Notes under the pieces: generated by a model
What the model was told of the DNA's origin: nothing
The model's input: only the letters and a program-made list of their open reading frames with translations
The model's database searches: none
Program-made: the position numbers and the translations under genes
Shown: in pieces, positions 1 to 45,929 of the stretch
Layout: each line of letters opens with the position of its first letter
Position numbering within the stretch: position 1 is the first letter of the stretch
From: Oscillospiraceae bacterium
Lineage (GTDB): Bacteria; Bacillota_A; Clostridia; Oscillospirales; CAG-272
Reading direction: 5' to 3'
Length of the DNA stretch: 45,929 nucleotides
NCBI GenBank assembly: GCA_015064425.1
Contig: SVSF01000001.1
Span: 1-45,929, forward strand

Positions 1-741
1 GGTGGTGCTGCACTATACAATGGTGAAGATTTCAGAGAAGGATTCGTTTGGTTTACCGAATGGGACAATCGCTTTGAAGGAGAGATAATCTGTGACGATT
101 GGGATAAAATTGCCGAATATAAAAAGATCTTTTCAGATAATCGCTTTGACATGGTTCTTTACACCTTGGAATCCGATGAAGAAATAAAAGATGAATTTTC
201 AAAGCGTGGTGTAACGATTGGTAATATCAATCGCCGTCAAAGCAATATCTATACGGGCGAGCCATATGTACTCACTCCCATAGAGGATATTACTATGCGA
301 CTTATAAAATATGATGACGTTGATCTTGTTGGGAAATTCTTTTCGGAAAGATATCCTGACAGGGGAAGTAATTCTCCGAGGTTAAAGTATTTGAAGCATG
401 AGCTTCATCAAAGAGATATTGTTGGCAATACAGAGCATTCCGTATTTATGTTCGGCATATTCAAAGGCAATCGTTTGATTGGAGTTAGTAACGGCGGATT
501 ACAGAACGCTCATGGATTTGTTATAAACAACTGTGTAGTAACTTCTGTTCTGCGCGAATATGAAACGGAGGAACTGTATCAATACGCTTTCAAATTTGTC
601 ACCAATGCTGCTCTTGAAAAAGGCGCGTTGCCGGTTGACGATACGCAAACGCCGAATACACCAAACGAAAACAAAAGTGGTATGTTTAACTCTACAGAAC
701 TTGGCTACCAAACTATCACCAATGTCTGCATCTTGAAATAA
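1..741 (+). CDS. GNAT-like protein, 5' end outside the window
   Basis: The frame is open from the first base to a TAA at 739-741, so this is the 3' part (246 codons) of a longer gene; the ATG at 151 has no good ribosome binding site and is probably internal. The last ~110 residues resemble the C-terminal half of a GNAT acetyltransferase: a strand with FKGNRLIGVSNGG, a helix near YQYAFKFVTNAALEKG, then an LGYQT-like end. The usual acetyl-CoA loop (R/QxxGxG/A) is not recognisable, so catalysis is uncertain. Arginine codons are largely CGN (CGC, CGT), whereas the following genes often use AGA. It ends in its own GC-rich terminator and faces the converging phosphatase gene. No substrate can be proposed. 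Confidence 0.55.
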   Translation, partial: GGAALYNGEDFREGFVWFTEWDNRFEGEIICDDWDKIAEYKKIFSDNRFDMVLYTLESDEEIKDEFSKRGVTIGNINRRQSNIYTGEPYVLTPIEDITMRLIKYDDVDLVGKFFSERYPDRGSNSPRLKYLKHELHQRDIVGNTEHSVFMFGIFKGNRLIGVSNGGLQNAHGFVINNCVVTSVLREYETEELYQYAFKFVTNAALEKGALPVDDTQTPNTPNENKSGMFNSTELGYQTITNVCILK

Positions 742-747
742 CTTTTC

Positions 748-772
748 GCCCCGCCTCGCGCGGGGCTTTTGT
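748..772 (+). terminator. Rho-independent terminator of the GNAT-like gene
   Basis: Seven-pair stem GCCCCGC (748-754) / GCGGGGC (760-766), five-base loop, then TTTTGTTTG. It starts six bases after the stop codon. Confidence 0.85.
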
Positions 773-786
773 TTGCTTTCTGCATA

Positions 787-816
787 TCAAAAGGCCACCA
801 CAAAAAACGTGGTGGC
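787..816 (-). terminator. Terminator of the met operon / gph
   Basis: Perfect eight-pair stem GCCACCAC (794-801) / GTGGTGGC (809-816) with a seven-base loop. On the minus strand it is followed by CTTTTGATA and lies about 48 bases after the phosphatase stop. The plus strand after it is also fairly T-rich (TGATTTCATTTT), so it may work in both directions. Confidence 0.75.
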
Positions 817-863
817 TGATTTCATTTTCCGCTAATTTTGCAGAGCCTCAAGTCAGACTTTTT

Positions 864-1514
864 TTATTTAAGCAATATTCTTTGCAGCTCTTTTACATTT
901 TTGGCAAAGGTTCTTGCTCCGCTATTCTTGAGTACGTCCGTATCGCGGTATCCCCATGTAACGGCTATGCAATCGATATCAGCGGCTTTTGCCGTTTCAA
1001 CGTCAACCTCGGAATCACCTACCATAACGGCGCTTGCCTTATCGGAGTTCAAATCAGAAAGTACCTTGTATACTATATCGGGGCAGGGCTTCTTTTTTAT
1101 TTCAGGTGAAGATCCGCAGGCAAGGTCGTACTTGCCATCAAAGAATTTTTTGCAAAGTTCTTTGGTCGCCGCATCAAATTTATTGGATATGACAGCGACT
1201 TTTATACCCTCCTTGCGAAGCTCGCTCAAAAGCTCGTTTACACCTTCGTATGCTTTGGTATTGTCATTACAATGGGCTTTGTAGTCACTTACGAAAAAAT
1301 TGAGAGCTTCTTCATAATTGGGATCTGATCTTCCCCCGGCTATGGCAAGAGCTACCAGGGATTCGACTCCGTTTCCTACAAATTTTCGAACTTCGTCCTC
1401 GCTTCTTTCGGGAAGCCCGAATCTTACAAGAGCTTTATTAAGGCTGTCCTTTATATCTTGGAGAGTGTAAAGGAGAGTGCCGTCAAGGTCGAATAGGACC
1501 GTATTATATTTCAT
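864..1514 (-). CDS. gph: HAD-superfamily hydrolase, phosphoglycolate phosphatase type
   Basis: 216 residues, the usual size for the Gph/PgmB branch. HAD motif I is near the N-terminus (FDLDGTLL, nucleophile Asp9 and acid/base Asp11), motif II is VISNK (about residue 110), the conserved Lys is in KKKPCPD, and motif IV is MVGDSEVD. The helical cap sits between motifs I and II, as in class C1 HADs. The position after DGTLL is Tyr where most Gph proteins have Asp or Val. It starts 12 bases after metI with a GAGG site, so it is co-transcribed with the methionine importer. The family removes phosphate from 2-phosphoglycolate or related small phosphates; the true substrate cannot be read from sequence and the link to methionine may be incidental. 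Confidence 0.85.
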   Translation of the reverse strand: MKYNTVLFDLDGTLLYTLQDIKDSLNKALVRFGLPERSEDEVRKFVGNGVESLVALAIAGGRSDPNYEEALNFFVSDYKAHCNDNTKAYEGVNELLSELRKEGIKVAVISNKFDAATKELCKKFFDGKYDLACGSSPEIKKKPCPDIVYKVLSDLNSDKASAVMVGDSEVDVETAKAADIDCIAVTWGYRDTDVLKNSGARTFAKNVKELQRILLK

Positions 1515-1526
1515 CTGATACCTCGC

Positions 1527-2207
1527 TCATTGGATACGCTTATCTGTCTTAACGGCTATACTCATTCCTATTTCCTGGAATATCTGTACAATTATCACAA
1601 GAAGAACGACCGTGATAAGCATTACGCTGTCAACGTAGCGGTAATAACCGTAGTTTATAGCGGCTGCGCCCAGACCTCCGCCTCCGACAAAGCCTGCCAT
1701 GGCAGTATATCCGAGAATGGTGGTTATTGCAATTGCAGCTCCTACGATAAGTGAGGGCTTTGCTTCGGGGAGAAGCACCTTATGTATTATCTTAAAATTA
1801 GAAGTACCCATAGACTGAGCAGCTTCGATAATACCACGGTCTACCTCTTTGAGGGATGACTCTACCATTCTTGCCACAAAGGGGGCAGCAGAAGCTACCA
1901 GCGGAACTATAGTAGCTGTAGGACCGAGAGTTGTTCCGACTATAGCGCGGGTGATCGGGAGTATCCACACGAGAAGGATAATGAATGGGATCGAACGGAG
2001 TATATTTACGATCACTCCCAGTATTTTATTGAAAGGAATACAGGGAGAGATACCCTCTGCATCGGTTACGTTGAGGAGTACTCCTACGGGAATACCTATG
2101 GCATATGCTGCGGCGGTAGATACGAGTACCATATAGAAGGTTTCAAAAATGCCCGTAACTATCATAACTCCGTATTTTGCAAAAAAATCAGCAACGGTTT
2201 CAATCAT
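1527..2207 (-). CDS. metI: D-/L-methionine ABC transporter permease MetI
   Basis: 226 residues with about five membrane segments, a normal MetI length. It begins with the family-typical periplasmic/N-terminal stretch and carries the EAA loop that docks on the ATPase (EAAQSMGTSNFKII, about residues 127-140), followed by LPEAKPSLIVG. Two copies form the membrane channel of the importer with two MetN and one MetQ. The ATG overlaps the end of metN by eight bases, consistent with coupled translation. The order metQ-metN-metI is a permutation of the common metN-metI-metQ. Expression should follow the methionine T-box upstream of metQ. Confidence 0.95.
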   Translation of the reverse strand: MIETVADFFAKYGVMIVTGIFETFYMVLVSTAAAYAIGIPVGVLLNVTDAEGISPCIPFNKILGVIVNILRSIPFIILLVWILPITRAIVGTTLGPTATIVPLVASAAPFVARMVESSLKEVDRGIIEAAQSMGTSNFKIIHKVLLPEAKPSLIVGAAIAITTILGYTAMAGFVGGGGLGAAAINYGYYRYVDSVMLITVVLLVIIVQIFQEIGMSIAVKTDKRIQ

Positions 2208-3207
2208 TGTCAGAATCCTCCTTTTCGTAACTTACTTTATGTGAATCAAGGAATGAAAGCATTTTCTTTGCCGTTTCGCGATCGTCCGGAAGCTTTATGA
2301 CCATCTGACCGTACACCTTGCCGTCAATAATATTTGTTTTTGCAAAAAGAATATTTGCGGGTGCACCTGTTTCCAAGATCATATTTGAAACTATGGGCTC
2401 GTTTGAGGATTCTCCGTCAAATACAAGTCTTATAGAATCATTTCCGATCTTTGCGCTTTCGTCCGGAACAATGAGCTGACGGGCAATGTCCGATCTGGGG
2501 TTGAAGAATACCTCGCGTACCTCTCCCGTTTCAACTATATTGCTATGGTCGATAACCGCAATCTTGTTGCATATTTTTTCTATTACCTTCATCTCATGGG
2601 TGATCACGATGATGGTAACTCCAAGCTTTTCATTGATACTCTTGAGGAGCTCAAGTATCTGCTTGGTGGTGTTGGGGTCAAGTGCAGATGTTGCTTCGTC
2701 ACAGAGAAGCACTTCGGGGTCTGTTGCGAGAGCACGTGCAATGGCTACTCTCTGTTTTTGACCGCCGGAAAGCTGTGAGGGGTAGGAGTTTATCCTGTCG
2801 GAAAGTCCAACAAGCTCAAGGAGCTCCATAGCTTTTGCCATAGCCTCTTTTTTCGGAACGCCTGCAACCTCAAGAGGGAAGCATACGTTTTTTATCGCCG
2901 TTCTCTGCTCAAGAAGGTTAAAGCTTTGGAATATCATACTCATAGATCTGCGGGCTTTAAGTACCTCACTGTGCGGAACAGAGCAAAGATCCTTTCCCTG
3001 AAATATGATCTTTCCTTCCGTAGGGCGCTCCAAAAGATTTATGCAGCGCACCAAGGTGGATTTACCTGCTCCGGAAAGACCTATAATACCGAAGATGTCG
3101 CCTCGTTTGATATCAAGAGAAATATCTTTGAGTGCAACTACCTCGTTTTTTTGATTTTGATTGAAGATTTTGGAAAGACCCTCTATCTTGATAATGGTGT
3201 CGTTCAT
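2200..3207 (-). CDS. metN: Methionine ABC transporter ATP-binding protein MetN
   Basis: 335 residues. The frame is open 27 codons further upstream, but the ATG at 3207 has GGAGG six bases ahead and starts the usual MetN N-terminus. Walker A is GLSGAGKST (residues 43-51), then a Q-loop (MIFQSF), signature LSGGQKQR, Walker B LLCDEATSALD and switch His (ITHEM). After about residue 255 comes a NIL domain, the ferredoxin-like C-terminal domain that binds methionine and shuts transport off (transinhibition) in characterised MetN. It powers uptake at the cytoplasmic face of MetI. It lies 103 bases after metQ, behind two strong hairpins. Confidence 0.96.
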   Translation of the reverse strand: MNDTIIKIEGLSKIFNQNQKNEVVALKDISLDIKRGDIFGIIGLSGAGKSTLVRCINLLERPTEGKIIFQGKDLCSVPHSEVLKARRSMSMIFQSFNLLEQRTAIKNVCFPLEVAGVPKKEAMAKAMELLELVGLSDRINSYPSQLSGGQKQRVAIARALATDPEVLLCDEATSALDPNTTKQILELLKSINEKLGVTIIVITHEMKVIEKICNKIAVIDHSNIVETGEVREVFFNPRSDIARQLIVPDESAKIGNDSIRLVFDGESSNEPIVSNMILETGAPANILFAKTNIIDGKVYGQMVIKLPDDRETAKKMLSFLDSHKVSYEKEDSDND

Positions 3208-3232
3208 TTCTACCTCCGTTGTTGAGCGTAAA

Positions 3233-3302
3233 ATGTTTGTACGAAGACGAAAAGTTTTCATCTCCGTACAAACATTTACAGCAGACACGTCTGCTGTAAA
3301 TG
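3233..3302 (-). other. Paired hairpins in the metQ-metN gap
   Basis: Two inverted repeats fill most of the 103-base gap. The first (nearest metQ) pairs 3273-3286 with 3289-3302 over 14 bases; the second pairs ATGTTTGTACG (3233-3243) with CGTACAAACAT (3265-3275) over 11 bases with a 21-base loop. They share bases 3273-3275, so they compete slightly. On the minus strand no good U-run follows either, so complete termination is unlikely. The likely effect is to protect the metQ 3' end or cause partial termination, giving more binding protein than MetN/MetI; this role is inferred. Confidence 0.6.
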
Positions 3303-3310
3303 CTTTTTTA

Positions 3311-4120
3311 TCAGAATATCGCTACTACTGAACCTGCATACTTTTCGTCGATAAATTTACGTACGGTTTCAGTTTTGAGAGCCTTGATAAGCGCCTGTAC
3401 CTTTTCGGAGTTCTCGTTGCCTTCTTTAACAACGATAACGTTTGCATAGGTCTGAGCCGCATCGGACTTTGCATCTTCTGTAGCGAGAGCATCCTTAACG
3501 GTGAGACCGCCCTGGATAGCATAGTTTCCGTTAATTATAGCGTAGTCAACATCTTCAAGAGAACGAACGAGCTGAGCTGCTTCTATCTCCTTGATCTCAA
3601 GATTAAGCTTGTTTTCTACGATGTCGAGAACAGTTGCGTTAAAGCCTGCTTCAGCGTTGAGCTTGATGTATCCGAGACTTTCGAGGAGCTTAAGAGCTCT
3701 TGCTTCGTTGGAACCATCGTTGGGAACGGAGATCACGGAACCTTCCTTGATCTCGTCGAGAGATTTAAGCTTACCTGCATAGAGTCCAAAGGGCTCATAG
3801 TGGATAGCTGCAACAGAAACAAGGTGAGTACCCTTTTCTGCATTAAAGGTGTCGAGATAAGGCTGGTGCTGGAAATAGTTGGCATCGAGAGTGCCGTCTT
3901 CTGTTGCCGTATTGGGAATAACGTAATCGTTGTACTCAACTACTTTAAGTGTGTAGCCCTCAGCTTTAAGTGCTTCGCTTACTGCATTAAGTATCTCTGC
4001 ATGGGGAGTTACGCTTGCGCCCACGGTGATGGTCTTGCTGTCATCTGCAGTACTTCCGCAGCCTGCAAATGCAAGAACTATGAAGAGTGCTGTAAAAATG
4101 AGTGATAATGTTTTTTTCAT
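3311..4120 (-). CDS. metQ: Methionine-binding lipoprotein MetQ (NlpA family)
   Basis: 269 residues. The ATG at 4120 is chosen because GGAGG lies eight bases ahead and it begins a lipoprotein signal: MKK, a hydrophobic core and lipobox FAGC with Cys21 as the lipidated residue. The open frame upstream of it is T-box leader. The body is a typical NlpA fold: TVGASVTPHAEIL, then DGTLDANYFQHQPYLD and AIHYEPFGLYAGK, which contribute to the methionine pocket in this family. Lgt, encoded at 19074-20126, would lipidate it. First gene of metQ-metN-metI-gph. Confidence 0.95.
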   Translation of the reverse strand: MKKTLSLIFTALFIVLAFAGCGSTADDSKTITVGASVTPHAEILNAVSEALKAEGYTLKVVEYNDYVIPNTATEDGTLDANYFQHQPYLDTFNAEKGTHLVSVAAIHYEPFGLYAGKLKSLDEIKEGSVISVPNDGSNEARALKLLESLGYIKLNAEAGFNATVLDIVENKLNLEIKEIEAAQLVRSLEDVDYAIINGNYAIQGGLTVKDALATEDAKSDAAQTYANVIVVKEGNENSEKVQALIKALKTETVRKFIDEKYAGSVVAIF

Positions 4121-4145
4121 GTTGTATACCTCCAAAATGATTTTT

Positions 4146-4183
4146 AAAATATAAAAACTCCCGCCCCGTAAAAGGACGAGAGT
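4146..4183 (-). terminator. T-box terminator
   Basis: On the minus strand, ACTCTCGTCC (4183-4174) pairs with GGGCGGGAGT (4166-4157) over ten pairs including G-U, seven-base loop, followed by TTTTATATTTT. It overlaps the antiterminator strand of the T-box and ends about 25 bases before the metQ start. Confidence 0.85.
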
Positions 4184-4420
4184 CAATAGACTTCGTGTTA
4201 CCACCTTTAATTCGTCTTATCCTCGCGGATGAGACCTCTGTCGGTATCTGACAATACCCTGCGCTGTAATGGGCGCCCCCATCATAGCCTAAGCTTACGC
4301 TGTCGGTATGCGGCTCCGAGACCATCTTCGAAGGGCTATTCTGTACTCCTTTTCAGCTGCCGGAGCTCTCTGTAACATATCTTCCAATCTACTCTTCTCT
4401 TCATTGCCTTTATATATCAA
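4146..4420 (-). promoter_or_regulatory. T-box riboswitch, methionine type, upstream of metQ
   Basis: Reading the minus strand, the leader has the AGAGAG AG-box and apical CTCC...GGAG stem of T-box stem I, a candidate ATG specifier at 4325-4323 in the context GAAG-ATG-G, and the T-box core AAAGGTGGTAACACG at 4208-4194 (variant of AGGGTGGNACCGCG). Its AAAGG can pair with CCTTT of the terminator 5' arm to form the antiterminator. The bulge reads UGGU, whose last U predicts a tRNA with A73, as in tRNA-Met. With uncharged tRNA-Met bound, the terminator at 4146-4183 would not form and the importer is expressed. Confidence 0.88.
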
Positions 4421-4425
4421 CTCGA

Positions 4426-4454
4426 ATTATAACACTCATTTATAACTTTGTCAA
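4426..4454 (-). promoter_or_regulatory. Sigma-A promoter of the metQNI operon
   Basis: Perfect consensus: TTGACA (4454-4449), 17-base spacer, TATAAT (4431-4426). Transcription would start near 4419, just ahead of T-box stem I. A fully consensus promoter fits control at the level of attenuation instead of initiation. Confidence 0.92.
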
Positions 4455-4480
4455 GTGTTTATTTTTTTATTTTTTCAGGA

Positions 4481-4513
4481 AAATAAAAGATCCGAGTCAA
4501 AAGACTCGGATCT
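4481..4513 (-). terminator. Terminator of the tRNA-Arg/tRNA-His unit
   Basis: Perfect 11-pair stem AGATCCGAGTC/GACTCGGATCT (4513-4503 with 4498-4488), four-base loop, followed on the minus strand by TTTTATTTT. It begins four bases after the CCA end of tRNA-His and lies just upstream of the metQ promoter. Confidence 0.92.
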
Positions 4514-4516
4514 CGA

Positions 4517-4594
4517 TGGGGTGGATGATGGGACTCAAACCCACGACCTCCAGGGCCACAACCTGGCGCGCTAATCAACTGCGCCACATCCACC
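4517..4594 (-). tRNA. tRNA-His (anticodon GTG), CCA encoded
   Basis: Cloverleaf on the minus strand: acceptor GTGGATG/CATCCAC, D stem GCGC/GCGC, anticodon stem CCAGG/CCTGG with loop TTGTGGC (anticodon GTG), T stem GTGGG/CCCAT. G-1 (4594) and C73 (4520), the His identity pair, and CCA (4519-4517) are all encoded. The D loop is AGTTGATTA (G18, A19) and the T loop TTTGAGT (T56), so the normally invariant G19-C56 elbow pair reads A19-U56 here. The 5' end abuts the CCA of tRNA-Arg with no spacer. Confidence 0.96.
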
Positions 4595-4671
4595 TGGCGT
4601 ACCTTGAGGGACTCGAACCCCCGACCTACTGCTTAGAAGGCAGTTGCTCTATCCAGCTGAGCTAAAGGTAC
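4595..4671 (-). tRNA. tRNA-Arg (anticodon TCT), CCA encoded
   Basis: Minus-strand cloverleaf: acceptor GTACCTT/AAGGTAC, D loop with G18 G19, anticodon stem ACTGC/GCAGT with loop CTTCTAA (anticodon TCT, reads AGA/AGG), T loop TTCGAGT, discriminator G (4598), CCA 4597-4595. AGA is a frequent arginine codon in the surrounding genes. First of the two-tRNA transcript. Confidence 0.97.
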
Positions 4672-4715
4672 ATATCTAAGCTGACAAAATACACTTTCCT
4701 TTTGTCACGGCTAAT

Positions 4716-4744
4716 ATTATAACATAGGGTCTTTCGTTTGTCAA
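4716..4744 (-). promoter_or_regulatory. Sigma-A promoter of the tRNA unit
   Basis: TTGACA (4744-4739), 17-base spacer, TATAAT (4721-4716), a perfect consensus as expected for tRNA genes. Between it and the tRNA the leader has an eight-pair inverted repeat TGACAAAA/TTTTGTCA (4707-4700 and 4689-4682). Confidence 0.93.
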
Positions 4745-4792
4745 GGAGATTTTTAATCTTTTTTAAAAGTATTATTACGGATAGCTTACATT

Positions 4793-4835
4793 GAAAAAAT
4801 ATCCCTCGCAGAAGCGTAAAAAGCTTATGCGAGGG
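4793..4835 (-). terminator. Terminator of the desulfurase-like gene
   Basis: Stem CCCTCGCA (4835-4828 read on the minus strand) with TGCGAGGG (4810-4803), inner AAGC/GCTT pairing, then ATATTTTTTC. It lies about 24 bases after the stop at 4859. Confidence 0.88.
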
Positions 4836-4858
4836 TAATAAAAGGGAGCGTTGCGAAG

Positions 4859-5992
4859 TCATACGATCTCTCTAAGCTTCCTTATAAGGCATTCCGCATC
4901 CGTAAGACTGTTAAATATGCCGAAGCTTACTCTTACGGCACCGTCCGCACCGGTCTTGAGATAGTTGTGAGCGAGAGGAGCGCAGTGAAATCCTCCTCTT
5001 ACGCATATTCCCGCCTTATCAAGTTCTTCGGATACTTTTATGGGACTGACATTTCTTTTGTTGAACAGTACAGTTCCGCCTTCTTTTATTTCCGGATCAT
5101 AAAGAATGGTATCCGATGAATTTAAAAGCATATACCTCAGTCTGTTACCGAGATAGGTTTCATGCTCGGATATCGTATCAAGTCCCAGCCTTCTTACTGT
5201 TTTTATTCCCTCGTACAGTCCTGCGATGCCGGGAGTATTAAGAGTCCCACCCTCAAATCTTTCCGGTAAAAATGACGGCATATCTCTGTCGGATGAATTT
5301 ATGCCGCCGCCACCGCTTATAAGAGTGGAAAGGTTTTTTGATATATCTTTATACTTATCCGAGAATAGAAGGATCCCCGTACCTTGCGGCCCGTAAAGAG
5401 CCTTATGCCCCGGAGCGCATATGGCATCCGCATATCGGATATCTACGTCCCAAATTCCCGCACTCTGCGCCGCGTCCAAAATAAAGGTAATATTTTTTTC
5501 TTGGCAAAGAGCAGCTATGCGCTCTACGGGGAGCGTTCTTGAGCATACGTTCGAGCTGTGGGAACAAATGAGCATTTTTGTATTCGGGCGTATAAGAGAC
5601 CGTATCTCTTTTATTATTTCGTCCTCAGTGCCGAAAGCATTGAATATACTGTAACTCACGTTCTGTGATGCAAGGGCGTAAACGGGCCGCAAAACGGAGT
5701 TATGATCCATATTGGACACTATCACGTGAGAATATCTTTTTGCAAAGGCATTGATTGCTATATTCAAGGCATAAGTCGTGTTCTGGGTGAAAACAATGTT
5801 TTCAGGACTGTCGGAATGGAAAAGAGCCGCTGCTTCCTCTCTGCATTGGTATATTTTTTTTGACGATGCCAATGCAAGACGGTGAGAGCCTCTGCCGGGA
5901 TTTCCGCAATAGTTGCTCATACATCTTTCTACTTCGTAGATTACGGATTTTGGTTTGGGAAAGCTTGTCGCGGCATTATCCAGATATACCAT
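4859..5992 (-). CDS. Cysteine-desulfurase-like class V aminotransferase
   Basis: 377 residues, PLP enzyme of the NifS/SufS fold, closest in layout to the EF2568-type subfamily (TIGR01977). The N-terminus is YLDNAATSFPKP; the PLP-binding lysine is in APGHKALYGPQGTG; PLP contacts include ILDAAQSAG; the candidate persulfide cysteine is in RGGFHCAPLAH near the C-terminus. Such enzymes take sulfur from cysteine (or selenium from selenocysteine) as an enzyme-bound persulfide. It starts ten bases after a DUF3343 gene, with GAGG ahead of its ATG. This pairing recurs in Clostridia and suggests DUF3343 is its acceptor, which is inference. No IscU/SufU scaffold is adjacent, so general Fe-S assembly is not indicated. 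Confidence 0.88.
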   Translation of the reverse strand: MVYLDNAATSFPKPKSVIYEVERCMSNYCGNPGRGSHRLALASSKKIYQCREEAAALFHSDSPENIVFTQNTTYALNIAINAFAKRYSHVIVSNMDHNSVLRPVYALASQNVSYSIFNAFGTEDEIIKEIRSLIRPNTKMLICSHSSNVCSRTLPVERIAALCQEKNITFILDAAQSAGIWDVDIRYADAICAPGHKALYGPQGTGILLFSDKYKDISKNLSTLISGGGGINSSDRDMPSFLPERFEGGTLNTPGIAGLYEGIKTVRRLGLDTISEHETYLGNRLRYMLLNSSDTILYDPEIKEGGTVLFNKRNVSPIKVSEELDKAGICVRGGFHCAPLAHNYLKTGADGAVRVSFGIFNSLTDAECLIRKLREIV

Positions 5993-6002
5993 ATTGACCT
6001 CT

Positions 6003-6224
6003 CTAACGTAATATATCGGAATATTTTATTCCGTATCTTGATAGTATCCTATCCGCATTGCTAAGGTCTCCTTCACTGATGCTGAGGCCGAAAGAACATC
6101 CTTTTTTTGTTCTTCTTGGGTCCACACTTACCACGCGGGACGGTACTGCAAAGGTCTCAAGTGTCTTTTGCGCTTTCAGAGCAAGAGTCTGTGAATATAC
6201 GGTCAGTACTGCTTGTTTTTTCAT
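6003..6224 (-). CDS. DUF3343 putative sulfur/selenium carrier
   Basis: 73 residues. The ATG at 6224 (MKKQAVLTVYSQ) is preferred; an in-frame ATG at 6278 has no ribosome binding site and would add a low-value 18-residue stretch. DUF3343 proteins are small and predicted to be Se/S carriers; the single conserved cysteine is in KKGCSFGLSI (about residue 42), after the VDPRRT segment. A C-terminal Cys-free helix (SRYGIKYSDI) follows. Its GGAGG lies 11 bases ahead of the ATG and inside an inverted repeat (6236-6271). Adjacent to the desulfurase-like gene, so it is the most likely partner to receive persulfide sulfur or selenium; the function is not experimentally settled as far as I know. Confidence 0.8.
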   Translation of the reverse strand: MKKQAVLTVYSQTLALKAQKTLETFAVPSRVVSVDPRRTKKGCSFGLSISEGDLSNADRILSRYGIKYSDILR

Positions 6225-6235
6225 AAAAATTTTAA

Positions 6236-6271
6236 CCTCCCTCGCTACAGCATATGCCGTTGCGCGGGAGG
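6236..6271 (-). promoter_or_regulatory. Hairpin covering the ribosome binding site of the DUF3343 gene
   Basis: On the minus strand CCTCCCGCGC... pairs with ...GCGAGGGAGG (6271-6262 with 6245-6236) with one mismatch; the loop holds a GCATATGC palindrome. The GGAGG that should start DUF3343 translation lies in the 3' arm. After the arm comes TTAAAATTTTT, so it could also act as a weak attenuator. Confidence 0.5.
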
Positions 6272-6284
6272 TGTTCATTACTTA

Positions 6285-6497
6285 TCAGAGAAGAAGATCT
6301 TCCTTATTGAGTTTGGGGAGCGGAGGCTGGGGTCTGGGTACCCTCTTAAGCGGGTCGTAAAAAAACTTCTTGCAGCTATATTCCATATTTACAATACCTT
6401 TTTTACTGCACAGAACATTCTCTTTGTCATTGATGGGGATACAATGCTCGCAGAACATACATATTCTTGGCAATTCATTGTTGTTTGTGTTTTTCAT
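6285..6497 (-). CDS. Small four-cysteine protein, putative metal-binding
   Basis: 70 residues from the ATG at 6497, which has AGGAG six bases ahead (an ATG at 6518 is less well placed). After a polar start it has CMFCEHC (cysteines about 13, 16 and 19), then LCSKKG and YSCKKFFYDP, then a basic, proline-rich tail (PLKRVPRPQPPLPKL). Five cysteines in three clusters look like a zinc- or Fe-S-binding knuckle. I recognise the CxxCxxC...C...CKKFxYDPLKR pattern as a recurrent clostridial unknown but no assigned function. It lies between ylbJ and the DUF3343/desulfurase pair on the same strand; a TATAAT-like box at 6541-6536 may be its own promoter. Confidence 0.7.
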   Translation of the reverse strand: MKNTNNNELPRICMFCEHCIPINDKENVLCSKKGIVNMEYSCKKFFYDPLKRVPRPQPPLPKLNKEDLLL

Positions 6498-6578
6498 ATG
6501 ATGCTCCTTTAAATGCATTCTAAACCTTAAGACCTATTATACATCAAAAAACAAATAAAATCTACATTTTTTGCAATT

Positions 6579-7532
6579 TTATTTTACGGAAATAAGAATA
6601 TACATCAGAATTGTGGAAAAAACGGTACAAATGAGTTTTCCCTTTATGTACGGCGTTAAAGAAAAACGGCCTGCCACGGCTTCCTTTACCTGCATATGCA
6701 CGGAGGCGCCCGACCATCCTACAAAGGCCGAAGTAAAGACAGCTTTATGCAAAGAGTTCATATCGGCTGTGCTCAGATATTCCGCCGCATAGCTTATTTC
6801 GGACGCGCCGAAAATGAGTGAAGATATATACGGAGATATTTCTAAGTAAGCAAGAATTTCTTCCGCAAGTCCGCATAAAAGCTCAAAAAATAATATCGTA
6901 CCGCATATCTTGAGCATCAGCATTACAGAGTCCGATACGGCTTTGTTAACGCTATGAGAAAGGCTGCTCTGCGGGATAAATCTTTTATCGTTTTTTGATG
7001 TAGATGCTTTTTTACCGCGGGAGAGAATAATACCGGAAATGACTGATGCCGCCAGCTGAGCAAGACAGAAAAAATATCCCATCTTATTTGAAGAAAAAAA
7101 TCCTTTTCCTATGGCGCCTATAAGAAAAGCCGGACTCGCGTTATTTGAAAATGCACAGAGACGCTCGGCTTCATCCTTTGTACATATACCCTCGTCATAA
7201 AGTTCCGATGCGCATACAGCTCCTGAAGGATAACCTGAAACAGAACCCAAAATAAAAGCGGAGGCACATGCTCCGTTTAACTTAAATATACGCCTGAAAA
7301 AAGGGGAGAGTGCTTTGGAAAAAAGCTCAGCTCCGCCCAACGATATGAATATACGGCAAAGAACTGTAAAGGGAAATACCGATGGGATCACCTTTTCTGT
7401 ACATATTCTTATTCCTGCGGCGATCTTCTCTGAAGCTACGTCCGGAAAAAAAAGAAGTATTCCCATAGCTACAAGACAAAGCCCCACGGGGGCAAAGGAA
7501 CAGAGTTTTTTCTTTGTATAGAGTATTTGCAT
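6579..7532 (-). CDS. ylbJ: Sporulation integral membrane protein YlbJ
   Basis: 317 residues from the ATG at 7532 (GGAG 11 bases ahead); an ATG at 7553 is possible but has no clear ribosome binding site. It has about eight membrane segments and the nucleoside-recognition/Gate-like motifs of YlbJ: SGYPSGAVCASELYDEG in the first half, SNNASPAFLIGAIG, and GWSGASVHMQV near the C-terminus. In Bacillus, ylbJ is sigma-E controlled and needed for a proper spore cortex; it acts in the mother cell or forespore membrane. It diverges from yqfC, another sigma-E gene, so the 70-base gap may hold back-to-back sporulation promoters, though I could not identify them with confidence. Confidence 0.88.
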   Translation of the reverse strand: MQILYTKKKLCSFAPVGLCLVAMGILLFFPDVASEKIAAGIRICTEKVIPSVFPFTVLCRIFISLGGAELFSKALSPFFRRIFKLNGACASAFILGSVSGYPSGAVCASELYDEGICTKDEAERLCAFSNNASPAFLIGAIGKGFFSSNKMGYFFCLAQLAASVISGIILSRGKKASTSKNDKRFIPQSSLSHSVNKAVSDSVMLMLKICGTILFFELLCGLAEEILAYLEISPYISSLIFGASEISYAAEYLSTADMNSLHKAVFTSAFVGWSGASVHMQVKEAVAGRFSLTPYIKGKLICTVFSTILMYILISVK

Positions 7533-7623
7533 ATGCCGTACTTCTCCGTGCATAAGATTCTTTAGAGAAACTGTATTTTGTCAGTCCTACTGATATGATA
7601 TTTTTATGAGCGGAGAAAGATGA

Positions 7624-7893
7624 ATGAAAATAAGAAAAAGAGCAAAATTTATGCAAGGTCTGGATCTGCCTCCCGATATGGCAGGAGGTGTTTCAACGGT
7701 TATGTTGAACGGCGGTTGTGAAGTGTATATAAATGCCTGCAAAAAGATACTTTCCTATGAAGATGAGTTTATAAAGCTCAAGCTTTTAGATTCTGTACTG
7801 GTCATAAAAGGTGAAAATTTCGTTTTAAGATCTTTCAGCAACGGGAGCGTCAAAATAAAAGGCAAAATATACGGTATTGAAAGATGTGAGTGA
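7624..7893 (+). CDS. yqfC: Sporulation protein YqfC (YabP/YqfC family)
   Basis: 89 residues, the family's usual size. The ATG has GGAG eight bases ahead. The core is a small beta fold with family landmarks LNGGCEVYINACKKILSYED and LVIKGENFVLRSF. YqfC is made in the mother cell under sigma-E in Bacillus and acts with YqfD; its biochemistry is unknown. Its end overlaps the start region of yqfD, and the two-gene order is the same as in B. subtilis, which makes the assignment secure. Confidence 0.92.
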   Translation: MKIRKRAKFMQGLDLPPDMAGGVSTVMLNGGCEVYINACKKILSYEDEFIKLKLLDSVLVIKGENFVLRSFSNGSVKIKGKIYGIERCE

Positions 7894-7901
7894 GGGGTAA
7901 G

Positions 7902-9122
7902 ATGTTTATTACTTTTCTTATAGAGTTTTTCTTCGGATATTATTCCGTAAGAATAAAAGAAGCAAGGGCGGCGGCACAGTTTCTTTTTGAAAATTCAATA
8001 CCGTATTGGGGTTTAAAAAAGTCCGATGAGTATGGGGTGTTCAACGTACGCAAGAGCGTTTACAGAGCATATTGCGAAAAGTTTGAGAGCAAACATACAG
8101 AGATCCTTAAAGAATACGGAATTCCGAAATTGTTACGTGCATACCGCAAACGCATAGGAATACCTCTCGGAGGAGCAGTATTTATCTTTTTGCTTTGGTT
8201 TTCCACTAATTTTATATGGGATATGGACATAAAGGGAAACGTTGATATGACGGAGGATGAGGTAAGAGAAATACTTAGCTCGTACGGCTGCGGTATTGGT
8301 GCCTATATACCGGATATAGATCTTTACAAGTTGTGCAACAGTTGTATGCTGAGCTCTGATAAAATAGCCTGGATATCCGTGAACATGAAGGGGACGGTGG
8401 CACACGTAGAGCTGATAGAAACAAAGTTTGAAGAAAAAAATGAAGAATATACGGGTCCATGCAATCTTGTTGCTTCTTCAGATGGAATAATAAGCTATTT
8501 TACGGTATTTGACGGAGACTGTGTGGTAGAGAGCGGAGACGAAGTTAAAAAAGGGGAGCTTTTGGTGAGCGGTGTACGCGGAGACGAAGATGGATTCGGA
8601 GGTCTTGTCAGTGCAAAAGGAAGCGTATACGCTATGACTGTGCATACTTTAAGCGTCAGTACGGCTTATGAACATACGGAAAAAGTACCAACGGGGAGGG
8701 AGATATCATTCAAGACAGCAAATATTTTCGGGAAAAGCATAAAACTTTATCCAAACAGTAGAAATTTACCCGAAGATTGTGGTACAATATATAATGAAGA
8801 AAATGGGTATCTTTCCGAAAAAATAAATTACAGGCTTATTCTGTTCGGTGTAATAGAGCTTCCGATAATAATAAGCGGTGAAAAATATCTTGAATTTGAA
8901 GAGAGAACGTTACTTCTGAGCGATGCAGAGGCTCTTGCCGAAGCGAAGGAAAAGCTTGCGGAAGAAAAGAAGCACTGTATAGGCGATGCCGATGTTCTTT
9001 CACGTTCCTTGCAGACGGAGATATATGAGGAAAACGGAAAGCAATATATACGATTGACCGCGGAGTACAGATGTTTAGAAAATATAGCGGTACAGTCTCC
9101 CATTTTTAAAGACGGAAAATAA
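7902..9122 (+). CDS. yqfD: Sporulation membrane protein YqfD
   Basis: 406 residues from the ATG at 7902, which has GAGGGG close ahead; a GTG at 7890 overlapping the yqfC stop is a weaker alternative. The first ~85 residues are the YqfD N-terminal domain, then one membrane helix (about residues 88-105), a WDMDIKGN segment, and an extracytoplasmic domain with SYGCGIGAYIPDID and ISVNMKGTVAHVELIE. A lipoyl-like beta segment (DGDCVVESGDEVKKGELLVSG) follows. YqfD is a sigma-E protein needed for sporulation in Bacillus. Followed 16 bases later by phoH, as in other Bacillota. Confidence 0.92.
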   Translation: MFITFLIEFFFGYYSVRIKEARAAAQFLFENSIPYWGLKKSDEYGVFNVRKSVYRAYCEKFESKHTEILKEYGIPKLLRAYRKRIGIPLGGAVFIFLLWFSTNFIWDMDIKGNVDMTEDEVREILSSYGCGIGAYIPDIDLYKLCNSCMLSSDKIAWISVNMKGTVAHVELIETKFEEKNEEYTGPCNLVASSDGIISYFTVFDGDCVVESGDEVKKGELLVSGVRGDEDGFGGLVSAKGSVYAMTVHTLSVSTAYEHTEKVPTGREISFKTANIFGKSIKLYPNSRNLPEDCGTIYNEENGYLSEKINYRLILFGVIELPIIISGEKYLEFEERTLLLSDAEALAEAKEKLAEEKKHCIGDADVLSRSLQTEIYEENGKQYIRLTAEYRCLENIAVQSPIFKDGK

Positions 9123-9138
9123 TATACCGGAGGAATAT

Positions 9139-10158
9139 ATGTCAAACAGAGTCATAATGACTGATACAATTGAACAAACGGCAAATATATTCGGAAGTTT
9201 TGATATGAATATAGCAGCGGTGGAAAAAGCATACGGAGTGAGTATAAGCAACCGCGACAGTGAGCAGACCCTTGGAAATGTCATAGTAATATCGGGTGAG
9301 GATGATGAAGCTGTGGCAAAGGCGGGCAAGGTAGTTGAGTATTTGAAAAAAATGTCCGTACTTAACGATGAGATAGGCGTACAGAATGTTGAGTACGTTA
9401 TTTCTATGGTAAACGAAGGCAGCGATTCAGAGCTCAAGGAGCTTGATGACGATTGCATATGTATAACTATGCGGGGAAAGCCTATCAAAGCAAAGACCGT
9501 CGGTCAGCGCAAATACGTCGATGCTATAAAGAAGAACACTATAGTTTTGGGTGTCGGCCCTGCAGGAACGGGAAAGACTTTTCTTGCCGTTGCAATGGCT
9601 GTTACTGCTTTGAGAAATAAGGAGATACAACGTATAATTCTTACAAGACCTGCGGTGGAAGCCGGAGAAAAGCTCGGATTCCTTCCGGGCGATCTGCAGA
9701 ATAAGATAGATCCTTATCTTCGCCCGCTATACGACGCACTTTATGAGATGCTCGGAGCAGAAAATTATCAAAGGCATCTTGAAAGAGGTACTATAGAAGT
9801 GGCACCTCTTGCATATATGAGAGGACGTACTCTTGACGATGCATTCATAATTTTGGATGAGGCACAGAATACCTCTCCCGAACAGATGAAGATGTTTTTG
9901 ACCAGACTCGGCTTTAATTCCAAGGCAGTGGTAACGGGTGACGTTACACAGATAGACCTTGGATTCAGACAGAAGAGTGGTCTTGTAGAAGCAATTAAGG
10001 TATTGAATGATATAAACGGAATAGAGATATTCCATTTCAGTGAAAAGGATGTAGTAAGACACAGACTCGTACAGAAGATCATAGAAGCGTATGGCAGATA
10101 CGAGCGCGAGAAGGCAGAAGGAAATGAAAATAAAACACAGCGTTTTTATAGAAAATGA
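9139..10158 (+). CDS. phoH: PhoH family ATPase
   Basis: 339 residues. The ATG has GGAGG five bases ahead. An N-terminal KH-like part (to about residue 100) is followed by the PhoH P-loop ATPase: Walker A GPAGTGKTF (about residue 137), the TRPAVEAGEKLGFLPGD segment typical of PhoH, Walker B ILDEAQNTSPEQMK and sensor region TGDVTQIDL. PhoH proteins are cytosolic ATPases linked to RNA metabolism and found next to ybeY in most bacteria. Here ybeY starts inside its last 35 bases, so the two are translationally coupled. Start and length match the standard Bacillota form. Confidence 0.96.
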   Translation: MSNRVIMTDTIEQTANIFGSFDMNIAAVEKAYGVSISNRDSEQTLGNVIVISGEDDEAVAKAGKVVEYLKKMSVLNDEIGVQNVEYVISMVNEGSDSELKELDDDCICITMRGKPIKAKTVGQRKYVDAIKKNTIVLGVGPAGTGKTFLAVAMAVTALRNKEIQRIILTRPAVEAGEKLGFLPGDLQNKIDPYLRPLYDALYEMLGAENYQRHLERGTIEVAPLAYMRGRTLDDAFIILDEAQNTSPEQMKMFLTRLGFNSKAVVTGDVTQIDLGFRQKSGLVEAIKVLNDINGIEIFHFSEKDVVRHRLVQKIIEAYGRYEREKAEGNENKTQRFYRK

Positions 10159-10588
10159 GCAAGATATAATAAAAGCCGATGTGAAGCTGAAAAAGCTTAT
10201 AAAGGACACGGTATCGGCAGCTCTCGAATATGAAGGCTTCGAGGGAAAGGCGGAGGTATCAGTCACTCTTTGCGACAATGAATATATTCACGGACTGAAT
10301 CTTGAATACAGAGGAATAGACAGGGCGACCGACGTACTGTCATTCCCTTTATTTGACGAGGAGGATCATGGGATCACGGCTCTCGGAGACATAGTTTTAT
10401 CTCTTGAAAGAGCCAAGGAACAGGCCGAGGAATTCGGGCATTCGTTTGAAAGAGAGCTGGCATTTTTAACAGCGCATTCAATGCTTCACCTTCTTGGATA
10501 CGATCATGAGACCTCTGAGGAGGATGAAAGAGATATGTTTGCAAGACAAGAAGCGATACTTGAAAAAATGGGTATTACGAGAGATTAA
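10124..10588 (+). CDS. ybeY: Endoribonuclease YbeY
   Basis: 154 residues from the ATG at 10124, inside the end of phoH; an ATG at 10091 would add 11 residues unlike the family. The zinc site is HSMLHLLGYDHE (HxxxHxxxxxH), and the family motif TDVLSFPLF precedes it. YbeY is needed for 16S rRNA 3' end maturation and ribosome quality control and interacts with Era, whose gene follows 15 bases later. In Bacillus, dgkA and cdd lie between ybeY and era; here they do not. Confidence 0.95.
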   Translation: MKIKHSVFIENEQDIIKADVKLKKLIKDTVSAALEYEGFEGKAEVSVTLCDNEYIHGLNLEYRGIDRATDVLSFPLFDEEDHGITALGDIVLSLERAKEQAEEFGHSFERELAFLTAHSMLHLLGYDHETSEEDERDMFARQEAILEKMGITRD

Positions 10589-10603
10589 GAAAAGGAACGA
10601 AAA

Positions 10604-11500
10604 ATGACAAGAACAGGATTTATTGCAATAGTAGGAAAGCCCAACGTAGGAAAATCTACCTTGCTTAATGCACTTTTGGGTGAGAAGATAGCCATAGTTT
10701 CAAAAAAGCCGCAGACTACAAGAACAAGAATAACCGGCATATTGACAGAGGGGGAGGATCAATATGTATTTCTTGATACTCCCGGAACACATGTGCCCAA
10801 AACAAAGCTGGGTGAGGCTATGATGAGAGCCGTAAACGAAACAGTATCTCCCGGATCCTGTGATGCGGCACTTCTTGTGGTGGACGCATCTGACAGACCC
10901 AAGAGCATAGAGATAGGAATTGCGGAAAAGCTAAAAAAGTCGAAGATACCCGCAATACTGGTTATAAATAAGACCGATACGGTAAATGCCGAAAGAATAG
11001 GAGAGGCAATACTTGAATACTCCTCGCTTTGTGATTTTGTCAGCGTTGTACCTATATCGGCTATGAAAAATGACGGGGTCGATATTATTAAGAAGGAGTG
11101 CGCTTCTTTTTTGTATGAAAGTCCCTGGTATTTTTCCGAGGACGATATAACCGACCAGCCCGAGAGACAGATTGCAGCCGAGATCATAAGAGAAAAGCTA
11201 TTAAGAGTACTTGATGACGAGATACCTCACGGTACTGCGGTAGTTATAGAAGACTTCAGAGAGGGAGGAAAGTGCCTTCGCATAAGAGCAGAGATCTTCT
11301 GTGAGCGAGAATCCCACAAGAGGATAATAATCGGCAAGAACGGTTCAATGCTTAAAACCATCGGAACCTATGCTCGAGAGGATATGGAAGAATTCTTCGG
11401 CATAAAGGTATTCCTCGATCTTTGGGTAAAGGTTAAGGAAAACTGGCGTGATAGCAACTTTAATATCAGTAATTTCGGACTTTCAAATAAGGATCTGTAA
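10604..11500 (+). CDS. era: GTPase Era
   Basis: 298 residues, standard length. G1 GKPNVGKST (residues 10-18), effector region KPQTTRTRI, G3 DTPG, G4 NKTD and G5 SAMK are all present, followed by a KH domain (about residues 195-290) with GKNGSMLKTIG that binds the 3' end of 16S rRNA. Era checks the maturation of the 30S subunit at the membrane-near cytoplasm. The ATG has AGGA eight bases ahead. Clustered with ybeY and recO, the usual Bacillota arrangement. Confidence 0.97.
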   Translation: MTRTGFIAIVGKPNVGKSTLLNALLGEKIAIVSKKPQTTRTRITGILTEGEDQYVFLDTPGTHVPKTKLGEAMMRAVNETVSPGSCDAALLVVDASDRPKSIEIGIAEKLKKSKIPAILVINKTDTVNAERIGEAILEYSSLCDFVSVVPISAMKNDGVDIIKKECASFLYESPWYFSEDDITDQPERQIAAEIIREKLLRVLDDEIPHGTAVVIEDFREGGKCLRIRAEIFCERESHKRIIIGKNGSMLKTIGTYAREDMEEFFGIKVFLDLWVKVKENWRDSNFNISNFGLSNKDL

Positions 11501-11511
11501 AGGAAGACAGC

Positions 11512-12312
11512 ATGCTGCTTAACGTAAACGGACTTATCGTAAGGGAAACGCCTTACGGCGAAAACGATAAGATCTTCACCGTACTTACTCCCGACTACGG
11601 TAAGATATCGGTAATAGGAAAGGGAATACGCAGCTACAGAAACAAAAATTCCCGATATGCACGAGTGCTTTTATATGATGAACTCGTTTTATACAAGAAG
11701 AATGGGAACTTCTATCATTTAAAGGAAGCATCCCCTATAGAAGCTTTCCCCGAAATAAACGATGATCTTTCTGCATATTCTTTGGCAATGTATCTTTGTG
11801 ATATTGCAGCTGAGACTTGTGTGGAAGAGGAGGCGGACCATTCGGAGATAATAAGGCTTATTTTGAATAGCCTTTATCTTCTTGCAAAAGGTGAGAAAAA
11901 ACACGAGCAGATCAAGGCGGTGTTTGAGCTCAGACTAGCCTCTCTGCAGGGATATATGCCCGATCTTACCGCTTGTACGCACTGCGGCAAGTTTGAGGGA
12001 GGGACGATGTATCTCGATGTAATGAACGGTGTTATAAAATGCGGTGAGTGTTTTGAAAATGAGGACAGCGGAGAAGCTGTCGGCACGGATAACCGAGGCG
12101 TTATAATAACTCCTCTGTCTCCGTCAGTCCTCAGCGCTATGAGATATATAATCTATTCGGATGCAAAGAAGATATTCTCATTTGTGCTTACAGACGATGA
12201 GCTCTATTCTTTGTCTGTTGTGTGTGAAAAATATATAATAAATCAGCTTGAAAGAAATTTTGCGAGTCTTGATTTTTACAAAGAAGTGAAAAGGCTTGAC
12301 AGGATGGGATAA
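11512..12312 (+). CDS. recO: DNA repair protein RecO
   Basis: 266 residues. N-terminal OB fold (residues 1-80, with TPYGENDKIFTVLT and GIRSYRNKNSRY), a helical middle, and a four-cysteine zinc site CTHCG...CGEC (about residues 152-177) as in Bacillus and Deinococcus type RecO. RecO loads RecA on SSB-covered DNA with RecR in gap repair. It starts 11 bases after era, with AGGAAG ahead of the ATG, so it belongs to the same transcript. Confidence 0.95.
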   Translation: MLLNVNGLIVRETPYGENDKIFTVLTPDYGKISVIGKGIRSYRNKNSRYARVLLYDELVLYKKNGNFYHLKEASPIEAFPEINDDLSAYSLAMYLCDIAAETCVEEEADHSEIIRLILNSLYLLAKGEKKHEQIKAVFELRLASLQGYMPDLTACTHCGKFEGGTMYLDVMNGVIKCGECFENEDSGEAVGTDNRGVIITPLSPSVLSAMRYIIYSDAKKIFSFVLTDDELYSLSVVCEKYIINQLERNFASLDFYKEVKRLDRMG

Positions 12313-12353
12313 AACTGCTTTTATTTCTTTCGCTGATAGGAAAGGCAAAACGT

Positions 12354-14762
12354 ATGAGTGATCTTACCAAAGCTCTTAAAACTTTGGAATATGATAAAGT
12401 ATTAACAATGCTTGCAGATTGCGCGGAAACGGAAGGAGCCAAGAAAAAGGCTCTTTCACTTGTTCCCAAGACCGGATATTCTTCAGTGCTTGCTCTCCAA
12501 AGGAGGACAAGCGATGCAAAAGCGATGCTGAGGGTAAAGGGTATGCCCTCTTTCGGACGGGTAAAGGACGTAAGCGATGCGGTGGAACGTGCAGAGAAGT
12601 CGGCAATTCTTTCTACCCGCGAGCTGCTTGACATTTCAGATCTTCTCCATACCGCAAAGTCTCTTTGCGATTATGCGGAGATAAAAATGAAGAGGGAAGG
12701 AGAACCGAGCTCTATTGATGAGGATTTCAAAAGGCTCATCCTTATTCCCGCACTTGAAAGAAAGATCAAAAACACTGTGATCGCCGAGGATATGATAGCA
12801 GACGAGGCTAGCCCGGAGCTTTTTGAAATAAGGCGGAAGATAAGACATACAAACAATAAGATAAAGGATCATTTGCAAAAATACGTAAGCGGATCCTCTT
12901 TTTCAAAGTATCTTCAGGAAAATATCGTTACCGTGCGTAACGGTAGGTACGTTGTTCCGGTAAAGCAGGAGTACAAAAACGAGGTAAAGGGACTTGTGCA
13001 CGATACCTCGGGATCGGGGGCTACAATATTTATTGAGCCTATGGCAGTAGTTGAAGCTAACAACGAGCTCAGAGAATTGCAGAGCCGTGAAGAGCATGAG
13101 ATCGAGCGCATACTTTCTGAGCTTTCAGCTGAATGTGCGGAAAACGGAGAATCAATAAGGCTGAACTACTATAATGTTACGGAGATTGCATTTGTGTTTG
13201 CTAAGGCAGAGCTGTCGCAAAGGCTGGATGCTTCGGCTCCCGAATTACTTGAAAGACCTGCAATAGATCTGATAAAGGCTAGACATCCCCTTATAGACAG
13301 AAAAAAGGTAGTTCCCGTTAACGTAAGCTTAGGCGGAAATTTTGACACTCTTGTAATAACAGGACCCAATACAGGCGGTAAGACGGTAACTCTTAAAACT
13401 CTCGGTCTGTTTGTGCTTATGACTCAGTCCGGACTTCATGTGCCTGCGGAACCGGGCTCAAAAATAGGAATATTTGAGAATGTACTTGCGGATATCGGAG
13501 ATGAGCAGAGTATTGAGCAGTCGTTGTCAACGTTTTCCGCGCACATGGTAAATATAATCGATATCGTATCTAAAGTAAGGCGGGGAAGTCTTGTGCTTTT
13601 CGACGAGTTGGGAGCCGGAACAGATCCTGTAGAGGGAGCGGCGCTTGCTATTGCCATACTTGAAAGAATAAGGGATGCGGGGGCTCTCTGCGCCGCTACG
13701 ACACACTACGCGGAGCTTAAAGTTTACGCTCTTGAGACAGAGGGCGTAAGAAATGCATCTTGTGAATTCAATGTAGATACTTTGAAGCCTACTTATAAGC
13801 TTATTATCGGAACTCCCGGAAAGTCCAATGCGTTTGCAATATCAAAAAAGCTTGGTCTTTCTGAAGATATTGTCGAGCGGGCGGGAAAGCTTGTTAATTC
13901 GGATAATAGGCGTTTTGAGTACGTAATTGAAAAGCTTGAGATAGCACGGACCGAAATGGAAGCCGAAAAGGAAAAGGCTGTCAGTTTGCGCAAGGAATTT
14001 GAAGAGTACAAGGCGCAGGCAGAGAAAAAAATATCGGAAACTGTTGCGGAAGCAGAAAAAGAAGCTGCATCAGCGAGAGCCAAAGCCGTAAATCTCGTTG
14101 AGGGTGCAAGAATAACAAGCGAAAGGGTACTTGAAGAACTTGAAGCGATAAAGAAGAAGAAAGAATCCGAAAGTTTTGCCAAAGATCTTGAAGAGGCAAG
14201 ACGGGATATAAGGAGAAATCTGAAGAATACCGATACTGAAGTGAATGTGACCGTAAATAAAAAGCCGGAGAACTATAAACTTCCCAGAGCTCTTAAAAAG
14301 GGTGATGAAGTACTTCTTTGCGATATAAATAAAAAGGGTATTCTTGAATTGGATCCTGCGAAAGACGGGCGAATAGTAGTGAAAGTCGGTCTTATTACTA
14401 TGCGCACCAATATTTCCGAAGTAATGCTGTGCGAAGAGGATTATATCTCAGTCACTACGGATAAAAATAAGAGAAAAAAGAGTCCCCAGTCTGTATACAG
14501 AGCAACCGTAAGCAGAGAATTCAAACCGGAACTTGACTTGAGAGGTCAAAACGGTGAGGATGCATGGTTTATGACGGACAAGTATTTCGATGAGGCAAAA
14601 GTCGTAAATATAAGCACGGTAAGACTCATTCACGGAAAAGGTACCGGAGCTCTGAAAAAAGCAATTTGGGACTTCCTCAAAAAAGACAAGCGAGTAAAGA
14701 GCTATAGACTTGGTATGTATGGTGAGGGAGATCTCGGAGTTACTGTAGTGGAATTAAAATAA
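12354..14762 (+). CDS. mutS2: MutS2 ATPase/endonuclease
   Basis: 802 residues, full length. An N-terminal clamp/lever part (to about 300) is followed by the MutS ATPase: Walker A TGPNTGGKTVTLKTLG (about 338-353), ABC-like signature region STFSAHM, Walker B LVLFDELGAGTDP. A long coiled coil (about 520-640, rich in Glu/Lys/Ala) leads to a KOW-like part and a C-terminal Smr nuclease domain with LDLRG and HGKGTG (about 725-802). MutS2 limits recombination in some bacteria and splits collided ribosomes in B. subtilis. AAAGG lies eight bases ahead of the ATG. It follows recO by 41 bases. Confidence 0.97.
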   Translation: MSDLTKALKTLEYDKVLTMLADCAETEGAKKKALSLVPKTGYSSVLALQRRTSDAKAMLRVKGMPSFGRVKDVSDAVERAEKSAILSTRELLDISDLLHTAKSLCDYAEIKMKREGEPSSIDEDFKRLILIPALERKIKNTVIAEDMIADEASPELFEIRRKIRHTNNKIKDHLQKYVSGSSFSKYLQENIVTVRNGRYVVPVKQEYKNEVKGLVHDTSGSGATIFIEPMAVVEANNELRELQSREEHEIERILSELSAECAENGESIRLNYYNVTEIAFVFAKAELSQRLDASAPELLERPAIDLIKARHPLIDRKKVVPVNVSLGGNFDTLVITGPNTGGKTVTLKTLGLFVLMTQSGLHVPAEPGSKIGIFENVLADIGDEQSIEQSLSTFSAHMVNIIDIVSKVRRGSLVLFDELGAGTDPVEGAALAIAILERIRDAGALCAATTHYAELKVYALETEGVRNASCEFNVDTLKPTYKLIIGTPGKSNAFAISKKLGLSEDIVERAGKLVNSDNRRFEYVIEKLEIARTEMEAEKEKAVSLRKEFEEYKAQAEKKISETVAEAEKEAASARAKAVNLVEGARITSERVLEELEAIKKKKESESFAKDLEEARRDIRRNLKNTDTEVNVTVNKKPENYKLPRALKKGDEVLLCDINKKGILELDPAKDGRIVVKVGLITMRTNISEVMLCEEDYISVTTDKNKRKKSPQSVYRATVSREFKPELDLRGQNGEDAWFMTDKYFDEAKVVNISTVRLIHGKGTGALKKAIWDFLKKDKRVKSYRLGMYGEGDLGVTVVELK

Positions 14763-14774
14763 ACGGAGCAAAAA

Positions 14775-15734
14775 ATGTTATCAACACTTGAATTTACACT
14801 TAATGCCGTATTTCCGATATTTATGTTTCTCGTTATAGGTATCGGTATCGGAAGACTGAAAATATTCGGAGAGGACTTTTACGCTTCTCTTGAAAAGTTT
14901 GTGTTCAACGTAAGTCTTCCCGTAATGCTTTTCCATGACGTTTCAACATCGGACGTCGGAGAAGTATTTGATATAAAGTTCACTCTTTTCTGTGTCGCTT
15001 GTATTGCATTTTCCATACTGGCTCCTATGTGCACGGTGCCGGCTATTATTAAGGACAATCAGAAAAGGGGTGCGGTGATACAGGGGCTTTACCGCTCGAA
15101 TATGGCGATAATAGGTCTTCCTATGCTTAACAGTATGTTCGGAAGTGCAGGTTCTGCCGTTATGGCGACGGTTATGCCGTTCGGAGTATTGATGTATAAT
15201 ATCTCCGCAGTAATAATTTTAAGTATTTATGCTCCTGCGGATAAAAAAATGTCGGGTAAAGAACTCAAAAGCCATATATTTAAAACTATAGTGAAAAATC
15301 CGCTTATCCTTTCTATACTTGCGGCGTTTCTTGTTATGATAGTTAAAGTAGAACTTCCGGAATGTGTTAATAAGGGACTTTCGCTTTTGGGTGATACGAC
15401 GCTTCCTCTTGCTATGATAGCTCTTGGAGCGGGATTTAAATTTTCCAGTATAAAAGGGAAGGCCAAATACTCTCTTACAGTTTCTGCAATAAAAATAATA
15501 ATTCTTCCGACGCTTATGATAGCACTGACACTTGCTTTGGGATATCGCGGAGTAAATCTCGGTGTCATTATAGCTGTGTTCGGAGGACCGGTCGCGGTGG
15601 CAAGTTATATTATGGCAAGTAATATGGGTTCGGATAAAGAAATTGCCGCACAAATACTTATATTTACCACTTTGGGAAGTATGTTTACACTGTTTGTACA
15701 GATCTTTTTACTGAAAAGTGTGGGTGTGCTGTAA
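14775..15734 (+). CDS. AEC family permease (auxin efflux carrier type)
   Basis: 319 residues with about ten membrane helices in two five-helix halves, the AEC layout. Landmarks are FPIFMFLVIGIGIGR at the start, the broken-helix segment YRSNMAIIGLPML in the first half, and GDTTLPLAMIALGAGF and FGGPVAVASYIMA in the second. Relatives export or import dicarboxylates such as malate; the substrate here is unknown. GGAG lies six bases ahead and the gap to mutS2 is 12 bases, so it probably shares that transcript. No clear terminator follows; the next ~110 bases are AT-rich leader of the PRPP synthetase gene. Confidence 0.88.
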   Translation: MLSTLEFTLNAVFPIFMFLVIGIGIGRLKIFGEDFYASLEKFVFNVSLPVMLFHDVSTSDVGEVFDIKFTLFCVACIAFSILAPMCTVPAIIKDNQKRGAVIQGLYRSNMAIIGLPMLNSMFGSAGSAVMATVMPFGVLMYNISAVIILSIYAPADKKMSGKELKSHIFKTIVKNPLILSILAAFLVMIVKVELPECVNKGLSLLGDTTLPLAMIALGAGFKFSSIKGKAKYSLTVSAIKIIILPTLMIALTLALGYRGVNLGVIIAVFGGPVAVASYIMASNMGSDKEIAAQILIFTTLGSMFTLFVQIFLLKSVGVL

Positions 15735-15845
15735 AAACATTGTGTTTTTTGAAAAATATAGTGGAAAAATTGCAGTTAATATGTTATACTTAAATCGGTA
15801 TATACTATTATAACGAATAAAGCTTTGACATATCGGAGGACAGAA

Positions 15846-16973
15846 ATGAACGAAAATATTTACGGAGAATTAAGCGTTATCGGTATGCGTGGCTGTGAGG
15901 AGTTTACAGCTAAGATCGATAATTATCTTAAGGAGTGGAGAGGAACACCTGATACAAGCTACGTTGTGCCTGTTGAGTGCAAACGTTTTGGATCCGGTGA
16001 GGCAAAGTGTGTCCTTGACAGCTCGCTCAGAGGACATGACGTGTATATTTATTCCGACGTATTTAATTACGGCGTTACATTTAAGATGTACGGCAAGGAA
16101 TTTCCTATGAGCCCGGATGATCATTTCCAGGATCTTAAGAGAGTTATCAGTGCAATGGCAGGTAAGGCAAGAAGAATATCCGTTATTATGCCCTTCCTTT
16201 ACGAGAGCCGTCAGGACAAGCGTGTTGTGAGAGAATCTCTAGACTGTGCAAATGCACTCCAGGAACTCGCAAACATGGGTGTATCAAACATAGTTACCTT
16301 TGACGTACATAACTCGAGTGTACAGAACTCAATACCCCTTGTTGGATTCGATAATGTACATCCTACATATCAGATGATAAAAGCACTTCTTACTCATATC
16401 CCCGATGTAAAGCTTGATTCCGATAACATGGTTATCATTTCTCCCGATGAGGGCGGAATGGGACGCTGCATCTACTATTCATCCGTACTTCATCTTGATC
16501 TCGGTATGTTCTATAAGCGCCGTGACTACACACGCGTTGTAAACGGAAAAAACCCCATTGTTGCTCATGAATATCTCGGTAAGGACGTAACCGGTAAGGA
16601 CATTATCATTATTGATGACATCATCTCCTCCGGTGAATCTATGCTTGACGTTGCCACAAAGATGAAAGCCCGCGGAGCAAGAAGAATATTTATATTCGCT
16701 TCCTTCGGTGTATTCTGCGAGGGACTTGAAAAGTTCGATCAGGTATATGCAGACGGAGGATTCACAAAAATCTTTACCACAAATCTTATATACAGAAATC
16801 CCGAGCTTGATAAGAGAGAGTGGTATTGTCCCGTTGATATGACAAAGTACGTATCTCTTATTATTGATACACTTAATCACGATAACACGATATCTGATAT
16901 TATCAGACCTGTTGACCGTATACATAAGCTTATCGAAAAGGTAAACAGCGGAGAGATAAAGCTTCAGAACTGA
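15846..16973 (+). CDS. prs: Ribose-phosphate pyrophosphokinase (long, divergent form)
   Basis: 375 residues from the ATG at 15846 (GGAGG seven bases ahead). The chain matches PRPP synthetase section by section: GEAKCVLDSSLRGHDVYIYSD, MPFLYESRQDKR, TFDVHN and the PRPP loop IIIDDIISSGESM. It is about 55 residues longer than the common 310-320 residue form and the PRPP loop has SSGES where most have DTGGT. It makes PRPP from ribose-5-phosphate and ATP for nucleotide, His and Trp synthesis. Spacing of over 110 bases and a strong terminator suggest a single-gene unit; a weak promoter (TGGAAA, 18 bases, TATACT, about 15761-15790) may serve it. Confidence 0.88.
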   Translation: MNENIYGELSVIGMRGCEEFTAKIDNYLKEWRGTPDTSYVVPVECKRFGSGEAKCVLDSSLRGHDVYIYSDVFNYGVTFKMYGKEFPMSPDDHFQDLKRVISAMAGKARRISVIMPFLYESRQDKRVVRESLDCANALQELANMGVSNIVTFDVHNSSVQNSIPLVGFDNVHPTYQMIKALLTHIPDVKLDSDNMVIISPDEGGMGRCIYYSSVLHLDLGMFYKRRDYTRVVNGKNPIVAHEYLGKDVTGKDIIIIDDIISSGESMLDVATKMKARGARRIFIFASFGVFCEGLEKFDQVYADGGFTKIFTTNLIYRNPELDKREWYCPVDMTKYVSLIIDTLNHDNTISDIIRPVDRIHKLIEKVNSGEIKLQN

Positions 16974-16974
16974 T

Positions 16975-17011
16975 AAAAAAACAAGTCCGTTATAAACGGA
17001 CTTGTTTTTTG
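16975..17011 (+). terminator. Terminator of prs
   Basis: Stem ACAAGTCCGTT (16981-16991) / AACGGACTTGT (16995-17005) flanked by an A-run before and TTTTT after, so it can act on both strands. Confidence 0.93.
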
Positions 17012-17020
17012 CCGGTAAAT

Positions 17021-17052
17021 AAAATAAGCAGGACATCTGTCCTGCTTATTTT
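17021..17052 (-). terminator. Terminator of rplU-prp-rpmA
   Basis: Stem AAAATAAGCAGGAC / GTCCTGCTTATTTT with a four-base loop at the centre; the minus strand continues TTATTTTATTT. It lies 22 bases after the rpmA stop. Confidence 0.88.
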
Positions 17053-17073
17053 CATATGAAGCTTAAGCTGATA

Positions 17074-17352
17074 TTATTCAGCGTATACGCTTACAGCTTT
17101 CTTAGTGCGGGTAACGTGCTCAAACTTTACCTTACCGTCTATCAAAGCGAACAATGTATCATCTGAACCACGGCCTACGTTGTTACCGGGAAGAATGTGT
17201 GTACCTCTTTGACGAACGATAATGTTTCCTGCAACTACAGCCTGACCGTCAGCTTTCTTAACGCCGAGACGCTTAGACTCACTGTCACGACCGTTCTTGG
17301 TAGAACCAACGCCCTTTTTATGAGCGAAGAACTGTAAACTGATTCTGATCAT
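17074..17352 (-). CDS. rpmA: Ribosomal protein bL27, with cleavable leader
   Basis: 92 residues. The first nine residues, MIRISLQFF, precede [15 protein letters not shown], which is the N-terminus of mature L27. LQFF/A is the cleavage site of the Prp protease in Firmicutes such as Staphylococcus aureus, and the protease gene is directly upstream. The mature N-terminus reaches the peptidyl transferase centre of the 50S subunit. The middle [16 protein letters not shown] is the L27 signature. GGAGG lies nine bases ahead of the ATG. Confidence 0.98.
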
Positions 17353-17371
17353 TTTATCGTACCTCCGTTTG

Positions 17372-17743
17372 TTACTTTTTTAAATTTTCCGGATCTTCTT
17401 CGATCTCGTCTACATCTAGAAAATCGTAATAGTCTTCAAGCATATCGTTAAGCTGTAAATAGTAGGCCTCTATCAGACCTGCCACAGCGAAACGTTTTCT
17501 GTCATCCGATTCATACTCGGGAAGTGCGGCAACTGCGATAAGACGAATATCGGTAGTAGCCTCGTCCATTGTGAAATCAACATCAGACGAATAGGAAACT
17601 TCGATAGCGTTTATAACGAGCATCGTCATTGCAGATATTGCTGCACAAACGATATCGTCTCCGCTTTCTGCGTATCCCGCATGACCTGTTTCACGGAACC
17701 CGTAGTATATACCGTCTTTCTTGAAGAATGTGATCTTAGTCAT
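17372..17743 (-). CDS. prp: Ribosomal-processing cysteine protease Prp
   Basis: 123 residues (YsxB family). The catalytic pair is His in [12 protein letters not shown] and Cys in [11 protein letters not shown], spaced about 12 residues as in the family. The acidic C-terminal tail ([17 protein letters not shown]) is longer than usual. Prp removes the leader peptide of L27, whose gene follows by 19 bases and carries the matching site. It lies eight bases after rplU, the standard rplU-prp-rpmA order. Confidence 0.95.
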
Positions 17744-17751
17744 TGCTTTGA

Positions 17752-18063
17752 TCAGCCTTCGATCTTTTCGATCTGTACCTTAGTGTACGGCTGTCTGTGA
17801 CCGATCTTCTTCTTCTCGTTCTTCTTTGCTTTGTAACGGAGAATGTAGAGTTTCTTGCCCTTGCCGTTCTTTACGACCTTAGCCGTAACCTTTGCGCTTT
17901 CAAGATAGGGAGCACCTGTCTTGAATTCATCAGCGGCAGCTACTGCAAGAACCTTGTCAAATGTAACAGAGTCGCCCTCATTTACATCAAGCTTTTCAAC
18001 GAAGATAACGTCGCCCTCGTTTACTTTGTACTGCTTTCCGCCTGTTTCGATTACTGCAAACAC
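17752..18063 (-). CDS. rplU: Ribosomal protein bL21
   Basis: 103 residues. I place the start at the GTG at 18063, which gives the family N-terminus [14 protein letters not shown] and has GAGGTG six bases ahead; a GTG three codons upstream has no such site. The C-terminus carries the signature [11 protein letters not shown]...KIGHRQPYT, typical of L21 (YKxKKxYRxxxGHRQ). It binds 23S rRNA in the large subunit. First gene of the operon; the 75-base leader may be an L21-type autoregulatory leader. Confidence 0.97.
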
Positions 18064-18138
18064 GAAAAGCACCTCACTTTCATATAAGACTCGCTAAGCA
18101 AGGTAGGCATAGCCGTTTGCGACCATTGCATTATGCGG
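18064..18138 (-). promoter_or_regulatory. rplU leader, possible L21 autoregulatory RNA
   Basis: The leader contains CTTGC-TTA-GCGAG just ahead of the ribosome binding site and a GC-rich upstream part (GCCGC...). Many Bacillota have an L21 leader here that L21 itself binds. I cannot confirm the family by eye. Confidence 0.4.
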
Positions 18139-18144
18139 CATACT

Positions 18145-18174
18145 ATTATAACATTACATAATTGTAAATGTCAA
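18145..18174 (-). promoter_or_regulatory. Sigma-A promoter of rplU-prp-rpmA, with an A/T palindrome upstream
   Basis: TTGACA (18174-18169), 18-base spacer, TATAAT (18150-18145). Immediately upstream lies the perfect 16-base palindrome G-T7-A7-C (18176-18191), which is in the place of an UP element and lies between this promoter and the folD stop. Confidence 0.9.
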
Positions 18175-18198
18175 TGTTTTTTTAAAAAAACTTATGTA

Positions 18199-19053
18199 TT
18201 ATTTGGAAATATCGCAATTTTGCCATAATGCGGAGGCTTTAAGTGTGTTTTTCATAAGCATACTTATAGTCATGGGCCCTACTCCGCCGGGGACGGGACT
18301 TATATACGAGCATTTTTCAAAAACGTTTTTGTAGTCAACGTCTCCGACGAGCTTTCCCTCTGAATTTCTGTTCATGCCCACATCGATGACTACTGCACCT
18401 TCTTTTACCATATCTTCGGTGACAAACTCTGCTTTTCCTACTGCGGCAACAAGTATATCAGCTTCTTTGCAGATCTTTTTGAGATCCCGAGTCTTTGAGT
18501 GGCAGACTGTTACGGTCGCATCCTTATGAAGCAGGAGCATTGCCATAGGTTTACCTACTATATTGCTTCGTCCGATAACCACACAGTTTTTGCCTTTTGG
18601 ATCAATTTCGTAATAGGAGAGCATTTCCATAACTCCTGCAGGAGTGCAGGGGAGAAAGTCGTATTTTCCTATCATGATCTTTCCCACGTTTATCGGATGA
18701 AATGCATCAACATCTTTACGCGGATCTATGTTATTTATGACAGTATCTGCATTAAGGTGCTTGGGCAAGGGAAGTTGTACGAGTATGCCGTCTATTTTTT
18801 CGTCGGCATTGAGTTTTTTTACAAGTGAAAGAAGCTCTTCTTCCGTACAACTTTCCGGAAGTCTGTACATTTCGGAATAAAATCCCACTTCCAGACACGC
18901 TTTTTCCTTGTTCTTCACATATACCTGGGATGCCGGGTCTTCTCCCACGAGAATTACAGCAAGTCCGGGCTTCCTCGGCAATTTTTCTGCCGATATTGAA
19001 ACCTTATCTCGTATAGCCTTGGATACTGCTTTTCCGTCTATTATATTAGTCAT
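18199..19053 (-). CDS. folD: Methylenetetrahydrofolate dehydrogenase/cyclohydrolase FolD
   Basis: 284 residues from the ATG at 19053; AAAGGG lies seven bases ahead, whereas the ATG two codons upstream would be too close to it. Motifs: VGEDPASQVYVKNKEKAC with the catalytic lysine, VQLPLPKH, DVDAFHPINVGKI, the NADP-binding VIGRSNIVGKPMA and PVPGGVGPMT. It interconverts 5,10-methylene-THF and 10-formyl-THF in the cytosol. Last gene of the probable comEC-to-folD transcript, 20 bases after lgt. I see no strong hairpin terminator after it. Confidence 0.97.
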   Translation of the reverse strand: MTNIIDGKAVSKAIRDKVSISAEKLPRKPGLAVILVGEDPASQVYVKNKEKACLEVGFYSEMYRLPESCTEEELLSLVKKLNADEKIDGILVQLPLPKHLNADTVINNIDPRKDVDAFHPINVGKIMIGKYDFLPCTPAGVMEMLSYYEIDPKGKNCVVIGRSNIVGKPMAMLLLHKDATVTVCHSKTRDLKKICKEADILVAAVGKAEFVTEDMVKEGAVVIDVGMNRNSEGKLVGDVDYKNVFEKCSYISPVPGGVGPMTISMLMKNTLKASALWQNCDISK

Positions 19054-19073
19054 AAACATACCCTTTCGGCAAA

Positions 19074-20126
19074 TTATTTTTGGGGAGTATCCTCTTCGAT
19101 CTCAGAGGGGTCTCCGTCAAGAGAGTCTTGTTCACAGAGCGCTGATTCCTCGTCAGCAGTCACCTCGTCTGCATATTCGCAGCCGTTCTCTTCCTCGGTT
19201 GCTCCTTCGGCCGGAGCGGCTTTCTTATGGTATGCGGGACCTATGCCAAGTCCGAGCTTTTTGCCCATAAGTGCAAAGACGATAAGGAGAAGTGCACATA
19301 CAATAAAGGAAACAAATCCCAAGAACTGGGAGATTCTTATTCCGCCTACCATAAGGGAATCTGATCTGAAGCCTTCTATAAACGCTCTTCCGATACCGTA
19401 AAATGCAAAATAGCTTAAGAATATCTGTCCGTCGTATTTTTTTCGGCTGAACATTATATTTATTAGAATAAAGCCAAGAAGATTCCATGCAAACTCATAG
19501 AAGAACGTGGGATGTGCATAAAATGCCGAAAAACCTTTCTGTACGTGCATTATGAGAGGGAAAGTGATCGCATTGGGAGTTGCTGTTTCAAAACCGAAGA
19601 AACAGTATTTGGTAACGTCTCCGTAAGCTTCTACGTTTACGAAATTGCCCCATCTGCCTATCATTTGACCGAGCATTACTGCAGGGCAGAGTATATCGTA
19701 TATTTTAAGGACGTTTATTTTCTTGAATTTACATACGCAGAATGAAGCTATGGCACCCCCGATTATTGCACCGTAAATAGCAAGCCCGCCGTTACGGACG
19801 TTTACAACGGCTTTCAAAGTTTCAAGAAAACTCGGTTTAATGAATTCGTCAAGGGACGTAAGTACGTAGTATAGTCTTGCACATATTACCGCCGTTACGA
19901 TGGTGAAGATCGCCATATCCAGTATGTCATCACTTACTATACCGTTTTGTTTTGCTCTGAGCATAACATATGTGCAGGCGGCTATAATGCCGAGTGTGAT
20001 GATAATTCCGTACCAGTAGATGTCAACGCCTTCTCCTATAGGTAAGGTAAAGGCAACTCTGTTCAGCTTGATATTTTGCAGCAGGTCAAGACCAAGGTTT
20101 GGAAAGGAAACGATTTTTTCGCCCAT
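19074..20126 (-). CDS. lgt: Prolipoprotein diacylglyceryl transferase Lgt
   Basis: 350 residues with about seven membrane segments. The Lgt signature is GRWGNFVNVEAYGD (about residues 158-171), with YWYGIIITLGIIAA near the start and RKKYDGQIFLSYFAFYGIGRAFIEGFR (in parts, the second conserved Arg region) near 240-265. It transfers diacylglycerol to the lipobox cysteine of lipoproteins such as MetQ in this window. After the last helix is a ~60-residue tail that is strongly acidic (EEENG, ADEESA, SEIEED) and not part of the family core. GGAGG lies eight bases ahead of the ATG, which abuts the stop of the upstream peptidase gene. Confidence 0.95.
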   Translation of the reverse strand: MGEKIVSFPNLGLDLLQNIKLNRVAFTLPIGEGVDIYWYGIIITLGIIAACTYVMLRAKQNGIVSDDILDMAIFTIVTAVICARLYYVLTSLDEFIKPSFLETLKAVVNVRNGGLAIYGAIIGGAIASFCVCKFKKINVLKIYDILCPAVMLGQMIGRWGNFVNVEAYGDVTKYCFFGFETATPNAITFPLIMHVQKGFSAFYAHPTFFYEFAWNLLGFILINIMFSRKKYDGQIFLSYFAFYGIGRAFIEGFRSDSLMVGGIRISQFLGFVSFIVCALLLIVFALMGKKLGLGIGPAYHKKAAPAEGATEEENGCEYADEVTADEESALCEQDSLDGDPSEIEEDTPQK

Positions 20127-21425
20127 TCAGCAGTCCTCCTTTAAAGGCATTATTTTTGCGAGAGTGTAGTATTCGGGTTTGAACATAGATCTCAAAAGAA
20201 ATTCGAGATAGGCAACCTCGGTCTTTGCTACCGCATCCGCATATGAGAAGGGATCTTCGCCTGCGAATACGGAATTTAAAAGAATATTGCCTATGCCTTC
20301 CGTATTATCGAAAGCTTTGACAGCCGTAGAATAGGCTACTCTCTTGCATCTTTCGAAATCTTCTTTATTTATACCCTCTTTTTGTGAATTCCGTATGAAT
20401 TTTTGGAAAAGCATATAAACTTTTTCGGGATCGTCAGCTTCTCCCCCTATGGAAATAAGAGAAAAGCTTTTGTTGTGCTCATACCAGTATTCAAGGTCGC
20501 CGCTTATCAGTCCGTTTTCGTAAAGCTCTGAAAAGAACGGAGAGCTTTTGGAGAAAAGTATCTCACAGAGTATTTCAAGAGCCGCCGACTTCTTTGTGCG
20601 TTCCTCGGGATCATCGCTTATATCGATATCTTTTACTCCGATGGAAAACAAGGGCTTCGATACTTCCATTTTTGCGGAAAATTCGGATCTGTAGGCTGCG
20701 GGACCTTCTTTTATTTCAGGCCTCTTTATATTGAACTTATCGGATCTTTTTAATACTTTGTCACATATGTCGCGCACTTTTTCCGGATCGAAATTTCCGC
20801 AAAGAAACAGCCCCATGTTGTTGAGATTATAGAAACTGCGGTGGCATTTGTACAAAAGATCTGCGTCGATCTCCATTATGGAATCTACGCTTCCTGCTAT
20901 CTCTTCTCTTACGGGATGTTTTTCATAAAGAGCACGTAACATGCCGCAGTACAACCTTGAGCCGGGACTATCCTCGTACATACGTATTTCCTGAGCAATT
21001 ATGCCTTGTTCCTTTTTTACCGATGATTCGGTGAAATAGGGCTCTGTGACGAAGTCCAGCAGTATTTCAAGAGCTTCGTGCTCATTTTCAGTGCAGGAAA
21101 AGATGTACCCTGTTTTATCGTAAGAGGTAAATGCATTTGCATACGCACCTATTGCGGCAAGCTTTGAGGAAGCATCCATGCCGTCTTTACAATCGAATAA
21201 TTTATGTTCGAGAAAATGTGCTATACCCTCGGGCACCTTTTGAACATCCTCGTCTTCAAGAGCGAACGCATTGTCAAGAGAACCGTATGAAGTGGCAAAG
21301 ACGGCATATGAGGTGCTGAAATTTTTAGGGCAGAGATATACGGGAAGTCCGCTCTTATGCACAAAATGAAAATATTTTTCTTTTAGCAGACTGCTTTGGA
21401 ATATTTTGATCTCTTCCTTATTCAT
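20127..21425 (-). CDS. M16 metallopeptidase, active subunit (YmfH-like)
   Basis: 432 residues from the ATG at 21425 (GGAG nine bases ahead; an ATG at 21434 lies too close to GGAGG). The inverted zinc motif HFLEH is in GIAHFLEHKLFDCKD, and the downstream glutamate comes in the EQGIIAQEIRMYEDSP segment, so it should be catalytic. The second half is the partner M16 domain. In Bacillus the YmfF/YmfH pair is encoded together; this gene overlaps its partner by eight bases. The cellular substrate is unknown; M16 enzymes cut short peptides inside the cell. No signal peptide is seen. Confidence 0.9.
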   Translation of the reverse strand: MNKEEIKIFQSSLLKEKYFHFVHKSGLPVYLCPKNFSTSYAVFATSYGSLDNAFALEDEDVQKVPEGIAHFLEHKLFDCKDGMDASSKLAAIGAYANAFTSYDKTGYIFSCTENEHEALEILLDFVTEPYFTESSVKKEQGIIAQEIRMYEDSPGSRLYCGMLRALYEKHPVREEIAGSVDSIMEIDADLLYKCHRSFYNLNNMGLFLCGNFDPEKVRDICDKVLKRSDKFNIKRPEIKEGPAAYRSEFSAKMEVSKPLFSIGVKDIDISDDPEERTKKSAALEILCEILFSKSSPFFSELYENGLISGDLEYWYEHNKSFSLISIGGEADDPEKVYMLFQKFIRNSQKEGINKEDFERCKRVAYSTAVKAFDNTEGIGNILLNSVFAGEDPFSYADAVAKTEVAYLEFLLRSMFKPEYYTLAKIMPLKEDC

Positions 21426-22710
21426 CGTCTTCATCTCCTCCTTCCGCAGTGCCTTTTAGGAAGAATACGGTATCAAGACTTACCCCTTTGGCGCATTCGA
21501 CAACGTCATCGGCGCTTACGCTCATAATATTATCTATCTCTTCATCTATATTGTCGGAAAGTCCTGCTCTGTAGCGGGATATACACCAGGCTTCAAGAGC
21601 GCCCTGACTGTCGCTTATTGCTCTGTGGTCGCTGACGAGAGACTTTTTTGCATTGGAGAGTTCATTTTCGCTTATATCTCCTGCTTGCGTAAGTTCAAGC
21701 TGATGCAGTATCTCTTTTTCTGCAATTTCCTTATTTGCGGGATCAATGCCTCCGGATACTATCATAAGTCCTTTCATGGAAAGCGCGGAAGCTCCGCAGT
21801 AATAGCATAGACTCATTTTTTCTCTTACGTTCATAAAAAGTTTACTCGTAGATGTTCCGCCAAAGAGCTCCGTAAATACTGCAAATTTATAATGATCTCC
21901 GTCGGAGAGAACCTTTCCGCTTCTGAATCCCATAAGGAGCTTTCCTTGAGCTACCGGAAGTTCTTCACATATCTGTTTGGGTTCATCGCATTTGCGGATC
22001 ACTTCTGTTTTCGGCATGGGGATAAGATATCTTTCTGTTTTTGCGAAAGCCTTTTTCAAAATTTCGGAAAGCGCGTCCGTATCTGCATTTCCTATAAAAT
22101 ATATTTCTACATGGGAGGTCTTTAAAAATTCTTTATAAGCATCATATAATGCTTCGGGGGTAATAGTCCATACCGTTTCCTCCTCACCGTAAACGGAAAT
22201 GGAGTAAAGCTCGTTCTTGCACATTTCCTCAATACATCTATGCTTTGCATATGCGGATTTGGAGTTTATAAGGGAACGTATATGGTCTGCAAGATTTTTC
22301 TTTTCGCTTTCAACGTATTCCTTACAAAAGCATCCGTCGACAAGGTAAGGCTCGAATATTATTTCCGTAAGGAGAGAGCTGACCTCTTTTAAAATATCGG
22401 TTCCGTCGGTAACGTAATCTTTTGAAAGCATATTTGAAGAAAAGCTTATATACTGACAGTCTCCGCGCTTTACGATACGTGTGGAGATGCTCGAAGCGTA
22501 GAGATAATCAAGACGCTTCGAGATCTCACTCATATTGGTATAATTTTTTGTTCCTCTGTAAAGTACTTTCGATATCAGCGAATAAAAAGCATTTTTTTCT
22601 CTGTTCAGCGAGTTTACAAAGTTCAGCGACAGATAATCCGTTTTGAATTTATCGGTCTTTACGGTATGAAGTATAACACCGTCTGCGATAGTATAGATTT
22701 TGGTTTCCAT
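21418..22710 (-). CDS. M16 peptidase-like protein, inactive subunit (YmfF-like)
   Basis: 430 residues. The ATG at 22710 (AAGGA six bases ahead) gives a normal start; an ATG at 22764 is in frame but its GGAG is 13 bases away and it would nearly reach the upstream gene. It has the M16 fold (FYSLISKVLYRGTKNYTNMSEISKRL in parts at about 60-85), but at the place of the zinc motif there is YSLISKVLY, with no HxxEH, so it cannot bind zinc in the usual way. The C-terminal half has LMGFRSGKVLSDGDHYKF and LFGGTSTSKLFMNVREK, typical of M16 partners. It likely forms a heterodimer with the active gene after it. Confidence 0.88.
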   Translation of the reverse strand: METKIYTIADGVILHTVKTDKFKTDYLSLNFVNSLNREKNAFYSLISKVLYRGTKNYTNMSEISKRLDYLYASSISTRIVKRGDCQYISFSSNMLSKDYVTDGTDILKEVSSLLTEIIFEPYLVDGCFCKEYVESEKKNLADHIRSLINSKSAYAKHRCIEEMCKNELYSISVYGEEETVWTITPEALYDAYKEFLKTSHVEIYFIGNADTDALSEILKKAFAKTERYLIPMPKTEVIRKCDEPKQICEELPVAQGKLLMGFRSGKVLSDGDHYKFAVFTELFGGTSTSKLFMNVREKMSLCYYCGASALSMKGLMIVSGGIDPANKEIAEKEILHQLELTQAGDISENELSNAKKSLVSDHRAISDSQGALEAWCISRYRAGLSDNIDEEIDNIMSVSADDVVECAKGVSLDTVFFLKGTAEGGDEDDE

Positions 22711-22771
22711 TGAATTTCCTTTTGCATCCCTCAGGACTTCTTTTTTACGGTTATATACTTCCATAATACTA

Positions 22772-25700
22772 CTATTTCTCCTTTTTTTCAACACCTATTT
22801 CGGCAAAATGGCTTCTGCCATCAAAGGGAAAGAAATTTTCGGAAGGCTTTTGGTCAAGGTACATTTTTTTATTACTTGCCTTTGACAAGCGGACGGCATA
22901 GATGCTCTTATCCTTGCTTATTTCAAAGCTGATCCCCTTTTCAAATTTTTTAGGGATAGAAGGATCCATAACAAACCCTCCCTTTTTCATTTGTAATCCC
23001 AGTATTCCGTTTATAAAGACTCTGTAAAACCAGCCTGCACTACCTGTGTAGTGGTTCCAACCGCACCGTCCTCTTTGATCATCACTGTTGAGTATATCCC
23101 CTGCGATCGAATAAGGATCGCCCAGATATTTTCCTTTAAGCTCATTGAGTGAATATCGGTAAAGAGGATCTATAGTCTCGAGCACGGTATATGCATCATC
23201 TCCGTTTCCCCGTAAAGCGAGGGCATATGCAAAGAAAAGTGCTCCGTGACAGTATTCTCCGCCGTTTTCTCTTATACCTGCAGGATAATTCCCGATATAT
23301 CCGGGGCATCTGGAAAGTCCGTCAAAAGGCGGGTCCAACAGAAGCATAAGCTTGTGATCTTCTTTATAGAGTTTTAAAAAAGCTTCCTTTATAGCTTTTT
23401 TTACCCTGTCTTCTTTAAGTGAAGCTATAGATGCAAAGGCTTGTGATATAAGATCTATTTTGCATTCGGAAGATTCTTCTGTCCCGAATGCTTTTCCGTC
23501 TCCGAAGAAACCGCGTATATAATATTTACCGCTATAGGCATGTCTTTCAAGAGCAAGCTTTAATTTTTCGCTTTCCCTCAAATATTTTTCACTTTTTTCT
23601 TTTTCGTTAATTGTATCGCAAAGTTTTGAAAAGCTTTTTAATGTCATGGATAAAAACATCCCGAGCCAAACGCTTTCTCCTCCTTCTCCGACTTCGTTCA
23701 TTCCGTCGTTCCAATCACCGCCTCCGAAGAGCGGCAGACCGTGCTCTCCGATCCTTTTTACGGGGATCTCAAGTCCTCTTACGCAATGCATAAATATGCT
23801 TTCTTTTTTATTGCCTTTCACCGCTCTCTCATATCTGTCTTTTTCTTTTTTGTCAAGAGGACGGCTTTCAAGATAGTTTATCTCTTTAAGGCATAGAGAC
23901 GTATCCCCCGTGGATTCCACGTATTCGCAAAGAGCGTATGCAAGCCACACTGTATCATCGGAGATCCTTGTGCGGACTCCCCACGATATTCCCCTGTCAT
24001 TGTGCCACCAGTGCATTACATCACCTTCGGTATATTGGTGCGCGGCGCATCTTATTATCTGGTATTTTGCAAAGCTTGGATCTATGGGAATAAGGCAGAC
24101 AGAATCCTGAAGTTGGTCTCTGAAGCCATATGCCCCTCCCGGCTGGAAAAATCCGCATCTTGCTCTTATTCTGTCACAGACAGCCTGATAGGGAACATAT
24201 CTGTTTATCAGAAGATCTGTTTTTACATCTCCGCTTTTTATTTTTATTGCGGATAAAAGTTTGGAATAGTAATCGGCGTATTCGCAGAAGCCCTTTTCCA
24301 TATCCGACGTGGATCGGTATTTATTTCTTATATATTTGTAGTCGGCGGAGTCAACTGATCTGCATACTCCAAGAACAAAACCGCATTTCACATTTCCGTC
24401 GGCACATACGGTGTGTGCAGTACCACCTATATTGTATTTGAACGCTTTCATCCGTATATTTTCGTTTAAAACGTTAGATGCAAATTCCTCTGTATTGCGT
24501 TTCTCAAGGCGTATCAGCCTTTGAGAAGGCGCTTCCGGAGAAAGAGCATATACCGTTTCATATTTTAAGGATATATCTGCAGACGAAATACCGCAGTTTT
24601 TTAACTCAAGACTTATAAGCTTGGCATATAAAAATGGGTCGCATCCCACAAAGACTTTGTATCTAATGTTGTTTATTCTTCCGTTGTATATTGCACAGCC
24701 TTTAGTGAAATATACTTTTTCGGAACAGGCGCAAAGATCGTATATTTTTCCTTCTGAATGAAGGAGGATACGCTCTCCCGAAACTTCGTGATAAGGATCA
24801 TTTCTCCATTGGCTTATACGTTTTTCTCTTGAATTTTCAAAGTAGCTGAATCCCAAAGAATTCTGAGTCAGCATCGTACCGAACTGCGGACCGCAGTAGA
24901 TATGAGACCACGGATACGTTCTGTTTTTCTTTTCGCAGACAAATCCGTTTGCGGTAAAATAGCCGCCTTCGGTTTTAAAAATTGCATTGTCTTCAGCCTT
25001 TTCCCCATCATCCGCTTCAGTTTTTGCATACACTTCTGCATGTATTCTTGCCGAAGGCGATCTCATTTTTTCCAGGACAAGTTTATCGATGTCCGTATCT
25101 GTTCCTATTTTAAAATATAAACGTGAAACAAACTCAAATAGCTTTGATTCGGAGTTAACTATAAAAAGCCCGCCGTCGCTCTCCGAACGTGTGTGTCCCA
25201 TTATATTGTGGCAAAGCTTGTTGATGAAGGACGAGACCGCATTTGTATAGCTGTCGGGTTCTTTAACGATAAATACCAGATCAAAGATCTCTCCCTTTAT
25301 TTTAAGATATTTATATGCTTTGATAAAACTCTCGCATATACGGATCTCTCGGTCTGAAAGCTCGGATCCCGTTCCGATGGATACGGATATTATGGGAAGA
25401 TCTCCGGATATCCCGTGTATATAAAGCGGATTTTTTCCGTACACCTTGTCTGCTTCCTTAGGTTCTCCGATATCATGATATAGTGCGGTCAGTACGGTGT
25501 TGGATAACTTTAAAGAGTCCTTATCAAGCAAAGAGGCAAACATTTGATATTTGACGGTTCTGTACAGAGCCTTTCTGAAGGCTTCGCAAGGAGATTGATT
25601 TTTCAATGATCTGGCCTTTTTGATATTCTCGGTTACCTCTTCCTTGCTTTTTCCGCAGGAGATAAGAAATTCCGTTCTGTATTTTCCGCTTGATGAATCT

Positions 25701-28700
25701 GAGGCTCTTTTAATGGCGCATATGGGGTCTATACACGGACCTGTTTCGTTGTCAAAGGTTGCTTTTAACAGCGCGGAAAGATCGTCTTCTGTGTACATAA
25801 GGGGAAGATATCCGCCTTTTCTGCTGATGAATTCGATCTCAAGATTTTTATTGACAAAGCCGGCTCCGCAGTAAACGGGATCCTTTCCTCTTCTTTTGAA
25901 TATCAGCAGTTTTTCTTCTTTGTCGAAGTAAGCTTCAACGAAAAGCCGTTGGTATGCGGGATGAGAAAGGTAGTCCTTGTGGGTGCATAGCTTAGGCTCA
26001 AAGCAAAGCATAGGGCAGATACTGCAGAACTCTCCCGATACCGCGAAGCTTATGGCAATACAGTTGTTGTCTGGATCTATCGCAAATACCGACTCAGAAC
26101 GTATATTGTTATTTATAAGCTTATATCTGACGGACATATTGTCACACTTCATCAAATAGTTACTTCCCGTAGCACCGTACACCTTACCGTCTGCCTCAAA
26201 ATATATTTTTAATCCTCCAAAAGAAAAAATATCCTCAAAATCTCTGTGGCAAATATCGTATTTCCCCATTTTTATCAGGATATCTCCCTTGGAAGAGCAT
26301 ACAAGTGAAAGGTCTCCGTTGGATAAAAGTGCCGTGCCCGGTGCTTTGAATACCGCACCCTCATTTATTGATGCATGTTCCTTTGTTATTTCTTCTTTAA
26401 CAAGGAGGCTTTCTTTTAAGAGCAGTTCTGTCGTAACTTTAGGCATTGCCAAAGGAAGATGTCTTTTAAATACGGGAGCATCTGCGGGGATCTTTTCTGT
26501 AAGGAGCTCCTTTGCCGAAGCCATATGTCTGTTTGACATAAATCTTTTTGTGAATATTCCGTCAAAGCAGGCGTTTGCACAGGCAATTATACTCATTCCG
26601 ACATGATGAGCCATAAATGATCGGATGATGGCGTACTCATCCTTTACTCTTGACGGGCTGAAGTCAACAGCTTCATAAAATCCGTATTTACCGTACATTC
26701 CCATATCCTTCAACTTCGTTAAGTTTTCGGGTGCGATATTTTTTGATACCGCAAAAAACAAAAAGGATGAGTAGGGAGAATACACTTTCTCTTTCGAAAG
26801 TCCGTTTGAAAGTCCCAAAGACTGTACTCCGTGTGCTTTATACTGATAGTTTAACTCTTTATCAAAGGCATAATAACCGCTTTCGGATTTTCCGAATATA
26901 CCACGTTTTTTATTTTTATATTGCTCATAGAAAGCAAAACGCAGGGCTTCGTAATGAAGGGAATTTTTGTATACCGGCAAAAGAAGGGTCGGCATAAAAT
27001 ATTCAAACGCTGTTCCGCTCCAGCTTGCAAGTCCAAGAAAACCGTCGTCGGATATAAGAGTTCTCTGTAACTTTGCCCAATGCCTGGCAGGCACCTGTCC
27101 CATAGCAATTGCATAATAGCTTCCGATCCTTGATTCACTCATAAGAATATCATAGCAATTTTCGCTTAAACGTCCGTCGGTAACGTCACAACTTATACAA
27201 AAAAGATCTCTTTTGGTGTTATACAATGCTTTGAAATCGGTATCGGCGAGTATATTCCCTATAGTGTTTATCAGCTCCGAGATGCCGTTTTCTTCACCAA
27301 GGTATCCGTACAGACCTTCTTTAAGAGCTACAAGGCAGGCGCAAAGATTTCCGCTGTCTACCGTAGATACGTAGGGCCTGCCTATGGGCTCAAGCGTAAC
27401 CGTATCATACCAGTTGTACAGATGCCCGTGATATTTTGGGAGGAGACTTACGCTTTTCAATATTCCCGATATTCGGATACAGAGCTCATGACTGTCAATA
27501 AAAGAGAAGTCTCTTGCGGCAAGTGTTGAAAGAAGACACAGACCGATATTTGTGGGAGAGGTTCTGTGAGCGATCGCTGTGACGGGTCCGAACTGTACGT
27601 TATCGGGAGGCAGAAAATTATCTTCTTCTCCTGCATGGTTTTTGTAAAATTTCCACATATCAAAGGCATATTTTGTAAGCATCGCCCGTTTCGATTTTGA
27701 AAATGCGGGTGAATGAGGTTTCTTTTTTGATATTAAAAGACTCCAGAATGGGAAGATAAGCCACATAAGTCCCAAAAGCTTTACGCTGATATATGGGTAG
27801 AACAATATAATAAGAGCGCCCCCTATAATGCTGTCTGCAAAAGCTATAGTATACCTTCCAATACCTGTTCCCAGCTTATCTGCCTCCGATGCGGTAGTCC
27901 ATTCCAGCAGATTTCTTCTTGTAAAAGCCATTCTGATGAATGCTCTTAAACTTGAGTCTACAGAGACTTTGGCGGTATGGAAAAGAGAGCAAACGTTAAA
28001 CAAAGCCATAGTAAAATTACGTTTTACCGAAGGAACAATACGGCTGAAAAACTTTCTGTCGGCATATCGTATGGAAAATACTACGGATGTGAGTGCAGGG
28101 AATATAAGATGAAGCAGCGAAAATGCAATAGCAAGACTTAAAATTCTTTCGCTTCTTATTCCCGCAACAAGTATCGCTGCAACTGTTGCCGGAGGGGTCA
28201 GGATACGTCTTAAATTATCAGCGAGCTTGTATTTTGATAAAGCGGTTATAGGATTGTCATAAAGCTTGTTTTCGGAATTTTTTACTTTTGGTCCGGCATA
28301 AGCAAGGGCTTGAATATCTCCTCTGTTCCATCTGTGCAGTCTTTTGAAATAAGGAAGGACTCCTGAAGGGCAAGTATCGGAAAGACTTATATCCGACAGA
28401 TAAGCTGTTCTGAGTCTTGTACCCTCAAGCAGATCATGACTCAAAACACTTTCTTCGGAGAAGGCTTTATCCAGAAGTTTATAATAGCAATTTACGTCAA
28501 AAATACCTTTCCCGCAGAAATTTCCTTCACCGAATATATTTTGGTATACATCAAAAGAAGCGGACGAATATACGTCTGTACCTCCTCCTCCGCAAAGCAT
28601 CATAGAAAAATCCGAAGCGGTTTCTGACAGAAGAGAGGTACTTATATTGGGCTGCATTATTCCGTAGCCCGATACGACTCTTCCTCCTTTTATAACAGGC

Positions 28701-29974
28701 TTGTTCAGCGGGTGGAGCATAGACCCTACCAATGCCTTTACCTTCCCGAGACCCAATTCCGTATCGGAGTCGAGGGTTATTATATATTTAGTTTCTTTTA
28801 AGAAGCAATCGTCACAGAGACAAAGAGAGAATGAGGTATCCTTTGACTTGATCTTTCTTACAAGCTCTAGCAGCGCCCCTCTTTTTCTTTCCCAGCCGAT
28901 ATACTTTTTTTCTCCGGTAGAATAGCTCCGTCTGCGTATAAAAAGAAAAAAGTTATTTCCGTATTTTCTGTTGAGATCATCCGCATGCTCCTTCGCTGCA
29001 GATATTATCTCTTCATCTTTCGGGCTTATATTTTCGGCAGAGTCCGGAAGATCTCCAAGCACTCCGAAGCGTACGTTTTTATCCTTATTTGCAAGATAGT
29101 AAAGTTCGAGCTTTTCAAAAAGTCCGTTTAACTCTTCGGAATCACACAAGAGGCTCGTTATTACAGCAAGAGTTTTGGCTGAATCGGGAATGCTTTCCAC
29201 CTCGTATTTCGGAACGGTGAGCTCTTTATATGAAAGTTTTGAAAATATCAGATTACTTATTTGCAATGCAAGTTCATAGCTTGGTAAGATCAGGAGTAAT
29301 GGGAGGAGCAGGTCGCCTTTTGCCATAAGAAGCTCGGCACTCATAAGGAGCAAAGTTAAAAGGATAACGGAAGAAAAATATATTTTTTTAAATATTTCCG
29401 GAATTTTTCCGAATGCGGTTCCGAGTCCTATTTCGGCATAGGCTTCTCTGTCGGATATTTTCTTTCTTTCCGCATATTCCTCAATGGCGTTACGGTAAGC
29501 GCTTTTGGTTGCTTCGTTACTGTTTTTGTATATTTCATTTTCGGATAAAAGCTTTTCGGTATACGATACGTCTTCAAAAAAGCTTTTAAGGTCGCTTTTT
29601 GACAGTACGGAAAGCGTATAAGCACAGTTGGATATCTGTGTATCGGAAAGCTTCGGTATCTCTCTCAAAATAATAAGAGCTATACTGCAATTGATGCAGT
29701 ATAGCTCACGGTTGTCAAAAGGTCTTTCTGTCTGCGCATCAAGGACAGCGTTTTTTATTACACCGAGGTCAAGCTTATATTCGTGCTTCTCAAGCAGTTT
29801 TTTCATAAGCTCGTAGATTACGGGGGAGACCTCATCGCTTTTACGATTGGCATAAAGTGCGTTTGCGGTATTTTCAAAGATATAGAAATCATCGTTTTCG
29901 CACAGCAATTTTTCCATAAGCTTTATTCTCGGGCGATCCTTGATAGTTGAAAAATTGTATTTTTTATTAGTCAT
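22772..29974 (-). CDS. Cyclic beta-1,2-glucan synthase-like protein (GT84, glycoamylase and GH94 domains)
   Basis: 2400 residues; GGAG lies eight bases ahead of the ATG. An N-terminal helical part is followed by a membrane pair (about 195-250), then a GT84 glycosyltransferase: DSD (402-404), GKGIFDV, SHDLLEG (His513-Asp514) and HRWNRGD (547-553). Further membrane pairs lie near 595-650 and 700-745. A glycoamylase-like domain (about 980-1165, ASWSGTAFEY) follows, then two GH94-type beta-sandwich parts (about 1200-1500 and 1665-1830) and a GH94 barrel with GGGDWNDGMN (Asp2087, Asp2090). In Brucella and Agrobacterium such proteins make cyclic beta-1,2-glucan: GT84 extends the chain, the middle part cyclises and GH94 trims length. 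Product here is inferred. This one is shorter than the ~2870-residue proteobacterial form. Confidence 0.85.
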   Translation of the reverse strand: MTNKKYNFSTIKDRPRIKLMEKLLCENDDFYIFENTANALYANRKSDEVSPVIYELMKKLLEKHEYKLDLGVIKNAVLDAQTERPFDNRELYCINCSIALIILREIPKLSDTQISNCAYTLSVLSKSDLKSFFEDVSYTEKLLSENEIYKNSNEATKSAYRNAIEEYAERKKISDREAYAEIGLGTAFGKIPEIFKKIYFSSVILLTLLLMSAELLMAKGDLLLPLLLILPSYELALQISNLIFSKLSYKELTVPKYEVESIPDSAKTLAVITSLLCDSEELNGLFEKLELYYLANKDKNVRFGVLGDLPDSAENISPKDEEIISAAKEHADDLNRKYGNNFFLFIRRRSYSTGEKKYIGWERKRGALLELVRKIKSKDTSFSLCLCDDCFLKETKYIITLDSDTELGLGKVKALVGSMLHPLNKPVIKGGRVVSGYGIMQPNISTSLLSETASDFSMMLCGGGGTDVYSSASFDVYQNIFGEGNFCGKGIFDVNCYYKLLDKAFSEESVLSHDLLEGTRLRTAYLSDISLSDTCPSGVLPYFKRLHRWNRGDIQALAYAGPKVKNSENKLYDNPITALSKYKLADNLRRILTPPATVAAILVAGIRSERILSLAIAFSLLHLIFPALTSVVFSIRYADRKFFSRIVPSVKRNFTMALFNVCSLFHTAKVSVDSSLRAFIRMAFTRRNLLEWTTASEADKLGTGIGRYTIAFADSIIGGALIILFYPYISVKLLGLMWLIFPFWSLLISKKKPHSPAFSKSKRAMLTKYAFDMWKFYKNHAGEEDNFLPPDNVQFGPVTAIAHRTSPTNIGLCLLSTLAARDFSFIDSHELCIRISGILKSVSLLPKYHGHLYNWYDTVTLEPIGRPYVSTVDSGNLCACLVALKEGLYGYLGEENGISELINTIGNILADTDFKALYNTKRDLFCISCDVTDGRLSENCYDILMSESRIGSYYAIAMGQVPARHWAKLQRTLISDDGFLGLASWSGTAFEYFMPTLLLPVYKNSLHYEALRFAFYEQYKNKKRGIFGKSESGYYAFDKELNYQYKAHGVQSLGLSNGLSKEKVYSPYSSFLFFAVSKNIAPENLTKLKDMGMYGKYGFYEAVDFSPSRVKDEYAIIRSFMAHHVGMSIIACANACFDGIFTKRFMSNRHMASAKELLTEKIPADAPVFKRHLPLAMPKVTTELLLKESLLVKEEITKEHASINEGAVFKAPGTALLSNGDLSLVCSSKGDILIKMGKYDICHRDFEDIFSFGGLKIYFEADGKVYGATGSNYLMKCDNMSVRYKLINNNIRSESVFAIDPDNNCIAISFAVSGEFCSICPMLCFEPKLCTHKDYLSHPAYQRLFVEAYFDKEEKLLIFKRRGKDPVYCGAGFVNKNLEIEFISRKGGYLPLMYTEDDLSALLKATFDNETGPCIDPICAIKRASDSSSGKYRTEFLISCGKSKEEVTENIKKARSLKNQSPCEAFRKALYRTVKYQMFASLLDKDSLKLSNTVLTALYHDIGEPKEADKVYGKNPLYIHGISGDLPIISVSIGTGSELSDREIRICESFIKAYKYLKIKGEIFDLVFIVKEPDSYTNAVSSFINKLCHNIMGHTRSESDGGLFIVNSESKLFEFVSRLYFKIGTDTDIDKLVLEKMRSPSARIHAEVYAKTEADDGEKAEDNAIFKTEGGYFTANGFVCEKKNRTYPWSHIYCGPQFGTMLTQNSLGFSYFENSREKRISQWRNDPYHEVSGERILLHSEGKIYDLCACSEKVYFTKGCAIYNGRINNIRYKVFVGCDPFLYAKLISLELKNCGISSADISLKYETVYALSPEAPSQRLIRLEKRNTEEFASNVLNENIRMKAFKYNIGGTAHTVCADGNVKCGFVLGVCRSVDSADYKYIRNKYRSTSDMEKGFCEYADYYSKLLSAIKIKSGDVKTDLLINRYVPYQAVCDRIRARCGFFQPGGAYGFRDQLQDSVCLIPIDPSFAKYQIIRCAAHQYTEGDVMHWWHNDRGISWGVRTRISDDTVWLAYALCEYVESTGDTSLCLKEINYLESRPLDKKEKDRYERAVKGNKKESIFMHCVRGLEIPVKRIGEHGLPLFGGGDWNDGMNEVGEGGESVWLGMFLSMTLKSFSKLCDTINEKEKSEKYLRESEKLKLALERHAYSGKYYIRGFFGDGKAFGTEESSECKIDLISQAFASIASLKEDRVKKAIKEAFLKLYKEDHKLMLLLDPPFDGLSRCPGYIGNYPAGIRENGGEYCHGALFFAYALALRGNGDDAYTVLETIDPLYRYSLNELKGKYLGDPYSIAGDILNSDDQRGRCGWNHYTGSAGWFYRVFINGILGLQMKKGGFVMDPSIPKKFEKGISFEISKDKSIYAVRLSKASNKKMYLDQKPSENFFPFDGRSHFAEIGVEKKEK

Positions 29975-30031
29975 TGGAAATACTCCGAAATAAAAGATTT
30001 TTATTATTATTTCTCGGTTTTTCCAAAATTA

Positions 30032-32338
30032 TTAGTCTGAAAAGGAGTAGATGAATTTTTCTTTTGCTCTTACGCTTTCTGCGATGTCAGCATACATATC
30101 GTAATTTGTGAAATATTCCTTGGCTTTGATATCGGCAAATATAAGCCTTTTTGTATTTTCAAGACTGTATGCAAAATCGTAACGTCTGTATCTTGGTTTG
30201 ACTGATACACATACGAGCACCGCATCGGCATTTTCGGCGTATGGGACAAGTTCTTCCGTTCTTCCTTCAAACGGAACCGTAGCTCCGTCTACCAAAAGCT
30301 TTTTATTATCGCATTTGACAAGATATGCATATATCTCTGAATTTAAGTTTTTCGTAGGCGGTATTTCTATGAACAGATCGTTGTTTTTGAAAAGGCAGAC
30401 TTCTTTTCTGTCAAAATAGTCTAATGGAATTCCGTTTTCCCGGCATATCTTTTCGAGTTCATATGCTATTACGATATCTTCTTCTTTTTGCGGAGAAGGT
30501 GCCTTTATACTGTGTATCTTTACCGTGTTTGCAAAATAGGGGAGGATTTCGGTAAGATCTTTCCCGTAGCCGGATACTATGTAGCTTTCAATTTCGAGCA
30601 GCTTGTATTTGCTTTTTACATAGCCTATACCTTCTTTTATTTCCGAGTAATTTCCTTTTGTTCCGTCGATAAAGCTTACCTTCCTTCCGCTTTTGACTAT
30701 AGCAAGATCGTTGCTTCCGTTGTAGCTGTAAATAAAAATTTCGTCATCAGTATTTGAATTATAATATGCGGATAAAGCGAAAAATGCGGATATACATAAA
30801 ATTACGGGTATAGTGTAAATAGACTTTCTTTTAGGTGAAAAAATAAAAACGGCAAAGATGCAAAGAAGACAGAATAATAAAAGATGTTTTGTGAAGGGAT
30901 AATCCAGGGAAAGAGACATTCCATTTATTTTTGCCAAAGCGGAGCTAAGACCGAACGTAATACCGCACAAAAGCTCTGCGCTAAAAGCAATTACACTTGA
31001 TATCACGGGTACGGGTGACAACAACAATAGAAACGGTGATAAGACCAAAAGAAGAGAAACAACGGGACTGAGAAGCAGGTTGGATATGGGAGATATCAGG
31101 GAAATGCTTCCGAATGACATCCAAATAAAAGGAAGACTGAAGAGTACCGCCATACAGGTAGTAATAAGTGATGATGATATGTAGCTTATCAGCTTGTGTT
31201 TCTTTATAAAAGGGATCTTCTGAAATTTTTTTATAACCGATAGGGATAAAAGAACTCCCAAGGTGGCAAAAACGGACAGTATGAGTCCTATGTCAAAGAA
31301 AGATGCGGGATCGGAAATTATTATCAAGGTATATGACAGGAGAAGAGACGTAAAACTGTCGTTTTCACCGTTTAATAATCCGCAAATACAGAATATTATA
31401 AACATTGAACCGGCGCGTGAAACTGATGGAGACATGCCGCACAAGAGCATGAATACGATAGAAAAAGCTATAAGCAAAATAGCTCTTGTACGCTTTGGTA
31501 CCGATATCAGGGTCAAAAATAAGGTAAGCATACCGAAAAGAACGGAGAAATGCATACCGCTTACAGCCAACATATGCGAGAGCCCCAGATATGTAAAGTC
31601 ATTTTTTACGGATGCCGCAAGATGGGTTTTGTCTCCGATGAGAAGGGCACTCATAAATCCGGCACTTTTCTCGGAAAGATGTGTTTTGAAGCTGTTTGAT
31701 GCTTTTGAAGAAAGGCTCTTGAAAAATAGTTCTGCGCTGTTTGGCTCACACTCACCGAGAATGCGGAATTTTGAATCCTTTAAACCATGCGCTTCCGAGC
31801 GCAAGAGGTATCCGTCAGCTCTTTTATATATTTCTGTACCGAAGATACGGGAGTTGTCATATTCGTAAAAATACAAATTGAGACGTATTATATTTCCGAT
31901 CTTTGCACCTGTACAGAAATCCGTTTTGAGGTCCGAAAGCATTTCGACAGGTTTTCCATCTATCTTCTTTATTTCTATCTGTGCTTCGCATGATGAAAAA
32001 TTATCAAAGCTGCGGTCTGTTACCGAGATGACTTCCGCTTCTACTGTGTGCACGGACCCGCAGAGTTCTTTTGATGCATAAAGCTTATTATCTGCATAAA
32101 GATAGGAGCAGAGGAGGGCAAGGGAGACCGCAAGGAATATTAGCAGATAAAGTACACTGTCAAACTTCTCTTTTGATCCTTTGATGATGTTTTTTAGGAG
32201 AACGAAAACAAGGAAAAAGAGGATCAAGAGCGTAAATACGAGAAACTTTATTTCCGGGCCGAAAAAAAATCCCAAAGAAAACATTAGACAGAAACAAAGG
32301 CAGGCCGTTGCTAAAGGTCTATTTTTGAGTATTTTCAC
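30032..32338 (-). CDS. comEC: ComEC/Rec2-type DNA uptake channel protein
   Basis: 768 residues from a GTG at 32338 with GGAGG seven bases ahead; an ATG at 32416 is in frame but lies upstream of the promoter -10. Membrane helices open the protein, then an OB-like DUF4131 domain, then the competence domain with HMLAVSGMHFSVLFG (His263) and about ten membrane helices. The C-terminal ~200 residues match the metallo-beta-lactamase-like domain in outline (AIVKSGRKVSFIDGTKGN), but where the HxHxDH motif belongs there is VSGYGKDLTEIL, so the hydrolase site is lost. ComEC passes single-stranded DNA over the membrane in competent bacteria; no other uptake gene than comEB lies in this window. Confidence 0.9.
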   Translation of the reverse strand: MKILKNRPLATACLCFCLMFSLGFFFGPEIKFLVFTLLILFFLVFVLLKNIIKGSKEKFDSVLYLLIFLAVSLALLCSYLYADNKLYASKELCGSVHTVEAEVISVTDRSFDNFSSCEAQIEIKKIDGKPVEMLSDLKTDFCTGAKIGNIIRLNLYFYEYDNSRIFGTEIYKRADGYLLRSEAHGLKDSKFRILGECEPNSAELFFKSLSSKASNSFKTHLSEKSAGFMSALLIGDKTHLAASVKNDFTYLGLSHMLAVSGMHFSVLFGMLTLFLTLISVPKRTRAILLIAFSIVFMLLCGMSPSVSRAGSMFIIFCICGLLNGENDSFTSLLLSYTLIIISDPASFFDIGLILSVFATLGVLLSLSVIKKFQKIPFIKKHKLISYISSSLITTCMAVLFSLPFIWMSFGSISLISPISNLLLSPVVSLLLVLSPFLLLLSPVPVISSVIAFSAELLCGITFGLSSALAKINGMSLSLDYPFTKHLLLFCLLCIFAVFIFSPKRKSIYTIPVILCISAFFALSAYYNSNTDDEIFIYSYNGSNDLAIVKSGRKVSFIDGTKGNYSEIKEGIGYVKSKYKLLEIESYIVSGYGKDLTEILPYFANTVKIHSIKAPSPQKEEDIVIAYELEKICRENGIPLDYFDRKEVCLFKNNDLFIEIPPTKNLNSEIYAYLVKCDNKKLLVDGATVPFEGRTEELVPYAENADAVLVCVSVKPRYRRYDFAYSLENTKRLIFADIKAKEYFTNYDMYADIAESVRAKEKFIYSFSD

Positions 32339-32377
32339 CTTAAGTCCTCCTTCCTGCTTAAGAATACTATTATAAAA

Positions 32378-32406
32378 AGTATATAGCAAGTGTGACTGTT
32401 TGTCAA
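32378..32406 (-). promoter_or_regulatory. Sigma-A promoter for comEC and the genes after it
   Basis: TTGACA (32406-32401), 17-base spacer, TATACT (32383-32378), about 40 bases ahead of the comEC GTG. Downstream genes have gaps of about 60 bases or less down to folD and no terminator that I can see, so one transcript of about 14 kb is possible. Confidence 0.85.
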
Positions 32407-32481
32407 ATATATCCATTTTTGAAAAAGAGGTCTAAAAAATATTAATTTGAAAGAAAAAGTATTTATTTTAATGACTGTATG

Positions 32482-32490
32482 TGATATAAT
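32482..32490 (+). promoter_or_regulatory. Possible extended -10 promoter of the subtilase gene
   Basis: TGATATAAT has the TGn extension and a perfect TATAAT. The -35 region (TTTATT, 17 bases upstream) is weak. It lies about 95 bases ahead of the chosen ATG. Confidence 0.5.
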
Positions 32491-32584
32491 AAAATGGAAT
32501 ACACTCAGAAATAAACAACAGAAAAAGCAACAAGCTTTTTGCGATCTTTTCTGCGTGAAAAACTATGAAAGGTGCAGTGGAAAA

Positions 32585-35500
32585 ATGAAGAAAACACTAT
32601 CGGCAAAATTGCTGTTGTTGTTTCTTACAACATGTATGCTGAATTTACATATCTCCTCCCTTGCCTTTGCATATGACACGGAAGAAACGACTTATAATGA
32701 ATGCGAAGTCATAATAGAATTTGATGAGGATGCAGATACCGAATCGGTAAAAAAACATATATTTGAAGTACTTAACGGAAAATTTGAGATAGTTGCCGAG
32801 TATGATACTCTCATAAAAGGAATTGCGGCAAAGATCCCGACATATAAGCTTTTGGCCGTAGAATGCATAAACGGAGTAAAATGTGTTTCAGATTCTTTGG
32901 AATATGAAGCTCTTGACACAAGTTCGGAAAATAATATAAAAAAGCAGCTGAACGATCTGTCCCCGGATCTTGAATATGAGGGCGCAGGTATGCTTGCGGC
33001 AGTACTTGATTCCGGATTTTTAACAGATGATCCGTACTTTACTTTAAGTGAAGGAACGGAACTTGCAAAAAGCAAAGAGGATATCGAGGTCATTAAAGCT
33101 TATTACAAAATTTCCGGCGTCTACGTTTCCGATAAGATACCATATGCTTATGATTACGGTGAGAATGACACGGACGTAAGTTCTGCTTCTTTGCACGGAC
33201 AACACGTGGCGGGAATAATCGGCGGCAATCCGAAAAATGCAAAAGATGAAAGCAAGTTCAGCGGTGTTGCGCCTGAGGTCCAGCTTGCGTTGATGAAGAT
33301 CTTCTCGGACGAAACGGGCACTACAAAGACCTCGGCAATACTTTCCGCCCTTGAAGATGCGATCCTTTTGGGCGCAGATGTAATAAATCTCAGTTTCGGT
33401 TCTCCTTGCGGTAACGAAGAGGGAAGGCCTATGCCTGCCTCTTTGAAAACAGCTATTGATAGAGCAGAAGAGCTTGGAGCTTTTATAGTGTGTGCTACCG
33501 GTAACGTGGGGAGCATAGGAAACGGAAGTGTATATGATAACGGATACGGAATAACATATCCTCTCGCAAACAACATTGATACAGGTACTGTGGCAACACC
33601 TGCTTCCATAAATTCCGCATTCTCCGTAGGAAGTCTTGATGAGACTTATAAAAAAAGGATCTACTTCTATATGGGCGGAGAAGATGGTATGAGGATCGGT
33701 TATACCGACACGAATATGTACTACGCTATAGGCAACAAAAGAAGCTTCGCCGCTCTTTTGGGCAACGAGCTTACGGCAGTATATGTCGGCGGAGACGGTA
33801 CGTATGAGGATTATAAGCATCTTAATGACCTTAACGGCAGACTGGTTATCGTAAGATACAGAGGCGAGATGTCCATTGAGAATAAAATGATCTTTGCCAA
33901 GGAAGCAGGTGCGGGAGGCGTTATCTTTTACGCTGACAAGAATGAAGACGCAAGAAGCCTTCAGCTGAACCTTGCCAACGCGGTAATTCCCGCCATACTT
34001 GTTTCATATAACGATTCTGTGGCTTTAAGAGACAACATAGGTACGGAGCTTCTTTTCTCCGATGAGTATTATCATTACGAGCTTGTTGAGGGTTCGCGTA
34101 AGCCGGCAGATTATTCTTCCGGCGGAATAAGCGGAGATATGAGTCTCAATCCAGATATTACGGCATCCGGTACGAATATACTTTCTCTCGGTGCCGAAGA
34201 GCTTATGAACAGAAGCGGAAGCTCTATGGCAGCAGCATACGTTTCGGGAGCTGCAATTCTTGTAAAAGAGTCACTCATAAAAAACAAGGCTGACAGTGAT
34301 GTCTCAAATCTGAAGAAAATAATGATGAACAGTGCATTTCTTCTTAAGGATGAAGTCAGCGGATATGAGTATTCTCCTAGAAAGCAGGGCGCGGGAATGG
34401 TTGATATACTTTCCGCCGTCAATTCAGATCTATTTATCAGCTCTGTTTACGGGAATGGAAAGATAGAGATCAAAAATCCGCTTTCTTATATATTCAGCTT
34501 TGATATAAAAATAGAGAATACGTCAAATGAGGTTAAGGATTGCTACTTGGCTCTTTCCGTTATGACGGACGAGCTTTTTGTTGCGGAGATACCGCAAAAA
34601 GACGGAAGCACAAAGTCCGTTTACTTCAATACGGAAAGAAATGTACCCTTGGAAAATTCAAAGGTCAAGATAAACGAAGAGGAAGCAAATGCAAACAAAT
34701 ATGCTCCCGACGGAGAGAGAGTAAAGGTAAGTATACAGCCAAATTCATCTCAGACCGTAAAAATAACCGTATATATGGATGCCAAGACCGTAAGTGAAAA
34801 AAGTAAGATATTTACCTCGGGATTTTTTGTTGAGGGATATATAGAGGCTTACGATGCAAACGGGGATGTACTTGCATCTGTACCATACGTCGGATTCAGA
34901 GGAAACCGAAACAATATGAGCGTTTTTGATCCTATGATCTACGACGGAGAAAGTTTCTTCGGAAAAAGCTATTTTTATTCATACGTTTATAACAGTATCG
35001 TAAAGCTGGGAAGTAATTCCGAAGTGACTGATCCTTATTATTCACGGGATTATATCTCATTCTCGCCAAACGGAGACGGAATAATGGATGCGCTCTACGT
35101 TTCAATAGGACTTCTCAGAAATGTGGAGAGCGTAAAAACGGAGATCATCGACAGCAAGGGCAACGTTATATATAAGTATAATAACGCAGGATATACCGTA
35201 AAGACACATCTTGATGCTAAAGTGCTTAACAATCTTTCTTTTATGGTGTGGGATGGTCTTAAAAATGACGGTACACCCTATCCCGACGGAAAATATACTC
35301 TCGTTATTACGGCGAAGAGCGACCGAAAAAACGTTGAACCGGAGAGACTGGAGTGTGTCTTTACGCTTGATACTGCGGCACCGGAAATGGTTGGAGCAAG
35401 ACTTGAGACGGATATGAAGGGGAAAGTATATCTGGTAATGGAGTTTAAGGATGAGCATCATCTCCAATCATTGGGCTATTTTAGCTTTATTGACGGGACA

Positions 35501-35683
35501 GGTCAAAGATACGAAGATTCTATACATGTGTCGGGAGACATAGTGCATGGAGAGACAACGGAATTTGCCGTGGATGTTACCTTTATAAATTCCGATGCAA
35601 TATATCTAACGGCAAGCGATTTCGCCTTCAACAGAACGACCTATAAATACGATATGCAATATATATATGACAATCTATCATGA
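32585..35683 (+). CDS. Secreted subtilisin-like (S8) protease with PA and FlgD-like Ig domains
   Basis: 1032 residues from the ATG at 32585, which starts a Sec signal peptide (MKK, hydrophobic core, AFA/YD cleavage). Triad: Asp142 (AAVLDSGF), His204 (LHGQHVAG) and Ser547 (SGSSMAAA), with oxyanion Asn307 (ATGNVG). A PA-like insert lies between Asn307 and Ser547 (AGAGGVIFYADKN). After Ser comes an Fn3-like part and near residue 815-925 a FlgD-type Ig repeat (SFSPNGDGIMDALY, PDGKYTLVITAKSD). The layout recalls streptococcal C5a peptidase and lactocepin. There is no LPXTG or S-layer tail; the last residues are YDNLS, so it is probably released or held by domains alone. Usual GTSMAxP is GSSMAAA here. 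Confidence 0.88.
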   Translation: MKKTLSAKLLLLFLTTCMLNLHISSLAFAYDTEETTYNECEVIIEFDEDADTESVKKHIFEVLNGKFEIVAEYDTLIKGIAAKIPTYKLLAVECINGVKCVSDSLEYEALDTSSENNIKKQLNDLSPDLEYEGAGMLAAVLDSGFLTDDPYFTLSEGTELAKSKEDIEVIKAYYKISGVYVSDKIPYAYDYGENDTDVSSASLHGQHVAGIIGGNPKNAKDESKFSGVAPEVQLALMKIFSDETGTTKTSAILSALEDAILLGADVINLSFGSPCGNEEGRPMPASLKTAIDRAEELGAFIVCATGNVGSIGNGSVYDNGYGITYPLANNIDTGTVATPASINSAFSVGSLDETYKKRIYFYMGGEDGMRIGYTDTNMYYAIGNKRSFAALLGNELTAVYVGGDGTYEDYKHLNDLNGRLVIVRYRGEMSIENKMIFAKEAGAGGVIFYADKNEDARSLQLNLANAVIPAILVSYNDSVALRDNIGTELLFSDEYYHYELVEGSRKPADYSSGGISGDMSLNPDITASGTNILSLGAEELMNRSGSSMAAAYVSGAAILVKESLIKNKADSDVSNLKKIMMNSAFLLKDEVSGYEYSPRKQGAGMVDILSAVNSDLFISSVYGNGKIEIKNPLSYIFSFDIKIENTSNEVKDCYLALSVMTDELFVAEIPQKDGSTKSVYFNTERNVPLENSKVKINEEEANANKYAPDGERVKVSIQPNSSQTVKITVYMDAKTVSEKSKIFTSGFFVEGYIEAYDANGDVLASVPYVGFRGNRNNMSVFDPMIYDGESFFGKSYFYSYVYNSIVKLGSNSEVTDPYYSRDYISFSPNGDGIMDALYVSIGLLRNVESVKTEIIDSKGNVIYKYNNAGYTVKTHLDAKVLNNLSFMVWDGLKNDGTPYPDGKYTLVITAKSDRKNVEPERLECVFTLDTAAPEMVGARLETDMKGKVYLVMEFKDEHHLQSLGYFSFIDGTGQRYEDSIHVSGDIVHGETTEFAVDVTFINSDAIYLTASDFAFNRTTYKYDMQYIYDNLS

Positions 35684-35712
35684 GGAAAGGGTTCTTCGGA
35701 ACGGAGGAAAAA

Positions 35713-36201
35713 ATGGAAAGAGTCAGCAAGCATAACTACTATCTCGATATAGCGCAGACTGTTGCAGAAAGAGGTACCTGCCTTCGCAGGAGCTTCGGAG
35801 CAATAATAGTAAAAAATGATGTTATAGTATCTACAGGATATAACGGTGCTCCCAGAGGAAGAAAAAATTGTTGCGACCTGGGATATTGTATGAGAGAGGC
35901 AATGAATATACCGAGAGGAGAAAGATATGAACTTTGCCGATCGGTTCATGCGGAAGCAAATGCAATAATTGCCGCGTCCCGTGAGCAGATGCTTGATTCC
36001 ACTATATACCTTGTTTGTACAGATCCCGTGACTCATCAGGTACAGGGCGGTGTAAACAGCTGCTCTATGTGTAAGAGACAGATAATAAATGCGGGTATAA
36101 AAAACGTGGTGATCAGGGAGACAAAGGACGAATACAAGATAGTAGACGTTCAGGAATGGATAGACAACGACGAAAGCCTGTCCGGTACTCTCGGATATTG
36201 A
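35713..36201 (+). CDS. comEB: dCMP deaminase (ComEB family)
   Basis: 162 residues from the ATG at 35713 (GGAGG five bases ahead); an ATG at 35680 overlaps the protease stop and lacks a site. The zinc site is CRSVHAEANAI (His, Glu) with Cys pair NSCSMCKR. Extra cysteines in KNCCDLGYC fit the dCMP deaminase form with a second structural zinc. It turns dCMP into dUMP for thymidylate synthesis. It opens a tight run of five genes to dnaC, 29 bases after the protease gene. Confidence 0.92.
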   Translation: MERVSKHNYYLDIAQTVAERGTCLRRSFGAIIVKNDVIVSTGYNGAPRGRKNCCDLGYCMREAMNIPRGERYELCRSVHAEANAIIAASREQMLDSTIYLVCTDPVTHQVQGGVNSCSMCKRQIINAGIKNVVIRETKDEYKIVDVQEWIDNDESLSGTLGY

Positions 36202-36202
36202 T

Positions 36203-36652
36203 ATGACGGTCGAAAAATTGGGACTTTCGGATATTGCAGACGTGTATACCATAGAGAAGGAATGCTTTTCGCATCCTTGGTCGAAGAAGTCTTTAAACGA
36301 AATGATAAACGACCCTCTTTCCTGCTTTTTCGGAATAAGGGAAGGGGAGAGGATAGTGGCATATCTTGGCTTCGGCAGAGTTCTTGACGAAGTGAATATC
36401 TACAATATTGCGGTTCTTGGAGAATACAGAAGACGAGGCATGGCAAATGCCTTACTGTCCTATGCAGACGGATATTGCATGGAAAACGGTATCTCAAAGC
36501 TGATGCTCGAGGTAAGAGAGTCGAATATTCCCGCACAGAGTCTGTACCGGAAGATGGGTTGCGTTTTTGAGGGAAGACGGAAGGGCTATTATAAGGATCC
36601 CAAAGAGGATGCTTTACTTATGACCAAATATTACTCTTGTAAGGAAGAATAA
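36203..36652 (+). CDS. rimI: Ribosomal protein alanine N-acetyltransferase RimI
   Basis: 149 residues, GNAT fold: ECFSHPWSKKSL near the start as in RimI, the acetyl-CoA loop RRRGMANALL (about residues 75-84) and ARESNIPAQSLYRKMG-like C-terminus (here VRESNIPAQSLYRKMG). RimI acetylates the N-terminus of ribosomal protein S18 in E. coli. The ATG follows the comEB stop by one base. It is next to tsaD, the usual neighbour, but tsaB and tsaE are not in this window. Confidence 0.92.
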   Translation: MTVEKLGLSDIADVYTIEKECFSHPWSKKSLNEMINDPLSCFFGIREGERIVAYLGFGRVLDEVNIYNIAVLGEYRRRGMANALLSYADGYCMENGISKLMLEVRESNIPAQSLYRKMGCVFEGRRKGYYKDPKEDALLMTKYYSCKEE

Positions 36653-36653
36653 A

Positions 36654-37652
36654 ATGCTTATTTTAGGAATAGAAAGTTCATGCGATGAGACCTCCGTATC
36701 GGTGGTGGAAGCAGGAGAAAAGGTCTGCGTACGTTCGAACATTATAGTATCGCAGATAGACATACATAAGCTTTACGGCGGGGTCGTGCCTGAAATTGCA
36801 AGCCGTGCACATACGGAAGCTATTTCCCGTATAACTTATCAGGCACTCAGCGAAGCGGGGATTGAACTGAAGGATATAGATGCGATCGGAGTTACGTATA
36901 ATCCCGGACTGATCGGCGCTTTGCTGGTGGGCGTGAATTTTGCCAAGGCTCTCGCTTTTGCAAATGGAATACCTTTAGTACCCGTAAATCATATAAAAGC
37001 ACATGTGGCGGCAAATTACCTGGGAGAAGAAAAACCCGAATTCCCATTTTTGGCACTTGTTGCATCGGGAGGACATACATCTCTTATGAATTTTACAAGT
37101 CCTACGGAGTGTGAGCTTGTGGGCGCTACGAGAGACGATGCTATCGGCGAGGCATTTGACAAGGTGGCGAGAGTAATGGGAATCCCTTATCCCGGCGGCG
37201 CAGTTATTGACCGAATGGCTTTCGAGGGCGATCCTTTGGCGATCAAATTTCCGTCGGCGGCAATAGCGGATGAAACTTTGGACTTTTCATTCAGCGGACT
37301 TAAGACCGCAGTAGTGAATTATATACATAACTGTGAACAGAAGGAACAGGAATATTCCAAGGAGGATGTTGCGGCATCCTTTACAAAAACGGTAGTGGAC
37401 TCTGTTGTAAAAAAGCTTTCTGAGGCTTTGAAACGTACTGGAGCAAAACAGATAGTATTAGCGGGCGGAGTTGCGGCAAATAAACATCTTAGGGCGGATC
37501 TTGAACGCCTTGCCGAAAAAAAACATATAAAGCTCTATATGCCGCCATTGTCTCTTTGCGGAGATAACGGAGCTATGGTAGCATCACAGGCATATTACGA
37601 GTATCTTGAGGGGAACACCGCAGGTACTGAGCTTAATGCGATCCCCACATAA
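36654..37652 (+). CDS. tsaD: tRNA N6-threonylcarbamoyladenosine transferase TsaD
   Basis: 332 residues. The ASKHA fold opens with GIESSCDETSVSVV, has the metal motif NHIKAHVAANYL (HxxxH), VASGGHTSLMNF, and LAGGVAANKHLR near the end. It transfers threonylcarbamoyl to A37 of ANN-decoding tRNAs with TsaB and TsaE, a universal modification. GGAAG lies six bases ahead of the ATG, one base after the rimI stop. Confidence 0.97.
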   Translation: MLILGIESSCDETSVSVVEAGEKVCVRSNIIVSQIDIHKLYGGVVPEIASRAHTEAISRITYQALSEAGIELKDIDAIGVTYNPGLIGALLVGVNFAKALAFANGIPLVPVNHIKAHVAANYLGEEKPEFPFLALVASGGHTSLMNFTSPTECELVGATRDDAIGEAFDKVARVMGIPYPGGAVIDRMAFEGDPLAIKFPSAAIADETLDFSFSGLKTAVVNYIHNCEQKEQEYSKEDVAASFTKTVVDSVVKKLSEALKRTGAKQIVLAGGVAANKHLRADLERLAEKKHIKLYMPPLSLCGDNGAMVASQAYYEYLEGNTAGTELNAIPT

Positions 37653-37673
37653 ACTGAGAGAAGGTCAAAGAAT

Positions 37674-38624
37674 ATGGGAATAGAAATGAATTACGGCAGC
37701 AGCGTTTTTTCTTTGCCTAAGCTGAATCTTTTGGATAAGCTTCCGACGGCGGGTGAAAATGACGTAAAGGTATTGCTGCTTATAGCATCGGATGAAGAGT
37801 TAAGAGCTTCATATCCCGAAAGCGCGGAAAGAATATCCAAGATACTTAACTGTACTGTAAGAGACGTAGATGTATCCGTTTCGTTTTGGCGAGGAGCAGG
37901 CGTTCTCAGTGCGGACAAGATAAGCATAAAAAGGGAGACTAAAGTAAAACCCCTTATAGATAACGCTATTCCCGAATACAGCGGTGAAGAGGTTCAGGGG
38001 ATAATGGAAAAGGACGGAGGTTCTCTTGCGGCACTTATTGAGGAGTGTCAGGGAATGCTCGAAAAACTTTTCAATCCGGTAGAAGTGAATAAAATAGTTG
38101 CTTTAAGTGACTATCTTAAACTTGAGAATGAACATATACTTATGCTTTGTGCTTATTGCAAGAACAAAGGAAAGGGTTCTGTTCACTACATAGAAAAAAC
38201 CGCTTTCAGTCTTTACAACGAGGGCATAGACAGCTTACAGAAATTTGAAGAATACATGAAGGCGGAAGAGCATTTTGCCGAAATGGAAACTAAGATACGC
38301 AGCCTTTTCGGTATGGGCGACCGTAGTATGACGGCGTCAGAAAAGAGCCATATAAGACAGTGGACAGGAGAATGGGCACAGAGCTTTGAGATGATCGAAA
38401 AAGCTTACGAAATAACTGTGGAAAACACGGGAAAAATGTCCATAAAATATTTGCACAAGATACTTTCCAACTGGCACGAAGAGGGCTACAGATGTCTCGA
38501 AGAGGTAGAAGAGGCTCTTGAAAAATATAAAAAAGGCAAAGAACAGAGTGCGGGTGTCGGTAGCTTTGATACCGATGAGTTCTTTGAGGCTGCACTAAGG
38601 CGCAGTTACGAAAATATGGAATGA
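37674..38624 (+). CDS. dnaD: DnaD-domain replication initiation protein
   Basis: 316 residues from the ATG at 37674. The N-terminal winged-helix part (to about 110) is followed by a DnaD-like domain (about 130-200, EVNKIVALSDYLKLENEHILMLC region) and a second one ending in the YxxxIxxxW motif YLHKILSNW (about residue 263). DnaD and DnaB of Bacillota remodel origin DNA and help load the helicase. The next gene, 22 bases on, is the DnaC/DnaI-like loader, so these are the two partners of one step. AAGG is 11 bases ahead, a rather long spacing. Confidence 0.88.
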   Translation: MGIEMNYGSSVFSLPKLNLLDKLPTAGENDVKVLLLIASDEELRASYPESAERISKILNCTVRDVDVSVSFWRGAGVLSADKISIKRETKVKPLIDNAIPEYSGEEVQGIMEKDGGSLAALIEECQGMLEKLFNPVEVNKIVALSDYLKLENEHILMLCAYCKNKGKGSVHYIEKTAFSLYNEGIDSLQKFEEYMKAEEHFAEMETKIRSLFGMGDRSMTASEKSHIRQWTGEWAQSFEMIEKAYEITVENTGKMSIKYLHKILSNWHEEGYRCLEEVEEALEKYKKGKEQSAGVGSFDTDEFFEAALRRSYENME

Positions 38625-38646
38625 GAGAAGCACGGAGGAAAAGAAC

Positions 38647-39660
38647 GTGAAATATAATCTCAATAATTACCGTAAGGTAATGAAGGAGTATGAGCAGAGA
38701 CTTAGTAAGGAAAAGGAAGATGCCGCCAAAAGAAAGGAAGAACTTTACGGAAAATTCCCAGAATTTGCCCAAATAGATACGGCTCTTATGTCTACTTCTC
38801 TCAAAATAATGACAGAGATAACGAGAGGCGGGACCGGACTTGAGGAGCGTATGGAGATGCTCCGCAAGGAAAACAAGGAGCTTCAGGCAGCGCGTGCAGA
38901 GTTTTTGCGTCAAAACGGATATCCTTCAGATTATACGGATATAAGATATTCTTGTGAGAATTGCCGTGACACGGGCTTTAAGGGTACGGAAATGTGTGAA
39001 TGCCTGAAAAGAGAACTTGTAATGGCAGGATATGAAAGTTCAGGAATGAAGAACCTTATGAAGGGACAGAGCTTTGATACTTTCTCTCTTGACTACTATA
39101 TCAATGACAAAAAAGCAGACCTTAAGACTATGAAGCATAATTTCGAATACTGTAAAAAGTATGCGGAAGATTTTCCCGATACAGATCATAAAAATCTTAT
39201 TTTTACGGGTGATACGGGACTTGGAAAGACCCACCTTTCCACTTCTATTGCAAAGGTCGTTATTGACAGAGGATACGACGTAGTATATACTACCGCACAG
39301 GATATGTTTGCGGATTTTGAATACGAGCGGTTCGGGAATAATTCTTACGGAAACGATTCCGATGAACTTGCAAGAGGAACGTCAAAATACTTTAACTGTG
39401 AGCTCCTTATAATAGACGATCTCGGAACGGAGATAGCTAATCAGTTCACCATCGCATGTCTCTATAACGTTGTCAACACAAGAATGAACAAGGAAAAGAG
39501 CATGATAATAAATACGAATTTCAGCGGAGAAGAGCTGAGAAGCAGATATTCAGACAGAATAACGTCTCGACTGTTCGGTGAATTCGTTCCGCTTAAATTC
39601 AGCGGAAACGATATCAGAATGAAGAAGATATCGCAAAATAAGAAGACAGAAAAAAAGTAA
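38647..39660 (+). CDS. dnaC: Helicase loader, DnaC/DnaI-type AAA+ ATPase
   Basis: 337 residues from a GTG at 38647 (GGAGG eight bases ahead). A coiled-coil N-terminus, a zinc motif CENCRDTGFKGTEMCEC (about 100-116), Walker A TGDTGLGKTHLS (about 188) and Walker B LLIIDDLGTE, sensor and arginine region near SRYSDRITSRLF. It loads the replicative helicase at oriC. It follows the DnaD-type gene and ends the transcript started upstream; no obvious terminator follows. Confidence 0.92.
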   Translation: MKYNLNNYRKVMKEYEQRLSKEKEDAAKRKEELYGKFPEFAQIDTALMSTSLKIMTEITRGGTGLEERMEMLRKENKELQAARAEFLRQNGYPSDYTDIRYSCENCRDTGFKGTEMCECLKRELVMAGYESSGMKNLMKGQSFDTFSLDYYINDKKADLKTMKHNFEYCKKYAEDFPDTDHKNLIFTGDTGLGKTHLSTSIAKVVIDRGYDVVYTTAQDMFADFEYERFGNNSYGNDSDELARGTSKYFNCELLIIDDLGTEIANQFTIACLYNVVNTRMNKEKSMIINTNFSGEELRSRYSDRITSRLFGEFVPLKFSGNDIRMKKISQNKKTEKK

Positions 39661-39714
39661 TTTCACAAAAAATACTTGATAATGTAAATATAAAAAGCAA
39701 ACTGGAGGCTGAAA

Positions 39715-40683
39715 ATGCTCTTTTGGAAGACTGTAGAAAAAATGTACCGTTCACGGGTCTATTCCCGCAGTGATGACAAAGGTATAGCTCGGTACTTTTC
39801 TCATAAGGATTTTGACGGACTTTCTGCGGAAGCGTTTGAATTTGTATCTCCTTTGGGGCATACATTAAAAGGTAATTTTTACAGTTATGAAAATTCCGAT
39901 CCTCAGAAGCTCGTAATATTTGATCATGGTATGGGTGGAGGCCATCGCTCCTATATGAAGGAGATAGAGACCTTGGCAAAGCATGGATACAAAGTCTTTT
40001 CATACGATCATACCGGATGTATGGAGTCCGGAGGCAAGGACACTAACGGTTTTGCCCAATCACTTAATGATCTTGATACATGTATTGGAGCAATTAAGAG
40101 CAAAGGTTTTGCGGAAGGCAGAGATCTATATCTTATCGGTCATAGCTGGGGTGCATATTCATGTCTCAACATCGCGAAATATCATCCGAATATAAAAAAG
40201 ATAGTTGCTATCTCGGGATTTATATCTGTAGAACAGATATTAAAGCAAAATTTTAAAGGAATACTGAAGTTGTTTTATAAACAGGTATATAAATTGGAAA
40301 AAAGCAAAAATCCGGCATATTTTTATTCAAATGCCGCTGACAGTCTTAAAAGCTTTGACGGAGATATTCTTGTTATACATTCCGAAGATGATCCTGTTGT
40401 AAGCGCTGAGTTGAATTTTAAGGTGCTTGAAAAAGCTCTTTCGGGGAAAAGAAATGCGGAATTTCTCTTGACAAAAGGGAAGGCGCACAATCCCAATTAC
40501 AGCGGGAAAGCTATTGCGGCTTTGGCTGAATATTCCAAAAAGCTGGGGGATTCCGTAAAAAAAGGAAAATTATCTACTGAGGAACAAAAGAAGGCTTTTG
40601 TAGATTCATTTGATTGGAACGTAATTACCGAGCAGGATGCAGAAGTTTGGGACAAAATATTTGAACATTTTAAAAAAGCATAA
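39715..40683 (+). CDS. Alpha/beta hydrolase
   Basis: 322 residues. Nucleophile elbow GHSWG (about residue 142-146), acid Asp in SEDDPVV (about 222) and His in KGKAHNPN (about 257) give a full triad. The oxyanion segment is DHGMGGG. It starts with a short basic leader (LFWKTVEKMYRSR) but no signal peptide. Relatives act as esterases or lysophospholipases; the substrate is not known. GGAGG lies six bases ahead of the ATG, and the 54-base gap to dnaC holds only weak promoter-like elements (TTCACA, TAAATA). A 16-pair terminator follows. Confidence 0.85.
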   Translation: MLFWKTVEKMYRSRVYSRSDDKGIARYFSHKDFDGLSAEAFEFVSPLGHTLKGNFYSYENSDPQKLVIFDHGMGGGHRSYMKEIETLAKHGYKVFSYDHTGCMESGGKDTNGFAQSLNDLDTCIGAIKSKGFAEGRDLYLIGHSWGAYSCLNIAKYHPNIKKIVAISGFISVEQILKQNFKGILKLFYKQVYKLEKSKNPAYFYSNAADSLKSFDGDILVIHSEDDPVVSAELNFKVLEKALSGKRNAEFLLTKGKAHNPNYSGKAIAALAEYSKKLGDSVKKGKLSTEEQKKAFVDSFDWNVITEQDAEVWDKIFEHFKKA

Positions 40684-40684
40684 T

Positions 40685-40722
40685 AAAAGAAGCCGTCACA
40701 TTATTGTGACGGCTTCTTTTTT
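40685..40722 (+). terminator. Shared bidirectional terminator
   Basis: Sixteen-pair stem AAAAGAAGCCGTCACA (40685-40700) / TGTGACGGCTTCTTTT (40705-40720) with a TTAT loop. It serves the hydrolase on the plus strand and the V-ATPase operon on the minus strand, whose last stop is at 40733. Confidence 0.95.
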
Positions 40723-40732
40723 ATGTTGTATG

Positions 40733-41158
40733 TCAGCCTAATGCGACCATACTGAAAACGAGTGCGAACAATGCAACGGTCTCACAAAGTCCGACAACTG
40801 TGATGTACTGTGAAAAACCTTTACCCGTTTCGGCTAAGGCATCGGCACCTGCGGCACCTGCTTTGCCCTGATAAACAGCCGAAAGAGCCATTGCTATACC
40901 GGAAGCAATCCCAAGACCGAGCAGGAAGCCGGGATCTGCGGTGGATGCTTTCATCTGCTGCATCAAAAGAAATCCGTAGATAGTCTGCGTAAGAGGTGCG
41001 CCTGCAAAAACTGTAAGAATAAAGGGCGCTGCCTTATTAACCATATAACACTTTTTCCAAGCACCGATAGAAGCTTGACCGGCAATTCCGATACCTATGG
41101 CAGAACCTGCTGCTGCGATGCCCATAACCAAGGCTGTTCCCAAAAATCCTAAATTCAT
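40733..41158 (-). CDS. ntpK: V-type ATPase subunit K (rotor proteolipid)
   Basis: 141 residues, a four-helix double hairpin. The ion-carrying Glu126 is in VGLCETVALF of helix 4; helix 2 has Thr57-Gln58 (PLTQTIYGF), and Gln97 is in VYQGKAGAAG of helix 3. Spacing of Gln97 to Glu126 is 29, as between Gln110 and Glu139 in the Enterococcus hirae sodium ring, and Thr-Gln corresponds to Thr64-Gln65. This points to sodium coupling. The first hairpin lacks an acidic residue, as in V-type K. GGAG lies seven bases ahead of the ATG. Last gene of the operon. Confidence 0.94.
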   Translation of the reverse strand: MNLGFLGTALVMGIAAAGSAIGIGIAGQASIGAWKKCYMVNKAAPFILTVFAGAPLTQTIYGFLLMQQMKASTADPGFLLGLGIASGIAMALSAVYQGKAGAAGADALAETGKGFSQYITVVGLCETVALFALVFSMVALG

Positions 41159-41182
41159 AATGATTCTCCTTTTATAACTATT

Positions 41183-43084
41183 TTATTCTTCAAACGGTTT
41201 AAATTTGTATCCGCTCCAGGACATGCCCAAGTGAGACGAAAATTCCAGAGTGTTAAGTCTGATTCCGTGAACAACGACAGACAGAACGTTAAGAATTATG
41301 TTGAGTCCGTGACCGAACACTAAAAGTACGATGGCAAATATTATAAACACAAAGTTACCAAATAAAGGACCCGCAAGTTCGTTTACGGTTGCAGATATTG
41401 CAGCACCTGCAAGCCCTACAGCCCAAAGACGGATGTAGGAAACGATGTCACTGAAAAGATTGAATATACCCAATAACACCGAAACGATATTTGACAGACT
41501 TGCAAGTACGGACTTAAGAATACTGCCTTCGTAATTGGCAAATATAAAACTTAATATAAATCCTACGGCTACAAATACAATGGAAAGAGTTCCTACGGGA
41601 ACGCCGCCTATCACCAGACTGAAACTGAATACCTCGCCGTTTACCACGAAGCTTAATACCAGATAGAACATTCCCAAAAGTTCGATCGCGGAACCTATAT
41701 CTCCGATTATTTTAAGGGATCTTCTGTTTGTTACCGCGCACTTGATGTGAGCTATGCTCAGCTGAATGAGAGCCAATACAAAACAGAATATCTGCAAATT
41801 CTGTGCAGTGGTAAGTCCTACACCCTCGGGAGTCCAAGGCAGGCTCCATATCTTATCTGCATAGACGTTGGAAATTACGGGTACAGACAGTGATCTAAGC
41901 CATTGAGGAAGATGTTCGGGTGCAAGTCCGAACCACGTGCAGGTGAGAGTACCCCACAAAGTTGTTGACAGTCCGAAAAGTCCGACCAACAGGAAGGTAG
42001 GTGCGATGGGTTTTTTGGCGATAAGCGACTTGATTATCGGAATTGATGCTATAGCACATATCAGCAGTCCGTATCCGCCGTCGCCGAAAATTATTCCGAA
42101 AAATACGAGAATAAATGCCAAAAACCATCCGGAAATATCATACTCAAAATATCCGGGAACGGTATTCAGAAAATCTGTCAAAGGATAAATAAGGCTTACA
42201 AATTTGTTGTTCTTAAGCTTGGTGGGTACGTTGTCCTCTTCGACAGGATCTTCTATATAGAGACCCCAAGAGTTGTCTTTTGCCGTTTCTTTAAGATCGT
42301 CGAGTTTTTCGGCTTCTATATAGCCTTTGAAATAGGCAACGGAAAGCGCATCGGTTTCGTTATCCGATAAGACCTCCGACTCCATACCCGTAGAGTAAGT
42401 TTCAAACTCCACATCTTTTTCCAATGCTTTTATTGCTTTTTTTATACTGTCAAAGTATTCTGAATAGGCGGAGATCTTACTGTCGATCTCTTCCAATCTT
42501 GTACTCAGCTCAACGATCTTATTTTTCATATCTGCTGTAGACATTTTCGGAAGGACAAGACGGTGGTCATTTAACGGTATTTCGTCTTCAGACGGATCTT
42601 TCCACAGTAAAAATCTGACAGTGGACTTGTTCTCGTAAATCTTTACTGTTTTTAAAGAATCGGAAAGTGCTGAATATTCTGCCTTCGGCATCTCGAAAAA
42701 TTCAAGATCTATTCCGTTTGCCTGAAGCTCGTTTATACTTTCGGGATCTATATCTCCCCATCTTTTTAAACGGTCAAGCTCATTTGTCAAGACGGTTCTC
42801 TCTGCCAAACAGGAATTTTTTTCCTCTGTAAGAGAGTCTATCTCACGAGCTATCTCCAAAACTTTTTGGGTATCAGTATCAATCTGTCCGTCCTTTTTGG
42901 CTTTTCCTACGGAGAAGAGGGCACGTTCAAGCAAAGCGATCTGTTCTTTTAACTGATTTAGCTTTTCACCGTATCCTTCGCTTATCTCAATTTGAACTGT
43001 ACCGAGTTTGCGGAGCTTTTTAAGTGTTTCTTCTTTTTTATTTCCCAAAGTTATAAGGGATATTTTTTTCATAGGCACTATCAT
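41183..43084 (-). CDS. ntpI: V-type ATPase subunit I (stator/a-type)
   Basis: 633 residues. An N-terminal cytosolic part rich in coiled coils (residues about 1-300) is followed by seven or so membrane helices (about 315-610), including LFGLSTTLWGTLTCTWFG and the conserved Arg region SYIRLWAVGLAG near 548 (ion-channel arginine). It holds the stator and forms the ion path with K. The ATG overlaps the stop of subunit D by four bases (ATGA), with GGAGG ten bases ahead. The stretch between D and K fits the D-I-K order. Confidence 0.94.
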   Translation of the reverse strand: MIVPMKKISLITLGNKKEETLKKLRKLGTVQIEISEGYGEKLNQLKEQIALLERALFSVGKAKKDGQIDTDTQKVLEIAREIDSLTEEKNSCLAERTVLTNELDRLKRWGDIDPESINELQANGIDLEFFEMPKAEYSALSDSLKTVKIYENKSTVRFLLWKDPSEDEIPLNDHRLVLPKMSTADMKNKIVELSTRLEEIDSKISAYSEYFDSIKKAIKALEKDVEFETYSTGMESEVLSDNETDALSVAYFKGYIEAEKLDDLKETAKDNSWGLYIEDPVEEDNVPTKLKNNKFVSLIYPLTDFLNTVPGYFEYDISGWFLAFILVFFGIIFGDGGYGLLICAIASIPIIKSLIAKKPIAPTFLLVGLFGLSTTLWGTLTCTWFGLAPEHLPQWLRSLSVPVISNVYADKIWSLPWTPEGVGLTTAQNLQIFCFVLALIQLSIAHIKCAVTNRRSLKIIGDIGSAIELLGMFYLVLSFVVNGEVFSFSLVIGGVPVGTLSIVFVAVGFILSFIFANYEGSILKSVLASLSNIVSVLLGIFNLFSDIVSYIRLWAVGLAGAAISATVNELAGPLFGNFVFIIFAIVLLVFGHGLNIILNVLSVVVHGIRLNTLEFSSHLGMSWSGYKFKPFEE

Positions 43085-43713
43085 AACGAATAGACCTCCT
43101 TTTCGGAAGCATCGGTATTACGAAGTGCAATTTTGCGTTTGGATATCTTTGAACGCACAACGGCACTGACCTGCTGGTCTGCCATATATATTGAAATCTT
43201 TTTTATATTTTCCTGAGTTTCGGGGATTTTTACCTTTTCAAACAAATTGACTCTTTGAGACGTTGCGAGAAGTTCTTTCTCCAATAGTCTTACCTGTTCA
43301 TCTAACACCTCAGCCTCTAAATCAAGTGATATTGCACTTTCCATATGCGTAGCGGCAATATCGACCCAAAGCGGAGTGCTGTACAGATCGTAGCTGCCTC
43401 TTGAAAAATCTGCTCCTTCAAATATAGGAATGTCGACACCTGCAATATTGCCTTTGCCTTTTCGTATATTGCTCACAGTAATTATTCCTGCGGGGAAAGC
43501 ATTTTTTTCACTGAAGACAGCAATCCAATCGTTAAAGCCTTTTTCAAGCTCGATCCTTGAATTTCTTACTTCGTCTGCTTTGGCTTTAATTGTTCGGATC
43601 TCCGATTGCAGCTGCTGTTTTTTGAGTGTCAGAGTAGGCAAATATCTTCGGTACATTTTAAGAGCGTCTTTTTGTACCTTTAACTCATTTTTAGTTAGTT
43701 TGATTTTTGCCAA
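43081..43713 (-). CDS. ntpD: V-type ATPase subunit D (central stalk)
   Basis: 210 residues from a TTG at 43713, which has GGAGG nine bases ahead; no ATG starts this frame in the right place. The protein is mostly long helices (KNELKVQKDALKMYRRYLPTLTLKKQQL region at the start; SAVVRSKISKRKIA near the end) that form the coiled-coil rotor shaft inside the A3B3 head. The middle has a short strand-turn part (GADFSRGSYDLYSTPLW in parts). It follows subunit B by 14 bases. Confidence 0.92.
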   Translation of the reverse strand: MAKIKLTKNELKVQKDALKMYRRYLPTLTLKKQQLQSEIRTIKAKADEVRNSRIELEKGFNDWIAVFSEKNAFPAGIITVSNIRKGKGNIAGVDIPIFEGADFSRGSYDLYSTPLWVDIAATHMESAISLDLEAEVLDEQVRLLEKELLATSQRVNLFEKVKIPETQENIKKISIYMADQQVSAVVRSKISKRKIALRNTDASEKEVYSL

Positions 43714-43727
43714 AACCGAGGACCTCC

Positions 43728-45029
43728 TTATGCTTTAGGCCAGAATTCGTCTGTAAGAGCTGATTTGATTCCGGTCTCGTCTTTTTCAAAGCATTCTGCT
43801 AAGATCTCCCATCCGAGATCGAGTGCATTTTCAAGAGAGAGATTAACAGACAGATCCATCAGTTTATCTTCAAAGAGCTCGCCGTATTTCAGCAATTTCT
43901 CGTCCCATCGGCTCATAGAGAAGCCCATGTTCTTTTTCTCAAGAGTTTCTTTGTAGGACGCGTACAAACGGATCATACCGTCCATAAGTGCACGGTGGTC
44001 TTTTCTGGTTTTACTGTTTACGTTCTGCTTAAGTCTGGAAAGAGATCCGAAGGGCTCGATACGTCCGCCTTTGAGGTAATACTGACCTTCGGTAATGTAT
44101 CCGGTATTGTCGGGAACGGGGTGGGTTACATCGTCACCGGGCATAGTTGTAACTGCCAATACCGTAACGGATCCCGAATCCGCAAAGTCTACCGCTTTTT
44201 CATAACGGGAGGCAAGCTGGGAATAAAGGTCGCCGGGGTATCCTCGGTTTGAGGGAACCTGTTCCTGGGTGATAGCGATCTCTTTCATAGCATCCGCAAA
44301 GTTGGTCATATCTGTGAGAAGGACCAATACGTCTTTGTTCTGCAAAGCAAACTGCTCAGCTACAGCAAGTACCATATCCGGTATCATCATACATTCAACC
44401 GTAGGGTCGGATGCTGTGTGAATAAACATAACTGTTTTGCTGAGTGCCCCTCCTTTTGAAAGTTCATCTTTAAAGTAGAGAAAGTCATCGTACTTAAGAC
44501 CCATACCTCCGAGTACGATCACGTCCGCTTCAGCCTGCATTGCGATGCGGGCAAGAAGCTGGTTGTACGGTTCTCCGGAAATAGAGAAAATAGGGAGCTT
44601 TTGCGACACAACCAAGGTATTGAACATATCGATCATAGGTATGTTGGTTCTCATCATTCTGTTTGCAAGTATACGCTTGGTGGGGTTGACAGAGGGACCG
44701 CCGATGGGCTTCATATTGTCGGTAAGGGCGGGTCCCTTGTCTCTTGGCTCGCCTGAGCCGTTAAAAATTCTTCCCAAAAGATCCTCACTGAAAGACACAC
44801 GCATTTCATGTCCCAAAAAGCGGATCTCGTCACCGGTAGATACACCTTGTCCGCCTGAAAATACCTGAAGGGAAACGATATCACCGTCTATTTTGTTGAC
44901 CTGTGCCAGGGATTTTCCGAAGCGGGTATTTATCTGAGCTAATTCGTTATACTGAACACCGGTTGCCTTAACCGTAATAACGTTACCTACGATCGACTCA
45001 ATTCGATTATAAACTTTATTCATTCTCAT
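43728..45029 (-). CDS. ntpB: V-type ATPase subunit B (regulatory)
   Basis: 433 residues. The N-terminal barrel is followed by [22 protein letters not shown]-like (PSVNPTKRI), [17 protein letters not shown] in place of Walker [19 protein letters not shown] and [18 protein letters not shown], all typical of the non-catalytic B subunit, which lacks the P-loop lysine. Three B and three A make the head. The ATG (AAGGA six bases ahead) overlaps the stop of subunit A by four bases, so A, B and probably the rest are coupled. Confidence 0.96.
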
Positions 45030-45929
45030 TCACCGTCCTTCAGCAGCTTTTCAGCTTCATTTCCAAGCTTACCGTTACCTTCATTGTACAGCATATCAAG
45101 TTCAGCTTCTGCTTTTTTGAAGGCTTCACTTTCAAATTCGGTATAGTTCCAGTCTATAAATCTCTGACGCATACGGTTGAAAAATACACGAGCATCGTCT
45201 TTGCTGTGAATTGCATAGTCACTGCCCAAAATGCATATGAGCTTGTCTGTAACGTATCTCTGACGCAGAGTTCCGCAGTTTGCTTCAACAAGATCAAAAG
45301 AGTTCTGCTGCAGATATACGGCATCAAGCATTTCCGATTTTAAGTAGATTATATAGTCGGAAAGAGTAGTACCCTCTTCACCGATTACCTTCATCATAGA
45401 ATCGATTTCGTTACCGTGATGAAGAATATTTTTGCAGAAGGCGGTTTTTTTGCTGTCGATGGAACCTTTATATTTTGACCAGGAAATAAGGGGGTCTATA
45501 GCGGGATACTTTCTTGCATCGGAACGTTCGCGTGAAAGTCCGTGGAAAGCTCCTACGACTTTCAACGTTGCCTGGGTTACCGGCTCCTCAAAGTTTCCGC
45601 CTGCGGGAGATACTGTACCTCCGATAGTTACGGATCCCTTGCTGCCATCAGGCAAGCGTACATAACCCGCTCTTTCGTAAAAGGCTGCAATATAAGATTC
45701 AAGATAAGCAGGGAAAGCTTCTTCTCCCGGAATTTCTTCAAGACGTCCCGACATTTCTCTGAGTGCCTGCGCCCAACGTGAAGTAGAGTCGGCAAGTAAG
45801 AGAACGTTGAGTCCCATCTGGCGGTAATATTCGGCAAGAGTTACCGAAGTATATACAGAAGCTTCTCGAGAGGCTACCGGCATAGATGAAGTGTTACAGA
45901 TTATTATGGTGCGTTCCATAAGAGAACGT
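45026..45929 (-). CDS. ntpA: V-type ATPase catalytic subunit A, 5' part outside the window
   Basis: The last ~300 residues are here; the frame is open to the window end (upstream codons read ..FSL before MERT). Visible landmarks are [49 protein letters not shown] (in parts), [14 protein letters not shown] and [20 protein letters not shown]. Walker A is beyond the window. The ATG at 45919 is internal, not the start. It hydrolyses ATP in the head of the enzyme and is the first gene of the order A-B-D-I-K. Confidence 0.96.

Follow-up and report, generated by a model that had tools for sequence, protein, structure and literature searches.

The elbow of a tRNA is closed by a near-universal pair between G19 of the D loop and C56 of the T loop, which is typical of tRNAs in general and does not define tRNA-His in particular. 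Canonical bacterial tRNA-His has this pair together with the cloverleaf, the GUG anticodon, G-1:C73, an encoded CCA, G18-U55, and U54-A58. The tRNA-His described here shares all of these except the first, having A19-U56 in place of G19-C56.

The contacts made at the elbow are described in several papers. The outer side of the 19-56 Watson-Crick pair forms a flat surface, where stacking is the main mode of docking for RNase P, the ribosomal E site, and T-boxes, whereas proteins more often hydrogen-bond there, including by reported base-reading contacts (PMC4810234). The pair G2112-A2169 of the L1 stalk stacks on the elbow pair (PMC5309774), and the interface between T-box and elbow is described as stacking without base pairs (PMC7583486). 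The thiolation of m5U54 in Thermus requires C56 (PMC7912444), which speaks against a recognition of the elbow by shape alone. The HisRS of T. thermophilus anchors G-1 and the anticodon regions only (PMC9976931).

The closest described systems are tRNAs with engineered elbows. The charging of human mt-tRNA-Ser(UGA) was restored by A19:U56, pair identity reportedly not being the basis of recognition (PMC10412605). Thermus pre-tRNA-Gly with A19/U56 is cleaved by PRORP3 at a near normal rate, the version with C56U alone performs much like the doubly changed one, and C56U gave about 22% in a PRORP assay of chloroplast pre-tRNA-Phe (PMC5039416). These tRNAs carry the same exchange and are functional in the reported assays, but they are laboratory-made, derive from other tRNAs, and were followed by charging or by protein-only RNase P cleavage. 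The alpha-proteobacterial tRNA-His that has no G-1 is likewise a lineage-specific departure of this tRNA; however, it concerns the acceptor end and goes with changes in HisRS (PMC9976931), whereas the gene described here has ordinary G-1 and C73 in place of the missing G-1 and the A73 of that type. Among open-licence PMC papers, we found no report of a natural bacterial A19-U56.

The tRNA-His gene and its surroundings

The window is the whole stretch of DNA that was analysed, 45,929 nucleotides of contig SVSF01000001.1. The features that concern the tRNA-His gene are the following, in the order of transcription:

4716..4744, minus strand: promoter-like site with a 12/12 consensus match, TTGACA-17 nt-TATAAT, with TG before the second hexamer (motif search)
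4595..4671, minus strand: tRNA-Arg(UCU) with ordinary G19/C56, upstream of tRNA-His in the same unit (ARAGORN, as tct; Rfam)
4517..4594, minus strand: tRNA-His(GUG), from G-1 to CCA (ARAGORN, Rfam, direct base reading)
4575, minus strand: A19, where G is usual (direct base reading)
4537, minus strand: U56, where C is usual (direct base reading)
4487..4514, minus strand: terminator-like hairpin of 12 pairs (6 G-C) with a T-rich tail, directly after tRNA-His (motif search)

ARAGORN places tRNA-His(gtg) at 4517-4593 on the minus strand, to which base-by-base reading adds G-1 at 4594, so that the range 4517-4594 of the preliminary description is exact. The molecule has the tRNA fold (RF00005, 63.0 bits against a cut-off of 29, Rfam), and direct reading locates the GUG anticodon at 4559-4557 and finds all stems intact. 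G-1 at 4594 stands opposite C73 at 4520, and both are encoded in the gene, as is the CCA. The D loop runs A14 G15 U U G18 A19 U U A21, with A14 at 4580, G15 at 4579, G18 at 4576, and A21 at 4572; the T loop runs U54 U55 U56 G57 A58 G U, the bases U54 to A58 occupying 4539-4535, and G18-U55 and U54-A58 are retained. Positions 19 and 56 hold bases capable of Watson-Crick pairing, A and U, but not G19-C56, and these would presumably pair within the folded, mature tRNA. The swap reported in the preliminary description is real, with A19 at 4575 and U56 at 4537. Its placing of position 19 in the region of 4576 was off by a single base, 4576 being G18 and A19 the base adjacent to it.

The neighbouring tRNA-Arg scores 70.3 bits in Rfam (cut-off 29), and base reading of its D loop, AGCUGGAUA, and its T loop, UUCGAGU, confirms the usual G19 and C56 ascribed to it earlier. 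Its CCA abuts the G-1 of tRNA-His (4594-4597, minus strand) and, since there is no spacer between the two tRNAs, one cut would yield both ends. Between 4100 and 5000 there are two promoter-like sites, where shuffles average 1.3 of any score, a count not above chance, and two terminator-like sites, where shuffles average 1.0, again regardless of score. Since shuffled sequences give similar counts, the argument from promoter and terminator rests on the position and perfection of the sites and not on their number.

Further downstream lies a T-box leader (4169-4413, minus strand, 96.9 bits, Rfam), which has an AUG (Met) specifier, read by eye, and its own 12/12 promoter match at 4454-4426 on the minus strand. 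It is followed by a gene for an NlpA-type lipoprotein and, further on, by a transporter permease gene. This is a methionine-transport T-box and, because of its Met specifier and the lipoprotein gene downstream, it is unrelated to tRNA-His.

As for the contig itself, the MutS2 of the window has no non-self match above 62% among the best 120 of 7,997, and in 240 sampled genomes from the order of G002 (G and L numbers are our handles for genomes and loci) its best matches reach 59% in G033 and 58% in both G020 and G001; judged from its sequence, the contig is Clostridia-like and an orphan. Elsewhere it encodes a 2400-aa ORF (22772-29974, minus strand) in which GH94 catalytic and supersandwich domains are accompanied by a glucoamylase-like stretch, and which in our view resembles cyclic glucan synthases, as well as a 1078-aa subtilase (32447-35683, plus strand) with a PA domain and weak CHU_C/FlgD-Ig-like matches at its C-terminus.

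Coupling, rarity, and origins of the exchange

It had been proposed that positions 19 and 56 changed together by compensation and not by decay, in which case A19 and U56 would co-occur in related tRNA-His and relatives with one change alone would be missing. In all the tRNA-His rows read, the two bases indeed occur together. Using an open pattern that leaves both elbow sites free, and reading by eye, we counted two A19/U56 and six G19/C56 tRNAs in the family of G002 (12 genomes, 8 rows), and one and 72, respectively, in the family of G001 (196 genomes, 73 rows), where the pattern matched just 72 of the 196 genomes. The order of G002 (245 genomes, 186 matching) gave three A19/U56 and 147 G19/C56 among the 150 matches listed, and the class of G004 (148 genomes, 106 matching, 108 rows) gave four and 104. 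These four samples overlap, and their counts are not additive.

G19/U56 was found in none of 398 sampled genomes from the phylum of G001, a number that counts genomes and not the tRNA-His genes caught. A19 with any base at 56 appeared in two of the 398, namely G001 itself, with A19/U56, and G705, whose match was rejected as an A19 tRNA-His, the stretch containing no tRNA. Half-changed tRNA-His was absent from the rows read and from these 398 genomes, and no relative with one change alone appeared among the former. Within a 50-base core, the two elbow sites are all that separates the sister genomes G010 and G013 from G002; when the comparison is extended to the complete tRNA, differences in the acceptor stem and in one T-stem base are added. 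The coupling in tRNA-His and the absence of half-changed forms thus support compensation over decay, and from that absence we infer that selection usually removes single changes. These are not always harmful, however, and the need for compensation is unproven, because half-changed tRNAs occur in phages (see below) and PRORP3 tolerates C56U.

A strict pattern for tRNA-His with A19/U56, in which the D loop has to be 9 nt long, UUGUGG present, and the T stem preceded by UC, found seven loci in 84,980 species genomes, which must be taken as a lower bound because the pattern is so strict. All seven belong to assemblies other than that of the window: an uncultured Eubacteriales MAG (L121), Clostridia MAGs (L124, L126), and Victivallales MAGs (L122, L123, L125, L127). 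Each of the genomes G001-G007 has one open-pattern match, always A19/U56, with a pattern that misses some tRNA-His. In viral contigs the strict pattern found no locus, and its G19/C56 version found at least 120. With the same pair at seven loci of other assemblies and no tRNA-His with a single change, the double change exceeds chance, and A19-U56 tRNA-His is a real, rare, and recurrent variant of a known molecule.

The carriers fall into three groups: the window and G001; G002 and G003, whose family is a different one within the same order; and the Victivallales. The window and G001 may represent one shared origin or two, the single-origin test on the MutS2 tree giving a p-AU of 0.458. Both sit in a MutS2 clade of 16 rows, and among the matches listed, 12 of the 14 other rows have a G19/C56 tRNA-His, G020 and G053 being without a match. 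The anticodon stem of each carrier group resembles that of its own G19/C56 kin, which makes transfer of the tRNA gene between groups unlikely, as far as a comparison of these stems can tell. If inheritance is vertical, the swap would have had at least three origins.

We consider it highly probable that this is an ordinary, functional Clostridia tRNA-His gene in which G19-C56 became A19-U56 by a rare, near-neutral compensatory exchange. G19-C56 and A19-U56 can be regarded as isosteric Watson-Crick pairs and, both having the same shape, the lock between D loop and T loop and the flat face on which RNase P and the ribosome stack should be kept, which would explain why the swap is tolerated. It is a rare compensatory double substitution that has arisen several times among bacteria and is seen in tRNAs of phages as well, and it is perhaps easier in tRNA-His, since HisRS would hold this tRNA by G-1 and the anticodon regions and leave the elbow alone. 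All things considered, A-U should do as an elbow pair, and nothing in the swap speaks for a new contact or mechanism.

Other tRNAs and the readers of the elbow

It is conceivable, even if unlikely, that cells accept A19-U56 preferentially in tRNA-His, either because HisRS ignores the elbow or because a slightly weaker elbow suits the unusual RNase P cut that leaves G-1. Among the distinct tRNAs read in G001, G002, and G005 (32, 33, and 32, for 33, 43, and 43 places in Rfam, the gap being duplicates and unfetched places), tRNA-His alone departs from G19/C56. Loci L121-L306 hold 145 distinct tRNAs, with 139 G19/C56, three incompletely parsed, and three A19/U56, the latter being the tRNA-His of the three carrier groups. 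On 120 viral loci we collected 804 distinct tRNAs, of which 721 were kept after dropping 83 unparsed loops: 708 G19/C56, four A19/U56, three A19/C56, one G19/U56 (Arg, L065), two C19/C56, and three U19/C56. U56 is accompanied by A19 in four out of five cases there (Fisher p 1.6e-8 for 4, 3, 1, and 713 others, uncorrected for kinship). The four phage-contig tRNAs with A19-U56, found in the present analysis, represent the same natural paired exchange as the tRNA-His of the window, but they lie on viral contigs and belong to other isotypes, Gly (L018), Trp (L025), Ala (L029), and Pro (L077). Their four isotypes speak against a preference for tRNA-His, which keeps its small probability because the cellular scan covered tRNA-His alone.

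Less probable still is that A-U has been selected for at the elbow, with RNase P RNA, the L1 stalk, modifying enzymes, and T-box stem I co-adapted. The restriction of the swap to few lineages and, in the three genomes examined, to tRNA-His would fit such a history, as would some differences in RNase P RNA. Of the 17 genomes searched for type A RNase P RNA, 15 gave a hit and two, G004 and G035, gave none; in the RNAs obtained we compared those conserved stretches that we take to be the putative elbow-docking module. In the alignment, the first stretch is identical in G001, G087, G064, and G033, and the second reads CCGGAG in G001 versus CCGAAG in the other three; however, CCGGAG is also present in the G19/C56 genomes G435, G453, and G479. 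G002 and G003 differ from their sisters G010, G013, and G015 at a single A/G position, which is variable among the latter too, and the putative docking region has no carrier-specific change in the three Clostridia carriers. The RNase P RNAs of the Victivallales carriers G005 and G006 (L332, L333) have GGCAAGAGC where G430, G435, G453, and G479, of the same class, have GGUAAGAGC, a difference from which nothing follows yet because the genomes compared are not close kin.

Regarding the T-boxes, Rfam finds seven in G001, nine in G002, and ten in G003, and no hits in G004-G007. None of these 26 has a His specifier by eye, and the doubtful ones precede genes of synthetases other than HisRS, identified with NCBIfam, for one per pair, as pheS, serS, valS, and tyrS. 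Six loci of the Clostridia carriers, surrounding hisS or weaker, below-cut-off hisS-like genes, gave no Rfam family at E 0.01. A His T-box coupling was rejected, with no T-box at the hisS and hisS-like loci examined and no His specifier in the carriers.

Elbow readers shared among tRNAs cannot have switched to A-U, because the other tRNAs that they read keep G19/C56. The earlier suggestion that elbow contacts may have adapted finds no backing here, since the published contacts are described as largely stacking (PMC4810234, PMC5309774, PMC7583486), an engineered tRNA with A19-U56 is charged (PMC10412605), and neither a carrier-specific change in the putative docking region of RNase P RNA in the Clostridia carriers nor a His T-box was found. 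Some adaptation at the elbow may have occurred, because base-reading protein contacts are reported in PMC4810234 and PMC7912444.

That the gene is decaying or unused, with a second tRNA-His elsewhere, is very improbable. The window is a part of the genome and further copies may lie outside it, but stems, G-1, C73, and CCA are intact, and in seven relatives the changed tRNA is the sole match of the open pattern (which misses some tRNA-His); with the gene intact and a promoter match and a terminator on either side of the tRNA pair, decay was rejected. Hardly credible, finally, is that the swap is an artefact of sequencing or assembly, or that editing of the RNA restores a base. Two matched changes that recur in seven other assemblies are no error pattern, even though the window comes from a single metagenome-type contig.

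Meaning for the tRNA elbow

The swap, probably a near-neutral compensatory exchange in an ordinary tRNA-His, provides a natural and repeated test of whether cells need a G-C pair at the elbow or any pair of the right shape. G19/C56 and A19/U56 tRNA-His coexist in one family of 12 genomes, that of G002, and Clostridia and Victivallales can serve as replicate lineages for comparing the two elbow pairs. If a preference for tRNA-His were true, the elbow pair would not be invariant but could be tuned according to isotype. The occurrence of A19-U56 itself argues against naming the elbow pair invariant.
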